A stretch of DNA of 64,000 nucleotides, taken from the NCBI GenBank assembly GCA_904373265.1, contig CAJFEE010000005.1, forward strand, positions 1-64,000, read 5' to 3'. Source of the stretch: Candidatus Harrysmithiimonas galli. GTDB lineage: Bacteria > Bacillota > Bacilli > CAJFEE01. A program made the translations under genes and the position numbers. Below, one piece after another: positions 1-64,000 of the stretch (positions within the stretch are counted from its first letter, which is position 1; every line of letters starts with the position of its first letter). The notes under the pieces were generated by a model, which worked only from the letters and a program-made list of their open reading frames with translations, did no database searches and had not been told where the DNA came from.

Positions 1-351
1 AAATATAGAAAATATATAACTAAAAGTTAAAGTCTTTGTTGTCTTTTGATTTTTATACCATTCCTGAATGTGATGCGTCATAAGTCGTTTATTGGTACAG
101 CTCTTAAAGTAAAATCCTAAATTTTGTCAAGTATAAATTATCGCTATAATTGGTCTAAATTAAAGAAAAAAAGATCGAGTGAAATATCATGTTCATTCGA
201 GCTTCTAAATCAAGAAGTATTCTATTTTTCTTCTGTTTTTGAATAACAGCAACTATAGGAAAACTGACTTTTTTCAATTGAACTTTCTTTTAGCATATAT
301 TTCTTGCGTTTTATAAGTAATGATTTCTCTAAGACTGTTTTTATAACAGTA
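1..351. other. Non-coding stretch downstream of parC
   Basis: No reading frame with a ribosome site is visible. An imperfect inverted repeat (TCGAGTGAA ... TTCATTCGA, about 174-202) can form a hairpin but has no T-run after it. Nothing else is recognisable. Confidence 0.5.
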
Positions 352-399
352 ACCAAAATAAGTGCTTTTTTAAAAAATAATATAGGCACTTATTTTGGT
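352..399. terminator. Hairpin terminator after parC
   Basis: A perfect 14-bp inverted repeat (352-365 ACCAAAATAAGTGC, 386-399 its complement) encloses an AT-rich 20-base loop, immediately 3' of the parC stop codon at 405. The stem itself ends in T-rich sequence, so it probably ends parEC transcription and could work in both directions. Confidence 0.75.
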
Positions 400-404
400 A
401 TACA

Positions 405-2840
405 TTAAATTTCTGGTATGGTTATCGCAATGATTTTTCGAATTTCTTCTTCCTTTTTGCCAACATCAACAATAAATGTACCATTATGGGTGCGATCGAC
501 AATTTTTAACGTATGTGGATGAATTTCAACAAATGTATTGGTTGGTGGTACAATAAAATAATATTTTTCATCTGGTTGGATTTTAAACATTCTTATAATT
601 TCATGCGGATTTGTTTTTAACGTGCGCATCATCATAATCCCGCGTTTTCCGCGTGTTGCTAGAACAAATTCTTCAATAGAAATTCGTTTTATTGCGCCTC
701 TTTGTGTTCCAATTAAAAATTCTGGTTTTTCATCAGATTTATATATGTTCATACTGACTACTTCATCGTCGTCTCTAAGATTGATACCTTTTACACCAGC
801 AGAACGTACACCAATTGGCGATACCTGTTCTTCGGAAAAAGTTAATCCGTACCCCATTTTAGAAGTCAAAAACACATTCATCTTTCCATCTGTTATTTGA
901 ACATCAACCAATGCATCATCATTTTTCAAGTTGATTGCAATTAGCGGCTTTGAATAACGTTGTACTTGATAGGCATTTAATTCTGTCTTTTTAATTTGCC
1001 CGTGTTTTGTAGCAAAAAGCAAAAATTGTTTTGTTTTATAATTAAAATATGGAATGATTAAACTTTTAATAATCCATTCATCTTTTTCAATTGGAACAAT
1101 ATTCATAATATGCTGCCCCATATCTTTCCAACGAATTTCCGGAAGCTCATGTACAGGTAAATAAATGTAATTTCCTTTATTAGTAAATAGTAAAAGCGTG
1201 TGAGATGTATGGGTCATATAAATATCCACCGGATAATCGCCCTCTTTTTTTCCTAGATCTTTGCCACCAGATGCAGTATAGGAACGCAGGCTTGTGCGTT
1301 TAATGTAACCTTCATTGGTTAAAACGACAATTACGTCTTCTTGTGGAAGCATCGCCGCCTTATCAATTTGAATTTCCTCAATTTTTTCTTCAATTTCAGA
1401 AAGACGCGCAGTTTTATATTTCTTTTTCACTTCAAGTAATTCCTTACGAATTACACCAATCAATTTTTGTTCATCATTTAAAATTTCTTGTAAAAAAGCG
1501 ATTTTTTCTTTTAGTTCTTCAGCTTCTTTTTGTAATTCTGTCACATCGGTATTGGTTAATCGATACAGTTGCAAAGTAACAATGGCTTCAGATTGTTGCT
1601 CAGAAAAATGAAATTGCTTGATTAAATTTTCTTTGGCATCTTTTTTGTCTTTTGAAGCCCGGATGATTTCAATGACTTGATCTAAAATAGACAGAGCTCG
1701 AATTAAACCATCTAGAATATGCTGCCGTTTATGTGCTTTTTCTAACTGATAACGACTTCGTCTTGTTACAACCTCTTTTTGATGTGTGATATAGCTGTCA
1801 AGCAAAGGTAAAATTCCAAGTAACTTTGGATGTTTGTCCACGATGGCTACCATATTAAAATGATAGGAAATTTGCAGATCTGTTGATTTATACAAATAGT
1901 TTAAAATTAATTTGGGATCAACTTCTTTTTTTAATTCAATGACAATACGTAATCCACTGCGATCCGTTTCGTCACGAACCTCTGTTATACCCTCAATTTT
2001 TTTATCGAAACGAATTTCGTCAATCTTTTTCACAAGATTTGCTTTATTGACCTCAAACGGAATTTCCGTAATGACAATTTGTGTTTTTCCACCTTTCAAC
2101 TTTTCGATCTCGGTTCTTGATCGTAAAATAATTTTTCCACGCCCAGTTTCATAAGCCTTTTTGATACCTTCTACCCCTTGGATAATTCCTCCAGTTGGGA
2201 AATCCGGACCTTGAATTCGTTTCATGATATCTTGAACGGTGCACGTTGGTTTTTCAAGGCGATAAATTGTACCATCAATAACTTCACTCAAATTATGTGG
2301 CGGAATATCGGTTGCATAGCCAGCAGAAATACCCGTTGTCCCATTAACCAATAAATTCGGATACCCGGCAGGCAAAACCGTTGGTTCCATTTCTGAGTCA
2401 TCGAAATTCGGTACAAAATCAACCGTTTCTTGATCCAAATCTTTTAATAATGTACCCGAAATGGAAGACAAACGTGCTTCGGTATAACGCATCGCCGCTG
2501 GGCTGTCTCCGTCCATACTTCCGTTATTTCCATGCATTTCAATCAGAGGTGTGCGCAGCTTCCAATCTTGGCTCATTCGAACCATTGCTTCATAGACAGA
2601 GGAATCCCCATGTGGATGATAGTTTCCGATTACATTTCCGACGGTTTTTGCAGCTTTTCGGAAAGGTTTTTCATGTGTATTTCCTTCCCGGTACATGGAA
2701 AATAAAATTCTTCTTTGCACAGGTTTTAAACCGTCCCGTGCATCTGGCAAAGCTCGATCTTGAATAATATATTTACTATATCGTCCAAAGCGATCCCCTA
2801 ATACATCTTCAAGGGGCAGATCATAAAATTTTTCCTGCAT
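405..2840 (-). CDS. parC: DNA topoisomerase IV subunit A (ParC)
   Basis: Breakage-reunion subunit of topoisomerase IV, which decatenates daughter chromosomes with ParE. The protein is 811 aa, the usual ParC length. The N-terminal half carries the catalytic tyrosine in AAMRYTEARL (Tyr119) and the HPHGDSSVYEAM quinolone-determining helix with Ser80 and Glu84, the wild-type (sensitive) residues. The C-terminal part is a degenerate beta-pinwheel. A TTG one codon upstream gives a slightly longer frame. I chose the ATG at 2840 because AGGAG lies 8 bases before it, it overlaps the parE stop as TGATG (termination-reinitiation), and it puts the Ser80/Glu84 numbering in register with other ParC proteins. 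It is co-transcribed with parE. ParC rather than GyrA is supported by the partner and the sequence style. Confidence 0.95.
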   Translation of the reverse strand: MQEKFYDLPLEDVLGDRFGRYSKYIIQDRALPDARDGLKPVQRRILFSMYREGNTHEKPFRKAAKTVGNVIGNYHPHGDSSVYEAMVRMSQDWKLRTPLIEMHGNNGSMDGDSPAAMRYTEARLSSISGTLLKDLDQETVDFVPNFDDSEMEPTVLPAGYPNLLVNGTTGISAGYATDIPPHNLSEVIDGTIYRLEKPTCTVQDIMKRIQGPDFPTGGIIQGVEGIKKAYETGRGKIILRSRTEIEKLKGGKTQIVITEIPFEVNKANLVKKIDEIRFDKKIEGITEVRDETDRSGLRIVIELKKEVDPKLILNYLYKSTDLQISYHFNMVAIVDKHPKLLGILPLLDSYITHQKEVVTRRSRYQLEKAHKRQHILDGLIRALSILDQVIEIIRASKDKKDAKENLIKQFHFSEQQSEAIVTLQLYRLTNTDVTELQKEAEELKEKIAFLQEILNDEQKLIGVIRKELLEVKKKYKTARLSEIEEKIEEIQIDKAAMLPQEDVIVVLTNEGYIKRTSLRSYTASGGKDLGKKEGDYPVDIYMTHTSHTLLLFTNKGNYIYLPVHELPEIRWKDMGQHIMNIVPIEKDEWIIKSLIIPYFNYKTKQFLLFATKHGQIKKTELNAYQVQRYSKPLIAINLKNDDALVDVQITDGKMNVFLTSKMGYGLTFSEEQVSPIGVRSAGVKGINLRDDDEVVSMNIYKSDEKPEFLIGTQRGAIKRISIEEFVLATRGKRGIMMMRTLKTNPHEIIRMFKIQPDEKYYFIVPPTNTFVEIHPHTLKIVDRTHNGTFIVDVGKKEEEIRKIIAITIPEI

Positions 2841-4807
2841 CAATAATTCTCCTCTTCTAAGCGATAATCGTCATTTTCTTGAAGTGCCGGATTTTCTTCC
2901 AATCCAAAAGATACATTTTCCTCAATCCATCGGCGGCGTGGCTCAACCTTCTCGCCCATCAGTGTAGAAACCCGACGTTCTGCGCGTGCAGCATCATCAA
3001 TACATATACGAATTAATGTGCGTGTTTCTGGATTCATAGTTGTTTCCCAAAGTTGATCAGCATTCATTTCACCGAGCCCTTTATACCGCTGCAAAACATA
3101 GCCTTTTCCGACTTCTTGTATTGCAGTCTGCAAATCGGATTCATTCCAGGCATAAACAATTTTTTCTTTTTTGCCGCTTCCTTTACTGATTTTATACAAT
3201 GGTGGCAAAGCAATATATACTTTTCCAGATTCAATAAGTGGACGCATATAACGATAAAAAAATGTCAAAAGCAAAACTTGGATATGCGCTCCATCTGTAT
3301 CAGCGTCTGTCATAATAATAATTTTATCGTAATTGCAGTCTTCTATCTGAAAGTCAGCGCCAATGCCAGCTCCGATTGTATAAATAATGGTTCCGATTTC
3401 TTCATTCTTAAAGATATCGGAAATTTTTGCCTTCTCTGTGTTAACGACTTTTCCGCGCAATGGTAAAATGGCTTGAAATTTTCGATCACGCCCTTGCTTT
3501 GCTGAGCCGCCAGCGGAATCTCCCTCCACCAAGTATAATTCATTTTTTTTTGGATTGCGTGATTGCGCCGGGGTTAATTTTCCAGATAAAAGCACATCCC
3601 CTTTTTTCCGCTTTTTGCCATTCCGTGATTCTTCTCGTGCTTTACGAGCTGCTTCTCGTGCCTGAAATGCTCGAATGGCTTTATTGATAAATAAATTGGC
3701 CTCTTCTGGATTTTCTTGTAAGAAATAGGCAAGCTTTTCAGAAATTAAGGCATCTAAAGCTGAACGCGCTTCTGCTGTACCTAGCTTTGATTTGGTCTGT
3801 CCTTCAAATTGCAGTAAATGTTCTGGAATCCGTACAGAAATAATGGCAGTTAATCCTTCCCGTAAATCATTTCCGTCCAAATTTTTGTCTTTTTCTTTTA
3901 GCAAATTCATGTTGCGAGCATACTCATTAAAAACGCGTGTAAATGCAGTCTTTGCGCCAACTTCATGTGTGCCACCATCTTTTGTTCGTACATTATTGAC
4001 AAAGGATAAAATGGTTTCCGAATAGCCATCATTGTACTGGAAAGCAAACTCCATCTCAATCTCATTATGTTCCCCTTCAAAATAAATAACGTCATGTAAA
4101 GCGTCTTTTTCTTCATTTAAATATTGAACAAATGCCTGAATTCCGTTTTCATATTGAAAATTTACCTGGTTTCCATCACGTAAATCCTCCAAAACCACAT
4201 GTAGACCTTTTAGTAAGAATGCAGATTCCTGTAAACGCTCAGCCAATGTATGAAAATGATAGATCGTTGTAGAAAATATAGAATCATCCGGTTTAAAATG
4301 AACACAAGTTCCAGTTCTTTTCGTTTCACCGATATATTCCAGTCCAGTAACCGGTATACCACCGTTTTCAAAGCACTGACAATATTCCTTACCTTCCCGA
4401 TAGATGGTTACCTTCAGCCAAGAAGAAAGTGCGTTTACAACAGAAGCACCAACTCCATGCAAGCCGCCACTTGTCTTATAACCACCTTGTCCGAATTTAC
4501 CACCGGCATGCAATACCGTAAAAATAATCTCTGGTGTTGGTTTGCCCATTTTATGCATTCCAACTGGCATTCCTCTTCCAAAATCTTCAACTGAGATGCT
4601 TTGATCTGGATAAATTTTAACTATAATTTTATTTCCATAACCTGCCAACACCTCATCGATTGCATTGTCTACAATTTCATATACAAGATGATGCAACCCA
4701 CGTACATCTGTACTTCCGATATACATACCAGGTCTTTTGCGTACGGCTTCTAAACCTTCTAAAACTTGGATCGCATCATCATTATATTCCATTAATTCTT
4801 TTGTCAT
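2840..4807 (-). CDS. parE: DNA topoisomerase IV subunit B (ParE)
   Basis: ATPase subunit of topoisomerase IV. The GHKL ATP site is at the N terminus (EIVDNAIDE near residue 44-52, then GRGMP and the GGLHGVGASVVNA lid). The transducer follows, then the Toprim metal site with EGDSAGGSA (about residue 427) and DTDGAH (about 500), and the C-terminal QLWETTMNPETR motif. The 655-aa length is typical. DTDGAHIQ, rather than the DVDGAHIR common in GyrB, and the downstream parC both favour ParE. The ATG at 4807 is preceded by GAAGGGG. It is the first gene of the parE-parC operon and is divergent from plsY, as in other Bacilli. Confidence 0.95.
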   Translation of the reverse strand: MTKELMEYNDDAIQVLEGLEAVRKRPGMYIGSTDVRGLHHLVYEIVDNAIDEVLAGYGNKIIVKIYPDQSISVEDFGRGMPVGMHKMGKPTPEIIFTVLHAGGKFGQGGYKTSGGLHGVGASVVNALSSWLKVTIYREGKEYCQCFENGGIPVTGLEYIGETKRTGTCVHFKPDDSIFSTTIYHFHTLAERLQESAFLLKGLHVVLEDLRDGNQVNFQYENGIQAFVQYLNEEKDALHDVIYFEGEHNEIEMEFAFQYNDGYSETILSFVNNVRTKDGGTHEVGAKTAFTRVFNEYARNMNLLKEKDKNLDGNDLREGLTAIISVRIPEHLLQFEGQTKSKLGTAEARSALDALISEKLAYFLQENPEEANLFINKAIRAFQAREAARKAREESRNGKKRKKGDVLLSGKLTPAQSRNPKKNELYLVEGDSAGGSAKQGRDRKFQAILPLRGKVVNTEKAKISDIFKNEEIGTIIYTIGAGIGADFQIEDCNYDKIIIMTDADTDGAHIQVLLLTFFYRYMRPLIESGKVYIALPPLYKISKGSGKKEKIVYAWNESDLQTAIQEVGKGYVLQRYKGLGEMNADQLWETTMNPETRTLIRICIDDAARAERRVSTLMGEKVEPRRRWIEENVSFGLEENPALQENDDYRLEEENY

Positions 4808-5091
4808 TGTCCGTGAACCCCTTCTATCAGCAATTTCATATATCGTATGCTTATTTCTTTATCACTGCAAATGTTCCTTTTAGAATTCCTTATTTTCTTT
4901 ATGATAAAAAATGAATCACCCATTACTATTTCAGATTTTCCATGTGATGTCAATTTAAAACCAAACTTGTGCATCAAAATCATTCCAGATACAATTGTCA
5001 TTTCAGCACTTTTTCAGTAAAATAGCAGAAGTAACATGAATTTAATACTGATGTTATCACAGTTTCATTATGAAGATAAAGGGGAATTTTT

Positions 5092-5718
5092 ATGACAGAG
5101 CTTATTTTATCCATTTTATTTGCCTATCTAATTGGTTCAATTCCATTTGCTCTTGTTGTTGGTAGACTATTTTTTCAAACAGATGTTCGTCAGCATGGAA
5201 GTGGCAACCTTGGGGCAACCAATACTTTTCGAGTGCTTGGAAAAAAGGCAGGTTTTGCTGTTACCCTTTTAGATATGCTAAAAGGTGGTATTGCACTTTA
5301 TATTCCACTATTATTTGGTTCTGAAATTCATCCGCTGATTTGTGGTGCTGCTGCTGTATTCGGACATGTGTTTCCAATTTTTGCAAGATTTAAAGGCGGA
5401 AAAGCCGTTGCAACTTCGGCAGGTATGCTATTATTTTACAATCCACTTGTATTTTTATTACTGGCAGTATCTTTTTTTGGAACAATGTATTTTTCAAAAT
5501 ATGTTTCACTGTCTTCAATTATAACGGCTGTGGTTGCGGTTATTACAACTTTTTTTCCGTTTGCAACTGTCTCAGTGGCAGGGATTTTGATTTATCGTGA
5601 GAGTGATCTTCTTTATACCATTATTATTGTAATACTAGCTATTTTGTTAATCTTTAAACATCGCACCAATATTTCCCGAATTTTAAACGGAACCGAACCG
5701 AAAATCAAGTGGATGTAG
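5092..5718 (+). CDS. plsY: Acyl-phosphate:glycerol-3-phosphate acyltransferase PlsY
   Basis: Integral membrane enzyme that acylates glycerol-3-phosphate from acyl-phosphate, the first committed step of phospholipid synthesis. The 208-aa protein has several hydrophobic spans. The conserved cytoplasmic loops are visible: SGNLGATN (residues 37-44, phosphate loop) and [18 protein letters not shown] (91-108). The ATG at 5092 follows AAAGGGG. It lies head-to-head with parE, the same arrangement as yneS/parE in Bacillus. The next gene begins 59 bases downstream and may be co-transcribed. The intergenic DNA 4808-5091 must hold both promoters, but I could not pick convincing boxes. Confidence 0.94.
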
Positions 5719-5777
5719 CACAGGACAAGATACATAGGCATACACATAAGTATTATGTATACTTATGGGGTGATGAA

Positions 5778-7055
5778 ATGGAAATTTATGTAGTCAAACA
5801 AGGTGATACCGTAACCAGTATAGCCAATCGGTTTGATGTTCCTGCTGCTGAAATTGAAGTCTTAAACGGCATTGAAAACCGTGGCTTGGCTGTTGGAGAG
5901 GCTCTTTTGATTCCACTGGTTGGTCAAAATTATACGGTTCAAGCAGGAGACAGCTTATATAAAATCGCAATGGCAAATGGTCTGACCGTCAATGAAATTG
6001 CTCAAGTGAATCAAATTTCACCAGATAAACAACTACAAATCGGTGAAACTCTCTATATTCCGCCAAGAAAAAAATTGTATAAAGATGCCGCTGCCTATAT
6101 CCAACCAACAGCTACAACGTATAAGGAATCCATTGTGAATGATATGCAACAGGCTGCTCCTCTACTCACATACAGTGCTATTTTTGCTTTTGAAATTGAT
6201 GCAAATGGGAATTTGAAGGAACCACCGTTGGAGCCAATTCTTTCCATTGCTAAAGAAAATCAAGTTGTTTCCATGCTTGTTGTGAATAATATTCGCAATG
6301 GAAATTTTAGTTCAAGCTTGGCTTCGCGTGTTGTACATGATGCTGCTTTCCAAAAAAAAGTGATTGACAGCATTTTTGCCTATGCAGAGAAATACCGTCT
6401 TGCTGATATCCATATTGATTTTGAAAATATTGAAGCAAATGATAAAGAGGCTTACAATCAATTTTTACGAAATATTAAGGCAAGATTACCACTTGGTTAT
6501 ACACTCAGTGTTACTTTGGTTCCGAAAACAAGCAGCAAGCAGTCTGGTAAAACTTACACTGCTCATGACTATAAAGTGCAAGGAGAAATTGCTGATTTTG
6601 TAATTATTATGACTTATGATTGGGGATGGCAAGGTGGACCTCCGATGGCTGTCAGTCCCATCAATGAGGTTGAAAAAGTCATTAACTATGCCATTTCTGA
6701 AATGCCAGCAAGTAAAATTATGATGGGGCAAAATTTATACGGATTTGATTGGAAAATTCCGTTTCAGCAAGGTACAAATGCACGAGCTCTTAGTGCCAAG
6801 CAAGCGGTACAATTAGCCGTTCGCTGGGGAGCCATCATCCAATATGATAAAAAAGCACAAGCACCATATTTTAAATATACCGATGAAAATGGACAAAATC
6901 ATGAGGTATGGTTTGAAGATGCCAGAAGTATCCAAGCAAAATTTGATTTGATTCGCAGAAAATATTTACGCGGCATTGCTTATTGGAAGCTTGGTCTTCC
7001 GTTTCCACAAAATTGGGCGCTGCTTCGTGAGAATTTCCGCATCAATAAAAGATAA
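5778..7055 (+). CDS. sleL: LysM-GH18 spore cortex-lytic glucosaminidase (SleL/YaaH type)
   Basis: Probable N-acetylglucosaminidase acting on spore cortex peptidoglycan during germination. The 425-aa protein has two LysM repeats (about residues 2-46 and 51-95, with Y-V-V-K-Q-G-D and Y-T-V-Q-A-G-D openings) and then a GH18 barrel. The catalytic DxxDxE-like motif is Asp210-Ile-His-Ile-Asp214-Phe-Glu216, with Glu216 the expected acid. A later MTYDWGW motif lines the substrate cleft. There is no signal peptide, as usual for SleL, which is assembled into the spore from the mother cell. The open frame extends upstream to 5709, but GGGGTG six bases before the ATG at 5778 and the LysM start immediately after it decide the start. 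Domain order fits the SleL/YaaH family; the exact paralogue is inferred. Confidence 0.85.
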   Translation: MEIYVVKQGDTVTSIANRFDVPAAEIEVLNGIENRGLAVGEALLIPLVGQNYTVQAGDSLYKIAMANGLTVNEIAQVNQISPDKQLQIGETLYIPPRKKLYKDAAAYIQPTATTYKESIVNDMQQAAPLLTYSAIFAFEIDANGNLKEPPLEPILSIAKENQVVSMLVVNNIRNGNFSSSLASRVVHDAAFQKKVIDSIFAYAEKYRLADIHIDFENIEANDKEAYNQFLRNIKARLPLGYTLSVTLVPKTSSKQSGKTYTAHDYKVQGEIADFVIIMTYDWGWQGGPPMAVSPINEVEKVINYAISEMPASKIMMGQNLYGFDWKIPFQQGTNARALSAKQAVQLAVRWGAIIQYDKKAQAPYFKYTDENGQNHEVWFEDARSIQAKFDLIRRKYLRGIAYWKLGLPFPQNWALLRENFRINKR

Positions 7056-7059
7056 AATA

Positions 7060-7103
7060 AAAAATGAATGTACCTTTTCAGTTGAAAAAGTACATTCATT
7101 TTT
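7060..7103. terminator. Bidirectional terminator
   Basis: The inverted repeat AAAAATGAATGTAC ... GTACATTCATTTTT sits between convergent genes (SleL-like on plus, EFR1-like on minus). A-run before and T-run after the stem allow termination on both strands. Confidence 0.9.
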
Positions 7104-7106
7104 AAA

Positions 7107-7937
7107 TTAAATAAAAAATTCAGATTGTTTCAAATCGCCATAGGTTTGTTCCAACATTGCTTTATGTGACAAAAAAGCTGGATCATCAAAAAATTTGGCA
7201 TCGGTATGGCAAACTTTAACACAAGCTTGACATTTGATGCAAAGCCCCGGAATATCAGCTGGATCAGTTTTCGCAATGGCACCCATTGGGCAAAGACGAA
7301 TACAAGCGCCACAATAATCACATTTATCTCGATCTGTCTTTGGTTTTGCTTTTAAGAATACAGTTGGTTTACCATCCACGCCCAGTGGTGTATAGTACGG
7401 ACCGACTGGATTATTTCCAGTTACAATAATTGGCTCTGGAAGCTCTTTTAAGCCGTTTATTTTATCTGCAATTTGTATGGCAAATTCATTTAATCGGTTC
7501 ATATCCGCGTGGTTTGGGCGATCCATTGCCAAATCAGAAAAGGCATGCCGTGCTGCCTGTGCCACGGCAGCTATGGTATGAAATCCGTTTGTTTCTAGCA
7601 ACGTACATAATTCAATCAATCCGTCATCATAGGAACGATTACCAAAGGTAACTACAGGAACAACCAATGCACCATTTCCCACAAAACTGTCTCGAATAAA
7701 CGGCATAATTTTATTTGGTACACGTCCAGCATAAACGGGTGTTCCAAATACTACAAGATCGGTTGGTTGAAAAGCATATTCTGTTTCTCGTGCCTTTGGC
7801 AACGTAAAATTACGACTGCGTTTTTTGACATTGAATTGCTTTGCCAATTCATTAGCCAATGCTTTGACAACTTGTGCAGTATTTCCTGTTGCACTGAAAT
7901 AAGCTGCCCATACTTGCTTTACTTCTTGTAAAGACAT
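7107..7937 (-). CDS. EFR1-type flavodoxin/ferredoxin protein
   Basis: Predicted cytoplasmic electron-transfer protein joining a flavodoxin-like domain to a two-cluster ferredoxin. The N-terminal 180 residues hold an FMN phosphate loop (SATGNT, residues 15-20) and GTPVYAGRVP. The C-terminal part has two 4Fe-4S motifs, CDYCGACIRLCP and CIKCQACVKVCH. This order and the 276-aa length match the family called EFR1 ferrodoxin, whose reaction is not known. GGGAGAGGA precedes the ATG at 7937. It stands alone, with an AT-rich gene-free region upstream, so the neighbours say nothing about its partner. An Fe-S flavoprotein reductase role is inferred only from the domains. Confidence 0.85.
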   Translation of the reverse strand: MSLQEVKQVWAAYFSATGNTAQVVKALANELAKQFNVKKRSRNFTLPKARETEYAFQPTDLVVFGTPVYAGRVPNKIMPFIRDSFVGNGALVVPVVTFGNRSYDDGLIELCTLLETNGFHTIAAVAQAARHAFSDLAMDRPNHADMNRLNEFAIQIADKINGLKELPEPIIVTGNNPVGPYYTPLGVDGKPTVFLKAKPKTDRDKCDYCGACIRLCPMGAIAKTDPADIPGLCIKCQACVKVCHTDAKFFDDPAFLSHKAMLEQTYGDLKQSEFFI

Positions 7938-8929
7938 ACAATCCTCTCCCGCTTAGTTATTTCCCTTTCTAATACAAAAATTATGAATAAAATCAATCCA
8001 GCTTTATAAGCATATCGTTTTATTCCATTCTCTTCTTATCTCTATGGTAAATTATAGCATGAATCCATATCATAATGAAGCGAGCAGTTTTAATACATGT
8101 ATGTATTTGGGAAGAAAAGAAAGAGGGTTTCATGTAAACAATTTGCATAAAATTAAAAAAACCATTGTGTCTATGAGTCAATGGTGCTACATACATTTGC
8201 TTGTCAACCAAAGTGAGGGTGAATAAAACTTTCCAAATCCGCTATCCAGACATATAAATAAAATCTAGAAATCAAGGTGTCTAAAAGCAAAAATATGTAT
8301 ATCAAAGTTGTATACAAACCCCAAAACACGGGTTCATAAAAAACATGGATCATTCTATTTTACCCAAAAAATTTTGATATAAGACAAATCTTTAATGCCA
8401 TATAAAATTGTGTACCTTCTGTAAATTCCAATGTTTGTAAAAGACCTGGCATTATTTTGATGCTTAACAGTCTAATTACACCGATAACCGATAATCAAAA
8501 AATCATAACCAAAATCAGCTTTTGTATTTTTTATGAGAAAAATCTGAATTTCAATGGAAAATTTCTTTATTTATTTTGACATAATTATGTACAATCGCTA
8601 AAAATATTTCTTCATAGAAAATCAACAGATTGATTATTTGCTCTCTGTTTGAAATCATACAAAAATGTTTGTTTTTTTCTGCTAGATCTTCTTTCGTTTT
8701 TTAAAAATCAAATTGTCGAATGGAAAGTATAAGAAGAGTCCCACAAGAATGTTAAATCTAAATAACATAATCTAACCGTCTTATCTTGATACAACCCCAA
8801 TGGATACATTCAAAAAATCTGCCCTTTCTCATCTCAACATCATTTCTCTTTCTTTTTGGCAATAATTTCTATCATATGAATGTCTTTTTTTGTATTGTGG
8901 ATATATTTTCCTTTATTATAGCTTTTTTG
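7938..8929. other. Gene-free AT-rich region
   Basis: About 1 kb of very AT-rich DNA. Open frames of about 60 codons on both strands (around 8020-8226 and 8786-8983) have no ribosome site and biased composition typical of chance reading. I see no repeat, RNA gene or clear terminator. Confidence 0.5.
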
Positions 8930-9085
8930 TTACCAATGTTTATATTTGTCTTCCTTTGGATTTTTTTCTATACGTTTTTCTAATCGTTCTTCCAATTTAT
9001 CCAAAATATCTGTGCGGCTTAATTCTATCTCCTTTTTATTATTTGAAACCATTTGTTCAATGGTTTGTCGTTTGATTTTTCTCAT
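8930..9085 (-). CDS. FbpB-like small basic protein
   Basis: A 51-aa, highly charged protein starting MRKIKRQTIEQMVSNNKKEI and continuing with a KLEERLEKR segment. This layout (basic N terminus, E-Q-M-V-x-x-N-K-x-E, then a LEERxEKR helix) resembles the Fur-regulated basic protein FbpB family, proposed RNA-chaperone partners of the FsrA small RNA in iron sparing. The frame is open up to 9142, but AAAGGACG nine bases before the ATG at 9085 and the start of similarity there decide the start. I did not find a convincing Fur box. It lies just 3' of a ResA-like gene on the same strand and may be read from it. Family assignment is from memory of short sequences, so moderate. Confidence 0.6.
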   Translation of the reverse strand: MRKIKRQTIEQMVSNNKKEIELSRTDILDKLEERLEKRIEKNPKEDKYKHW

Positions 9086-9165
9086 ATGTATACGTCCTTT
9101 ATAATTTTTTATCTTAACTTTCCCTTTTTCATCATTTTTCATTCATTTTATATTTAAATCTTTTA

Positions 9166-9687
9166 TTACAAAGATTTATAATAATTTTCTATTATTTTAA
9201 AATTCATTAAACCAATATGCTTATTTTGAATGACTCCTTCTTCATTGATAAAATAGCTCGTGGGAATGGAAAGCAATTGATAAGTTTTAGAAATGTTTGC
9301 CTTCTCATCTAAATAAATTGGAAATGAATATGGATTGTATTTCAGAAATTCTGTAACAACTTGTTTTGGTTCTGCACTACTAACTGCAGCTATAACCAAA
9401 TCCTCTCCATACAGTTTATATATTTCTTCAAGATGTGGCATTTCTTCTTTGCAAGGAAGACACCATGTTGCCCAAAAATTTAAAAGCACCTTTTTTCCTT
9501 TTAAATCGGACAGCATCATAGTATTTCCATTAAGATCCGTTAATTGGAAATCAGGCGGAATATTCCCTTCAGACAATCCAACTGTATTTTTTTTTTCAAC
9601 GGATTGCAAACGTAAAAACAACAAAATTGTAACAACGAAAACAAAAATAATAAATATAATAATTGATCTTCTTACATTTTGACTCAT
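9166..9687 (-). CDS. ResA/StoA-like thiol-disulfide oxidoreductase
   Basis: Membrane-anchored thioredoxin-fold protein facing outside the cytoplasm. The 173-aa protein has one N-terminal anchor helix (about residues 8-26), then an AhpC/TSA-type thioredoxin domain with the active site WCLPC (Cys76, Cys79), followed by KEEMPHL and the cis-proline region SIPTSYFI. Such proteins reduce apo-cytochrome c (ResA) or act in spore cortex formation (StoA), receiving electrons from CcdA. The ccdA gene lies 14 bases upstream in the same orientation, which supports this. A longer frame starting at 9723 overlaps ccdA. I chose the ATG at 9687 because AAAGGGG lies eight bases before it. ResA and StoA cannot be separated from sequence alone. 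Confidence 0.88.
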   Translation of the reverse strand: MSQNVRRSIIIFIIFVFVVTILLFLRLQSVEKKNTVGLSEGNIPPDFQLTDLNGNTMMLSDLKGKKVLLNFWATWCLPCKEEMPHLEEIYKLYGEDLVIAAVSSAEPKQVVTEFLKYNPYSFPIYLDEKANISKTYQLLSIPTSYFINEEGVIQNKHIGLMNFKIIENYYKSL

Positions 9688-9701
9688 GAATTTATCCCCT
9701 T

Positions 9702-10403
9702 TTATGAAAAATAATTCATCCAACGGCTAAAAATAGCAATAATTTTGACCAACAAATCAAAGAATAGAATAAACCCAAGCCCAATCATAATATATCCACC
9801 AATTTTTGTAAGCTTTTCTGAATGTGTACGAATCCAGGTCAAACGGTTGATAAAGAAAGCCAATACAAAAAAAGGAATGGCAAATCCGATCACATAAGCG
9901 AGCATATAAATTACACCTGCTTCAGGCTTGGTGGCGGCTAAGGAAATAACGGAGGCAATAATCGGTCCGGAGCAAGGTGTCCAGCCAGCTGCAAACGCAA
10001 GCCCGATGAAAAAGGTTCCGATATACCCCCCTGGTCGGTTTTGAAACGTAAACTTTATATCCCGCATGAAAAATTTTGGCTGAATAATTCCTGAGAGAAA
10101 AAGTCCCATTACAATCATAATAAATGCACCGATTTGTCGAATCAAATCGCGATAAGTAGAAAAAAAGTTTCCAACAAAACTTGTACCATATCCCAGTGCA
10201 ATATAAATTACAGAAAAGCCGAGCAAGAAAAATAAAGTATGCAGCATGCTTCTTTTTTGCAGCATCCCTTGATTGTTTTTTAAATCTGTAACCGATACAC
10301 CTGTAATATAGGATAAAAAAGCCGGGTAAATTGGCAATGTACATGGCGAAACAAAAGTTAGGACGCCTGCACCAAACGCTACAATTAAATTTAGATCTTG
10401 CAT
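9702..10403 (-). CDS. ccdA: Cytochrome c biogenesis protein CcdA
   Basis: Six-helix membrane protein of the DsbD transmembrane family that carries reducing equivalents from cytoplasmic thioredoxin to extracytoplasmic thioredoxins. The 233-aa protein shows the paired redox cysteines in SPCTLP (Cys21) and TPCSGP (Cys144), each at the start of one three-helix half. GGAGG precedes the ATG at 10403. It directly precedes the ResA/StoA-like gene, its likely electron acceptor. In Bacillus, ccdA lies near yneF and sirA, as here. Confidence 0.93.
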   Translation of the reverse strand: MQDLNLIVAFGAGVLTFVSPCTLPIYPAFLSYITGVSVTDLKNNQGMLQKRSMLHTLFFLLGFSVIYIALGYGTSFVGNFFSTYRDLIRQIGAFIMIVMGLFLSGIIQPKFFMRDIKFTFQNRPGGYIGTFFIGLAFAAGWTPCSGPIIASVISLAATKPEAGVIYMLAYVIGFAIPFFVLAFFINRLTWIRTHSEKLTKIGGYIMIGLGFILFFDLLVKIIAIFSRWMNYFS

Positions 10404-10541
10404 AATTGTTGTTCCTCCATTTATTCCGATGAAACAACTGGTCTACCGTTCAAAATTTAAGAAAATAGAAGTCTGTCCAATCCGACTTTTTTATCTAGCA
10501 GGTTCTATTTCTTGAAAAAGTTTATACAATAAAGTGAACAA

Positions 10542-10760
10542 CTATTTTCCTTGCTTTTCCATGGCTTTCATCATTTGCGTAATTTTCTTTTGTGACGGTT
10601 TTTGTCCCATTTGCATCATCATAATTTTTAACATATCTTCATTAATCGGTGGATTTTTCTTCAAGTAGCTTTCCATATATTTACGTGCAATAAAAAAGCC
10701 GATTGCAACTCCGATCAGCAATGTAACAATAGCAATCAATATGATGCTCCATGTTGCCAT
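10542..10760 (-). CDS. yneF: YneF family membrane protein (UPF0154)
   Basis: A 72-aa protein with one N-terminal membrane helix (about residues 4-24, with the G[10 protein letters not shown] border) and a charged cytoplasmic tail containing [21 protein letters not shown], the hallmark of the UPF0154/YneF family. Function is unknown. The ATG at 10760 follows AAAGGAGG. It sits between sirA and ccdA on the same strand, an order shared with Bacillus relatives, and about 140 bases separate it from ccdA. Confidence 0.9.
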
Positions 10761-10840
10761 ATTTATATACCTCCTTTTATTTCATATACTTGTTCCTAGT
10801 CTACAAGAAAAAGTTTTGAAATACAACCATTGCAGTCCGA

Positions 10841-11272
10841 TTATATGTAATTTTTTTGTACTTTAGGTACTGAAATCCAGCCACTGATGCTACCATTCAT
10901 TTCATATACGAAAAAAGTTGGCGCAAATTTTCGAAGTTGATCAAACCAAATCAATTCAATTTCTCGACTTCCGATGGCTGTTAAAATCATGCGATGATTT
11001 TCAAAATATAAAGCAGCTTTTGTCGTTTCATCTAAATAAATGGTCGTATGCTCTGGAGAATACAAATAATAGGTATTAGAATGCATAGTACTTTTGAAAA
11101 AATTTTTTATTGTGCGTGCGGGAATACATTTGGTGATTTTCTTTTCTATGGTTTTGTTTATTGTAGAAACATCGTTACATAAAGTTTGTTTAAAAAACTT
11201 AAATAAATCATCTTGGTTTGCATAATGATTGAATACCATTTCCTTCATCCAATAAATATAATATGTACGCAT
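10841..11272 (-). CDS. sirA: Sporulation inhibitor of replication SirA
   Basis: Probable SirA (YneE), the Spo0A-induced protein that binds DnaA and blocks new rounds of replication when cells enter sporulation. The 143-aa protein begins MRTYYIYWMKEMVFNHYANQ, close to the Y-x-Y-x-x-K-E-x-x-x-N-H-Y start of SirA, and ends with a F-x-x-E/D-x-N-x-x-x-x-G-W segment, also typical. Next to yneF is the position expected for sirA. GGGAGAG lies before the ATG at 11272; the frame is open further upstream to 11341 but without a ribosome site. I did not identify a Spo0A box. SirA is poorly conserved, so the call relies on both the end motifs and synteny. Confidence 0.78.
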   Translation of the reverse strand: MRTYYIYWMKEMVFNHYANQDDLFKFFKQTLCNDVSTINKTIEKKITKCIPARTIKNFFKSTMHSNTYYLYSPEHTTIYLDETTKAALYFENHRMILTAIGSREIELIWFDQLRKFAPTFFVYEMNGSISGWISVPKVQKNYI

Positions 11273-11475
11273 TGTTTTCTCTCCCAATTCTAATATCGAT
11301 TCTTTTTCTGTTATATTTATTATAGAAAAAAAACACAGCATATTTTGTCAGTTGATGGATAAAAGATTTTTCTATTTTTGTCAGATTTTCATTAGAACAT
11401 TTTACAATATAGATTGATTTGTTAAAATAAGACGATTTTTGTCGAATACGACCATAAGGTTTTATCATTTTGAAT

Positions 11476-11509
11476 GGAAAATCCGCTCAAGATCTTGAGC
11501 GGATTTTCC
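11476..11509. terminator. Palindromic terminator
   Basis: A perfect 34-bp palindrome (GGAAAATCCGCTCAAG and its complement, centred near 11492) is flanked by A-runs and T-runs inside the arms. It lies between the stop of the exported-protein gene at 11593 and sirA, so it most likely ends the ABC operon on the minus strand. The rest of 11273-11592 shows no gene. Confidence 0.7.
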
Positions 11510-11592
11510 TATGTGTATTGTAAGCAACTGCTTTTTTATTATGAAAAGTTTACCAAAAATTTTTATATCCAATTCTTATAGGTTACTGATGG

Positions 11593-12690
11593 TTATTCTT
11601 CGTTTCTTGCCCATTGATATGAAGTAAGTGTCAAATTCGGCAGCTGTGCCTTTAGCAAAAACTTTTTCCCTTTTAGATCATATATGCTGACAAATGATGC
11701 GCGTTCATTTGAAGTATGGACATTTTCAAGAATGTATAATTGATCTTTTTGCATGGTCCATTCCAAACCAACACCAAAATTCTCATCCACATGCGACCAT
11801 TCAAATGAGTCAATCCATTGAAGAGAATTTCGATCCAATATGCAATATTTCAATCCTTGTGCCAAAGAATAAGCAAAAATAGTATATTTTTCATTTAAAA
11901 TAAAGTCAATTGGGTAAGCAGAAGTAAGTTGATCATCTGGATTCACAGGAATCTCTTGTTCTGTTATCGTTTTTGTATGGGCATTCCATATTTTGAAATT
12001 CAATGTATTGTCTTCAAGCTGTTCCAGAAAATATAAATTTTCTTGATCCGACTTTAAAAGAGCAGTCTGATAAGCCAGTTCCATATCGAAAACAAAATTC
12101 AGTTGTGCCTTTTTTGTATCTACCTGATAGATGAAATATTTTTCCTTACCTTCATGATGAATACAAAGCACATAATAAATTGCTCCAGCAACTTCATGCA
12201 ATGTTTCATTTACAATATAATTGCTGGCATTGATTTCAGAAATCATAGATTCTTCCTTTTGTACTTGCCCTGTCTGTAAGTTTTTTATATGAACCGCAAC
12301 AGAGGATTCATTAGAGGCATATGGGAATTTTTCATTAAACTTTACCATTACAAGTTGATTGTCTGTCGTTATCAGTGAGCGCCCATATGGATGATTACGA
12401 AACACATCCAAGTTCTCTAAAACATCTTCCCCAACACCACGAAGTTCATCATACTTGGTTGGTTCATATAAAACACCATTTGCAGAAAAAACAACCTTTT
12501 CAAATCGGTTGGCACCAACTTTCAACAAATTTTCAATTTCCATATGATCAAGCGCATCCAAACTGCCTTCGGTTACCTTGATTGTTAAATTTTTATCAAC
12601 TTTTATTTCATTGCTTTTGGAAATCCAGGCATACCCGCCAATTGTTGCGGCACATAGAATACCTGTAATCAATAGACGATTCATTTTCAC
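11593..12690 (-). CDS. Exported protein of unknown function, ABC-module partner
   Basis: I do not recognise this 365-aa protein. It has one N-terminal hydrophobic anchor (about residues 4-22) without a lipobox cysteine, so the bulk lies outside the cytoplasm. The rest is rich in beta-type segments with recurring D-x-x-N-L-x-F-L and K-Y-x-I-F/Y patterns spaced about 45-60 residues, suggesting a beta-propeller or similar repeat fold. The start is the GTG at 12690, since GAGGAGG lies eight bases before it; an ATG two codons later is the alternative. It is the third gene of an operon with an ABC permease (15 bases upstream) and ATPase, so it probably works with that exporter as a sensor or accessory subunit. 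This is inference from position. Confidence 0.75.
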   Translation of the reverse strand: MKMNRLLITGILCAATIGGYAWISKSNEIKVDKNLTIKVTEGSLDALDHMEIENLLKVGANRFEKVVFSANGVLYEPTKYDELRGVGEDVLENLDVFRNHPYGRSLITTDNQLVMVKFNEKFPYASNESSVAVHIKNLQTGQVQKEESMISEINASNYIVNETLHEVAGAIYYVLCIHHEGKEKYFIYQVDTKKAQLNFVFDMELAYQTALLKSDQENLYFLEQLEDNTLNFKIWNAHTKTITEQEIPVNPDDQLTSAYPIDFILNEKYTIFAYSLAQGLKYCILDRNSLQWIDSFEWSHVDENFGVGLEWTMQKDQLYILENVHTSNERASFVSIYDLKGKKFLLKAQLPNLTLTSYQWARNEE

Positions 12691-12705
12691 AATTTTTGCC
12701 TCCTC

Positions 12706-13521
12706 TTAAATGGATATCTTTTTCTTGAGTAGGAAATAAGAAATCCCAGTGCTTAACAATGTTATGAACACAACGAATGCCCAATCTGCCATAATTTTTT
12801 CTGTTGTATATAAAGGCAGTGTTTTATAATAAACAAAAATCACAATGGTTGAGATGCCGTAAATAAAACCGACCATCGCTCCGAAAATTCGCTTGCTACG
12901 ATCCAGTAAAACAAATACAGACATAATCGTAAACATCATCATAGCAAAGCAAATTTGATATAGAAAATCCGCCAGCCCCTGTGAAAATAAAAGTGACATC
13001 ATAATGGAATTGAATAGCCCGTCTTGAAACAAATTATCAACATAACTTCCCTCTGGTAAAATTGCCTGCATCATCCAGGTATCAATTTGCAAACAAACCA
13101 GTAGCAATCCGTTAAAAATCATGATTGCCATAGTAAACGGTAGCAGTTTTGAAAAGAAAATCCGCATCCGGCTTCCGCGAATCGAAAGCAGCATATAAAT
13201 TCGCTTAGATGCACCAAACCACTCCTTATACCACATAAATAAACCGTACATAATAAAAATCAATGCTGTAAAAAACAATATGACTAACGAAAATGGAGAT
13301 TGATCCAGAATCATTGCCAAGCCTGCCGGTGAAGCGGTTTGAATATATTCTTCCAATGGAATTTGTGCTTCTTGTGCAGCCATTAGTAGCTCCTCTTTAT
13401 ACCCACTGATAGATTTCAATACCAGCCAAATATGTATAAGCATTCCAACTGAAAAAACGCCTGTCATAAATGGTAACATTTTTTTCCATTCTAATTCCGC
13501 CAGCGTGAAAAATTTCATCAT
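12706..13521 (-). CDS. ABC transporter permease (ABC-2-like)
   Basis: Membrane subunit of an ABC transporter. The 271-aa protein has about six hydrophobic spans (one near the N terminus, a gap with a charged extracellular loop, two more, then a C-terminal group of three) and lacks an ATP-binding site. Its start overlaps the ATPase stop by four bases (ATGATGA) and follows GAGGAGGGG, showing translational coupling. No family-specific motif is visible. The layout is that of small ABC-2 exporters such as those in the Ytr-type and bacitracin/lantibiotic groups. The substrate is unknown. Confidence 0.8.
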   Translation of the reverse strand: MMKFFTLAELEWKKMLPFMTGVFSVGMLIHIWLVLKSISGYKEELLMAAQEAQIPLEEYIQTASPAGLAMILDQSPFSLVILFFTALIFIMYGLFMWYKEWFGASKRIYMLLSIRGSRMRIFFSKLLPFTMAIMIFNGLLLVCLQIDTWMMQAILPEGSYVDNLFQDGLFNSIMMSLLFSQGLADFLYQICFAMMMFTIMSVFVLLDRSKRIFGAMVGFIYGISTIVIFVYYKTLPLYTTEKIMADWAFVVFITLLSTGISYFLLKKKISI

Positions 13522-14216
13522 TTCCCCCCTCCTCTATAAACTTTGCGCATTGTTTCCACAATATTTAATCCTTCAGCCTGTGCTTCTTCTTTTGTAAATG
13601 TTTTAATCACTCGTCCGTCCTCAAGTAAAATAATGTCCTCAGCAATTCCTTCAATTTCATCAATTTCATGCGTTGTAATAATAATCGTTTGTCCTTCCTT
13701 CATAAATTTGGAACGAAACGCTCCGATAAAATCTTCACGTGTAAACAAATCAATTCCACTAAATGGTTCATCTAACAGTACATATTCAGCATTTTGTGCC
13801 AGTCCGATAATTAAATTAAATTTTGCCAAATTTCCTTTCGATAAATCTTTTAATCGTTTTGTCTGGTCTAGCTGAAAAAATTCAGAGATTTCTTTTGCTT
13901 TTTTCTCATCAAAATTCGGAAATAAAACACGAGCAATCCGAAAATTTTCTGTTACCCGACAATTTAAATCGAATATCGGTAAATCTGGAATAAAACAAAT
14001 CTTATCGATATTCTTTTCACAAATGCGCGCACCATCTACGGTGATTTCACCACTGTGAATCGGAATTAAACGGCAAATCGCTTTCATAGTTGTGCTTTTT
14101 CCCACACCGTTAATCCCAAGCAAGCAGCTGACACGTCCTTTTCGAAATTGAATGGATACATTATCCAAAACAATTTTTCTGCCATATTTTTTTGTTACAT
14201 TTTTCAATTCCAGCAT
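13518..14216 (-). CDS. ABC transporter ATP-binding protein
   Basis: ATPase driving the adjacent permease. Walker A is GINGVGKST (residues 34-42), the signature is LSKGNLAKFN (a relaxed LSGGQ), Walker B plus D-loop is YVLLDEPFSGID and the switch histidine is in TTHEIDEIE. The relaxed signature and the short 232-aa length are typical of drug or peptide exporters (YtrB/CcmA-like). AAGGAGG lies just before the ATG at 14216; the open frame from 14234 would place the start in the ribosome site. It is the first gene of the three-gene operon. Such operons often begin with a GntR-type regulator, but none is present upstream. Confidence 0.92.
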   Translation of the reverse strand: MLELKNVTKKYGRKIVLDNVSIQFRKGRVSCLLGINGVGKSTTMKAICRLIPIHSGEITVDGARICEKNIDKICFIPDLPIFDLNCRVTENFRIARVLFPNFDEKKAKEISEFFQLDQTKRLKDLSKGNLAKFNLIIGLAQNAEYVLLDEPFSGIDLFTREDFIGAFRSKFMKEGQTIIITTHEIDEIEGIAEDIILLEDGRVIKTFTKEEAQAEGLNIVETMRKVYRGGGK

Positions 14217-16337
14217 ATATATCCTCCTTATCATCTGCTTTTTATCATAACATGGAATTCTAAAGAATAAGTTCAGACTTTTCTTAAGAAAGATTTAAAA
14301 AAATTGACCCTTTCTTAAGGAAAAACATACCCATTTTCAAAAAGTATTCTACTTGTTTCTCTAGTCACGAAAAAGGCACGGATAAATCTCATAAAAAATA
14401 GAACCGCTCTGTTTTTCTTACATCTCCCATATGATTCACCCTCTCTTCCATGATGTAAACCATTTATGAAATTGTCTATGTCTACATCATTACTGAGATC
14501 TATATCTCTATTTTTTGGAATTATTCGTTTTTTATGTTTATTCTAAAATATACATCTAAGATAACCTTTGTTGATTTCTGACGATTGAGCATGACTTATC
14601 TAATATTTTTATGAAACAGCTTTGGTGAAAATCTAGCTTTTCTCTTTATCTTCCCCATCACATTGATCTGATCAACCCTTAACAGTACATATTTTGTACG
14701 GTATAGCAAACTCATTTTTATATGTATCAAGGCCTGAGGTCGTTTTTATTTCCTAGATTGAAAATTTGTTGTGGATTTTCTTTAAATTCCATCTCTCTCT
14801 TGGAAATCATTTTTAATATTATTTTTTCATTTCAGTCTATAATTGTATATCCATACCCTGCATTTTATAACGATAAATCTTGTTGTTTCATTCCCAAAAA
14901 ACGCGCAAAAATGTTTGTTATTTGCCCAACTTTTTTCGGGCGAGCCTTATCTTTCATTATATTTTTTAACCGTTTTCCATAAATGGATCGAGTATTTTAG
15001 CAAAACTCAATTGTTTTATCACGATAGCCTCTTGGATTCAATCATTGTATATATTCTTCTATTTCCTTTTGGCTTCCTCCTACTATACCTACAATCTATA
15101 CATCAAAATTTTCTCTTTCCCTTATTTTAAATTTACAGATCGATCCAAATCACATCAAACAGCTTCTCCTTTTATATCTCCTATAAATGATAAAACACGA
15201 ATTTTAAATGAGAAACTTACAAAATAATTCGTAAATATTCTATATTCAACATTTTTAAATCTTTTTCTATATACGAAATCTTCCCTATATTTTTTCATAA
15301 ACCCTTTGATTTTTATAATTTTGGGATAAATATCATCGGATACTTACCATTCCATATCGTGTATATAATCTATTGCCATCTTTTAACATTCCAAACTTTT
15401 TCTGATATGAAAAAAAGAATAGCAAATTAATCAGATCTTCACATCTGGGAAAAATGTTTTGATTCCATCGCTATAAGTTTTTCGGTTCTCTAGAACCATC
15501 TGGTTTTTTTCTTTACCAAAAAACCACCACAGTCATAACACTGCAGTGGTTGAAATCATTCTGTACTCTTGTTCAAATAGGAAAACGAACGTTAAAGAAA
15601 ATATTTTTCTATATTTTGGTATTAGATCATAGTTTTGCGCTGTTAATTTTCCTATAAGAATGCGCCAACAGCATGTACAATATACGTAATAAAGGCAGAG
15701 ATAAATCGTCACTTTGGGTTTCCATTTTCTCATCATTTCTATAATGGCAAGGCAAGTGCCAAATGTTTTTAAAGCACGGATTACAGTCTGAGATTACAAA
15801 TAATTTGCCTAGATCGGTGTAAAGACAAAGACAGCCATGATTTTCTTTCTGTGCTTTTAATTATTTTGAAAAAATATAGAATATTTTCTGAAATGATATA
15901 GCTGTCTTTGGGTGTGAATTCATATTCCTATCTGTCTATGGTCATCAAATATTTGTTAGAAATTATATCTCACTCTGTTTATATGGACGTGTATCTCAGT
16001 TACAACATTGCTGCTCTACCATGTGCATATTCTACATGAAGCTAAATTTGATGCTTCTGAGAAAAATTTGCAATGAATTCTAAATGATCATGTGTTGCAT
16101 AGGTGCAATTTAATAAAAAAGACAATTCTTTCTTTAAAACGGCTTTTTTCATAGCATTTCCAGCTATACTTGCTATCATTTATATCAGAAGCCAGTTTAT
16201 TGGTCAGTGCAGTTTTGAGCAAAGTAGCGATGACTCGATATTTCATATAATTTTTAAGGAAAATGAACAGAGTTCTGCAAAAATTTTTTGGCAAGCTCCC
16301 ATAGTTTCTATATTAGATCCATGATATCGTTTTTTCC
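14217..16337. other. 2.1-kb region without recognisable genes
   Basis: AT-rich DNA with no frame that has both a ribosome site and protein-like composition. Short frames at 14722-15227 (plus) and 16088-16324 (both strands) are probably chance or remnants. A strong minus-strand terminator at 15523-15556 has no intact gene upstream of it. A pair of 10-base inverted arms (CAAAGACAGC at 15826-15835 and its complement at 15901-15910) may form a long hairpin. The minus strand near 15640-15740 reads as membrane-protein-like only across a frameshift. Confidence 0.5.
15523..15556 (-). terminator. Orphan rho-independent terminator
   Basis: On the minus strand a 12-bp stem (AACCACTGCAGT paired with ACTGTGGTGGTT, two G-T wobbles) with a six-base loop is followed by TTTTTT. 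It is one of the best terminators in the window, yet no intact minus-strand gene precedes it, which suggests a lost gene or an unannotated short transcript. Confidence 0.75.
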
Positions 16338-16718
16338 TTATCGTTTCTTTTTCACTGCTACGCTGCATCTTGAAATACACAACAAGTTATTTGCCTCATC
16401 AAAAATCCGAATATCCCAAACATGAACGGTTTTTCCTTGTGCAAGAATAGTAGCTTTTGCTGTAACAAAACCATCTTGTTTGGAGCGCAAATGATTGGCA
16501 TTAATTTCCAGCCCGAAACAAAGCTCGGTTGTCTGGTCAATCAATTCATATGAACCAAGACTCGCAACTGTTTCAGCAAGTACAACATTTGCTCCACCAT
16601 GCAGGTAGCCAAACGGCTGTTTTGTTCGCTCATTGACTGGCATTGTTGCTTCCATATAACCACGCTCTACTTTAACTAGCTTAATTCCTAAAAAATCTTG
16701 CATACTTGCTTTACTCAT
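16338..16718 (-). CDS. Hotdog-fold acyl-CoA thioesterase (PaaI/MenI-like)
   Basis: Predicted cytoplasmic thioesterase. The 126-aa protein is a single hotdog domain with the helix motif PFGYLHGGANVVLAETVAS (residues about 36-54), the G-x-x-H-G-G core typical of PaaI, YdiI and MenI-type acyl-CoA thioesterases, and the later INANHLRS strand. The substrate cannot be told from sequence: DHNA-CoA (menaquinone) and aromatic acyl-CoA are both possible. GGGAGG lies before the ATG at 16718, and the ribosome site abuts the stop codon of the upstream PhzF-like gene, so the two are one operon. Confidence 0.88.
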   Translation of the reverse strand: MSKASMQDFLGIKLVKVERGYMEATMPVNERTKQPFGYLHGGANVVLAETVASLGSYELIDQTTELCFGLEINANHLRSKQDGFVTAKATILAQGKTVHVWDIRIFDEANNLLCISRCSVAVKKKR

Positions 16719-16730
16719 AAATATCCTCCC

Positions 16731-17519
16731 TTATATATCGCTTGGTAAAAAAATTTCATCGATTGAAAAGAGTACGGCCTTACCTGCAAGTTGTACCCGA
16801 TCATCCCCCAACATTTTGCCATACAAAGTCCCACCTCTACGTGATGCTTGATAAGCAATGAGTTCTGATTTACATAGAGTCTTTGCCCAGTAAGGAATAA
16901 TATGACAGTGTCCAGAACCACACACAGGGTCTTCTGGTGTGTTACATTTCGGTGCAAATGATCGAGAAACACAGTCAAAATCCTTTCCCTTTGCGCTGAT
17001 ATGCAAAAGCAGACCGTCCAAAGCACGAACCTTTTCCAAATCGGGTGTGATGTTATGAATGGTTTCTTCATCCTTCATAATAGAGAGCAAATCACGTCCC
17101 ATATAAGCTTTTACTGGACATGCACCAATTGCTGCAGCCATTTCGTCAGTCACAGGTACAGGCTGCAAAGAATACGCAGGAAAATCAATGGCGTAAAGAT
17201 CTTCTTGCTTATTCACTGTAATTCTGCCGCTCTTTGTATCAAATTGGATTTGTGAAATGCCCGGTGTAACGTAGTTTATAATCGTATAGGCTGCGGCTAA
17301 AGTTGCATGACCGCACAGATCAATTTCACCATTTAGAGTAAACCAGCGAAGATGCCAAGCGCTTCCAGTCTGTACTGCATAAGCTGTTTCGGAGAGATTA
17401 TTCTCTCGTGCAATTTTCAGCAACAAATCATCTGGCAGCCAGTGGGGCAAAATACAAATTGCTGCTGGATTTCCAGAAAAAACCTGATCCGTAAAAGCAT
17501 CAACTACATACTGTTTCAT
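16731..17519 (-). CDS. PhzF family isomerase/epimerase
   Basis: Cytoplasmic protein of the diaminopimelate-epimerase-like PhzF fold. The 262-aa protein begins with the family pattern VDAFTDQVFSGNPAAICIL, has the general-acid residue in NNLSETAY (Glu44), and the second-half motifs LCGHATLAA and DPVCGSGHCH. No cysteine pair is present, so it is not DapF. Members outside phenazine clusters (YddE, YfhB types) have unknown substrates. AGAAGG precedes the ATG at 17519. It is the first gene of a two-gene operon with the thioesterase; no phenazine genes are nearby. Confidence 0.9.
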   Translation of the reverse strand: MKQYVVDAFTDQVFSGNPAAICILPHWLPDDLLLKIARENNLSETAYAVQTGSAWHLRWFTLNGEIDLCGHATLAAAYTIINYVTPGISQIQFDTKSGRITVNKQEDLYAIDFPAYSLQPVPVTDEMAAAIGACPVKAYMGRDLLSIMKDEETIHNITPDLEKVRALDGLLLHISAKGKDFDCVSRSFAPKCNTPEDPVCGSGHCHIIPYWAKTLCKSELIAYQASRRGGTLYGKMLGDDRVQLAGKAVLFSIDEIFLPSDI

Positions 17520-17602
17520 TTTTTACCTTCTCCTCTCTACTATAATTAGACATACGGATTTGTATAGAAGTTTTTTTATTCTTACAAGGTGATTCTGGTT
17601 AC

Positions 17603-17630
17603 TTGACGCTTGTACATTTTAGTATATATT
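17603..17630 (+). promoter_or_regulatory. Possible sigma-A promoter in the phzF-cotE gap
   Basis: TTGACG (17603-17608) and TATATT (17625-17630) are 16 bases apart on the plus strand. No gene follows. A locally GC-richer hairpin (AAGCCCG 17655-17661, CGGGCTT 17682-17688) lies just downstream. It could be a small RNA start or a chance match. Confidence 0.3.
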
Positions 17631-17756
17631 GGAATTTATTATAAGTAAACGGATAAGCCCGATACGGACACTAGGAAGAGGCGGGCTTGGCATGCACAGT
17701 TTTCTATCAATATTTAAAAGAAAATGCTAATAAATTGCCTAAAACAAAAGAAGATA

Positions 17757-17800
17757 TATAAAAAACTTCGCATGACACAATAGCGTCGCACGAAGTTTCT
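17757..17800 (-). terminator. Terminator of cotE
   Basis: Inverted repeat AAACTTCG (17763-17770) and CGAAGTTT (17791-17798) with an extended inner stem, followed on the minus strand by a T-run. It lies about 90 bases after the cotE stop codon. Confidence 0.85.
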
Positions 17801-17889
17801 TCAATATAAATTATGTGTTGTGTATCTTTTTATGGATGACTTGTAGTGTTTATCTATTTTCTCTACAATTTTGTTTTTTTACATATGTT

Positions 17890-18429
17890 CTATTCTTCCT
17901 CACCCTCCGAAAAGAAATTTACATCTAAATCCTCAAATTCTGCATCATCCAATTCACAATCTTCAAATTCCTCTTCTTTTACATGTTCTGCAACCATAAC
18001 CCAAAGTTTTGTTTCTCCAATAACCTCGGCCAAAAACTCTCGTGCAACCTGCACAACAAATTTTCCAGAAGGAGAAATATTTGCTTCGACACAATTTGGC
18101 TGCTGTAAAACTTGTGCACAAACTTCAAAATCATTGCTGACCGTTTGATCATTGCGATACTTCAATTGAATTAAATCTGTAAAATTTACAGTTTCTGTTA
18201 CAACCTCAGTTTTTGTATTATCAGCATATGAATACCATATGCTAATATCATAAGTCCCACAAATTTCAACTTTTTTATCTACCAACTCCGCGTCAAAGCA
18301 ACTATTGATCACCCAACATCCTAAAATGCTTGTTGGCTTATGCACTGGATTAATTGTATGTGTACATTGTGTATATTTCCGTCCCTTACCAACAACCGCC
18401 TTGGTAATAATTTGACGATAATCAGACAT
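17890..18429 (-). CDS. cotE: Outer spore coat morphogenetic protein CotE
   Basis: Scaffold protein that organises the outer coat layer around the forespore. The 179-aa protein begins [20 protein letters not shown] and contains [15 protein letters not shown] and [19 protein letters not shown], all strongly CotE-like. It ends in the acidic tail typical of the family ([11 protein letters not shown] ... S-E-G-E-E-E). GAGGAGGGAAG lies before the ATG at 18429; the frame is open upstream to 18447. A CATACAAT near 18518-18511 resembles a sigma-E -10 box, consistent with mother-cell expression, but no good -35 is visible. It follows ricA-miaB as in Bacillus. The usual downstream mutSL pair is not here. 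Confidence 0.93.
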
Positions 18430-18733
18430 TGTGGCTTCCCTCCTCAATTCATCCTTACTTTTATCGTATGTAGGGTATTTGTCCTTGGTACCCTGAAATT
18501 CCTCTTTTAAATTGTATGAATTGGGACGGGATTTAGAACCTGAACCCTCAGTTTCAGGATTGAACTGGAAAAATTCATAAATTATGATTCATAAAGAAAT
18601 CAGAACCATTTATTGATTAGATAAATATGTATTTCAGCATTATTCGTAAAACAACAAGATTAAATATGTGCTAATATTTATATTTTAAAAATAAAATATA
18701 TAAATAAAAATTATTTGTTTATTTTTAGAACAA
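18430..18733. other. Upstream region of cotE
   Basis: Contains the presumed cotE promoter and a small GC-richer patch with CCTGAA ... TTTCAGG able to pair (about 18539-18565). No gene is visible. Confidence 0.4.
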
Positions 18734-18766
18734 AAAATCTGTAAGAAAAATTTTCTTACAGATTTG
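18734..18766 (-). terminator. Terminator of miaB-ricA
   Basis: Near-perfect inverted repeat AAATCTGTAAGAAAA and its complement, with T-rich 3' arm, about 40 bases after the ricA stop. It separates miaB-ricA transcription from cotE. Confidence 0.85.
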
Positions 18767-18804
18767 TGAAAAATTATTTTATTTCGCAGTTTAAACAGAT
18801 GATT

Positions 18805-19182
18805 TTATTTTTGTAATGCTTGTAACTTTATTTCATCATGGATGGCTTGTGTCAGCAGCCATGAAATATTTTGAAACAGCTCATTTATCTCCTCTTGTGC
18901 TTGGAAAAACATTGCAACAAGCGGTATTGCATTCAACTTTTGTTGACAGGCATAAAGCTCGTCTTCTTTTTGCTTACATGCCTTATTTTTTCCTAGATGT
19001 CCAAGGTTGACAATCTCCTTTTGTAATTGTTTTATTTCACTGATCAAACGGGTAGCTTCTTTGTGATTACGAAGCTTTTTTTCACATTGCTTAAAATAAA
19101 CGACTTCAGGTAAGTTTTGCAAAATTTGAGCCAATTTCTGCCCTTCTTGTAATACTTCTTCAGATGTAAAAGTTTTTTTCAT
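18805..19182 (-). CDS. ricA: RicA (YmcA), YlbF-family RNA-processing factor
   Basis: All-helical protein of the YlbF/YmcA family. With RicF (YlbF) and RicT (YaaT) it forms an Fe-S complex that helps RNase Y mature operon mRNAs and promotes sporulation, competence and biofilm development. The 125-aa protein is helical throughout with cysteines at C39, C71 and C79-type positions (KQCEKK, NKACKQ, YACQQ), consistent with cluster binding known for the family. It starts five bases after the miaB stop, so translation is coupled. The position between miaB and cotE is the Bacillus position of ymcA. RNase Y itself is encoded 5 kb upstream in the same direction. Confidence 0.85.
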   Translation of the reverse strand: MKKTFTSEEVLQEGQKLAQILQNLPEVVYFKQCEKKLRNHKEATRLISEIKQLQKEIVNLGHLGKNKACKQKEDELYACQQKLNAIPLVAMFFQAQEEINELFQNISWLLTQAIHDEIKLQALQK

Positions 19183-19186
19183 TTCA

Positions 19187-20662
19187 TCACACTTTCCGTT
19201 CAGATTCTGAAATCATCTCACCATTTAAAGACCATGTCTTTGCCTCAGTGATATGAACTGGAACGATTTTCCCAATGGCAGATTTTGGTCCGACAAAATT
19301 GGTCAATTTATTTTGTGGTGTATAGCCAGAAAGAATATTTTCATTCTTTTTCGATACACCTTCTACAAGCACTGGAACAATTTTTCCTTCAAATGTTTTG
19401 TTTTTTTCTAAAGCGATTGTATTGACAATCTCGTTTAACTCTAGCAGCCGCTGTTTTTTTTCTTCTGCTGGAACATTATCTTGCATTTTGGCAGCGGGTG
19501 TTCCTTCACGAGGTGAATAAATAAATGTATAGGCAATATCATAGCGAACCGTTTGATATAAAGAAAGCGTATCTTCAAATTGTTCACGAGTTTCGTTTGG
19601 GAATCCGACAATTAAATCTGTGGATAGAGACAAATTCGGAATTTTCTCCTTCATTTTATTGACTAAGGTCATATATTGCTCGCGGGTATGCTTGCGTCCC
19701 ATTATTTTTAACATTTCTGTACTGCCAGACTGTGCGGGCAAATGAATATGGGGCATCAAATTCCCACCTTTTGCCAGTACGTCAATCAAATCATCATTAA
19801 AGTCGCGTGGATGACTTGTTGTAAAACGAATCCGTGGAATGTCAATTTTTCGTAAATCATCCAGCAGTTTATCAAATCGATAATCTAAATCGACAAAATC
19901 CTTTCCGTATGCATTGACATTTTGTCCCAAAAGAGTAACTTCCTGATATCCCGAAGCGGCCAATTCCCGAACCTCTTGAATAATATCTTCTGGGCGGCGA
20001 CTCCGTTCTTTTCCACGTGTATATGGCACAATGCAGTATGTGCAAAACTTATCGCAACCAAACATAATATTTACCCATGCCTTAATTCCACCTTGGCGCA
20101 GTTTCGGCAAATTTTCAATAATGTCACCCTCTTTGGACCAGACTTCAACAACGTTTTCTTTGCTCATGTAGCATTGCTGTAAAAGCTCTGGTAGACGATG
20201 AATATTATGTGTACCGAAAATCAGATCCACAAATTGATGCTTTTGTAATAAGCGTTCTACCACTCCTTCTTCTTGCGACATACAGCCACAAATGCCTAAA
20301 ATGACATCTGGGTTATGTCGCTTTAAGGATTTCAAATGACCAATTTCACCGAATACTCGGTTTTCTGCATTTTCTCGCACCGCACAAGTATTTAGCAAAA
20401 TAATATCCGCTTCATCAACTTGGTCTGTTGTCGTAAAACCCATTTCACTTAAAATCCCACCCATCACTTCAGAATCATGTTCATTCATTTGGCAGCCATA
20501 GGTGCGAATATAATATTTCTTCCCTTCACCAATCCTGGACATTTGTTCTGGAATTACAAAATCACGTTGATAAGAAATGGTTTCTCTTCCACGTTTTCTT
20601 GCGGCATTTAGGTTTGGGGCAGATTGTATTTGATTGGTTTGTTTTTTTTGTTCTTCGTTCAC
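19187..20662 (-). CDS. miaB: tRNA-2-methylthio-N6-dimethylallyladenosine synthase MiaB
   Basis: Radical SAM methylthiotransferase that converts i6A37 to ms2i6A37 in tRNA. From the chosen start the protein has 491 aa: a UPF0004 domain with auxiliary-cluster cysteines 57 ([12 protein letters not shown]), 93 ([11 protein letters not shown]) and 127 (GCMSQEE), the radical SAM motif CDKFCTYC (Cys203, 207, 210) and a C-terminal TRAM domain. The longest frame begins with ATG at 20686, but that codon has no ribosome site. GGAGAGG lies eight bases before the GTG at 20662, and the product then begins with an N-E-E-Q start like other Bacillus MiaB proteins. I therefore prefer the GTG. It forms an operon with ricA. 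Confidence 0.93.
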
Positions 20663-20777
20663 GAATTGATCCTCTCCATCTTTCATTCAAACTTTAATCA
20701 TCTTATCCATATTAAAGCATATTCAAACACCTTTCAACCTTTATAATTTCAGATTTTTCATCTTGTATTCAAATGAA

Positions 20778-21401
20778 TTACAACAACAACCATGGATGAT
20801 AGAAAATATGCAGCAGAACCGAAGCGGATAAAAAAGGAAGGAAAGGAAGTACCGATTTCGTGTTTGTCTGTTTGAAAATCAATAAAATAAGTGCGGTTGC
20901 CCCACCCCATATGATCGCGAATTTTAAAACAGAAAGTAGCTGGTTCATTTCAATTAATGTACTCAGTCCACATAAAAAATATAGATCTCCCAGTCCGAAA
21001 GATTTTTTTGATAAAATATAAAGGCAAAAGCCAATGCCATAAATAATCAGAAAATTACTCATAACTTGTAAAAATGAAAAAGAAAAAAAACAAATCTTCC
21101 ATAATATGCTGATCGCAATCCAAAACCATAATGGGAAAAGTGGAACAAGACACGTTTTAAAATCAATAATACCTAACCAAAATAAAAAGAAAAATTGAAT
21201 AAAAAAGAAAAAGATAAACTGTAAAGAGGCAAATGATGGATAAAAAAATACGAGTAAACCATTACAGGCAAGTGATATTCCAATGCATATCAGAAGCGTC
21301 CATAATGAGATAACTCTATCTTTATTTTCTCTTTTTTTCCAAAACAGAAACAAAAAAATTCCGATGGGAAGCCATGTACTGTATTCATAAATACCAAACA
21401 T
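20778..21401 (-). CDS. A24-type prepilin peptidase-like membrane protein
   Basis: A 207-aa, very hydrophobic protein with about seven membrane spans. It carries the two aspartates of the A24 aspartyl protease family: Asp80 in LGIIDFKTCLVP and Asp139 in FGLGDLYF (the G-x-G-D motif shared with prepilin peptidases and presenilin). The N-terminal zinc/methyltransferase domain of normal prepilin peptidases (four cysteines) is absent, so this is a protease-only form. No pilin or competence pilus genes are adjacent. It could serve the ComG pseudopilus encoded elsewhere, or cleave another substrate. AAAAGGAG precedes the ATG at 21401. It lies between miaB and a dipeptidase gene on the same strand. 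Confidence 0.75.
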   Translation of the reverse strand: MFGIYEYSTWLPIGIFLFLFWKKRENKDRVISLWTLLICIGISLACNGLLVFFYPSFASLQFIFFFFIQFFFLFWLGIIDFKTCLVPLFPLWFWIAISILWKICFFSFSFLQVMSNFLIIYGIGFCLYILSKKSFGLGDLYFLCGLSTLIEMNQLLSVLKFAIIWGGATALILLIFKQTNTKSVLPFLPFLSASVLLHIFYHPWLLL

Positions 21402-21538
21402 ACAAAAAATCTCCTTTTCTTTTAACTATGCCAGAGCAAAGTCATTTTGAAAAGGAGTACAGTTATTTGTTAATTTTGAAAACGAAAGGAAAATAAAATT
21501 TTAAAACTTATGATTTACTCATCTACGAAATATACTTT

Positions 21539-22459
21539 TTAAATTAAAATTTTGTGCATGAAATTTTTGTAGCAAATTTTTTGAATGAGTTCATCTGAGA
21601 AAAATTTTGATAAATAATCCAATAAATGTGGAATATCTCCCAAATTATTTAAGCATGCAAGTGGTTTGTCTATTCCCTCAAAATCTGATCCGATTGCCAG
21701 ATGGTTTTCTCCACCTAACATGCAGATATGCTCAATATGCCGAACAATATCGTCTAAAGATGGATTGGCTGATAAAAATTCAGGCACAAAGGTTAGACCA
21801 ACTATGCCTTCTTTACAAATTAACGCTTGAATTTGTTCATCCGTTAAATTTCTTGGATGTGGGCAAATTTGTTTTGCATTGGAATGTGAGGCCATAACTG
21901 ATACATCTACTGCCATACAATCCCAAAATCCTTTTTCATTTAAATGAGACACATCCACAATTGCATTTGCTCGTTGACACCAACGTAAAAATTGTTTTCC
22001 TTGTAAAGAAAGCCCAGCTTTGCGTGTTTCTCCAATGCCATCACCCAGTAAATTACCATAATTCCATGTTAGTCCGAAAATTTGAACGCCTTTATCGACC
22101 AAATTCCAAAATACAGATTCATCATCTGAAATGGCTTCACATCCTTCCAATGACAGTACAAAACCTTTCTCATTTGGAGCCAAGTTACTCCAATCCTCTG
22201 CATATCGTAGCCATTTATATTTTTTATTTCCCTTTGATAAAATATCTCGATGAAAAATATCAATCATTTGTAAAACAATGGGTAATCTTTGATTATGCGG
22301 GATTGATATAGGAACATATAAAGCCATAACTTGCACCATTTGATGAAAGGCTTCCATCCAATGGGCATTTACGGCCAAATCATTTGGTGCATAAAAACTC
22401 TTCTTCGGATTTTTCCATAGGCTGTATAAAACATCACAATGTAAATCTACAAGACGCAT
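21539..22459 (-). CDS. Membrane dipeptidase family protein (M19)
   Basis: Zinc dipeptidase of the renal-dipeptidase (M19) amidohydrolase fold. The 306-aa protein begins with the metal motif VDLHCDVLY (His7, Asp9), has the bridging glutamate in LSLEGCEAI, later metal ligands in VSHLNEKGF and SHSNAKQICPHPRNLTD, and the closing AIGSDFEGID. M19 enzymes cleave L,D- or D-containing dipeptides, and bacterial ones can act on cell-wall dipeptides. It has no signal peptide, so it is cytoplasmic. AAGGGAGG precedes the ATG at 22459. In several spore formers a dipeptidase lies next to spoVS, as here, but its role in sporulation is not established. Confidence 0.92.
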   Translation of the reverse strand: MRLVDLHCDVLYSLWKNPKKSFYAPNDLAVNAHWMEAFHQMVQVMALYVPISIPHNQRLPIVLQMIDIFHRDILSKGNKKYKWLRYAEDWSNLAPNEKGFVLSLEGCEAISDDESVFWNLVDKGVQIFGLTWNYGNLLGDGIGETRKAGLSLQGKQFLRWCQRANAIVDVSHLNEKGFWDCMAVDVSVMASHSNAKQICPHPRNLTDEQIQALICKEGIVGLTFVPEFLSANPSLDDIVRHIEHICMLGGENHLAIGSDFEGIDKPLACLNNLGDIPHLLDYLSKFFSDELIQKICYKNFMHKILI

Positions 22460-22623
22460 AAATCCTCCCTTAAAAAAATAAGCGATGTTTCTATTTGGTT
22501 TCTCTCAGTGAACCAGTAAAACCCAATCTAGATTGTTCTAAGATGCAAATAGATACTTATGTTGTTTAATTTAGATTTCCCAAATTTAAGTTTATTGCTT
22601 ATTTTCATTTGTATTGTATCGAT

Positions 22624-22884
22624 TTATCTCGGCTCCACAATTAATTTAATGGCTGTTCGTTCATCACCGTCAATTTTAATATCTGTAAAAGCTGGTATAC
22701 AAATTAAATCAACACCACTTGGTGCAACAAATCCTCTTGCAATGGCAACCGCCTTTACAGCCTGATTTAAGGCACCTGCTCCAATAGCTTGAATTTCTGC
22801 TAACCCTCTTTCCCTCAATACACCTGCCAGTGCACCTGCTACTGAATTTGGATTTGATTTTGCTGATACCTTTAAAATTTCCAT
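22624..22884 (-). CDS. spoVS: Stage V sporulation protein S
   Basis: Small Alba-like protein required for normal septation control and coat or stage V progression in Bacillus. The 86-aa protein starts MEILKVSAKSNPNSVAGALA and contains the conserved RGLAEIQAIGAGALNQAVKA and GVDLICIPAFTDIKIDGDER segments; it matches SpoVS along its whole length. The frame is open to 22920, but GAGGAGG lies eight bases before the ATG at 22884. It follows ymdB as in Bacillus, with a terminator in between, so it is expressed separately. Confidence 0.96.
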   Translation of the reverse strand: MEILKVSAKSNPNSVAGALAGVLRERGLAEIQAIGAGALNQAVKAVAIARGFVAPSGVDLICIPAFTDIKIDGDERTAIKLIVEPR

Positions 22885-23191
22885 CCCTTTTTCCTCCTCT
22901 GATTGAACCATTTGTTTCATGTTCGTTTATTTTCTTTGTTTTTTCTATTCATTCTGTTTGAGCATCTTATATTCTTATGTATGCAGCAGATTTACAAAGC
23001 ATGCCTATTTTTCCGAAAATACCTGTAATGACTGCATAAAGGCATTTAAGAATCCTGTGCTGGGTAACCGATTATAAAAAAATAATACACTGATTCCAAT
23101 TCCTTCAAAACGATAGTAATAGAAAAAAATGGAATAAAATTCTATGGATTTCAAAAAATATTATTATATATTTATATAGTAATTAAAACGA
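22885..23191. other. spoVS promoter region
   Basis: About 300 AT-rich bases between the ymdB terminator and spoVS. It must hold the spoVS promoter; spoVS is sigma-H controlled in Bacillus, but I could not place boxes with confidence. No gene is visible. Confidence 0.4.
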
Positions 23192-23233
23192 AAAAGCTTG
23201 GCATACATTATATGTTGTGCCAAGCTTGTTTTC
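23192..23233 (-). terminator. Terminator of ymdB
   Basis: Stem AAGCTTGGCA (23194-23203) with its complement (23218-23227), followed by TTTTTCG on the minus strand, just after the ymdB stop at 23242. Confidence 0.9.
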
Positions 23234-23241
23234 CTTATGAA

Positions 23242-24045
23242 TTAAGAACCGATAAATGGATGATCTGGATTAATTAAAATTTGTTGAATTTGTATTGCTC
23301 TGCGACTTTTTTCGTCTAATTTAATCAGAACCGCACAAAGTTGTGTTCGCCCTATTGTATCTACTTCAAAATGAACAGGCAAGGCTGTAATAAATTTTTC
23401 TAGGACTTTTTCTTTGCTTACACCAAGCACAGCATCATAAGGTCCAGTCATTCCTACATCTGTAATATAGGCTGTTCCTTTTGGTAAAATCCGAGCATCT
23501 GCTGTCGGAACATGGGTATGTGTGCCAACAACAGCATGAACTCGTCCATCTAAATACCAGCCCATTGCAATTTTTTCACTGGTCGCCTCACCATGAAAAT
23601 CAACGAAAATCCATGTATTGGCATCTATTTCTTGCAAAATTTTATCTATGATTGTAAACGGACAATCAAGAGAAGGCATAAATGTACGAGCTTGAATATT
23701 GATGACAGCCAATTTTTGTTTTCCAACTTCGATATAAGTATAACCAACTCCAGGTGTTTCTTTTGGATAATTTGCTGGGCGGATGATTCGAGCGTTTTCG
23801 TCTATATAATCAAAAATTTGTTTTTTTGCAAAAGTATGATTGCCCATTGTAATGACTTGGACACCTAAACGTATCAACTCATGGTAATGCTTTTCATTTA
23901 ATCCTTTTCCGTTTGTTGCATTTTCGCCATTTACAATTATGGCATCTGGTTGGTATATTTTTTTCATTTTAGGCAAATAATCTGCCAGCATTTCTCTTCC
24001 CGGAGATCCAACAATATCACCGACAAAAAGAATTTTCATAGCCAT
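23242..24045 (-). CDS. ymdB: Metallophosphoesterase YmdB
   Basis: Cyclic-nucleotide phosphodiesterase of the YmdB family that governs biofilm versus motility choices in Bacillus. The 267-aa protein shows the two-metal site: FVGDIVGSPGR (Asp10), NGENATNGKG, MGNHTF, VDFHGEATSEK and GTHTHVPTAD. An ATG two codons downstream (24039) lies ten bases from GAGGG, and relatives begin at that methionine; the upstream ATG has a tighter four-base spacing, so either may be used. It lies downstream of rny, its usual neighbour, with a 460-base gap. Confidence 0.94.
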   Translation of the reverse strand: MAMKILFVGDIVGSPGREMLADYLPKMKKIYQPDAIIVNGENATNGKGLNEKHYHELIRLGVQVITMGNHTFAKKQIFDYIDENARIIRPANYPKETPGVGYTYIEVGKQKLAVINIQARTFMPSLDCPFTIIDKILQEIDANTWIFVDFHGEATSEKIAMGWYLDGRVHAVVGTHTHVPTADARILPKGTAYITDVGMTGPYDAVLGVSKEKVLEKFITALPVHFEVDTIGRTQLCAVLIKLDEKSRRAIQIQQILINPDHPFIGS

Positions 24046-24508
24046 TGTTCCCTCACATTCTGGGTTTTCATCATAAAACCAATTCTAAAAATTTTTATTT
24101 TTTCTTCTTACTTAAATCCTTGTTTACGATCAAGTCGCAATCAAAGAAAAAGATGATTCAGAAACGAAAATAGATTGACTCACAACATCAAATATTATAG
24201 AATTATCTGCTTTGTTTTGAGTTTTACTCAGATTCTTTTATAAATATTATAAAAAATAATAGGCTATCAAAACAAAAATATTTTTAAATTAATTTTTTGA
24301 ATATTAATTTAAAAATATAAGAAATCGGCTAACTTTGGCAAGACTATCCTAAGCGCTTCTGTGCTTTTGCACATTATCCACTTGACTATATTTTATTTGC
24401 TACAAAGCAAGATCCATAGTCGCAATGGCTTACGAATAGACCACCAAAAAGCAGCCGATCTTTTGTTTTTCTTTATAGTTTTGTTTCCGGCTCTACTTAA
24501 GCCGGTTT
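24046..24508. other. rny-ymdB intergenic region with hairpins
   Basis: A hairpin CCGGCT ... AGCCGG (24487-24505) abuts the rny stop codon and is followed by T5 on the plus strand. On the minus strand the same arm can instead pair with ATCGGCT at about 24455-24449, which is followed by GCTTTTT, a plausible rny terminator. The rest is AT-rich without genes. Confidence 0.45.
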
Positions 24509-26068
24509 TTATTTTGCGTATTCAATTACGCGTGTTTCTCGAATAACGGTTACTTTAATATGACCTGGATAATCCAGTTCGTTCTCAATTCTTTTTCGAA
24601 TTTCTCGTGCCAGCTTATGTGAACCAACATCATCTACAGAATCAGGTTTTACCATTACACGTACTTCGCGTCCAGCTTGAATTGCAAAACATTTTTCTAC
24701 CCCGTCATAGGATTCTGAAATTTCTTCTAGTTTCTCTAAGCGTTTAATGTAGTTTTCGAGTGTCTCACTGCGTGCACCTGGTCTTGCTGCAGATAATGCA
24801 TCAGCTGCAGCAACTAAGACGGAAATCATCGAAGTTGGCTCTGCATCACCGTGATGGGAAGCAATGGCATTGATTACAATAGGATGCTCCTTATACTTTG
24901 TTGCCAGCTCAACACCAATCTCAACATGCGAACCTTCTACTTCATGATCGACCGCTTTTCCGATGTCATGAAGCAATCCCGCACGTTTGGCTAAGGTTAC
25001 GTCTAATCCAAGCTCTGCAGCCAACAATCCAGAAAGATGCGAAACTTCCATTGAATGTTTTAAAACATTTTGTCCATAGCTTGTTCTAAATTTTAGTCGA
25101 CCCAAAATTTTAATTAAGTCTGGATGCAACCCATGCACCCCGATTTCAAAGGTAGTTTGTTCCCCGATTTCTCGAATGTATTCATCCACTTCACGGCGTG
25201 ATTTCTCAACCATTTCTTCAATCCGTGCTGGATGAATCCGTCCGTCTTGAACCAATTTATCAAGCGCCAAACGTGCTGTTTCTCTTCGAATCGGATCAAA
25301 TCCAGAAAGAATAACAGCTTCTGGCGTATCATCGATAATTAAATCAATTCCAGTAAGTGTTTCTAAAGTCCGAATATTTCTGCCTTCCCGACCGATAATG
25401 CGACCTTTCATTTCGTCATTTGGCAAATTTACAACCGAAACAGTTGTCTCAGCAACATGATCTGCCGCACAACGTTGCATTGCCAACGTCAGGATTTCTT
25501 TTGCTTTCTTATCTGCTTCTTCTCTTGCCTTTGTTTCTGCTTCTTTAATATAAACAGCGATTTCCTGCTGCAATTCTTTTTCCAAGCGGTCAAGAATAAT
25601 TTGTCTAGCTTCATCACGTGTCAATGCAGAAATTCGTTCCAATTCATCTTGCTGTTTTTGTAAAAGCTCTGTAACTCGTACTTCAACATTTGCCAATTGG
25701 GTTTGTTTTTGCGATAATGAGTCTTCTCTTTTTTCAAGAATATTTTCTTTCTTATCTAGAGCATCTCTTTTTCGATCCAAACTTTCTTCTTTTTGTAACA
25801 AGCGATTTTCCTGTTTTGTAAGTTCAGCACGTCTCTCCTTTACTTCCTTTTCTGCTTCAGTGCGAAATCGAAAAATTTCATCTTTTGCTTCAATTAAAGC
25901 ACCTTTGCGAAGATTTTCTGATTCTCTTTTTGCATCTTCTAAAATCAATTCAGCGGATGCTTTCGCACTATTGATTTTCGTGTTTGTTATAACAGTTTTT
26001 ACAAAGTATCCAATCACGATACCAACTACAGCACCAAGCAAGCAGGAGAATACCGTAAGCCAATCCAT
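24509..26068 (-). CDS. rny: Ribonuclease Y
   Basis: Membrane-tethered endoribonuclease that starts mRNA decay and processing. The 519-aa protein has one N-terminal membrane helix (about residues 4-24), a long coiled coil (about 30-190, with heptad-rich E/K/L sequence), a KH RNA-binding domain ([15 protein letters not shown], about 222-236) and an HD metal domain with [12 protein letters not shown] and later [18 protein letters not shown] precedes the ATG at 26068. Its helper RicA is encoded nearby in the same direction. Length and domain order are standard. Confidence 0.97.
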
Positions 26069-26321
26069 ACGTTCACCTCCTTATTTTCTTGCTAGTGATT
26101 CTTCATTCGTCTTTCTTCACTTTTCATGTTTGAAATGATCGTTCTACATTCAAATGATATATCGTTATGATACCTGTATAAAATAATGCAATGATATACA
26201 AGTATTATGATACAATATACAGTTCAATTTTATATTCCTGTCTTTTTGTTGTCAAGTTTAGCCTATCCAGAATTTTTACAAATCTGTTGGGACAGAAAAT
26301 AGCTGATTTTTATGAATTTGG

Positions 26322-27110
26322 TTACCATTTTCCGCTTAGCTGCATAGCCAAAATAAAAACGCCCAGTATCCATAAATAAATAGAAAATTTTCTTAAAGAA
26401 CCAGTCTGTAAATAACGAATCATAAAACGAATGGCCAAATACCCAAAAAGAGCAGCAAATCCACATCCAATTACTAGAGTCCATATCCCCATATCCAATA
26501 CCAAATGACTTTTTTCACACAATAAATCACCAGCTTCCAATACAATGCCACCAATAATTGCTGGTGTGCTCAGTAAAAATGAGAAATATGCTGTTGTTTC
26601 TTTATCTAATCCACGAAGCAAACCGCCAAAAATGGTCAGTCCAGATCTTGAAATGGCAGGCAAAATGGCTGCAGCTTGGAAACTTCCAATGACCCATGCA
26701 TCCATATAGGTCAAATCAGCCATTTTCTTGCTGCCTTTTTTTAATTGATCTCCCCAAAATAAAATGAAACCTGTAATGAGAAATTCCCAGCCAACGGTAA
26801 TACCAGTTTTAGATAGTTCATCAAAAAAATCACGAAAAATAAAACCAATGATTACTGCCGGAATTGTACCAATCAATAATAATCCGGTTAATTTTGAAAA
26901 TGGGTTCTGAATGATTTTTAGCCACTCTTTACGATAAAAAATAAAAACGGCGATCAAAGTTCCCATATGAAGCATGGTATCCAACAATAAACCTGCTTCA
27001 TCTAAGCCAAACATATGCCGTCCAATATATAAATGTCCAGTGCTGCTAATTGGTAAAAATTCTGTTAGACCTTGAATGATTCCAAGAATCATCGCTTCTA
27101 GTTCCTGCAT
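26322..27110 (-). CDS. uppP: Undecaprenyl-diphosphatase UppP (BacA)
   Basis: Multi-span membrane phosphatase that recycles the lipid carrier of peptidoglycan synthesis and gives bacitracin tolerance. The 262-aa protein has the first catalytic loop GLTEFLPISSTGHL (Glu17, Ser22-Ser23, His26) and the second loop PAISRSGLTIFGGLLRG with the essential arginine. The frame is open to a GTG at 27119, but that codon has no ribosome site. AGGTGAGG lies just before the ATG at 27110. It is divergent from the YkvI-like gene. A PAP2 phosphatase encoded 2 kb away could overlap in function. Confidence 0.94.
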   Translation of the reverse strand: MQELEAMILGIIQGLTEFLPISSTGHLYIGRHMFGLDEAGLLLDTMLHMGTLIAVFIFYRKEWLKIIQNPFSKLTGLLLIGTIPAVIIGFIFRDFFDELSKTGITVGWEFLITGFILFWGDQLKKGSKKMADLTYMDAWVIGSFQAAAILPAISRSGLTIFGGLLRGLDKETTAYFSFLLSTPAIIGGIVLEAGDLLCEKSHLVLDMGIWTLVIGCGFAALFGYLAIRFMIRYLQTGSLRKFSIYLWILGVFILAMQLSGKW

Positions 27111-27244
27111 TTTCCTCACCTACTTGTCTTTTTTGTCCCAATATATGAAAAAAAGACAGTAATTTATACCTGAAAAAGAACTGACACTTCTTTTTTGGAA
27201 ACTTGTACATAAAATAAAATAACCTTTATTACAGGAGGACGAAA

Positions 27245-28264
27245 ATGCATAAGACAACCGATTGGCTATTTATTCGCCACGCAGCATTCACATATATGGG
27301 AACCATTGTTGGAGCAGGATTTGCTACAGGAAGGGAAATTACAGAGTTTTTCACCCAATATGGCATTTGGGGAACGTTTGGCATTTTCGTTGCTGGTTTC
27401 ACCTTTATTTTTTTAGGAATGAAAATTATGTTGGTCGCAGTGAAAACAAATACAAAAAATATGCACAGCTTTCTTGTATACATTATGGGGGAAAAACTCG
27501 GAACAATTTTTAATTTTTTGATTACAATAATGATTTTTGGGGTAACAACGGTTATGTTGTCTGGTGCAGGTGCATTGTTTGAAGAACAATTACAACTTTC
27601 TCGCTGGATTGGTGTACTTCTTATGGTTGTACTTTGCTATATTTCTATTTCAAGAGGCATCCAAGGTTTACATCGGATCAATGGTTTCATCGTGCCGTTT
27701 ATGATTTTATTTAGTCTGACGATATTTCTTTTATCTAAACCTTCTATATCTTATCTAATTTATATGGAAACGAAACATTCCTATTTATGGCTTTTTAAAG
27801 CTCTTATCTATGCCACTTTCAATTTATCTCTTTCCTTGGCTGTATTAATCCCATTGGCACATCAACTAAGAAGTCCGGATATAATAAAAAAAAGCAGCCT
27901 AGCTGGTGGACTTGGATTGACATTTCTACTTTTATTCAATCATTTTGCGATCAGTAAGCTCCCTCATTTACAAAGCATCGAAATTCCAACAGCACAATTA
28001 TTGGTTCATTATGATGAATGGTTGCACTTTGCCTTTATTTGTATCATTCTTGGGGAGATTTTTTCCACATTAGCTGCGAACAGTTTCGGAATTGCGGAGC
28101 TTTGCTATGAAAAAAAGAAAATCCCAAAAAAATTCACATTGCTTTTCCTTCTCATCTTATGTGCCGTGTGTTCAAGCTTTCAATACAGCACATTGATTGC
28201 AATCATCTATCCGTTATTTGGGATGATTGGAATTATTTTTCTGATCCGCTTGATATGGATCTGA
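27245..28264 (+). CDS. YkvI family membrane transporter
   Basis: Integral membrane protein of 339 aa with about ten hydrophobic spans and no soluble domain. The start holds GTIVGAGFATGREITEFFTQYG, the glycine-rich first-helix break typical of the YkvI family, which belongs to the LeuT-fold (amino-acid-polyamine-cation) superfamily. The substrate is unknown. GGAGGACG precedes the ATG at 27245. Its 3' end overlaps the convergent TVP38-family gene by 51 bases, so the last 16 codons are read on both strands. Confidence 0.82.
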   Translation: MHKTTDWLFIRHAAFTYMGTIVGAGFATGREITEFFTQYGIWGTFGIFVAGFTFIFLGMKIMLVAVKTNTKNMHSFLVYIMGEKLGTIFNFLITIMIFGVTTVMLSGAGALFEEQLQLSRWIGVLLMVVLCYISISRGIQGLHRINGFIVPFMILFSLTIFLLSKPSISYLIYMETKHSYLWLFKALIYATFNLSLSLAVLIPLAHQLRSPDIIKKSSLAGGLGLTFLLLFNHFAISKLPHLQSIEIPTAQLLVHYDEWLHFAFICIILGEIFSTLAANSFGIAELCYEKKKIPKKFTLLFLLILCAVCSSFQYSTLIAIIYPLFGMIGIIFLIRLIWI

Positions 28265-28825
28265 AGTTTTCTTTTTTGTCCACAACCATTTGCTACTAGA
28301 ATACAAAAGCAGTCCAACGATAAAAATGGTCATTACAATATTTAACTGTTCGGAAAAAATTACACTGAGACCAAGTGCACCAAGTACTTCCATAATCGTT
28401 GCTGGAAGTTTTCCGATTATGCTTCCCCATAAAAAAGGCAACCAATCAATTTTGAGATAGATTGCCATTATAACAACAGCGCTTGAAGGAAAAAACGGTA
28501 TGAGCCGCAAAAAAACAATCCATAGTAGCTGCTGTCTGAACTTTATTAATGCTCCTATATATTTTTTTGGTTTTATGGTCTGTGGAATTTTTTTGCTAAA
28601 TTTTCTCCATCCTCGATTATAAACATGATAGGTTACAAACGCTGCAGTCACTTCTCCAATAAAAGTAAGAAGACCGCCGCCAATAGGTCCTAATACAGCA
28701 ATATTCACAACAGTAATCGGAAAGCTTGACAGAAAGAAAATTTGAAATCCTGCATTTAAAAGAATACTCGCAAAACAGAACAAAATTGGTGAAATCGTGA
28801 AAAGCTCAGAAAGCCAATCTACCAT
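28214..28825 (-). CDS. TVP38/TMEM64 family membrane protein
   Basis: Membrane protein of 203 aa with the VTT (DedA-like) domain: FPITVVNIAVLGPIGGGLLTFIGE, then FLRLIPFFPSSAVVIMA (the F/L-R-L-x-P motif) and GSIIGKLPATIMEVLGA. Members act as lipid scramblases or transporters. The ATG at 28825 is preceded by AAAGGGG about ten bases upstream; a TTG one codon earlier is less likely. It starts 16 bases after the PAP2 phosphatase gene, so the two form an operon and may both handle lipid carriers. Its stop lies inside the opposing YkvI-like gene. Confidence 0.85.
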   Translation of the reverse strand: MVDWLSELFTISPILFCFASILLNAGFQIFFLSSFPITVVNIAVLGPIGGGLLTFIGEVTAAFVTYHVYNRGWRKFSKKIPQTIKPKKYIGALIKFRQQLLWIVFLRLIPFFPSSAVVIMAIYLKIDWLPFLWGSIIGKLPATIMEVLGALGLSVIFSEQLNIVMTIFIVGLLLYSSSKWLWTKKKTSDPYQADQKNNSNHPK

Positions 28826-28841
28826 CAAACGCCTGCCCCTT

Positions 28842-29492
28842 TTATTTTAATTGAAACAATCCTTCGCTGCTTTCATAAACAAATAAGGTCACACAAACAA
28901 TACACAGTCCCAAACTTAAACCAGCAACAATATCTGAAACAAAATGAACACCAACTGCTGCTCGACTCATAGCAATGCCTAAAATGACAATTGAAAAACC
29001 GATTACAATCAGTGCTTTTTGCCATTTTTTTTGTGCAATGCCATAAAAAAAATACAATAGCAATCCAAAAAACACCATAGAATTCATAGCATGCCCACTT
29101 GGAAAACTAAATCCACTTGCATAAACCAAATGCTCTAGCTCAGGTCTGGTCCGAGCAAAAATGTCTTTCACAAAATGATTGCAAAGAACGGAAAAAACAA
29201 AAGCCATCAATATAAACCATACAAGTTTTTTGCGTTGAACAAATATAATGGACCCAGCAAGTAAAATACAATATAAAATAAATGCATGCCTGTTGCCCAA
29301 TGTTGTGATGTAGGTAAAAAACGAGGTCAACCCATCATGAGAGGAAACCAACTGATAAAGAAGCTGCCCTGATACATCAATTTTATGTAAAAGTTCCGGT
29401 TGTTTAACCAATATGTAGACCATAAGAAGAAACAAAATCATCCCGCTAGTCATACCTAAAAGCCAAATATTCTTTCTTTGATTTTGATCCAT
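28842..29492 (-). CDS. PAP2 family phosphatase (PgpB/BcrC-like)
   Basis: Six-helix membrane phosphatase of 216 aa. The three catalytic motifs are complete: KDIFARTRP (K-x6-RP), FPSGHAM (PSGH) and SRAAVGVHFVSD (SR-x5-H-x3-D). Family members hydrolyse undecaprenyl diphosphate or phosphatidylglycerol phosphate on the outer face. The order PAP2-TVP38 on one strand and uppP close by points to lipid-carrier recycling, which is inference. AGGGAGG precedes the ATG at 29492. The gap to the upstream spo0M gene is 25 bases. Confidence 0.92.
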   Translation of the reverse strand: MDQNQRKNIWLLGMTSGMILFLLMVYILVKQPELLHKIDVSGQLLYQLVSSHDGLTSFFTYITTLGNRHAFILYCILLAGSIIFVQRKKLVWFILMAFVFSVLCNHFVKDIFARTRPELEHLVYASGFSFPSGHAMNSMVFFGLLLYFFYGIAQKKWQKALIVIGFSIVILGIAMSRAAVGVHFVSDIVAGLSLGLCIVCVTLFVYESSEGLFQLK

Positions 29493-29517
29493 AGTGTCCT
29501 CCCTAAAATCATTATTT

Positions 29518-30261
29518 TTATTCTACAAAAGCATTCAATTGCTGGATGAGATATTCTTTGACTTGACTAAAATTTGCCATTGAAAATTCAAGCTTGTCCC
29601 ATTGCCCTTTTCTTTGCATATGTTTTTTGGTAGACCATTGAATGGAAAGCAGTGCTTTTTCCTCTGTCATTGGGATAAAGGAAGCGATAACTTGTAAGAA
29701 TTGGTTGATTGTCTCTTGAACAGATGCAAAAACAAAGATTTGCACATAGGGTTGTGCAATCATTTGAGCTGTTTCGTTATGAATGCAATAACTATTTTTC
29801 AGACGAAACCCCATTTCATTGCATAAAATAAAAAAAGATTGGTATAAAGAAGAAGGCGTAACCATCAATTCATTTTGATAGGATGGATCCTTCCGATTGG
29901 CAAAATCCAGCTCTGTTTGCAACCAAATCTTGGAATTTCCCACACTGAGTGGTGTTAGAAGTGGAAGTTGAATGGTAAAAGGAATTACTTGCTCAACACC
30001 AGGTTCAACATAGATGGTCTGTATCAGTTTATTTTTTGAAATTGGATAAGTTACAAGCAGTTTTTTTCCATTTATTTTTTTTTCAAACTGTGTAAATATC
30101 TTTAGATATAAACTGTCCACACGTTGCCTGTTTTTTTTGCTTTCGATGCGAACAGATCCCTTCATAAGTTCACCCGGATAATAACTTTCATCTGTTAATA
30201 TGGTTTGTGTTTTTACTTCATCTGCTTTAAATGGATAAAGCAAATTTTGAAAAAACTGCAC
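29518..30261 (-). CDS. spo0M: Sporulation-control protein Spo0M
   Basis: Arrestin-like cytoplasmic protein that affects entry into sporulation and cell division in Bacillus. The 247-aa protein begins VQFFQNLLYPFKADEVKTQT and shows the family sequence ESYYPGELMKGSVRIE, RVDSLYLKIFTQFEK and IWLQTELDF, followed by the second beta-sandwich half. The longest frame starts at a GTG at 30294 with no ribosome site. GAGGTG lies six bases before the GTG at 30261, and family similarity begins there. It precedes the PAP2-TVP38 pair, with which it may be co-transcribed. Confidence 0.86.
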   Translation of the reverse strand: MQFFQNLLYPFKADEVKTQTILTDESYYPGELMKGSVRIESKKNRQRVDSLYLKIFTQFEKKINGKKLLVTYPISKNKLIQTIYVEPGVEQVIPFTIQLPLLTPLSVGNSKIWLQTELDFANRKDPSYQNELMVTPSSLYQSFFILCNEMGFRLKNSYCIHNETAQMIAQPYVQIFVFASVQETINQFLQVIASFIPMTEEKALLSIQWSTKKHMQRKGQWDKLEFSMANFSQVKEYLIQQLNAFVE

Positions 30262-30361
30262 TGTCTTCACCTCTGTAAATATTTTGTCTCTCACTGATTT
30301 ATTATAGCATCAAACATGAAAAAAAGTGGTTTTGGACAGTGCAAATGATAAATTTATTACA

Positions 30362-31024
30362 CTATGCTTTTTCTACCAATTTAGAAAGCTTTTCCTCAAT
30401 CAATTCTACAACCGTTTGATATTGTTCGTCGCGGAATTTTTGGAACATAAATGTATAATCATTGTGTAAATCTAATAATTCATCAATGATTTGATTTCGG
30501 TCTACATGCATCCCTATTTTTTTATGTCCTTGAATGGCCTTTAATTTTTCAGCATCTAAACGTGACCATTTATTTTTCCAGCTTGATTTCTTCTTCATTA
30601 AGAAAGCAAGTTCTTCCTCATTCCAATCTATACAAATAATATCTGCTTCATTTGCTTCCAGCCATTCTCCATCTGTAATTTTTGTCAGCTCATATATAAT
30701 ATCTTCCCATGTATCACTTTTATAACGCCAAACTTCCAGACGTTTTCCTACAATTCTGTATATATCTTCTCCATATCCATTTACTTTGACAAAATCATCA
30801 AAATCATAACAAAATGTAAGCTCTACCTTTTCTTTATCTGTTTTTACCTTAGAACAAATGGACTGCAACGATTCTTCAAAAAATAATCCATCATTTTTAT
30901 TGATTTCATAAATAAAATGAGAAGGCAGATGTATAATGTTGGTTATTTTTCCTACAGAATTTAGAAGTTCTATTTTTACTTCTTCCCCAATTTGAAACTT
31001 GGGTTTACGCTGTTTTTCGTTCAT
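30362..31024 (-). CDS. Conserved protein of unknown function
   Basis: I do not recognise this 220-aa cytoplasmic protein. Residues 9-45 (PKFQIGEEVKIELLNSVGKI and following) resemble a small KOW/Tudor-like beta barrel. The C-terminal part is acidic and helical, with D-W-N-E-E-E-L-A-F-L-M and closing V-V-E-L-I-E-E-K-L-S-K-L. There is no signal peptide or membrane span. GGGGAGAGACGAGAA precedes the ATG at 31024; the open frame runs to 31060 without a ribosome site. A 100-base gap separates it from spo0M on the same strand. Confidence 0.75.
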   Translation of the reverse strand: MNEKQRKPKFQIGEEVKIELLNSVGKITNIIHLPSHFIYEINKNDGLFFEESLQSICSKVKTDKEKVELTFCYDFDDFVKVNGYGEDIYRIVGKRLEVWRYKSDTWEDIIYELTKITDGEWLEANEADIICIDWNEEELAFLMKKKSSWKNKWSRLDAEKLKAIQGHKKIGMHVDRNQIIDELLDLHNDYTFMFQKFRDEQYQTVVELIEEKLSKLVEKA

Positions 31025-31367
31025 TTCTCGTCTCTCCCCATTACAGTATGCATATCTCACTTCTTTTTAAGAGAAGAAAGATCTACACTTGATTCTGTTT
31101 CAGTATATGAACGAAAAAACAAATCGGTTTCAGTTCTTTCAAACAATTTTCTGAGATCCGATGTGCAGATTATTTTTTGTTTTCTATGAAAAGTTCTATC
31201 TCTAAAATCAAAACGATTGGAACATCGCATAACTGAGTGAGAAAAATTTGATAAATATCTGTATCTTTTGGGACTTGGGAACAACGAAAATTTTATAATT
31301 TATTTCTTAGAAAAACTTTCCAAAACCAGGAACCAATCCTTGTGTATACTTTATTTTTAAATCCGAC
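31025..31367. other. Intergenic region
   Basis: About 340 bases between the unknown gene and the chemoreceptor terminator. A 75-codon minus-strand frame here lacks a ribosome site. Nothing else is seen. Confidence 0.4.
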
Positions 31368-31412
31368 AAAAAGATCAAAGCAACTGTAATATCAGTTGCT
31401 TTGATCTTTTTC
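31368..31412 (-). terminator. Terminator of the chemoreceptor gene
   Basis: A long perfect stem (AAAAAGATCAAAGCAACTG with its complement) with a short loop and T5 after it, 15 bases after the stop at 31427. It could also work on the plus strand. Confidence 0.92.
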
Positions 31413-31426
31413 ATTCATATATTTTT

Positions 31427-33118
31427 TTAATTGACTTTAAAGTGACCGATTAATTCCTTCATTTTATCGGATTGTCCGGATAATTCTACGCTCGCTGCTG
31501 CTGATTCTTCACTGGTTGCTGAGTTGGTTTCAATAACAGCAGTAATTTGTGAAATGCCAAGACTAATTTGTGAAATGGCATCAGATTGTTCGATAGAAGT
31601 TTTGGTAATTTTTTCGATTGTTTGCTCAATTTCCTGTGATTTTTTCACCACTTGTTCCATAGATTCTGCCGTGTTTTTCGCCATTTCTGCACCGTACTTA
31701 ACAGCTTCTAATGATGTTTGAATTAACTCCGTTGTATTTTTTACAGATTCAGATGTTTGATTGGCAAGTTTACGAACCTCACCAGCTACCACAGAGAAGC
31801 CTTTACCAGATTCCCCAGCTCTTTCTGCTTCAATGGCAGCATTTAATGATAAAATATTGGTTTGAAATGCGATATTTTCAATGGATTGTATAATATCTTG
31901 AATAGATTCAGATTGTATGTAAATTTTCTGCATCGCATCAAGCATTTGTTGCATTTTTTCATTACTTTCCTGAACTGTAGTGTTAATCAGTTGTGTATGT
32001 TTGTATGCGGTTTGAATTGCAAGTGTATTTGTTTTTACATTGGAAGAAATATCTTCCACCATGGCATTTAATTCTTGAATGCTTCCGGCCTGTTCAGTTG
32101 CACCATTGGCCAAGTCTTGAGCACCTAAAGATACTTCATTTGCTGAAATGGACACTTGTTCTGCTGAATTGCGGATTTCTGCCATGGTATGATTCAAATT
32201 TTGTAGTGTGCTTTCTATGGATTTATTAATTTGTATGAAATCACCTTTAAATTGAACACTTGACTGCACTGTAAAATTCCCTTGTGCCATTTCATTTAAT
32301 AATCTGGTAAGTTCTAAAACATATAATTTTAAATTATTTTGTGTAGTATTGATACCGCTTACCAACATTCCCAGTTCAGTCTGATCTTCTTTTAATTCAA
32401 TTTGAGTAGAGAGATCACCTTCAGACAAGCGCAAGCAGTGGTCTCTTATCGTTAGCATTGGGGAAATGATTTTCTTTTTCAAAATGGAATATGTCCATAT
32501 CGCTCCCAAAATAGAAAACCATAATAATACAGTAGTAATAATGGTTAATACAACTGTTGCCAAAGTTAAAGTGTTTAAATGATTACTTGTCCGTGTTTTC
32601 AATTCATTCAAAAAATCGGTTTGCAGTGTGCGAATTTTTGTAATTTGACTTTCATATTGTTCCCCATAAACATAATCCAATGCGGCTTCTTGATTGCCAT
32701 CTTTTATATTTTGCATTGCGGCTTCTTCTAAAGGAACCAATGTATTGGAGATTTGAGACATTTCATCAATCATAGATTGCTCTTTTTCAGTAATCCCAAC
32801 TTCAGTCATTGTTTTATAACCCTTATCTCGATTTTTATATTCATTAACTTCATTGTAATAATTATCATAATGGACTTGATTCATAGTTGCGGCATAGGCG
32901 CGCACTTCATCAGTTAAATAGGCAGAACCGTCCATAAATTGATTGGCAGCGTCAATTAAAATTGCCTGATTTTCCGTATCTTTCGAAATAACTAACATAT
33001 TTCTAACGATTCCAAAAATAAAAAGTTGTGTTAGAATTAGACCGATAATGCTGGTTAGACTCAATGTCCAAATCAATTTTGACTGGTTCATATGCTCCAA
33101 TTTTTCTTTAAGTTTCAT
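31427..33118 (-). CDS. Methyl-accepting chemotaxis protein, membrane type
   Basis: Transmembrane chemoreceptor of 563 aa. It has a first membrane helix (about residues 14-37), a helical extracellular sensor of the four-helix-bundle type (38-185), a second helix (about 187-212), a HAMP linker (212-265, [20 protein letters not shown]) and a long coiled signalling domain. The hairpin tip that binds CheA/CheW is clear ([23 protein letters not shown]). AGGGAGG precedes the ATG at 33118. No che or flagellar genes lie in the window; the signalling partners must be elsewhere. The ligand is unknown. Confidence 0.95.
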
Positions 33119-34859
33119 ATTTTATCCCTCCCTAAATTGTAGCAAACACTTCCAAGACCTTGAACAAGATGTAATTTTGACAATCCCCCAATACCTACAC
33201 TAAAAATAATATAAAAAGTTGTCAAGTCATTTTCGGTTTTTGACAAAAAAATTTTATATTTATATTAGTTTATTATATTATACCAAAGAAGTCATTTGAG
33301 ACGAATTTTTAATAATTTAATTAAAAATAACATTAATAATGATACAACAAAAAATATAGAATAAATTATTTTCATTTTCTATATTTCATATCCTATTTTT
33401 TTATAAAAAAATTCGACTGATCTATTATCATTTTTATTTCATCTGTTATTCATTATTACCTATTGCTTCCATACAAAGCAAGATGCAATCAGAAATTGCT
33501 ACGAAAAATTTTTGCAGGGTTATTCTAAAAAGTTAAGAATAGCCATTTGTTAGATAGATGAATCAATAAAAGAAATTTTTTCAATAAAAAATTTAGAAGA
33601 TGATCCAGAAAAAGAATTTGTCTATTTCAGAAATTTGGCTCAGATCATAAAAACGAGGAAAGAAGTTACTTACTCCCTTAAGATACAAAAAGATAAATAT
33701 ACTTGAGAAAAAGCGTTTCAGAATGAAAGAAAAAACGCAATATGCCAGGATATTCTTTATGAAAGGTAGCTTACTGTATGGAATTTTTATACCTAGGATT
33801 TATTTTAATTGTATAACTATCGCTTTTTCTTCCAACCACCTTACAAATCTTGTCTCGACCTTTTCGTATTACTTTTTGGGTTATTCCAGCCGCCTCACTT
33901 TATGCTGGGACTGGCGCAGCCATGCGTTTAAATTTTGTTTCATCACGAACGTGTACCCACCGATTTTTCAGCGTGGGGAAAATCTGGCATATTGTAAAGG
34001 ATTTCTGAAAGGAAAGGTCATTTTGCTCAAACTTTATGTGGATATAAGGAATAATGACGTAGGACAATCACATATTTGGCATATGATAATCAGATTCCAC
34101 AAGGTTCTCTAAAATAGTTCGCATCTCGTTGACCATCAGATTCTTCAAAGTAAACCAGCTGACAGTTGTAAAAATCCCAATTTCCGCACTCAGATTGACC
34201 AAGGCAACTGGTACAGAAAACGCTACAATTAGAATGACTCAATAACTCAATTTCTTTCATAAACCATTTAGTCCTTCTTTGCTTGAGCTGTGGTTTAAAT
34301 CACCTTGCTTTATGCCAACTGGTGAACCAATCTAGTCTATTAAAGAGCAAAAATAAGACAAACAAGTACCAAAACATATCAAAAAGAGCGGTCAGCAATG
34401 TAACCGCCCCATCTACAAACGTATTATATTTGTCTATAATATATAATATCTGCAATTATCTTATAATAAAAGACCAAGGCAGATCATAAAGACAGCTAAT
34501 TATGGCTGCTATAACAATCACGATTGGTGAAAAAATGATAGAAACTAAAAATCGTGAACCAAAGCTTAAGCATGGTTATGATATTACATCTTATTTGATA
34601 TGAAAATGCAAAGGATTATGGTGCTTATTTATCCGTCATTTGAAACGAATCATAAAGTTAATGAAAAACAATACATCTGAAATAAAACCATATTATAAAG
34701 AGAATTTAAAATCAGAATAATTGATTGTAAGCTCCCTTTATTTTAGTGCATTTTTATTTTCTGTCTAAAAACTGCAGTTTTTTTAATATCCTCAAACTAT
34801 TATGGAAGAATATTTTTGTTTTTGTTCTTTTTTTCTTTACAGCTTTATTGTTTGTATAT
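33119..34859. other. 1.7-kb region of decayed or non-coding DNA
   Basis: No intact gene. The first 350 bases are very AT-rich. A plus-strand frame with in-frame stops occupies about 33476-33766 (listed separately). From about 33830 to 34340 the DNA is less AT-rich than its surroundings and stays open in stretches of 40-60 codons on both strands (for example minus-strand 34258-34090, plus-strand 33848-34010), but each stretch ends in stops and frames change. This is the look of one or more eroded genes. I cannot name the family. Confidence 0.5.
33476..33766 (+). pseudogene. Remnant of an unknown gene with two in-frame stops
   Basis: One plus-strand frame reads as protein-like sequence for about 97 codons, interrupted by TAG at 33551 and TGA at 33704 and ended by TAG at 33767. 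It includes CYEKFLQGYSKKLRIAI, then IFSIKNLEDDPEKEFVYF and LAQIIKTRKEVTYSLKIQK, then KAFQNERKNAICQDILYER. The charged, amphipathic composition differs from the surrounding AT-rich DNA. No ribosome site or start is evident. Family unknown. Confidence 0.4.
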
Positions 34860-36044
34860 TTATTGTAAATAGGTATGTAACGTTTCTCCAATAATGGCTA
34901 TACCTTTTTCGATATCGCTATCGCTGCTGTTTGTATAATTTAAACGGAATGTAGGCACATTCGCTTCATTTACATAAAACGGATCTCCAGGTACAAATGC
35001 AACCTTTTTTGCAATTGTTTTTTGAAACAATTCGGTTGCCGAATATCCCACAGGCATACTACACCAAATAAACATGCCTCCTTCGGGTTTGGTTACTTTT
35101 ACTGATTTTGGAAAATATTTTTGGATTGCTTGGAACATACATTGGCGTTGATGCCCATACAACCTTTTAATTTCTTCAATATGTGCGTCTAAATGATTAT
35201 GTTGTAAATAATCTGCCAAAACACGTTGTGTAAAATAATTTGTATGTAAATCTGCTCCTTGTTTAACCGTACAAAGCTTGTCCATAATTTCTTGATTTTT
35301 TGTACAAACCCATCCCAAACGCATGGCCGGTGAAACAATTTTTGAAAATGAACCAAGTAAAATGCCATTTTCCCCCACTTCTTTAAAAATAGGCATTTGG
35401 TCTTCTCCCATAAAACGCAGTTCGCCGTATGGATTATCTTCAACCAAAATGGTCTGACTTCCATGAATCAGTTTAGCCACTGCTTTACGATTTTCTGCTG
35501 TATACGTAATGCCAGTCGGATTTTGAAAATTTGGCACACAATAAAGCAGCTTTGGATTTTTTTCATGAATCAATTTGCCTGCTTGGTCTATATCCAATCC
35601 TTCATCGTGCAGTTTAGCCGTATAAAGAACCGGTTGATACATTTCAAAAGACTGAATTGCACCCAAATAACCCGGATATTCCATTAAAATCGCATCATCT
35701 GGATCAATAAAGATTTTTGCAATTAAATCCAATGCTTGCTGGGAACCGGTTGTAATTAAAATATCAGATGCGGTTACATCCAAATCCCAGCGTGTACAAT
35801 AACGATCAGCGATCCATTGTCGTAAGGGTAAGTACCCTTCTGTTGTACTATACTGCAAAACATTTGTTCCATCTTCACGTAACACACGTTCTGTAGAAAC
35901 TTGGATTGCTTCAACTGGAAAGGAAATCGGATGTGGCAATCCACCTGCAAATGAAATAATTTTGGGATCGGCACATACCTTTAAAATTTCTCGAATAAAT
36001 GATTTTTGTGCACCTTGCATTCTTTTTGCAAAACGTTGTTGCAT
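34860..36044 (-). CDS. PLP-dependent aminotransferase (class I/II, 2-aminoadipate/aromatic type)
   Basis: Cytoplasmic fold-type I aminotransferase of 394 aa. It shows IISFAGGLPHP near the start, TTGSQQALDLIAKIF (cofactor phosphate region), NFQNPTG, and the Schiff-base lysine in GSFSKIVSPAMRLGWV, ending with FRLNYTN. The pattern matches MocR-related stand-alone transaminases such as LysN or aromatic aminotransferases; the amino donor cannot be fixed from sequence. Longer starts exist at 36068 and 36059. GGAGG lies eight bases before the ATG at 36044 and decides the start. It is monocistronic. Confidence 0.9.
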   Translation of the reverse strand: MQQRFAKRMQGAQKSFIREILKVCADPKIISFAGGLPHPISFPVEAIQVSTERVLREDGTNVLQYSTTEGYLPLRQWIADRYCTRWDLDVTASDILITTGSQQALDLIAKIFIDPDDAILMEYPGYLGAIQSFEMYQPVLYTAKLHDEGLDIDQAGKLIHEKNPKLLYCVPNFQNPTGITYTAENRKAVAKLIHGSQTILVEDNPYGELRFMGEDQMPIFKEVGENGILLGSFSKIVSPAMRLGWVCTKNQEIMDKLCTVKQGADLHTNYFTQRVLADYLQHNHLDAHIEEIKRLYGHQRQCMFQAIQKYFPKSVKVTKPEGGMFIWCSMPVGYSATELFQKTIAKKVAFVPGDPFYVNEANVPTFRLNYTNSSDSDIEKGIAIIGETLHTYLQ

Positions 36045-36292
36045 GTTTGTTTCCTCCATATGCTTCATTTTTTTGCTTCAAAAAAAGATTTGTGTCTGTG
36101 TTTTAAAGCAAATCTATGAAAAAAGTATTGCATGTGCCGGCAACCTTTTTCATTTTAAAAGTAATACGTCTATCATACAAAATTTCTTGTAAAAATTGTA
36201 GTAAAGCAAATCATTTTTTCTTAAAATGTTTTTATTTCTCTCAATGAATTTATGATACAATAATAAACACATACGTAAAAGGAGTTGTTAAT

Positions 36293-36673
36293 ATGGGATT
36301 ATTGAAACTTTTAGAAGAAAAGAAAAAGGCAAAATTGCGAGCAGAAAAAACAAAAAAAGCAAAAGCGACTGCGGTTGGTGCATTTACAGGTGCAATTGCG
36401 GGAATTTTAGGGGGTATTTTGTTTGCACCAAAGTCTGGAAAAGAAACACGGGAACGAATTGCTGAAACTTCTAAAAAAGCAACGGAACAAGTGAAAGAAA
36501 CTGCTGTTCAAGTGAAAAATCAAGTAAAAACAAAAGCTTTAGAAGGTAAAGAAAATATTGTTGAAGCCAAGTCACGTATCCAACAATATTTGTCTGACAA
36601 AAGAAATTGTCCAAAAGAAGAAACTGCAGCAGCAGAAACCATAGAGCAGCCAGCCAAAGAAAGTGTGGAATAA
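36293..36673 (+). CDS. ytxH: YtxH domain protein
   Basis: Small protein of 126 aa with a lysine-rich start, a glycine-zipper hydrophobic segment (GAFTGAIAGILGGILFAPKSGKETRERI, about residues 28-55) and a charged amphipathic C-terminal helix. This is the YtxH/general-stress family, thought to associate with the membrane; molecular role unknown. AAAGGAG precedes the ATG at 36293, and TATGATACAAT lies about 35 bases upstream as a possible -10 region. It forms an operon with a DUF948 gene, as ytxG and ytxH do in Bacillus, but in the reverse order. Confidence 0.85.
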   Translation: MGLLKLLEEKKKAKLRAEKTKKAKATAVGAFTGAIAGILGGILFAPKSGKETRERIAETSKKATEQVKETAVQVKNQVKTKALEGKENIVEAKSRIQQYLSDKRNCPKEETAAAETIEQPAKESVE

Positions 36674-36682
36674 AGTAAAAAA

Positions 36683-37039
36683 ATGACTGTTGACTTTTCT
36701 ATTAATCTATCATTTATTTATACCCTTGTTGCTTTACTTGGTGGAATTGCATTGATTTATTTCATTTTTGTTTTACGAAATCTGTTAAAAATCACAAAGC
36801 AAATCGGGCAAGTAATCGAAGAAAATACAAAAAATCTAGAACAAATGATTCAAGATTCTACAAAAATCACCGAAAATGTTGCTTCTGTTTCTGAAACAGT
36901 TAAAGATATTTCAGATGTTGTCACAGATACAACGGCTGACCTTTTGATTGCTAAGGATCGTATGCAATCCAATATGAGCATCATGACTGATATTCTTCAT
37001 ATTATTAAGGAAGTTTTCTTTAAAAAAGATGAAAAATAA
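36683..37039 (+). CDS. DUF948 (YtxG-like) membrane protein
   Basis: A 118-aa protein with one N-terminal membrane helix (about residues 9-31) followed by a coiled helix rich in V/I/T repeats (ENTKNLEQMIQDSTKITENV, SETVKDISDVVTDTTADL), the DUF948 pattern. It begins nine bases after the ytxH stop. No good ribosome site lies before it, so it is probably translated by coupling. It likely works with YtxH in the stress response; function unknown. Confidence 0.82.
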   Translation: MTVDFSINLSFIYTLVALLGGIALIYFIFVLRNLLKITKQIGQVIEENTKNLEQMIQDSTKITENVASVSETVKDISDVVTDTTADLLIAKDRMQSNMSIMTDILHIIKEVFFKKDEK

Positions 37040-37043
37040 AAGT

Positions 37044-37093
37044 AAAGCGTTTCAAGTTCAATCGAATTTGATTATTTATTCTTGAAACGCCTT
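37044..37093 (+). terminator. Hairpin after the ytxH operon
   Basis: GCGTTTCAAG (37047-37056) pairs with CTTGAAACGC (37081-37090) around an AT-rich loop that can fold further. The T-run after it is weak (CTTATTTATT), so termination is likely but not certain. Confidence 0.6.
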
Positions 37094-37202
37094 ATTTATT
37101 CGAACAACAAATACAAAATGTAATTTTTGTACGGCCATTTATTTTATGATTTTTCATTCAGAAAAAATATCACTGGTTTGTTAGCAAATAAAATTCAGTT
37201 CC

Positions 37203-37970
37203 CTAGCTTAGACTTTCCACATTAGAATCAGATAAGTGAACTGTGCAAATTTTCTGATAGCGGTCCTTGTATATCGTTTCTGACTCTTTCCACTCCCATA
37301 TACAATACTTTCCTTCTTTTTGGATGGCTATCTCCAAATGACAAAGTGCAATACCTAAATCAATTTGATCAGTTTTTCCATAGACAGAATTTTTGAACCA
37401 GCCTAATTTTTCTCGATAAACATGAATCCGTTCTTTTGTTCCAGAAAAAAACCAAGGTTGTCGATTTAAACCTGAAGGAGCCAAACGAACTGCTTCTAGC
37501 AAACTATATAACTCAGGTACATCCGTAATTTCCTCGATTTTCTTTCGTTGGAACTGCTGAACATTTGTCCGATAAATCGAATCCCTCCCCTTTCCTAAAG
37601 CCAGCATAATAATAAATCTTTGCCCTTTAGGATCAGCTATTTGGTCATCAACCGGTTGTGCAAATCCAAGCCAACATGTTCCAATTTCTTTTAATGTTAA
37701 ATATAAAGCAATTTTTTCCATGATATAACCAGTTTGATATAAGCATCCCTCTTTTTCTTCCGAATAAAACGAAAGATAATGTGGCGCTTTCATTGGAATC
37801 ATATTTCTTTTATGTGTTTGAGGAGCTCCGATACGATATTGAATATCTGAAAACAACGGCTTTAATGAATCGATATACTGCCACAAATCTTTAAGTATAG
37901 ACGGCTCTAGCGGTGCTAAATCATATTTTCGTACAGATTTTCTTTGAAAAATCATTTGATATAAATCCAT
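37203..37970 (-). CDS. Nitroreductase-family protein
   Basis: Predicted FMN-dependent oxidoreductase-like protein of 255 aa. It starts MDLYQMIFQRKSVRKYD, the usual nitroreductase opening (R-x-S-x-R-x-Y/F for FMN phosphate), and has EAVRLAPSGLNRQPWFF in its second half plus IDLGIALCHLEIAIQKEG near the end. It resembles the duplicated putative TM nitroreductase group, in which substrate and cofactor use are untested. The frame is open to a GTG at 37985; AAAGGTGAG is better placed for the ATG at 37970. It is a single gene. Confidence 0.8.
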   Translation of the reverse strand: MDLYQMIFQRKSVRKYDLAPLEPSILKDLWQYIDSLKPLFSDIQYRIGAPQTHKRNMIPMKAPHYLSFYSEEKEGCLYQTGYIMEKIALYLTLKEIGTCWLGFAQPVDDQIADPKGQRFIIMLALGKGRDSIYRTNVQQFQRKKIEEITDVPELYSLLEAVRLAPSGLNRQPWFFSGTKERIHVYREKLGWFKNSVYGKTDQIDLGIALCHLEIAIQKEGKYCIWEWKESETIYKDRYQKICTVHLSDSNVESLS

Positions 37971-38340
37971 CGATTTTCTTCTCACCTTTATGATATATTT
38001 TCTTATACTTCAAATCATTTCTATTGCCAGTAAAAATCAAAGGAAAATGATTAAACAGCTATACATTGCTCTTTTTTCATATTTTCTATAATATTTTATC
38101 CATATTGTAATCAATATGCAAATATACCATATTTACATGGAAAAAAACATTATTTTTAGTGAATGATCGTCTCTTGTTCAGTGTTTAGTCCCGCTATCTT
38201 TCATTCACATATGCCTCTTTATTTTTGATATCAAAACAAGACCAGCTCAAATTTGAACTGTCAAAAGAAAATATAAATGAAATGGCAGTTTGTATCGTTT
38301 CAGGTAACGGTTAAAATAAAATTTCTAGAGTCAATAAACA
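37971..38340. other. Intergenic region
   Basis: AT-rich DNA between the nitroreductase-like gene start and the next terminator. No gene, repeat or RNA feature recognised. Confidence 0.4.
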
Positions 38341-38386
38341 AAATACCGTCTGTAAACCTTTGATTTTCGGTGAGTAAACGGTATTT
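38341..38386 (-). terminator. Terminator of the GlcD-like gene
   Basis: AAATACCGT and ACGGTATTT arms enclose an inner pairing region; on the minus strand the stem ends in TATTTTGTTT. It lies ten bases after the stop at 38396. Confidence 0.8.
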
Positions 38387-38395
38387 ATAATAAAA

Positions 38396-39748
38396 TTATA
38401 TGTTTAAATGATGATATACCTTTCCTGGATTTAAAATTTGATTCGGATCAAACACAGCCTTAATTTTTTGCATATAGGCCAACTGTAACGGTTCTGTTAC
38501 CGCTAAAAAATATGGCTTTTTATCGATTCCGATGCCGTGTTCTCCGGAAGGTAATCCACCCAGTGCATGACTTTTTTCATACAGTGCCTGCAATACAGTC
38601 TGGCTTTTTTTTGCCCAAGTTTCATCGTCCAAAGCATCTCGAAGTATACAGGAATGGACATTGCCATCTCCTGCATGACCAAAGCTACGAATGCGCACGC
38701 CAAATTTTTTCTCTAAAATCTTTGTGTATTGAATCAATTCGGCGGTCTGATGAATCGGAACAACAATATCAATCGGAATCAGTTCACAATGAGCTTCTAA
38801 TGCAGTAACCAATGCGCCACGTACTGTCCAAACATTTTGAATCACTTGAGGATCTGTTAAATACACATAATCCAATGCACCGTGTTCATGACAAACCATT
38901 TCAATCTGTGCAGCTTCCCTCTTTAATTCGGATATTTCTGAACCATCAAAGGTTAGTAAGATAAAGGCTTCACCAATTTGTACCGGAAACTTTGTTTCTA
39001 AAAATTGTTCGGCTTCTTGAATAATATCCCGCTCCATAAATTCAATCGAGGTAGGCTTCACATTTGTTTGAATGATTTTTAGTACAGTTGAAATTCCGGT
39101 TTTTAAATCTGGAAATGGGACAAGTACACTAAAAGAAGCAATTGGTTTGGGAATGATTTTTAAAACCGCTTGAGTAATCACTGCCAAAGTCCCCTCTGAG
39201 CCAATGATTAAATTTTTCATATCCAAACCAGAGCTATTTTTTCGGCATTTTCCGCCCAATGTTAAAATTTCTCCTGCGCCTGTGACAACTTCCAGCCCCA
39301 TCACATAATCGCGTGTCACACCATATTTTACTGCACGCATTCCGCCAGCATTGGTGCTGATATTCCCTCCGATAGAAGCCGTTTTATCACCCGGATCTGG
39401 TGGGTACATATAACCTTTTTCTTCTACATATTGTTGTAAATCCTGTAAAAGCACACCTGGCTCTACTGTTAATGTAAAAGTTTCTATGTCCCATTCCAAA
39501 ATACGGTTCATCTGCATAAAATCTAATACAATACTTTCTTGTAAAAGCTTTGTTGCTCCAACTAGACCAGTTTGGGCTCCTCTGGCAACGACTGGTATTC
39601 TCTCTTTGTTGGCAAACTGAATCACTTGCTGAACCTCTTTTGTGTTTTGAACAAATACAACTGTATGATTGCTTTGTGTATTTTCATCATAAAAAGTTGT
39701 GATCTGCGTTTTAGCAGAAACACAGTTTCTTATCTGTTCAAAAAGCAT
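38396..39748 (-). CDS. FAD-linked oxidase, GlcD/D-lactate dehydrogenase type
   Basis: Flavoprotein dehydrogenase for a 2-hydroxy acid (glycolate or D-lactate). The 450-aa protein has the PCMH/VAO FAD domain: VPVVARGAQTGLVGAT, PPDPGDKTASIGGNISTNAGG, YGVTRDYVMGLEVV, and LIIGSEGTLAVIT. The C-terminal FAD-oxidase domain ends with FGHAGDGNVHSCILRD and the final SGEHGIGIDKK and FDPNQILNPGK motifs. There is no Fe-S domain and no glcE/glcF partner nearby. GGAGGAAGG precedes the ATG at 39748. It lies 25 bases downstream of metI and may be read from that operon. If the met operon is T-box controlled, this gene may be too. Confidence 0.9.
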   Translation of the reverse strand: MLFEQIRNCVSAKTQITTFYDENTQSNHTVVFVQNTKEVQQVIQFANKERIPVVARGAQTGLVGATKLLQESIVLDFMQMNRILEWDIETFTLTVEPGVLLQDLQQYVEEKGYMYPPDPGDKTASIGGNISTNAGGMRAVKYGVTRDYVMGLEVVTGAGEILTLGGKCRKNSSGLDMKNLIIGSEGTLAVITQAVLKIIPKPIASFSVLVPFPDLKTGISTVLKIIQTNVKPTSIEFMERDIIQEAEQFLETKFPVQIGEAFILLTFDGSEISELKREAAQIEMVCHEHGALDYVYLTDPQVIQNVWTVRGALVTALEAHCELIPIDIVVPIHQTAELIQYTKILEKKFGVRIRSFGHAGDGNVHSCILRDALDDETWAKKSQTVLQALYEKSHALGGLPSGEHGIGIDKKPYFLAVTEPLQLAYMQKIKAVFDPNQILNPGKVYHHLNI

Positions 39749-39773
39749 GTGCCTTCCTCCATTTCTATTTGTC

Positions 39774-40442
39774 TTACCGTTTCATCGCACGTTCAGCCAA
39801 TTTATCACCGATCCATTGAATCAATTGAACAATCACAATAATGACAATAACCGTTACAAACATTACACCAAGCTCATAACGATGGTAACCGTATCGAATG
39901 GCAAAATCTCCGATTCCACCACCGCCAACTGTACCGGCCATTGCAGAATATCCAATCAAACTAATAATGGTAATGGTGATTGAACGGATCAGTCCGGGTA
40001 AAGCTTCTACAAACAGTACATCCTTAAAAATTAATGACAAACGTGCTCCGGAGGCAATTGCAGCTTCTAATACACCTCGATCAACTTCGCTAAATGCTCC
40101 CTCTGCCAAGCGAGCAAAAAACGCAATTGCAGCAATTGTCAATGGAACTGTTGCAGCCGCTGTACCAATTTTGGTTCCCACAATAACTGCTGATAATGGC
40201 AGCAATACAATTAATAAAATAATGTATGGAAAAGAGCGAATCATATTCACAATTACCCCTGTAATTCGATTCAGCCACTTATTTTTAAAAAATAAATCAC
40301 TGGAAGTTAAATATAACAGTAAACCTAAAAGCCCACCAATCATCACACCTAAAAGCGTTGACACCCCAACCATGATAAAGGTTCTACCAAGCTCAAGTAA
40401 AAGCTCACTTTGTAAAATTTCTATTGTATTTTGATCAATCAT
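39774..40442 (-). CDS. metI: Methionine-type ABC transporter permease MetI
   Basis: Membrane subunit of the MetNIQ importer. The 222-aa protein has five or six spans and the cytoplasmic EAA-like coupling loop (EAAIASGARLSLIFKDVLFVEALPGL, about 137-162), with the closing SAMAGTVGGGGIGDFAIRYGY typical of MetI. Its ATG overlaps the metN stop (ATGA). Order on the minus strand is metQ-metN-metI. Confidence 0.93.
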   Translation of the reverse strand: MIDQNTIEILQSELLLELGRTFIMVGVSTLLGVMIGGLLGLLLYLTSSDLFFKNKWLNRITGVIVNMIRSFPYIILLIVLLPLSAVIVGTKIGTAAATVPLTIAAIAFFARLAEGAFSEVDRGVLEAAIASGARLSLIFKDVLFVEALPGLIRSITITIISLIGYSAMAGTVGGGGIGDFAIRYGYHRYELGVMFVTVIVIIVIVQLIQWIGDKLAERAMKR

Positions 40443-41470
40443 AATAGCTCTCTCCTTTCATCCAAACGGATGATTTCCATTTCTGCGACGTTTTCTTGTA
40501 TATATTGCTTTGCCTTTTGAATTTCTGTATCTGAGCCAGAAAGATGAACCAATAAAATTCCAAGCGGCTTTTTATGGATATAATCAATCTTTCCATGCAA
40601 AATACTCAGATGAACATCATATTTTTTCGCTACCGAACTAATAATCGGATCCATACTTCTTTCGCCTTTATAAAAAATTTTTATACATGTTCCATCTGTA
40701 AAAGAATGCAACAGTTCATTTGGCAATTCAATATTTAAGTTTTTAGAAATCAATGACTTGGATACTTCATGAACTGGGTGGGCGAAAATAGAATATACAT
40801 CATTAATTTCAACAATTTCCCCATGACTCATCACTGCAACACGATCAAATAGTTTCTTGGCAACCTCCATTTCATGCGTAATAAATACAATTGTAATATT
40901 GAGCTGTTCTCGGATGCGTTGCAATAGATTCAAAATTTCTTCTGTATTTTCCAAATCTAGCGCACTTGTTGCTTCATCACATAATAAAATTTCCGGATTG
41001 TTTGCAAGTGCTCTTGCAATTCCGACTCTTTGCTTTTGTCCGCCAGAAAGATTCGCCGGATATACATTTGCCTTATCTGATAAATCAACAAGTTTCAAAA
41101 GCTCAGTTACTCTTTCTTTACGTTTTTCTTTTGGCACACCGCTTGCTTTCAATACAAATTCAATATTTTCAAACACGGTTTTTCCTGAAATTAAATTAAA
41201 ATGTTGGAAAATCATACCCATTTCCAGGCGTACTTTACGTAAAGCACGTCCTTTTAATTTTGTAATATCTTGCCCGTGAATCAATACTTGTCCGCTTGTT
41301 GGCTTTTGTAAAAGATTGATCACACGAACCAGTGTACTTTTCCCAGCACCACTGAGTCCTACAATTCCGAATACTTCACCACGGTTGATTGTTAAATGAA
41401 TATTTTTACATGCATGAACGGTATTTTCTCCGACCTGAAAGACAACGTTAACATCTTTTAATTCAATCAT
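40439..41470 (-). CDS. metN: Methionine-type ABC transporter ATPase MetN
   Basis: ATPase of the MetNIQ importer, 343 aa. Walker A is GLSGAGKST (38-46), signature LSGGQKQRVGIARAL, Walker B ILLCDEATSALD and the switch FITHEMEVAK. The C-terminal 75 residues form the NIL domain, which binds methionine and trans-inhibits transport in MetN; this supports a D- or L-methionine substrate. AGGGAGG precedes the ATG at 41470. An attenuator-like hairpin separates it from metQ upstream. Confidence 0.94.
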   Translation of the reverse strand: MIELKDVNVVFQVGENTVHACKNIHLTINRGEVFGIVGLSGAGKSTLVRVINLLQKPTSGQVLIHGQDITKLKGRALRKVRLEMGMIFQHFNLISGKTVFENIEFVLKASGVPKEKRKERVTELLKLVDLSDKANVYPANLSGGQKQRVGIARALANNPEILLCDEATSALDLENTEEILNLLQRIREQLNITIVFITHEMEVAKKLFDRVAVMSHGEIVEINDVYSIFAHPVHEVSKSLISKNLNIELPNELLHSFTDGTCIKIFYKGERSMDPIISSVAKKYDVHLSILHGKIDYIHKKPLGILLVHLSGSDTEIQKAKQYIQENVAEMEIIRLDERRELL

Positions 41471-41514
41471 TTTAACTTCCTCCCTAATGTTGTATGCACA
41501 TGACAGTAAAATAC

Positions 41515-41573
41515 AAAAGAGACCGTGACAATCATCCTATGTTTGTGCAGTCTATTTCGTCTTGGCCTCTTTT
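41515..41573 (-). terminator. Intra-operon attenuator between metQ and metN
   Basis: On the minus strand AAAAGAGGCC pairs with GGTCTCTTTT around a 39-base loop, followed by GTATTTTA. It lies 40 bases after the metQ stop and before metN, so it probably lets part of the transcripts stop after the binding-protein gene. The loop is long, so efficiency is uncertain. Confidence 0.65.
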
Positions 41574-41612
41574 GTCTCAATTACGCATTATACAATGATT
41601 TTTGTCAGCAGG

Positions 41613-42449
41613 CTACCACCAGTCTGGTCGACCAAATTCTGTAAAGATATCATTTGGATCTTCCATGACAGCACGAAAAGCATCAGATTTTACAACTTCA
41701 ATAATATCTTTGCCCAATTGACTGTCTACATCTTCCTTACGAACCGCAATAACATTTTTTAAGCGTTCTGTTTGATTTTCAAAAGCAAGTGCACTCGAAA
41801 TATCTAGATTTGCTGCAATTGCATAGTTTCCTGGTACAAGTGCAATGTCTACTGTTTCAATAGATCTTGGCAGTGTTGCTGATTCCAAACTATGAATTTC
41901 TAAATTTTTCGGATTTTCTATAATATCTTTTTCTGTTGCTTTGGTGGCACCCAAATTTTCTTTAATTTTAATAAAACCTTCATCCTGTAGGGTTTGTAAG
42001 GCACGTGCTAAATTGGACGGATCATTGGAAATTGCAACGGTTGCACCATCTGGAAGCTCGCTTAATGATTGATATTTATTGGAGTAGATGCCCATACTTA
42101 ATGTCGGAACAACAATAATTGGCTCAATATCTAAATTATGGTCATTACGAAAAGTTTCCAAATAATCGGTATGCTGAAATAAATTCGCCTGAATTTCCCC
42201 GTTTGCCAATGCATTATTTGGCTGAATATAATCTGTAAACTCACGAACGGAAACTTGATAACCTTTTTCTTCCAATCCTGGTTTAATGGCCTTTGTCACC
42301 ATATCCCCATACGGTCCAGGAGCCACACCGAAAATGACCTCTTTTGTTTCATTTTGTGTTTGTTCATCTCCTTTTCCACATGCACCTAGTACAAATAATG
42401 CAATCATTACGAAAAATACACTCAAAAATTTTTTGTTGAATTTTTTCAC
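41613..42449 (-). CDS. metQ: MetQ/NlpA-family substrate-binding lipoprotein
   Basis: Extracytoplasmic binding protein of the MetNIQ importer, lipid-anchored. From the chosen start it is 278 aa, with a basic N terminus, a hydrophobic stretch and the lipobox LGAC (Cys24). The mature part has VIFGVAPGPYGDMV, ANLFQHTDYLETF and ALVPGNYAIAANLD, all NlpA-family signatures. The longest frame begins at 42515 inside the leader terminator region. The GTG at 42449 lies ten bases after AAGGGAG and gives a normal signal peptide; a GTG three codons earlier (42458) is possible. It is the first gene after a T-box leader. Confidence 0.92.
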   Translation of the reverse strand: MKKFNKKFLSVFFVMIALFVLGACGKGDEQTQNETKEVIFGVAPGPYGDMVTKAIKPGLEEKGYQVSVREFTDYIQPNNALANGEIQANLFQHTDYLETFRNDHNLDIEPIIVVPTLSMGIYSNKYQSLSELPDGATVAISNDPSNLARALQTLQDEGFIKIKENLGATKATEKDIIENPKNLEIHSLESATLPRSIETVDIALVPGNYAIAANLDISSALAFENQTERLKNVIAVRKEDVDSQLGKDIIEVVKSDAFRAVMEDPNDIFTEFGRPDWW

Positions 42450-42490
42450 TTGCTTCACTCTCCCTTTCCTCTCTTCAAACATTTTCTGCA

Positions 42491-42803
42491 ATAAAAAACT
42501 CGTCCTTCCATTCAAATTTGAACGAAAGGACGAGTATATCGACTCGTGTTACCACCTTTTTTCGCATTTTGCTCACACAAAACACCTCAACAAGTACATG
42601 AAAATGATATTTCCAAATACTGTGACATGGATAACGGATGTCCAACCCCGCCAAAACTTACTCAGCAAAATGCTTTTGGGTTCGGTGCTCTAAGGCCATT
42701 GTTCAAATGTTTGATTTTACCTATTTTCAGCTACCTAGGTTCTCTGATAAAAATCAATGCATTCTACTTTTCCTTATCATTGCAATGAAATGTTTGATTG
42801 ATG
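42491..42803 (-). promoter_or_regulatory. T-box riboswitch leader of metQNI
   Basis: The leader shows the T-box hallmarks on the minus strand: an AGTA box and AGAGAACC early in stem I (about 42767-42732), a stem III with CGTTATC in its loop (about 42637-42619), the conserved antiterminator sequence AGGTGGTAACACG (42557-42545), and a terminator of ACTCGTCC paired with GGACGAGT followed by TTTTTT (42535-42491). Uncharged tRNA should stabilise the antiterminator and allow metQNI expression. The likely specifier region is GAACAATGG (near 42704-42696), which contains an ATG triplet (42699-42697); that would fit tRNA-Met, but CAA is also in reach, so the codon is not settled. Confidence 0.9.
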
Positions 42804-42809
42804 TTTTCA

Positions 42810-42838
42810 AGTATAGTAGCAAATAAAAAGACTGTCAA
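42810..42838 (-). promoter_or_regulatory. Sigma-A promoter of the metQNI leader
   Basis: TTGACA (42838-42833) and TATACT (42815-42810) are separated by 17 bases, a near-consensus housekeeping promoter. Start of transcription is expected about 42803, at the 5' end of the T-box leader. Confidence 0.88.
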
Positions 42839-42971
42839 CTGCTTTTTTATTTTTTAGAAAAACAAATAAAGAGCAATCTAGCAAGAAACCTGATAAAATC
42901 AATAGGTAAATATTATTTTTAGTCCAAAAAAAAACTTTTTTATGAACTCAATTGGGTTGCCTTTATTTCTT

Positions 42972-43841
42972 TTACAATTGGTAAATCAATTGTTTACGAA
43001 AACATTCTTGAATTTTTTTCGTAATGGGTCCAACAACTCCATTAGAAATGATTTTTTCTTCATCTTTTATACCTGTAAAATCTGCATCTACTAAAATTGA
43101 TGTACAAGGAACAATTTCGAAAATTGAATTGGTTGAAAAAGCCTCATCTGCATGCAATAAGTCTTTATAGGTAAATGGCATTTCAATAATTTGTAAATGT
43201 AGTTGTTTTGCATAATCCAAAACCAAACTTCGAGTTACACCAGCTAAAATCAGATGATTTATGGGATGTGTGTATAGGATTTGGTTTTTCACAATAAACA
43301 TATTGGATGTTGCACATTCTGTGACATAGCCATCACGGACTAGAATGGTTTCATCACAACCTTTTTGTACTCCACGACTTTTTATCCAAACAGCGGCTTG
43401 CAGACTTACACTTTTGATGTGACATTTTTTCCAGCGAAAATCCTCATATACCAGATGTTTGCTGCCTTTTTCCGGACAGGCAACCGATTTGGGTGTTTCA
43501 AACGGAAGCATCACCCAATGACAAGTATAATTTTGTCCTGTGTATACATGCCATCTTGGACCACTTCCTCGGCTGATTTGCAAATAAATATAGCCATCTG
43601 CATATGGAACTTCGTCTATTAAACTTTGCATTGCAACCAAAAATTGTTCACTGGTAGTTTCACAATTCATCTCCATTTCTTTGATGCCATTAAACAATCG
43701 CTTCATATGACGCTCTGGATAACGAGGTCTTCGGTTATAAAAGCGAATGACTTCATATAAACCATCGCCAAATAAATAGGAGCGATCTTCCCAGAATTTG
43801 TTTGCAGCGGCTTCATTCAGCTTTTTGCCATTAAACAACAT
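42972..43841 (-). CDS. dat: D-amino-acid aminotransferase (class IV)
   Basis: PLP enzyme of fold type IV, probably interconverting D-alanine and D-glutamate for cell-wall synthesis. The 289-aa protein has the cofactor lysine in CHIKSVSLQAA (Lys143), the RxH carboxylate trap in GPRWHVY (Arg96, His98) known from D-alanine aminotransferase, and GYVTECATSNMFIV binding the phosphate. Branched-chain and lyase class IV enzymes lack that RxH pattern, so the D-amino-acid call is favoured. Upstream ATGs at 43865 and 43856 lack ribosome sites. GGAGAG lies eight bases before the ATG at 43841. It ends about 135 bases before the metQNI promoter on the same strand. Confidence 0.88.
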   Translation of the reverse strand: MLFNGKKLNEAAANKFWEDRSYLFGDGLYEVIRFYNRRPRYPERHMKRLFNGIKEMEMNCETTSEQFLVAMQSLIDEVPYADGYIYLQISRGSGPRWHVYTGQNYTCHWVMLPFETPKSVACPEKGSKHLVYEDFRWKKCHIKSVSLQAAVWIKSRGVQKGCDETILVRDGYVTECATSNMFIVKNQILYTHPINHLILAGVTRSLVLDYAKQLHLQIIEMPFTYKDLLHADEAFSTNSIFEIVPCTSILVDADFTGIKDEEKIISNGVVGPITKKIQECFRKQLIYQL

Positions 43842-44658
43842 GTTAATTCTCTCCATTTCTTTCAAATATTATTTAGAATTCAAAAAATAAAAGATATGAC
43901 ATTTATTTTTATCTTACAGCATAAATATTTTGACTTCCCTATTCGCTATTCTAATCTTATTTCATGTCACTGTAAAATTTTTCCTTCAAATGCTTCCATG
44001 TATTCTGACAAATGTTCTAGCAATTCATTTTTCCATAAAACATTCTGTACATATAAAATAAGCTAAATAATTGTCAAGCTATACGGCAAGGAATTTCTTA
44101 GTAGTTACAGGAAACAAAAACCCTTGTTCTTGTAAACAAATATTTTTCAATGATAAAGTTTATAAAAGTAAGAAAGATGAATAGAGGTAAAACCTCATAC
44201 GAAATTTTATATCATCGTTCGTTTTTTCTTTAAAATGAAAGCCATTGGGTTCAGTCTTCATTTTCGAAAAAAAATCGATATCCAGATAAATGGTCAATAT
44301 AATTTTAAGCTCTACTTCAATCAATATATTTTTAATAATTCATTATTTTTATCAATTCAATTGAAGGTATTTTCCAAAGAATCCATTATTGTAGTATAAA
44401 AGATTGATATCATAAAGATCTTCTTTTTCCGTCAAATATTTCTGAAATAAAAAATGAATATGTATTGTCCTTTTTAAATCCTTTATCCTCTTTACAAAAC
44501 TGAGTATAGGGCTGTAACTGTAACAATGTCTTTCCTTATACTCATAGCATATATATTTTGTTATTCAATTTTTTCTTATAAAATATAATATTTTGTATAG
44601 TAGAATCTATTGTTTTTTTATGTTATACTGAGCAAAAATGAATTTGTTAGGAGGCTTT
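43842..44658. other. Gene-free intergenic region
   Basis: About 800 AT-rich bases between divergent genes. A GAGTATA ... TATACTC inverted repeat near 44503-44545 may form a hairpin. A TATACT 36 bases before the next gene could be its -10 box, but no good -35 accompanies it. No gene recognised. Confidence 0.45.
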
Positions 44659-45129
44659 ATGTTAACATTTGAGGAAAAAACCAAAATTATTGAAGCTCAT
44701 TTTCCAATGCTAATGAAAACACCTGTATCGCTTGGACGTTTTAACTATAAATATCTAGACAGTGCAGTCAAGAAACAAAATATTATTTATCATATGCATC
44801 CCAATGGGAATGGTTTTGTGTATACTGAACGGATTCCCAATATGAAATCGGAAAAAAATGGATATACCAATATCCGAAATTATCAAGAAAAGGAGCTGAT
44901 TGCTTTAATTCAGGCATCCATTCAAAGCGTACAAATCATTGATGAAACAAACGAAATTTATCAAGAATTGTGGAAAAATCAGAATGGACAAACTTTATTA
45001 CTTGTTGAGGAAAATGAACAGTTTCATGTCTATGCAGGAAACCAGCTTAATGGAATCTTCTGCTCCTATGGCAAAGCAGCACAATATTTGGATGAAGAAG
45101 GATTTATATTTGAAGCCAAGGTGGAATAA
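44659..45129 (+). CDS. Conserved protein of unknown function
   Basis: A 156-aa cytoplasmic protein of unknown role. It reads MLTFEEKTKIIEAHFPML then SLGRFNYKYLDSAVKKQNII and HMHPNGNGFVYTE, and GYTNIRNYQEKELIALIQ. I believe similar proteins occur in other spore-forming Bacilli, but I cannot name the family. It has no signal peptide or membrane span. TTAGGAGG lies eight bases before the ATG at 44659; the frame is open from 44638. It stands alone on the plus strand among minus-strand genes. Confidence 0.8.
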   Translation: MLTFEEKTKIIEAHFPMLMKTPVSLGRFNYKYLDSAVKKQNIIYHMHPNGNGFVYTERIPNMKSEKNGYTNIRNYQEKELIALIQASIQSVQIIDETNEIYQELWKNQNGQTLLLVEENEQFHVYAGNQLNGIFCSYGKAAQYLDEEGFIFEAKVE

Positions 45130-45594
45130 TTTGTTCTAAATTGTATCTAACATCCGATTCAAACTATGAAAAATCTGCTGTCCATCTTTGAAATCATGAC
45201 ATGGATAGCGGCTTTTCATTACATAGTTCGCCCTTTCTTTAAAATTGGAAAATATAGAGATTACAGAAATAATTAAATCCATATCTTTTAACCAAAAATA
45301 AAAGAAAGTATTGAAAATGATACAGAAGAATAATTTATCTCTTTGGTTGAACAAAAATTGGCAAGTCAAATAAAAATTTTCTATGAATCTATAACATGCA
45401 ATAAAGGACTGTACAAATCACTGTACAGAAATGGATAAACCATTTTAAATGGCTTAGTTATTTCATATCAAAAATTATTTAATAAATACTGTTTCCTTAT
45501 TGCAAGGAAAAAATGTAAGAAGAGAGCAACAATAAATGAAACGATTTATGTAAATTCTCAATTATTATCACATAGAAATATGCTGAGATAGTAT
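45130..45594. other. Intergenic region
   Basis: About 460 bases. A 77-codon minus-strand frame (45136-45369) has no ribosome site and is probably not a gene. No other feature seen. Confidence 0.4.
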
Positions 45595-45627
45595 AAAAAA
45601 TCCGAGCAAAAAATGGCTCGGATTCTT
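45595..45627 (-). terminator. Terminator of the polar amino-acid ABC operon
   Basis: AATCCGAGC and GCTCGGATT (45599-45607 and 45616-45624) form a nine-base stem with a short loop, followed by TTTTTTATAC on the minus strand, 13 bases after the stop at 45640. Confidence 0.93.
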
Positions 45628-45639
45628 TAATATACCCAC

Positions 45640-46395
45640 TTATGAAATATTCATTGTTGAAATAAAACTGCGAATCCGTTTATCTGTAGATTGAAAAAAT
45701 TCATCCTTAGAGCAATCGACTGCAATTTCCCCCTCAACCAAAAAAATGACTCGTTCGGCAATTCGCTCTACAAACGGAATATCATGTGTAACCAAAACAA
45801 CTGCACATTGCTCCATCTCACTCAAAACACGAATCGTTTGCGCAATCGTTCCGGTTAACTCTGGATCCAAGGCAGAGGTTGGCTCGTCTAAGCAAAGAAT
45901 TTTGGGATCCAAAGCACAGGCACGGGCAATGGCTACACGTTGCTTTTGTCCACCGGAAAGCTGAAACGGATATTCATTTTCTTTATCTGCCAAATCAAGA
46001 ATCTCCAACAGTTTTCTTGCTTTTTGAATCGCCACATCCTTGGATACACCGAATGCATAGACTGGAGCTTCAATAATATTTTCCAATACGGATAAATGTG
46101 GAAATAAATTGTAGTTTTGGAAAACCAAACCCATTTGCTTACGGAATGCACGTTTTTGCTGTTTGTTTGCATATATCATTTTTCCATTTTCTTCTTTGGT
46201 CATAAAATCTGAGCCGATTTGAATGGTACCTTGTTCATTGGTTTCCAATCCGTTAATACAACGAAGCAATGTGGTTTTCCCTCCACCAGAACGCCCAAGA
46301 ATTGCAACAATTTCCTGTCCTTTAATTTCAAATGAAACTCCTTTTAGTACAGTTTTATCTTTAAATTTTTTTATAACATCTTTCACAATTAACAT
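45640..46395 (-). CDS. Polar amino-acid ABC transporter ATPase
   Basis: ATPase of a HisP/GlnQ-type importer, 251 aa. Walker A is GRSGGGKTT (34-42), signature LSGGQKQRVAIARA, Walker B ILCLDEPTSALDPE and switch LVTHDIPF. The family feature of a short insertion after Walker A (ETNEQGTIQIG) fits amino-acid importers. AGGTGG precedes the ATG at 46395; the GTG at 46404 would lie within that site. It is the last gene of a binding protein-permease-ATPase operon controlled by a T-box leader. Confidence 0.93.
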   Translation of the reverse strand: MLIVKDVIKKFKDKTVLKGVSFEIKGQEIVAILGRSGGGKTTLLRCINGLETNEQGTIQIGSDFMTKEENGKMIYANKQQKRAFRKQMGLVFQNYNLFPHLSVLENIIEAPVYAFGVSKDVAIQKARKLLEILDLADKENEYPFQLSGGQKQRVAIARACALDPKILCLDEPTSALDPELTGTIAQTIRVLSEMEQCAVVLVTHDIPFVERIAERVIFLVEGEIAVDCSKDEFFQSTDKRIRSFISTMNIS

Positions 46396-46407
46396 ACTGG
46401 CCACCTA

Positions 46408-47052
46408 CTATTCATAATAACTGAAATGCTTCTCCGCCTTTTGAAACAGCTTTGCCAGAAGCGAAATGAATATAAAATACAGAACACCTGCAATAAAATA
46501 TGGGAGTAAACTAACATCGGCATTACTGGTTACTTTTGCAAGTGTTAATAGCTCGGTAATGCCTAAGACATATAAAAGCGCTGTATCTTTCACAAGATTA
46601 ATTACTTCATTTGCAGTCGGTGGCAAGACCTTTTTAACCATTTGTGGCAAAATGATCCGACGAAAAGTACGAAATGGTGTTAATCCAAGAACGTCTGCTG
46701 CTTCATGTTGTCCTTTATCAATATCTACAATCCCGGCACGGAAAATCTCAGCAAAATAGGCTCCATAGTTTAAAGACAAAGCAATAATTGCTGCAACCTC
46801 ACGTTCAAAGCTGACACCGATATATGGCAAACCAATATAAACAAAGAGAATTTGTAAGAGTAACGGCGTTCCGCGCATAATCATAATATAGAGTCCAATC
46901 AATTGCGTGAAAACTGGTATTCGCTTTGCTTTGATTAAAGCGGATACAATCCCAATCGGAATGGCAAATATTAATGTCATAATAAAATAAAATATAGTTG
47001 TTTTCAGCCCACCTAAAAAAGTCGGTAATATTGTAGTCAAATAATCAAACAT
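46408..47052 (-). CDS. Polar amino-acid ABC transporter permease
   Basis: Membrane subunit of the HisMQ/GlnP family, 214 aa, about five spans. The family motifs RGTPLLLQILFVYIGLP and the coupling loop GQHEAADVLGLTPFRTFRRIILPQ (about 134-157) are clear. It begins one base after the binding-protein stop, so translation is coupled; there is only a distant GGAGAA. One permease gene suggests a homodimer. Confidence 0.93.
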   Translation of the reverse strand: MFDYLTTILPTFLGGLKTTIFYFIMTLIFAIPIGIVSALIKAKRIPVFTQLIGLYIMIMRGTPLLLQILFVYIGLPYIGVSFEREVAAIIALSLNYGAYFAEIFRAGIVDIDKGQHEAADVLGLTPFRTFRRIILPQMVKKVLPPTANEVINLVKDTALLYVLGITELLTLAKVTSNADVSLLPYFIAGVLYFIFISLLAKLFQKAEKHFSYYE

Positions 47053-47053
47053 A

Positions 47054-47878
47054 TTATTTTACGATATTCTCCCCAAACCATTTTTCTGAGATTTGTGTTG
47101 CTGTTCCGTCAGCTTTCATTTCTTCCATAATTCGGTTCACCTCTGCAATCAATTCTGAATCAGTTTTACGCATACCGACCCCATATTCCTCAGAACCAAA
47201 GTTATCCTCTAAAATCCGAAATTTCTCAGCACCCATTTTATCGATATAATAACGCAGTAAGACAATATCTCCAACAACTGCATCAATCCGGTTATTTTCT
47301 AAATCACGCAAAATATCAGGAAAAGTTGGCATTAAAACTAAAGAACTGTTTTTAAAAGAAGCCAAAACCTCTGGTTCTGCCTCTACAGCCTCAATTGTAC
47401 TGGAACCGCCTTGTGTTCCAACCTCTTTACCTGCCAAATCCGCTTTTGACTGAATATCGGAATCAGCCAATACAACAATCGCTTGCGTATTATTTAAATA
47501 TGGATTAGAAAAATCAACTTTCTCTTTTCTTTCTTCTGTAATAGAATATCCATTCCAAATAAAATCAATTTTACCACGGTTTAGCTCACTTTCCTTAATA
47601 TCCCAACTAATCGGCTGTAAACGCAATTCGATTCCCATTCTTTTCATAACTTCAGTAGCCATATCGATGTCAAAACCGATGTATTCCCCACTTTTTCCGT
47701 CCACAAAACCCATAGGTTCAAATTCTTGATCAAAGCCTAAAGTCAAATAACCACGTTGCTTATAAAAATCCAAAGAAACATGATCATTATCAGATGTACC
47801 TGCAGTATTATTACCACATGCTGTTAATCCAATACATAAAAGCATACCAAACAAGATAAAAACGAATTTTTTCTTCAT
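47054..47878 (-). CDS. Amino-acid binding lipoprotein of the ABC importer
   Basis: Family 3 solute-binding protein, 274 aa, lipid-anchored. The signal peptide ends with the lipobox LTAC (Cys21). The mature part has GYLTLGFDQEFEPMGF, GFDIDMATEVMKRMG, the ITEERKEKVDFSNPY loop and VGTQGGSS, all standard for polar amino-acid binding proteins. The ligand cannot be read directly; the T-box leader suggests histidine as a candidate (see the leader entry). AAAAGGGG precedes the ATG at 47878. It is the first gene of the operon. Confidence 0.92.
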   Translation of the reverse strand: MKKKFVFILFGMLLCIGLTACGNNTAGTSDNDHVSLDFYKQRGYLTLGFDQEFEPMGFVDGKSGEYIGFDIDMATEVMKRMGIELRLQPISWDIKESELNRGKIDFIWNGYSITEERKEKVDFSNPYLNNTQAIVVLADSDIQSKADLAGKEVGTQGGSSTIEAVEAEPEVLASFKNSSLVLMPTFPDILRDLENNRIDAVVGDIVLLRYYIDKMGAEKFRILEDNFGSEEYGVGMRKTDSELIAEVNRIMEEMKADGTATQISEKWFGENIVK

Positions 47879-47904
47879 GACTCTTTCCCCTTTTCTAAAA
47901 AATA

Positions 47905-48193
47905 TAAAAAACCGTCCCTAGGTCATCATAGACCTGAGGACGGACAATAGCCGTGGTTCCACCCCATATTTGCACACACCTCACAATGTATGCCTCAATA
48001 AGTGTGATTCTTATAACACTCTTGCGAAATAACGGGCGCATCAACCCGGGACAACCTACGCACATTTAGCTTCAGTGCCCAGCTCAAAGATGTGTTCATT
48101 TTATGCTGCGAGGCTTTTCACCACCCAGCCCCTCTCTGCTTTTGCTATACATAAAATTACTTTTTCTTATCTTCGCTGTAAAATATGAATACA
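47905..48193 (-). promoter_or_regulatory. T-box riboswitch leader of the polar amino-acid importer
   Basis: Complete T-box features on the minus strand: AGTA and AGAGAGGGGCTGGGTGG in stem I (about 48160-48121), CGTTATT in stem III (about 48034-48028), antiterminator sequence GGGGTGGAACCACGG (47965-47951), and a terminator CCGTCCTCAGGTC paired with GACCTAGGGACGG then TTTTTT (47943-47905). The specifier region reads GAACACATC (about 48098-48090). CAC or CAT there would mean histidine; ACA would mean threonine. T-box control of histidine importers is known in Firmicutes, so histidine is favoured but not proven. Confidence 0.92.
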
Positions 48194-48199
48194 TCTCCT

Positions 48200-48228
48200 A
48201 GTCTAATATACCCCTATGAAAAATTCAA
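48200..48228 (-). promoter_or_regulatory. Probable sigma-A promoter of the second T-box leader
   Basis: TTGAAT (48228-48223) and TAGACT (48205-48200) are 17 bases apart. The predicted start is about 48193, placing the antiterminator motif about 230 bases downstream, similar to the metQNI leader. Confidence 0.65.
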
Positions 48229-48255
48229 TACTTTTTTGTAAATTGTCAAGAAGTA

Positions 48256-49665
48256 CTATATGTTTGGATTTCTTTTTTTCCAACATTCTACCCCTTTTAA
48301 GCCCGGAATATCATCAGCATAAAACACTGGATCTATACCTGATTTTCTTTGAACAACGTAATTTTTCAAAGCTTTAAAAGCAATAGGAGATAAAAGAATA
48401 ATTGCGATTAAGTTAATTGTTGCCATAAATGCCATTGATAAATCAGCAAAGGTCCAAACAAAGTCTAGGCTTGCGACAGAACCGATAAATATCATTGCAA
48501 TTACACCTGCTCGGTATAAATATAAGACAATCGGACGCTCAGAAATATATTTTACATTCACTTCACCATAAAAATAGTTGCCAAGGATAGAACTGAAGGC
48601 AAAAAAGAAAATTGCAACCACCAAAAATTCATGCGCCCATCCACCAATTAAGCTCGTCAAAGAAACTTGTGTCAATTCGATTCCTTTTAATCCGCTCATA
48701 TAATTCGGTGCCAATAAAATAATAAACGCTGTAATTGAACAAACAACTAACGTATCAAAATATACACCTAGTGTTTGAATAAAACCTTGCTTTGCTGGAT
48801 GCGAAACAAACGCTGCGGCTGCGGCATTGGGTGCCGATCCCATTCCAGCTTCATTAGAAAATAATCCACGTTTTACCCCTTGAATCAATACGGTGCCAAA
48901 TGTTGCACCCATAAATTGCTCAAAACCAAAAGCACTTTTTACAATCAAGACAATCAAACCAGGAATCTGGGTAATATTTAAGACAACTACATAAAGACCA
49001 ATACCAATATACAAAAATGCCATAATGGGTACAATAATTGAAGTAGCATGCGCAATACGTTGTACACCACCAATAATCAAAATTAATGTTAAAATAGATA
49101 GCACCAAACCAATGAGTATCGGGTTGATTTGATATGCAGATAAGGAAGCGGCAATTGTATTGCTTTGTGAAGAATTAAAAGCAAATCCAAACGTTATAAT
49201 CAAACAAATTGAAAAAACAATACCCATCTGTCTTTGCCCCAGTTGTTTTTGAATATAATAGCTTGGTCCCCCTTTAAAGTTCCCATCTGAATCCTTTATC
49301 TTATAAATTTGTGCTAAAGTACTCTCAACAAATGCACTTGCCCCGCCTAAAAGTGCAACAACCCACATCCAAAAAACCGCCCCTGGTCCACCAATAGAAA
49401 TGGCCAATGCAACTCCGGCTATATTTCCAACACCAATTCGAGAAGCTGCTCCAATAAAAAACGCTTGTAAAGAAGAAATTTGCTTTTTATGCGGATGACT
49501 TTCCTTCTTTAACAAACGAAACATTTCTTTTATATTTACAATTTGTACAAATTTACTGCGCAGTGTAAAATAAAATCCACCGCCCAAAAGTAAAACAATC
49601 AAGACATATGTCCACATGAAATTGTTTATCGGACTAATGAATTTTTCCAATAAAAATTCCAGCAT
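48256..49665 (-). CDS. Alanine/glycine:cation symporter family protein
   Basis: Sodium- or proton-coupled amino-acid carrier (AGCS family), 469 aa with about ten or eleven spans. Family signatures are GVGNIAGVALAISIGGPGAVFWMWVVA (about residues 78-104), FNSSQSNTIAASL, the GLFSNEAGMGSAPNAAAAA loop (about 274-292) and the FAFSSILGNYFYGE segment. Substrates are alanine (sometimes the D form), glycine or glutamine. AGGAGG precedes the ATG at 49665. It is separated from the upstream amidase gene by a terminator-like hairpin and ends just before the second T-box promoter. Confidence 0.94.
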   Translation of the reverse strand: MLEFLLEKFISPINNFMWTYVLIVLLLGGGFYFTLRSKFVQIVNIKEMFRLLKKESHPHKKQISSLQAFFIGAASRIGVGNIAGVALAISIGGPGAVFWMWVVALLGGASAFVESTLAQIYKIKDSDGNFKGGPSYYIQKQLGQRQMGIVFSICLIITFGFAFNSSQSNTIAASLSAYQINPILIGLVLSILTLILIIGGVQRIAHATSIIVPIMAFLYIGIGLYVVVLNITQIPGLIVLIVKSAFGFEQFMGATFGTVLIQGVKRGLFSNEAGMGSAPNAAAAAFVSHPAKQGFIQTLGVYFDTLVVCSITAFIILLAPNYMSGLKGIELTQVSLTSLIGGWAHEFLVVAIFFFAFSSILGNYFYGEVNVKYISERPIVLYLYRAGVIAMIFIGSVASLDFVWTFADLSMAFMATINLIAIILLSPIAFKALKNYVVQRKSGIDPVFYADDIPGLKGVECWKKRNPNI

Positions 49666-49793
49666 CTCTAACCTCCTAAGTCGTTCTTCTTTTCCATCAA
49701 TTGATATTTTACAAAATAAACATTCAAAAGGAAAATCAATTTTTAAGCAATTTGAATTTATATTAGTATAGCATAACTTGTTTTTTCAAAGCA

Positions 49794-49834
49794 AAACAGA
49801 AGGCGGTACCATTTTTTGGCACAACCTCCTGTTT
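49794..49834 (-). terminator. Imperfect terminator between amidase and symporter genes
   Basis: AACAGGAGGTTGTGCC and GGTACCGCCTTCTGTT pair with a few mismatches around AAAAAAT, followed by TTGC on the minus strand. It lies 14 bases after the amidase stop. Its T-run is short, so readthrough into the symporter gene is possible. Confidence 0.65.
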
Positions 49835-49847
49835 AAAATAATCTATT

Positions 49848-51392
49848 TTATATTTCAGAATTTGATAAAGCAGCATCCGATGTTTGTTTTGCGTCCTGCG
49901 TATCCTCAGATGTAGTTTCTAATTGATCTGGTTCATGCACTTCCATCGGATAAAACTCTTGTAAATCTTTTAACAACATGACACCCGTTTTTCCCAATGT
50001 ACTGAATTCATTTGATTCTGATGCAACAAATGGTGTGTCACCTACTTTAATTGCGAACTTTAATTGTGGTACAGCCACTCCATCTGAATCACGCAACATA
50101 TATTTTTCATTTGCGGTTGCATGAATAGATAGGTTTATAGCCTCCGATAAATTCCCGGCATACTTTCGCATAACCGTGTATTTCGCACGATCATCTGCTA
50201 CGGAGAAAACAAATGTATTCTTTGTTGCCTCGGTAAGAACTAAGCTGTATACATAATTATCGGTTTCTATTTCATTGTGAATCACTATGGGTACATGACC
50301 TGTTCCCATCACCTTTTTCACATCACGAATCAATGTTTCCTTTGACTTTTTAATTCGCTTTAACGCATTGGTTGGATCGGTTCTCCTTGTTGGATCAAGC
50401 TCCTCATGCCCAACAATTTTCGTTGATGGATCCAATTCATAGGTTGTACATAAATTGGCAATCACTTTTACATAATTTTGATATGCTTTCAAGCTGCGGC
50501 TATAATCCCCAGAAAAATAACAAAGCTCAATACCAATTGCCGCATCATTAGCATTATAGCTAAATAGACGGTTGTCCGTAGTTACATTATAACGTACATG
50601 CCATGCTTTTTCATTTAATGGAATGGTTAAAACCGATTCTTTATTATCTACGAAAATATGAGCACTTGCCGAAACTGAATTGGCACTGTTTTTATAATAA
50701 TCTACATTATTCTTAGCGGTTGAATTATTATTTCCTGTATCATGTGCCACAATAAATTGAGGGCCGATTAATGAGCTACCACTTCGGCGCGCCGTCTTTA
50801 CTGGAATATAATCATGACGAAAAGTCGCATTCAGTGCATCAACTGTCAAGCGGTTGGCTCCTCCAGTAAAAGGCTTTAAATCATAAGCCGTTGTAGGAAT
50901 AAACACAAATGAAATATGATCAAGCATTTGTTTGATATTTACACCGTCAATTTCTGCATCGTTTGCATATGCCTGTGCATATTGCTCCAGCATCTGCATG
51001 GTATATAAGGTGGTATTCCAATCTTTCGCTGTAAAGGAATTGCTGATCAAAACTTTTTTTTCACCGTTTCCTAGTGTAATTTTATAGATTTTATTTTTCA
51101 CACCATCATCTAAAGCTTCAACCTGCAAAAATGGATAAGCTTCCTCAAGCAAATTTAAATCGTCCAACATTTTTTGATAGCTGTATTCAGCGTTTGAGGT
51201 TACAATTCGCTCAAATGTTTCATCGTTTTCAGAAACCAAAATCGGTGTGTTCGGTACTTCAGGAGTCTCAGAAGATGGAACGAATGTATCAGACGCTTCA
51301 GAAATCTCAAAGGCCAATGACTGAGTTGGTAAAAATACTAGACCGACTAAAATGCAAATGTTACATAAATAAACCTGAATTCTTTTTTTCAT
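49848..51392 (-). CDS. Exported amidase with degenerate M14-peptidase domain
   Basis: Secreted 514-aa protein with a signal peptide (about residues 1-28). Residues 65-185 follow the pattern of M14 zinc carboxypeptidases: YSYQKMLDDLNLLEEAYPFL, KKVLISNSFTAKDWNTT and FVFIPTTAYD. The zinc motif H-x-x-E is replaced (Thr121, Asp124 in FTAKDW instead of HHAREW), so this domain should be inactive. Residues 210-350 are an Amidase_2 domain with HDTG (His217), PLNEKAWHVRYN, IGIELCY (Glu289), VGHEEL (His329) and RTDP (Asp339), predicted to cut N-acetylmuramoyl-L-alanine bonds. The C-terminal 150 residues are of unknown fold, ending in a low-complexity S/T/D/E tail. GGAAGGGGAAGG precedes the ATG at 51392. 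The M14 part probably binds peptide stems. Confidence 0.85.
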   Translation of the reverse strand: MKKRIQVYLCNICILVGLVFLPTQSLAFEISEASDTFVPSSETPEVPNTPILVSENDETFERIVTSNAEYSYQKMLDDLNLLEEAYPFLQVEALDDGVKNKIYKITLGNGEKKVLISNSFTAKDWNTTLYTMQMLEQYAQAYANDAEIDGVNIKQMLDHISFVFIPTTAYDLKPFTGGANRLTVDALNATFRHDYIPVKTARRSGSSLIGPQFIVAHDTGNNNSTAKNNVDYYKNSANSVSASAHIFVDNKESVLTIPLNEKAWHVRYNVTTDNRLFSYNANDAAIGIELCYFSGDYSRSLKAYQNYVKVIANLCTTYELDPSTKIVGHEELDPTRRTDPTNALKRIKKSKETLIRDVKKVMGTGHVPIVIHNEIETDNYVYSLVLTEATKNTFVFSVADDRAKYTVMRKYAGNLSEAINLSIHATANEKYMLRDSDGVAVPQLKFAIKVGDTPFVASESNEFSTLGKTGVMLLKDLQEFYPMEVHEPDQLETTSEDTQDAKQTSDAALSNSEI

Positions 51393-51640
51393 TATTTTTA
51401 CCTTCCCCTTCCTTATAAATCAAACAAGTCCGCTTTTTATTATAGCAAATTTTACAAGAATGTGGTTATTTTTTACAGAAATTTCATCCCAACGACTTTA
51501 TTTTCTCTCTTTCTTTCTTAAGCAACAACAAATATGAAAACCAACAAAAAACGAGTTGAGTGAACAAAAATTTCTTGCATAAATAACAGTTGCAACGGAA
51601 CAAATTTTTCATATTAAGTATTCTTCTCCATTTAAAAATA
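51393..51640. other. Divergent intergenic region before nrdI
   Basis: Between the amidase and nrdI genes, which are divergent. The nrd promoter lies at its right end (separate entry). A 102-codon minus-strand frame (51484-51792) overlaps nrdI and lacks a ribosome site, so I do not count it. Confidence 0.4.
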
Positions 51641-51698
51641 TAGACGTTTTCTACCATATATAGTATGATGTTTATCAGACGATAACTAAATATTGATT
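51641..51698 (+). promoter_or_regulatory. nrd promoter with tandem NrdR-box-like sites
   Basis: TAGACG (51641-51646) and TATGAT (51664-51669), 17 bases apart, form a likely sigma-A promoter. Overlapping it are CTACCATATATAGTAT (51651-51666, 12 of 16 matches to the NrdR consensus as I recall it) and TAACTAAATATTGATT (51683-51698, weaker). Their centres are 32 bases apart, three helix turns, the spacing typical of NrdR operators. Repression of nrdIEF by NrdR-dATP is inferred. Confidence 0.65.
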
Positions 51699-51738
51699 TG
51701 GTATATGAAAATTTTATGCGATAAAGGTGTGAGAGTAG

Positions 51739-52098
51739 ATGAAAGTTTATTTTGATAGTTGCACAGGAAATGTTGCCCGCTTTTCTGCACATCTTCCGTT
51801 TCCGATTGAAAAAATTGAGGAAATGACAAAATCCGATGAGCCTTATGTTTTAATTACGTATACAACCAATTTTGGGCAGGTTCCGGAAAAGACAGAAAAA
51901 TTTCTCAAAAATAACGGGCATTTACTAAAAGGTGTCGTAGCTAGTGGGAATAAAAATTGGGGGACATTTTATGGCAAAAGCGGAGATATTATTTCTGAAA
52001 TGTATCAAGTTCCCTTGCTTCATAAATTTGAACTATCCGGAACCAAAAGAGATCAAATTATTGTAAAAGAAAAAATCAAGGAGATTGAACATGCTTGA
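51739..52098 (+). CDS. nrdI: NrdI flavodoxin-like protein
   Basis: FMN protein that supplies superoxide or peroxide to build the dimanganese-tyrosyl cofactor of NrdF. The 119-aa protein starts MKVYFDSCTGNVARFSA, giving the flavin phosphate loop (S-x-T-G-N), and has VLITYTTNFGQVP and VASGNKNWGTFYGKSGDIIS around the flavin. AAAGGTGTGAGAG precedes the ATG at 51739. It overlaps the start of nrdE by eight bases and heads the nrdIEF operon. Confidence 0.95.
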   Translation: MKVYFDSCTGNVARFSAHLPFPIEKIEEMTKSDEPYVLITYTTNFGQVPEKTEKFLKNNGHLLKGVVASGNKNWGTFYGKSGDIISEMYQVPLLHKFELSGTKRDQIIVKEKIKEIEHA

Positions 52099-54184
52099 GC
52101 ATATAAAAAAAAATAATGAGATTATGAAACAGGCAGATGGATTTTATCGATTGGAAAAAGATAAAGAAGCCATCGCTTTATTTTTGGAAGAAATTGAAAA
52201 AAAACGAATGAAATTTACGACATTAGAAGAACGCTTCCAATATTTAATTGATCATGAATACTATTATAACTTATTTACAGTTGATGGTTATACCATGGAT
52301 GACATTCAGGCAGTTTATGCAGCCATCAAAGCAGTTCCATTTCAATTTCAAAGTTATATGTCCATTTCTAAATTTTATAAAGACTACGCGCTGCAAACTT
52401 TTGATAAGCAATTTTATTTGGAAGATTATGCAGATCGAATTGCAATTGTTGCGCTCTTTTTGGCACGTGGCAATACGGAAAAAGCGGTTGAATATGCACG
52501 TGAAATGATTGCACAAAACTATCAACCTGCAACACCAACTTTTCTCAATGCTGGAAGAAAAAGAGGTGGTGAACTTGTTAGCTGCTTTTTATTAGAAGTT
52601 GATGACACATTAAACTCTATTGGCTTTAACATTGAAACCAGTATGCAGCTTTCCAAAATTGGTGGCGGTGTTGCGCTAAATCTTTCCAAAATTCGTGGGC
52701 GTGGTGAAAGCATTCGGGATGTAAAAGGTGCAGCAAGTGGTGTAATGCCAGTTGTTAAGCTGCTTGAAGATACGTTTTCTTATGTGAATCAGCTTGGTCA
52801 AAGAAAAGGTGCTGGTGCGGCTTATTTACATATTTTTCATTGGGATATTGAAGAATTTCTTGATTGCAAAAAAATTAATTCCGATGAAAAAACAAGAATT
52901 CAAGGCTTGTCCATTGGTGTAATTTGTCCGCATAAATTTTTTGAGCTGGCAAAGCACAATCAAGATGTTTATGTATTTGCCCCTCACTCAGTTCAAAGGG
53001 TGTATGGCATGCCTTTAGATGAAATGAATATGCAAGAAATGTATGACGTGCTCATACAGGATACACGAATTTTAAAAAGAAAATGGATGAATGCTCGAGA
53101 GATTCTTGGAAAAATTGCAATGCTGCAGCTTGAATCTGGATATCCTTATATTGTTTATCATACCAATGCCAACAATCAACATCCATTAAAAAATTTGGGT
53201 TCGATTAAAATGAGCAATCTTTGTACGGAAATTTTTCAGCTTCAGGAAACGAGTATCATTCACGATTATGGACTTCCAGATGAAATTAAACGAGATATTT
53301 GTTGCAATCTTGGCTCTTTAAATATCGTTAACGTGATGGAAAACCAATCCATTCGAGAATCTGTTTATCGTGCAATGGACATGCTGACTGCTGTCAGTGA
53401 TTTAAGTGATATTTCTAATGCGCCATCAATTTTCAAAGCCAATCAAGAGCTACATTCTGTTGGATTAGGTGTCATGAACTTACACGGATTTTTTGCGAAA
53501 AATAAAATTCGTTATGAGTCAGAAGAAGCAAAAGAATTTGCCAACTTGTTTTTTATGACAGTAAATTATCATTCTATCGAAAGAAGTATGCAGATTGCCA
53601 TGGAGACGGGAAAATGCTTTCAAGGCTTTAGGCAATCAGATTACGGAACAGGGGTTTATTTTGATTTCTATACGGAAAAAAACATCTCCCCTACTTCTGA
53701 ACAAATTACAGAACTGTTCAAAGAAATTTTTATTCCGTCAAAGGAAGATTGGATGAAACTAAAAGAACAGGTGATGAAGAATGGTCTATACCATGCATAC
53801 CGGATGGCCATTGCTCCGACCGGATCCATTTCTTATTTACAAAATAGCACTTCTTCTGTGATGCCTATTACAAATGTGATTGAAACAAGAACATACGAAA
53901 ATGCAATGACTTACTATCCGATGCCTTATTTAACAAAGGAAACTTATTGGTATTATGCAAAAACTGCCTATGATATGGATATGATGAAACTGATTGATTT
54001 GATTTCTGTTATTCAAAAACATGTCGATCAAGGCATTAGCTGTACATTATTTGTTCATAGTGATATTTCTACACGCGAACTGGCAAAATATTACATATAT
54101 GCTGAGCATAAAGGACTCAAATCCCTTTATTATACAAGAACCAATAAGAAAAATATTGAAGAATGCCTAAGCTGTTCCGTATAA
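52091..54184 (+). CDS. nrdE: Class Ib ribonucleotide reductase alpha subunit NrdE
   Basis: Catalytic subunit reducing ribonucleoside diphosphates. The 697-aa protein lacks an N-terminal ATP cone, as usual for NrdE. The catalytic redox cysteine is in ELVSCFLLEVDD (Cys165), the radical-site region in MSNLCTEIFQL, the AIAPTGSISYLQNSTSS loop is present, and the C-terminal shuttle pair is Cys692/Cys695 (ECLSCSV). A TTG two codons upstream also opens the frame, but AAGGAG seven bases before the ATG at 52091 decides the start. It is translationally coupled to nrdI and followed by nrdF. Confidence 0.96.
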   Translation: MLEHIKKNNEIMKQADGFYRLEKDKEAIALFLEEIEKKRMKFTTLEERFQYLIDHEYYYNLFTVDGYTMDDIQAVYAAIKAVPFQFQSYMSISKFYKDYALQTFDKQFYLEDYADRIAIVALFLARGNTEKAVEYAREMIAQNYQPATPTFLNAGRKRGGELVSCFLLEVDDTLNSIGFNIETSMQLSKIGGGVALNLSKIRGRGESIRDVKGAASGVMPVVKLLEDTFSYVNQLGQRKGAGAAYLHIFHWDIEEFLDCKKINSDEKTRIQGLSIGVICPHKFFELAKHNQDVYVFAPHSVQRVYGMPLDEMNMQEMYDVLIQDTRILKRKWMNAREILGKIAMLQLESGYPYIVYHTNANNQHPLKNLGSIKMSNLCTEIFQLQETSIIHDYGLPDEIKRDICCNLGSLNIVNVMENQSIRESVYRAMDMLTAVSDLSDISNAPSIFKANQELHSVGLGVMNLHGFFAKNKIRYESEEAKEFANLFFMTVNYHSIERSMQIAMETGKCFQGFRQSDYGTGVYFDFYTEKNISPTSEQITELFKEIFIPSKEDWMKLKEQVMKNGLYHAYRMAIAPTGSISYLQNSTSSVMPITNVIETRTYENAMTYYPMPYLTKETYWYYAKTAYDMDMMKLIDLISVIQKHVDQGISCTLFVHSDISTRELAKYYIYAEHKGLKSLYYTRTNKKNIEECLSCSV

Positions 54185-54241
54185 TAGTCATAGTTAAAAT
54201 ATCTAACAAAACAGGCGAATCATTACTTGGAGGAAAAACGA

Positions 54242-55216
54242 ATGACAAACAAACATTCTGCTGTCAACTGGAATGAAGAACAAGATCCTTATACACAAAT
54301 GTTTTGGAAACAAAATATTATGCAGTTTTGGATTGATGAGGAAATTCCAGTTTCACAGGATAAAAATGTATGGATGGAGCTGGCAAAAAATGAGCAGGAA
54401 ACTTATAAAAAAGTTCTGGCTGGTTTAACCTTGCTTGATACAAAACAAGGCGGTGAAGGAATGCCGCTTATTTCTCTGCATATCGAAAATCTGCAACAAA
54501 AAGCACTTTTAACCTTTATGGCGGGTATGGAACAAATTCATGCCAAATCATATAGTACCATTTTCACAACAATTGCCTCCAATGAAGAAATCCAAAAACT
54601 TTTTTTATGGACGGAGGAAAACGAATACTTACAAAAAAAGGCTGAAATGATCTCCAATCAATACATCAATCTTTGGCAGCCGAAGGTTTCAAAGGAAGTT
54701 TTATTTCAAGCCTTGGTTGCCTCCGTTTTTCTTGAATCTTTTTTATTTTACAGTGGCTTTTTTTATCCGCTTTTTTTGGCAGGTCAAGGCAAAATGACAA
54801 ACAGTGGAGAAATTATTAACTTAATTATTCGAGATGAATCCATTCATGGCGTTTATGTTGGTTTGCTTGCGCAATCGATTTACCAATCTTTTTCTACAGA
54901 AAAGCAATCTGAAATGTTTGCTTGGACACAAGACTTTCTAGATGCACTGATGAAAAACGAAAAAAAATATACAAAGCAGCTTTATGATGCCATTGGTCTA
55001 ACAGATGAGGTGAACGCATTTCTCATTTATAATGCCAATAAATCCATGATGAATCTCGGATTTGAACCAATTTATGATGCTGTTGAAATCAATCCGATTA
55101 TTGAAAATGGGTTACAGACCAATACAAAAACACATGACTTTTTCTCGCAAAAGGGAAACGGTTATATAAAAGCCATTTATGTTGAGCCTTTACAGGATGA
55201 AGACTTTATTTTTTAA
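54242..55216 (+). CDS. nrdF: Class Ib ribonucleotide reductase beta subunit NrdF
   Basis: Radical-generating subunit with a dimetal centre. The 324-aa protein keeps all ligands: Asp66 (LTLLDT), Glu97 and His100 (GMEQIHAKSY), Glu165 (FLESF), Glu199 and His202 (RDESIHGVY), and the radical tyrosine Tyr104. A TTG at 54227 extends the frame, but GGAGG lies eight bases before the ATG at 54242. With NrdI encoded in the operon, a manganese cofactor is likely. The gap to nrdE is 57 bases. Confidence 0.96.
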   Translation: MTNKHSAVNWNEEQDPYTQMFWKQNIMQFWIDEEIPVSQDKNVWMELAKNEQETYKKVLAGLTLLDTKQGGEGMPLISLHIENLQQKALLTFMAGMEQIHAKSYSTIFTTIASNEEIQKLFLWTEENEYLQKKAEMISNQYINLWQPKVSKEVLFQALVASVFLESFLFYSGFFYPLFLAGQGKMTNSGEIINLIIRDESIHGVYVGLLAQSIYQSFSTEKQSEMFAWTQDFLDALMKNEKKYTKQLYDAIGLTDEVNAFLIYNANKSMMNLGFEPIYDAVEINPIIENGLQTNTKTHDFFSQKGNGYIKAIYVEPLQDEDFIF

Positions 55217-55235
55217 AACCAGATGAATTTGCATA

Positions 55236-55288
55236 AAAAAATCACATGATGGTAGTCTCTTTCTCTCTACCAATCATGTGATTTTTAT
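55236..55288. terminator. Terminator of the nrdIEF operon
   Basis: AAAAATCACATGAT-GTAG pairs with CTAC-ATCATGTGATTTTT around an 11-base loop, 20 bases after nrdF. Symmetric A- and T-runs let it also stop the convergent chemoreceptor gene. Confidence 0.92.
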
Positions 55289-55334
55289 TTGAAATAATAC
55301 TTGTATTTTGAATAAATTCCCTTATCCAGTACAT

Positions 55335-56612
55335 CTAATTTTTCATAGCCATGGGCTTATTTTCAGCTTGGAAAACAGCAATCAATTGAATAAATTTCTC
55401 CAAAATATTTTGTGAAGCCAAACGAAGCTGTTCAGAAGACGTGCTCGTTTTTGTGGTAATAAAGTTTTTCGCCTGCAAATGAAAATCCTTGTGAACTGCA
55501 TCCATTGCCACAAATTCTGGAATATGCTTATATCTTTCACGATTGCTGTCATACCAACGCCCAAAATTACATTCATGATGATTGTTTACATTTGTGATCG
55601 TGTTGTATTCTTTAATTACTTTATGTAAAAAAATGGCATGATCAATTATTCTTGCCGCTAAAACAGAAACAATATGATCACACTCGATCAATTCAACTTT
55701 TTGATCTAATATTTGAAACAAATTCGTCGTTCCAGATTGATTGCTTTCTTGATTTTGAACGGAGTGGGTCAAATCATTGGAGAGAACTGCAAGGTGATCA
55801 ATACTTTCAGACAATAAGTCAATCCCTTTATTATTTTCAGTCAATTGTTCTACACTTGTCTTCAAATGATTTGCATTTTCATTCATCGTTTCAGCAACTT
55901 CAGCGGTTCCCCCAATAAATTTCTCAACAGCCATTTCCAAATCTTTTATGGCTTCTTTTGTTGCAAGCGCTTCTCCACGAATATTATTTGAAACACCATT
56001 GACATTTACAATGGATTCCTTTGTCTGCTGAGAAAGCTTCCTTACTTCACCTGCAACTACTGCAAAGCCTTTTCCATTATCTCCTACTCTTGCTGCTTCA
56101 ATTGCTGCATTTAAAGCCAATAAATTGGTCTGGTTGGCTACTGCTGTAATCTCGTTGCTAATTTGATCGATGGCTTCTACCTCTTGGTTTAATTGGTTTG
56201 AATTTGAAACCACATGCTCAAATGAAACGGTTAGATTCTCCTTTAAAAATTCCAACGCATGTAACCGTTTTAAATTATTTCGATTAGAATTATCCAAATT
56301 TTCCAAGTTTTCTTTTAAAATATGTGCAGAATCTGAAAGCGTTTCCGTAGAAGAAGAAATTTCTTCCATTAAATCTGATAATACTTTCGCACAATCATAA
56401 TTTTTCAGTTTTGTTTCTAAATTAATCATTTGCATATGTACAAGACCAAATCTCATACAAGCTTTCTGTATATTTAGTTCATTTTTCATAAACTCAAGAA
56501 GCGATTTGCATTCTGCTTCACAATATGCAACCTCATCAACCTCTTTAGCTGCTGGCTTCTCTATTATTGTCTTTGATGTTGATGTTTGAGACCCTTTCAA
56601 CCATTTGAACAT
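55335..56612 (-). CDS. Soluble chemoreceptor with C-terminal CZB zinc domain
   Basis: Cytoplasmic methyl-accepting-type signalling protein, 425 aa, without membrane spans. The signalling coiled coil (about residues 85-290) has the conserved tip [20 protein letters not shown] and [18 protein letters not shown]. The C-terminal domain (about 315-420) is a CZB domain with [22 protein letters not shown] and DAVHKDFH, the His/Cys zinc set that senses zinc or hypochlorite in known members. The N-terminal 80 residues include cysteine-containing helices (VAYCEAEC). GGGGGAAAG precedes the ATG at 56612. It is monocistronic. Confidence 0.92.
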
Positions 56613-57413
56613 ATTCTTTCCCCCTAACCCTAATATGGACTTCTGCTCAGCTAAATTATCTATAATTATCTATTAATTTATAATAAATGAACCAAAAATC
56701 ATAAATTTTTTAGAAAAATATAATGTTGATTTTATCCTTTATAATAAATCCTTATAAATTTTCATTTACACTTTTCAAATTCTCATATTTTAATACCTTT
56801 TATTCGCTTTAAACATTTTTATAGCAAAATAACCTTTATTTATATAATAATATTTTATTTTCAGACAATATTTTTTAAAAATAAACACAATATTTCTGCA
56901 TAAATAAACCAGATAAAATTTTTCTGTCAAAAATGAGATATTATTTTTTCCATTGTTAGGCTATATGAACTTACCTGCATATCCCATCATAAATTTTACA
57001 TTCAATGAAAAATGATATAAATTATTCATTGTTTTATAATAAATATTTTGAAAAATATACACCTTTATCAATAAAACAGGTTTGATTTATCTTGTTGCGT
57101 TTTTCATGTATAAATCAGAATAGAAAAATGAAATATATTCAACTCCCTTAATTAAAGATACAAAAAAGAGAATACTTATCGCTATTGGTGACATAGATCA
57201 TGGTCTCTGGTAAAATTACGGGAGATGTCTTTTTGTGTGTATAGATCTACACTTTGCTACTTCCAATCAACCTTTTATTTTCATTCAACCAAAAGTTAGC
57301 CACATCTATTTCCATCTTTGAATTTTTCTTTTCTGGTACAACAGACTATATGTACTCATCGCATTGAACATACTTCAAACCACCACCCCAATAAACAGGA
57401 GGTTTGCGATCTG
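56613..57413. other. Very AT-rich gene-free region
   Basis: About 800 bases, with 56690-57100 especially rich in A and T. No reading frame of note. AAACCACC ... GGAGGTTT near 57378-57406 can pair and may help end the unknown gene that follows on the minus strand, but it lacks a T-run. Confidence 0.45.
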
Positions 57414-57812
57414 TTACTCAATCACTATGTGGTAGTATTCTTCACCATCCTCTTCATATGGCACAGCAAAAATCCGCTTTCCAATCATTCCTTGTAATTT
57501 TTGAATGTTTTCCAAGTCAACAGAACCGAACTCTTGATAACAAATTGAACCGCTTTTCTCATTCAACTGTTCATAAAAATCTGTGACAAATACACCAAAT
57601 TCGTCCAACAAATTTTCAAAAGGAACTTGTGTGATATTGCAGGGCGATCCGTCTTTTTCTCCATATTCGTTTGGCTCTTGTTCAAATGTCAAAGATGTAA
57701 CATAGACCTCACCCTCCCCATATGGATTTTTTGTTAAATAAATGTTATCCTCAATTTTTTGATATGCCAAAGCTGAATATTTTTCAGGCGTGTAACTTTT
57801 AAAATTTTTCAT
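57414..57812 (-). CDS. Protein of unknown function
   Basis: A 132-aa acidic, soluble protein I do not recognise. It has no signal peptide. Visible segments are YLTKNPYGEGEVYVTSL, PNEYGEKDGSPCN, and a closing IFAVPYEEDGEEYYHIVIE. AAAGGAGG lies before the ATG at 57812, though 13 bases away, which is rather long. It is a single gene between gene-free DNA and the U32 gene. Composition and length argue that it is real. Confidence 0.7.
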   Translation of the reverse strand: MKNFKSYTPEKYSALAYQKIEDNIYLTKNPYGEGEVYVTSLTFEQEPNEYGEKDGSPCNITQVPFENLLDEFGVFVTDFYEQLNEKSGSICYQEFGSVDLENIQKLQGMIGKRIFAVPYEEDGEEYYHIVIE

Positions 57813-57998
57813 AATCTTATTGGTTCCTCCTTTTAAATTCCAATTCTTCCGTCTATCTGGTGTGATTTAAGTGTTGATTTTATTGAGTTTAAATGTTTCA
57901 CCAGTACAAATTTGACAAAAACTTTTTATTTCATCCTCTTTTTATGATCATAAAAACAATTTATCCTTTTGCAGCATAGCACCAGCATTTTCTTTTTA

Positions 57999-60509
57999 TC
58001 ACTTTAGTTTTTTTTCCTTATAATTTTCCTTAATAAGATGACCACGTGTAACACCCAGCTGATGCGTTGCCTTCAGCTTCCTCCAAACTTGTGCTGCATC
58101 AATTTTACCGTCTATCATATCTGAATACAATTGGATCACTTGTTTTACATCCGCTTTTGTTTCTTCCAAAAATTCAATGCGAAAATATGTAACACCAGCC
58201 TGATGGAAAGAATGAAAAAATTCAGCTCCAGACTGCAAAATGGCATTGTATACTGTATTTCGACAACCTGTATCAACCCGAACCGGATGCTGCATACCCA
58301 TGCGATCTTGTAAAGAAATTTGATGTTTCTCACAGGGCTTTCCACAGTTGGTAAAATCTGTTCCCTTACTCAAAAATGTGCAATAAACACAATGCTCCAT
58401 ATGAAACAGTGGCAAATGTTGATGCAATACAACCTCCACTTGTGCACTCGGACAATATTTCAGCATATGTAAAACCTGTTCCTCGTTCAAGTCAAAGCTG
58501 GCTGTAACACGTGTACAGCCCCGACGAAGTATAGCAGAAACCGCCTTATGATTCGCAAGATTCAGACTATAATCTCCAATCAATGGAAGGGTCGTTTCTG
58601 TTTGTAACAAATATTGCAAAGCACCTAAATTCCGCACCAAAATACCATCCGGAGACGCCTTTAAAATTCCTTTTAAAATTGCCTCTTCTTCTGGCATATA
58701 AATGCGTGGCGTTGCCAGATATATTTTCTTCTTATATTGACGTGCAATATGTACCGCGTTTAGATACTCATTTATCAGTTCAAAATCACAATACAGCATC
58801 GGTATATCCAATTGATAAGCTGCCTCTACTTGTTCTAAAGTACGACAGAGTGGGATAAGCTTTGGTAAATTGAGTGTACCTGTTTGATCAGTGATATTCG
58901 GATAAACAGCAACCTCCGAATTTACCTGATATATACGTGGGCGCATTCTCATTTCTATGAGAAGTTCTACAGCTTGTTTTCGCATTGCATTTAATTGTTT
59001 CACTGGAAGGATCATTTTTTCATGAGAATCAAATGTCACAGCCTCTAAAACAAAATTGGTATGCCCAAGTCTTGACCATTGTTGCGATAAATACGCTTCA
59101 GTCAATGGGTGCTGGATTGCTTTTTGCAATTCTGATTCTGAATCAATCCAAACACTCTCTTTGGTTTCAACATCTGTCCAAACCGACTGCAGCTTTGTCC
59201 CAATTTTTCCCTTTGCATGGACATGTAGTGGAAATTTATGGTATCCGCCTTCTTTTGCAAATGTTTGTTGCATCTGACGATCCAAATGTGGATCGTTTGT
59301 TTTCCAAATTTTTTGTCCTGGTTTAATTTTTTTCAAATTAATCTGTGTACGACCAGGAATGATTTCAATCCATCCGGTTTGTATTTCTCCATCTATTTTC
59401 TTACCTTTTTTTCGTAAATCAAAGACTCGACCGCCTTCTTCCTTTCGCTCTGGATGTCCACTGTCAAAAACAATGCCATCGCCACGCTTTAACGGATTTT
59501 CTAAATGACATAATATACCATCTTTTAATACCTTTTCGACCTTGCCCAAATACACACCACGATTTTTGGGATAGGTACCATCTAATAATTGTTTATGGTT
59601 TGTTCCATGCAAAAATCCATGTGTAAATCCGCGGCTAAAGCTTTGAGCCAATTCATTTTGAATCGCTTTTGTATAAACAAATGGTTTATTTTCAAAATAT
59701 GCATCGATAGCATAGCGATATTTTCTAACCACATTTGCAACATATTCTGGTGACTTCATTCGTCCTTCAATTTTAAAGGCGTAAACTCCAGCCTCAATCA
59801 GTTCCGGAATCATATCAATGGCTGCCAAATCTTTAGGAGACAATACGTATGCAATATCTCCCATTCTCTTAACCTTCCCATCAACTACAAGGTCATAAGG
59901 TAGACGGCACGATTGTGCACATTCACCACGATTGGCACTTCTTCCGCCTAACATTTCTGAGGTTAAACATTGACCCGAATACGAAACACAAAGGGCACCA
60001 TGTACAAAAACTTCAAGGGGTACTTCAGTCATACTTGAAATTTTTTGAATCTGACGCAAATTATTTTCTCGCCCTAGTACAGCAACCTCCATACGATACG
60101 GTGCCAAAAATTCAATAGCTTCTGCACTTGTCAAGGTCATTTGTGTTGAGCCATGAATCGGATAGTCTGGTGAAATTTCTCGAATTAACTCAAGCAATCC
60201 AATATCTTGAACAATTAAAGCATCTACACCAGCTGCAATACAATCCAATATAAGCCTTTTTGCATCCTCTAATTCATCTTCAAATATCAAAATATTCAAG
60301 GTCACATAACCACGCACACCATATTTATGTAAGTATGCCATGGTTTGGGGTAAGTCCTGAACAGTAAAATTTTCGGCACGGATCCTTGCATTAAATTGAT
60401 CTACACCGAAATAAACTGCATCTGCTCCGTTGGCAACCGCCGCCTTTATGCAGGCAAAATTTCCGGCAGGTGCCAATAATTCAACCGATTTTCTTTTTGT
60501 TGTTCTCAA
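57999..60509 (-). CDS. U32 family protein with DUF3656 (RlhA-like)
   Basis: Large U32 protein of 836 aa, related to RlhA/YdcP-type enzymes that hydroxylate 23S rRNA rather than true proteases. The first U32 domain has SVELLAPAGNFACIKAAVANG, VFVHGALCVSYSGQC and NRGECAQSC, giving Cys174, 181, 197 and 201 for an Fe-S cluster. A DUF3656-like middle part (about 380-520) follows, then a second U32-like half (about 540-810) with its own cysteine set HCVYCTFLSKGTDFTNCGKPC. The start is TTG at 60509: GGAGG lies eight bases before it. An ATG nearer to that site is in another frame and gives no protein. Function by family only; no neighbour adds information. Confidence 0.85.
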   Translation of the reverse strand: MRTTKRKSVELLAPAGNFACIKAAVANGADAVYFGVDQFNARIRAENFTVQDLPQTMAYLHKYGVRGYVTLNILIFEDELEDAKRLILDCIAAGVDALIVQDIGLLELIREISPDYPIHGSTQMTLTSAEAIEFLAPYRMEVAVLGRENNLRQIQKISSMTEVPLEVFVHGALCVSYSGQCLTSEMLGGRSANRGECAQSCRLPYDLVVDGKVKRMGDIAYVLSPKDLAAIDMIPELIEAGVYAFKIEGRMKSPEYVANVVRKYRYAIDAYFENKPFVYTKAIQNELAQSFSRGFTHGFLHGTNHKQLLDGTYPKNRGVYLGKVEKVLKDGILCHLENPLKRGDGIVFDSGHPERKEEGGRVFDLRKKGKKIDGEIQTGWIEIIPGRTQINLKKIKPGQKIWKTNDPHLDRQMQQTFAKEGGYHKFPLHVHAKGKIGTKLQSVWTDVETKESVWIDSESELQKAIQHPLTEAYLSQQWSRLGHTNFVLEAVTFDSHEKMILPVKQLNAMRKQAVELLIEMRMRPRIYQVNSEVAVYPNITDQTGTLNLPKLIPLCRTLEQVEAAYQLDIPMLYCDFELINEYLNAVHIARQYKKKIYLATPRIYMPEEEAILKGILKASPDGILVRNLGALQYLLQTETTLPLIGDYSLNLANHKAVSAILRRGCTRVTASFDLNEEQVLHMLKYCPSAQVEVVLHQHLPLFHMEHCVYCTFLSKGTDFTNCGKPCEKHQISLQDRMGMQHPVRVDTGCRNTVYNAILQSGAEFFHSFHQAGVTYFRIEFLEETKADVKQVIQLYSDMIDGKIDAAQVWRKLKATHQLGVTRGHLIKENYKEKKLK

Positions 60510-60719
60510 AATTCATTCCTCCGTCCAAGGACCTTTATCTGTGATAAGTAATTTTTTCCTTGTTTTTCATAATCATTCTTCATTTTACCATGCATTGATA
60601 AAATTCTCCATTTGTTGTCTGATGATCTTTTGGTTGATTCTAAAATCATTCATTGCAATTTCAACAATAACCGCTTATGATGAAAATAACAATTTGAGTA
60701 AAGAAAGGCGTGAAAAATC

Positions 60720-60920
60720 ATGATAGAAATGGAGCAAACGATTTTTGAAGAATTGGATTATTTGTCTCGGGGCAACCAAACCATTAAAGCCATATTAGAA
60801 GCGGAGATAGAAGAAATTCTTGAACAAAACCGTGGAAAAAGCCGTGAAGAAATTTTGAAAGCTTTACAAATATACTTAGATGACATGCATGCGTATTTTG
60901 AAGCAGAACAAGATGAGTAA
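60720..60920 (+). CDS. Small helical protein of unknown function
   Basis: A 66-aa acidic, helical protein (M-E-Q-T-I-F-E-E-L-D-Y-L, then A-I-L-E-A-E-I-E-E-I-L-E-Q and a D-D-M-H-A-Y-F-E-A-E end). AAAGGCGTG lies 7-11 bases before the ATG at 60720; an ATG at 60729 is the alternative. The glutamate-rich pattern is protein-like rather than chance. Family unknown. It is divergent from the U32 gene. Confidence 0.6.
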   Translation: MIEMEQTIFEELDYLSRGNQTIKAILEAEIEEILEQNRGKSREEILKALQIYLDDMHAYFEAEQDE

Positions 60921-61965
60921 AGTCATTTCGATATAGAGCTTCCTAATTATATAAATGTGGACCAGACAAATGAACATTTATTTTTTCACCAGCATCAGAA
61001 TATAGATAAAAACAGAAATTAACTTTATCCCTAAATAAAGTCATATCTTTATATCCAATCATCCACCAAATTTTTGTTTTCACATACTTTTTAAAATAAC
61101 TCATTCGTGATATGAAGAAAAATACATCTGTATTCATCAGAATTTACTAGCATAGTCATATCAATTATTTATTTCTAAATTTTAAAATATAAATAATGTT
61201 TTAGATATATATCCACTTTGCAAACTCTAATGGTAAATTCAAAGTCATTGCTATGCAGATACTCTGTCGCTTTTCACTATGTCTGGGTTCACCAGGAATA
61301 CAATAAGATTGTACAAACATTCTGTCTTATGAGTAATCAAGCTTGTATGAAAAGCGTCCTTTATTTAATAAAGCGTGCATAAGAAAACAAAAAACATTAT
61401 ACCAGCAGACACAAAATATTTTTTAGATACATAATAGTATAAATATATTTTGCAGAGGCTGGGACAAACCCCTCCTCAATAACTAAGAATGGATGAAGAT
61501 TACAAAAGAAAATAGAAACAAAGTAAAATTGAACGCACACAATTTCACTTTGTTTGTTATTTAAAGCGAGTTATGTCCCAGCCTCTTTTTATGTTATCAA
61601 AAAAACAATAGTTTCACTTTATGGCTATTTCTGCAAATGTATACTTCCCTATATTATTTGCTTTTAGAAAAATAGATTTCCTTTAAATTGGGAGCAATTA
61701 AAAAAAACTAAAAGTGTTTCTTTCCATACCTTCGCCTAAGATTGTGCACAAGAGATGTATATCCATAGAGCGTATGGATTTATTATTTCCTTTTTTGCGA
61801 AAAGACACACGCATAAAACATACGACGTACAAAAAATGATCTTTAGAAACTATGAAAAAAGTATACGAAAATATTTAATGATAAAATCTGCATCTACTGT
61901 CTTTGCAATCACTTTGTTTATAAAAAGTATACTACTGAATTTTTGTCAAACACTTTTTCATTCTC
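60921..61965. other. 1-kb intergenic region with an inverted-repeat element
   Basis: No convincing gene. A 101-codon plus-strand frame at 61755-62060 runs into the opposite cupin-fusion gene and lacks a ribosome site. The main feature is the inverted-repeat element at 61454-61590 (separate entry). Confidence 0.5.
61454..61590. repeat. Inverted-repeat intergenic element with AGAGGCTGGGACA ends
   Basis: The ends AGAGGCTGGGACA (61454-61466) and its exact complement (61574-61586) are 107 bases apart, and the right end is followed by TTTTT. Inside, ACAAAGT-AATTG (about 61518-61531) pairs with CAATT-ACTTTGT (about 61540-61555). The whole can fold as one large terminator-like structure. Sequences with GAGGCTGGGACA ends are, from memory, common intergenic repeats in low-GC Firmicutes. 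It may be a small non-autonomous element. Confidence 0.75.
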
Positions 61966-62709
61966 TTATTCTGAGAGACTGTTATAAATATCATCTGTTA
62001 CTGGTTCCAACCATTCATTCGAAGTGTTTTCTCCAGGTACTTCAACGGCCAGATGACTAAACCAGCAATTTGCCTTAGCCCCATGCCAATGCTTTACCCC
62101 GGCAGGAATGGTAACTACATCACCTGGTGTTAAACTTTGCGCTTGTTTTCCTTCTTCTTGATACCATCCTTCACCGTCTACACAAAGAAGAATCTGTCCA
62201 CCGCCCTTTGAAGCATGATGGATATGCCAATAATTGCGGCATCCTGGTTCAAACGTTACATTCGCAATCAATATGGTTTCCTTTGGATTCGTTAAAGGCT
62301 TCAAATAGCTGTTCCCTACAAAATACTGTGAAAAATTCACATTCAACTCACCCTGACCAAAGAACCCTCCATGTTCTTCCCTGCTACATTCATCGATATA
62401 AACTTCTTTTGCTATACGAAACGCTGCCCATGCATTCGGCCAGCCTGCATAAAACGCCAGATGAGTTAGAATTTCGGCCATTTCTGTTCGAGTAACACCA
62501 TTTTTTTTGGCGGTTTCTAAATGATATTGCAAAGAATGGTCAACAATTCCCTTGCTGATCAGTGCTGTAATTGTCACAATGGATCTGGTCTTTAAAGATA
62601 GCATATCTTCTCTTGACCAAACTTCACCAAATAATACATCATCATTCAATTCTGCAAATTTGGGTGCAAAATCGCATAAATTGTCTCTTCCGGCTGTCTG
62701 TTTTCCCAT
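61966..62709 (-). CDS. Carboxymuconolactone decarboxylase-cupin fusion protein
   Basis: A 247-aa two-domain protein. Residues 20-110 are a carboxymuconolactone decarboxylase-like helical domain (LKTRSIVTITALISKG, HLETAKKNGVTRTEMAEILTHLAFYAGWPNAW), without the AhpD C-x-x-C, so it is not an alkylhydroperoxidase. Residues 130-235 are a cupin (WHIHHASKGGGQILL, PGDVVTIPAGVKHWH) with metal-binding histidines. Such fusions are found in many Firmicutes with unproven roles in small-molecule turnover. GGAGGTAGAG precedes the ATG at 62709. No neighbouring pathway genes are present. Confidence 0.9.
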   Translation of the reverse strand: MGKQTAGRDNLCDFAPKFAELNDDVLFGEVWSREDMLSLKTRSIVTITALISKGIVDHSLQYHLETAKKNGVTRTEMAEILTHLAFYAGWPNAWAAFRIAKEVYIDECSREEHGGFFGQGELNVNFSQYFVGNSYLKPLTNPKETILIANVTFEPGCRNYWHIHHASKGGGQILLCVDGEGWYQEEGKQAQSLTPGDVVTIPAGVKHWHGAKANCWFSHLAVEVPGENTSNEWLEPVTDDIYNSLSE

Positions 62710-62952
62710 ATTTTCTCTACCTCCATAATTTTATTTGGGACGTGCTTTTTAGTATAAAGAAAAAACAACTTTGGTACAAGAAAAACCATTATTTTTTATG
62801 CAATCACATACTTTATGAGATCCATTTCTAACATTCGTGTTTTATAAAAAATATTTATTTCGCTATCCCAAATTTATACATACAAAAAGCAATGGATAAA
62901 TATCAAGTCACTTAAGCTATATTTTATAAATTCTTTTACTTTTAACAATAGG

Positions 62953-64000
62953 TTATTCATCGCTTGGTGTAAACATAATTTGTGTACGCTCTGTTAAATT
63001 TCCGTTTTGCACTTGGATTTTTCCAATCACTTCAAAACCGATTTTTGCCCGACCAATTTGAAAGGAAAATTCAGCAATCCCATCGCCATTGGTCTTTGTT
63101 GTATAAACTGTTTCTTTAGAAGCAAAAAATAAAGTCAAAGTAACATTTGCATTTGAGATGGGCTGTTTTTTTTCGTCAATTACTGTAACAGTAACCGTTT
63201 CATTTTCATTTTGCTTTGGTGATGAATTGCTGATTTTCGCATTGATGTATAACTGTGATGTTGCAGCACTTACATCCTCCGTTTTCATATCAGAATTTGA
63301 AGTTGCATCTTCAACTTTATGATCTGACTCATTTGATATATCTGAACTAAGCGATTGATCATCTGCACTGGCTATTTTTCCAGCTGTTTTCTGGTTCACT
63401 GTGTAAACACCTGTCTGGATATCTGTGCTTACTACAATATTGCCAAGCTCGTCATTGCGGTAAATTTCTGTTCCAGATTGCTCCAATCGCTTTAAGGTTC
63501 CCTCATGTGGATGACCATATGAATTATCCTTACCCGATTGAATGATGCCAATTTTTGGTGTAACTGCTTGCAGAAATTTGGTGCTGGATGTACCATCTGA
63601 ACCATGATGTGGTACAAGTAGTACATCAACATCCAGATTTTCATGACTGTCTAATAGAAGTTGCTCGGCTTCTCCTTCAATATCTCCAGTCAATAAAAAC
63701 GAAGCTTTTCCACAAGCTGTTTTTACAACAACACTCATTTCATTAGAATCTTTGCTCATTTGTATCGGTGCTAGCATTTCGATTTCACAAGATGAATCTA
63801 TATCCAACGTAACACCAGCTTTTGCAGATTGAACAACCAGCCCTTTCGCTTTGGATGAAGCGAGTACACTTTTAAATGTGTCGGTCGTTACAGAAATGGG
63901 CGGCATATAAAAACTTTTGACATCAAACGCATCAATAACCGCATCAATTCCGCCAATATGATCTGCATCTGGATGTGTACCAATTAGCACATCAATTTCT
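62953..64000 (-). CDS. ComEC-like metallo-beta-lactamase hydrolase, N-terminally cut
   Basis: Partial gene: the frame runs through the right edge of the window (EIDVLIGTHPDADHIGG continues upstream), so the start is missing. The visible N-terminal part is a metallo-beta-lactamase domain with THPDADHIGG (metal ligands), LLTGDIEGEAE, LLVPHHGSDGTSS and the closing SYGHPHEGTLKRL, the pattern of the soluble ComEC-type domain. A S/D-rich linker (about 60 residues) leads to a C-terminal Ig-like domain (ENETVTVTVIDEKKQPISN and GDGIAEFSFQIG). The linker and Ig domain suggest a secreted stand-alone hydrolase rather than the ComEC channel. Substrate unknown; DNA or phosphodiesters are possible. Confidence 0.88.
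   Translation of the reverse strand, partial: EIDVLIGTHPDADHIGGIDAVIDAFDVKSFYMPPISVTTDTFKSVLASSKAKGLVVQSAKAGVTLDIDSSCEIEMLAPIQMSKDSNEMSVVVKTACGKASFLLTGDIEGEAEQLLLDSHENLDVDVLLVPHHGSDGTSSTKFLQAVTPKIGIIQSGKDNSYGHPHEGTLKRLEQSGTEIYRNDELGNIVVSTDIQTGVYTVNQKTAGKIASADDQSLSSDISNESDHKVEDATSNSDMKTEDVSAATSQLYINAKISNSSPKQNENETVTVTVIDEKKQPISNANVTLTLFFASKETVYTTKTNGDGIAEFSFQIGRAKIGFEVIGKIQVQNGNLTERTQIMFTPSDE

Follow-up and report, generated by a model that had tools for sequence, protein, structure and literature searches.

A phage-endolysin-type amidase fused to the first third of an M14 carboxypeptidase domain in a single Bacilli genome

Introduction

The closest described relatives of the protein reported here are endolysin-type Amidase_2 enzymes, such as PlyL, PlyG and XlyA and the lysins of staphylococcal jumbo phages. 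These proteins begin with the amidase, carry no signal peptide and usually continue into a known wall-binding domain. A phage-type lysin normally waits inside the cell for the holin. A further point of comparison is provided by the bifunctional autolysins Atl/AmiA of Staphylococcus aureus, in which an exported Amidase_2 domain acts on the cell's own wall.

The M14 metallocarboxypeptidases (PF00246) are represented in Bacilli by carboxypeptidase T-like enzymes. The reference residues of the family are H69, E72, H196, R127, R145 and E270, and M14 pseudopeptidases, namely AEBP1/ACLP, CPXM1/2, domain III of CPD and Ecm14, are extracellular proteins that have lost at least one catalytic residue (PMC11266112).

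Here, we describe a gene from Candidatus Harrysmithiimonas galli that joins parts of both families. It lies in a window of 64,000 nucleotides, the whole stretch of DNA that was analysed. The encoded protein shares fold, zinc ligands and catalytic glutamate with the endolysin-type amidases (24-27% identity to PlyG, PlyL and XlyA in the structural match). Unlike these, it has a predicted signal peptide and an M14 remnant ahead of the amidase, and an unassigned tail behind it. Like Atl/AmiA, it would be an exported Amidase_2 enzyme acting on its own wall (~22% identity, structural match); those autolysins lack an M14-derived part, and their repeats are different. With the Bacilli M14 enzymes, the closest of which is encoded in the related genome G001, it has in common the first third of the domain, the type of linker and the position of the signal peptide. 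Whereas the G001 enzyme is intact and continues into Ig domains, the M14 segment of the fusion has lost its zinc motif and two thirds of the domain, and an amidase is attached. As in the pseudopeptidases, the segment is M14-derived, has lost catalytic residues and is probably extracellular. AEBP1/ACLP-type proteins, however, are eukaryotic, have an unrelated architecture and retain the whole domain rather than one third of it.

Results

The fusion gene is a single uninterrupted open reading frame of 514 codons, present once in the genome (Table 1). The hairpin behind its stop codon has a 16-bp stem (-23.5 kcal/mol, z -5.1). It was not listed by a simple terminator scan, probably because of its internal mismatches. 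As the stop codon is followed by this hairpin and a T-rich tail, the gene is probably transcribed alone.

The original prediction had placed the gene beside an alanine/glycine symporter and an aminotransferase, and had taken both to fit wall-peptide recycling. The adjoining downstream gene does encode a sodium:alanine symporter (Pfam, 5.4e-154). The class IV aminotransferase (Aminotran_4, 42972-43865), in turn, lies ~6 kb off, beyond an amino-acid ABC transporter. The pathway argument is weak, because the fusion gene likely has its own terminator and its neighbours are general amino-acid transport genes. We likewise dismissed a functional link with the metabolism of D-amino acids as weak, given that the hairpin behind the stop codon sets the gene apart from these neighbours. 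An anti-phage defence role was set aside, as PADLOC gave no match.

Upstream and divergent, at window positions 51739-55216 (+), are NrdI (assigned by Pfam) and two ribonucleotide reductase genes (assigned by reading the translations). A search of G001 for NrdI, run without a positive control, gave no match. At 62953-63990 (-), reaching the window edge, the window also encodes a protein of metallo-beta-lactamase fold whose C-terminal domain is Ig/CarboxypepD_reg-like.

Table 1. Features of the fusion gene and its flanks; positions refer to the window.
Feature	Position	Strand	Basis
Whole gene, 514 aa: signal peptide, M14 remnant, Amidase_2 and unassigned C-terminal region	49848..51392	(-)	ORF, single copy in genome
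Shine-Dalgarno-like purine-rich stretch AAGGAAGGGGAAGG, ATG 8 nt downstream	51401..51414	(-)	Direct sequence reading
Predicted Sec-type signal peptide, residues 1-27 (KKR, hydrophobic core, TQSLA)	51312..51392	(-)	Predicted from sequence
Pro/Glu/Ser/Thr-rich linker, residues 28-60	51213..51311	(-)	Alignment; tblastn match from residue 37
N-terminal third of M14 carboxypeptidase domain (alpha1-beta1-beta2-beta3-alpha2-alpha3-beta4 region), residues 61-172	50877..51212	(-)	Profile match, 41% identity to G001 M14, element order in model
T121-A-K-D124 replacing zinc motif H-x-x-E	51021..51032	(-)	Alignment; H and E invariant in intact M14 set
PTTAYD, residues 166-171, replacing P-M-V-N-P-D-G; end of M14 similarity	50880..50897	(-)	Alignment
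Junction between M14 remnant and amidase, residues 173-190	50823..50876	(-)	No homology found; low model confidence
Amidase_2 domain, residues 191-360; predicted zinc ligands H217, H329, D339 and catalytic E289	50313..50822	(-)	Pfam, PHROG, alignment, Foldseek
C-terminal region, residues 361-514, no recognised family	49851..50312	(-)	No Pfam match, no significant PDB match
Hairpin (10+6 bp stem) immediately 3' of stop, then T-rich sequence: likely terminator	49795..49833	(-)	RNA fold

The linker resembles that of the intact G001 M14 enzyme (ETTTPETPIETAP...). Behind it, residues 61-167 match a profile built from nine intact M14 enzymes with 102.9 bits, over profile positions 2-110 of 319 only. 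The match stops at the P-M of P-M-V-N-P-D-G, and about two thirds of the M14 domain are absent, including the substrate motif WKANxxGVDLN, the third zinc-binding His and the catalytic Glu of TxE. The counterparts of H196, R127, R145 and E270 fall after this break, and the region that would hold the substrate clamp (N144/R145) and the catalytic Glu270 is missing from the fusion protein. In the third that remains, both zinc residues are substituted (H to T121, E to D124), and G95 and the NPDG part are lost as well. Most of the other invariant scaffold positions, nine in number, are kept (V64, Y70, D78, Y86, P87, G108, T127, P166 and D171).

In a whole-genome tblastn search, residues 37-168 matched the exported M14 enzyme of G001 with an E-value of 5e-23; dozens of further Bacilli have M14 enzymes that align with the segment around residues 61-168. 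With E-values of up to 1 allowed, Pfam found no Peptidase M14 (PF00246) on the full-length protein; the isolated segment reached 16.1 bits, under the curated cut-off of 21.6, and a genome-wide PF00246 search did not list the fusion locus. Despite this sub-threshold score, we regard the homology of residues 61-167 to M14 as secure on the strength of the profile and alignment matches. By the same comparisons, the segment is the N-terminal third only, devoid of metal-binding residues, and such a piece could not hold zinc as M14 enzymes do and would be incapable of peptidase activity. The loss of the H-x-x-E motif stated in the original prediction is thus borne out by the alignment; the whole, dead peptidase fold that it described is not there.

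Relocation of the C-terminal M14 half to another place in the genome was considered and rejected: the sole PF00246 match is a different, intact M14 gene on contig C4 (L057:1399-2352). It encodes a probably cytoplasmic protein of 317 aa in which the HANE motif, the third His and TIEVG are present. Separately, in genome G085 (L055:2725-4036), an M14 gene is split into overlapping frames of 245 and 197 aa in a frameshift-like manner.

In the second half of the protein, residues 211-341 match Amidase_2 (PF01510; E 4.9e-23, 82.3 bits against a curated cut-off of 26) and residues 207-367 a PHROG endolysin family (2.2e-44). We aligned the fusion protein with 19 relatives from Bacillaceae and Paenibacillus, and H217, E289, H329 and D339 are invariant in all 20 sequences. 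By analogy with AmpD and PlyL, we take the two histidines and the aspartate to be zinc ligands and the glutamate to be catalytic. As judged by these matches, the Amidase_2 domain is complete and its active-site residues are intact. The design first suggested for the gene, an apparently complete amidase joined to an M14-derived segment and, given its signal-like N-terminus, probably exported, therefore stands.

The closest amidase relative in the databases is found in G001 (55% identity), and the lysins of large Staphylococcus phages are ~50% identical to the amidase half. A search of the genome-contig collection with residues 65-340 returned amidases only, mostly from Bacillaceae, and one with the whole protein gave no match. 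Among 62 amidase ORFs in the fetched loci, the domain starts within 40 residues of the N-terminus in 57, and no M14 match was found except in the fusion gene itself. A phage endolysin is encoded by a phage, has no signal of its own and places its catalytic domain first. The fusion protein, in contrast, has a hydrophobic, signal-like N-terminus and 186 residues ahead of the amidase, and its gene neighbours serve ribonucleotide reduction and amino-acid transport. The C-terminal tail may, from its position only, be a wall-binding domain. On contig C1 of the source genome (~122-126.5 kb; L059, L060), we observed two further Amidase_2 proteins with SH3-like tails. They adjoin holin-like, tail-fibre-like and serine-recombinase-like ORFs, and the region looks like a prophage or integrated element.

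A single-sequence structure prediction of the protein reached a pLDDT of 36 and was unusable. In a second model, the amidase was built on the 19 homologues and the M14 half without any, and the result was of good quality for the amidase alone. Foldseek searches with the amidase model returned PlyG, PlyL, XlyA and S. aureus AmiA (E 2e-8 to 1e-7), one of the matched PlyL entries being the E90A mutant. The M14 half, with pLDDT mostly 56-80, runs helix-strand-strand-strand-helix-helix, which is the expected M14 order, reached with no homologues as a guide. No M14 protein was among the Foldseek matches listed for this half. Strand 4 and the junction are disordered in the model, and residues 159-187 have a pLDDT below 50. 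In the M14 topology, strands 1-2-4-3 are neighbours in the sheet, and the retained half-sheet could therefore fold. The fragment (~110 residues, half-sheet 1-2-4-3) may have found new use as a stable domain without catalytic function, one that binds peptidoglycan or restrains the amidase, although we regard this as rather unlikely.

The model also bears on the idea that the M14 remnant acts as a prodomain with a regulatory role, or as a partner-binding surface, which would pack on the active site of the amidase or on another exported protein and would restrain or localise the activity until it is removed. An amidase that leaves the cell is a threat to the cell that makes it, so that restraint would be of benefit, and the remnant sits N-terminally, ahead of an apparently flexible junction. 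There is a precedent for a degenerate wall-hydrolase domain acting as a regulator in the inactive LytM-type protein DipM (PMC10336132). The two halves of the model, however, show no confident packing against each other, and no homologue of the arrangement is at hand, so that we regard a prodomain as unlikely.

G001 is the only other genome of the same family and order among those searched, so that the order is represented by two genomes in this set. Its M14 enzyme is intact and exported, with the sequence HHGREW, the same N-terminal layout and then three Ig domains; the M14 segment of the fusion is 41% identical to it over residues 58-167. The amidase of G001 is encoded by a separate gene on a contig other than that of the M14 gene, and has SH3 repeats and no signal peptide. 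This separation speaks for a fusion on the source genome's own lineage and not for a split in G001. In a FastTree tree of M14 N-terminal thirds, computed from one small alignment and to be taken as a hint rather than a test, the fusion segment and the intact G001 enzyme are sisters; the branch of the segment measures 0.88 and that of the G001 enzyme 0.60 (~1.5 times). This hints at a segment that evolves faster, yet without the unconstrained divergence that a long-standing pseudogene should show. The retained identity and a branch only moderately longer than that of the intact sister hint at constraint beyond that on a mere leader, or at a young fusion.

A class-wide sample of 400 Bacilli genomes contained no ORF in which M14 and amidase parts were found together. 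A second fusion was equally absent from 100 genomes of relatives, 50,697 phage records, 72,556 plasmid records and 88 fetched loci, where the sole matches were the fusion gene itself. Pattern scans with the protein and two M14 alignments revealed no relative among the IMG/VR viral contigs. Within the searched collections, this is a one-off gene fusion, so far seen in this genome alone. Its restriction to one genome, together with the loss of the M14 active-site residues, would also suit a fusion that arose by chance and is neutral or decaying, with an M14 part that has no role and a gene that is possibly being lost. Against this, the 514-codon frame is open, a good ribosome-binding sequence and a terminator flank it, the amidase residues are intact and the M14 scaffold is kept; we deem such decay very unlikely.

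An assembly artefact that joined two genes might equally be seen only once, and the source genome is a single draft assembly of 59 contigs. The junction, however, is in frame and well inside a 127-kb contig, and intact versions of the two halves are absent elsewhere in the source genome, which makes an artefact extremely improbable.

Discussion

We consider it probable, if by no means certain, that the gene arose by a fusion specific to this lineage, through which an endolysin-type amidase acquired both its secretion leader and an N-terminal domain without catalytic function from the front of an exported M14 enzyme. The 5' part of an exported M14 gene, comprising signal peptide, linker and the first third of the catalytic domain, would have been fused in frame to an Amidase_2 gene of the phage-endolysin type. 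The encoded enzyme would be a Sec-exported N-acetylmuramoyl-L-alanine amidase, cleaving peptidoglycan at the MurNAc-L-Ala bond, with zinc held by H217, H329 and D339 and with E289 as the catalyst. Its M14 front end would thus turn a holin-dependent lysin into a Sec-exported enzyme, and the M14 domain piece would most likely serve as a non-catalytic spacer, folding or steric element.

The M14 part had originally been proposed to bind stem peptides and guide the amidase, and the alternative to be weighed here is that this part places the enzyme on its substrate by binding stem peptides or the wall. The retained scaffold and the lost zinc ligands recall the pseudopeptidases. Inactive animal M14 domains bind proteins such as collagens (PMC11266112), and M14 enzymes are one known type of cell-wall peptidase (PMC6403190). 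The proposal is weakened, however, because the M14 substrate pocket is absent and not merely dead: the specificity pocket and the clamp for the C-terminal carboxylate (WKANxxGVDLN, third His, TxE) all lie in the missing two thirds. Moreover, the recognisable wall-binding domains of relatives follow the amidase (SH3 in G001; others by reading). We therefore hold a wall-binding role for the remnant to be quite unlikely. It is more likely that the front end helps export or shields the enzyme than that it binds the target. Among the conceivable roles, we rank that of leader or spacer as most likely, followed by that of a regulatory domain and then by that of a stem-peptide binder.

What is new here is the domain combination, in one genome; both parts are common and the amidase chemistry is ordinary. 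In agreement with the original prediction, which knew of no described enzyme of this design, we found no paper on an M14-Amidase_2 fusion enzyme in the open-access literature, and none of the papers listed there names both Amidase_2 and Peptidase_M14.

The case rests on a single genome. If real and expressed, the fusion would exemplify how a bacterium can make a phage-type lysin into a secreted enzyme with the N-terminal part of a different exported protein. It would likewise be a test of whether one third of the M14 fold can survive as a domain in its own right.
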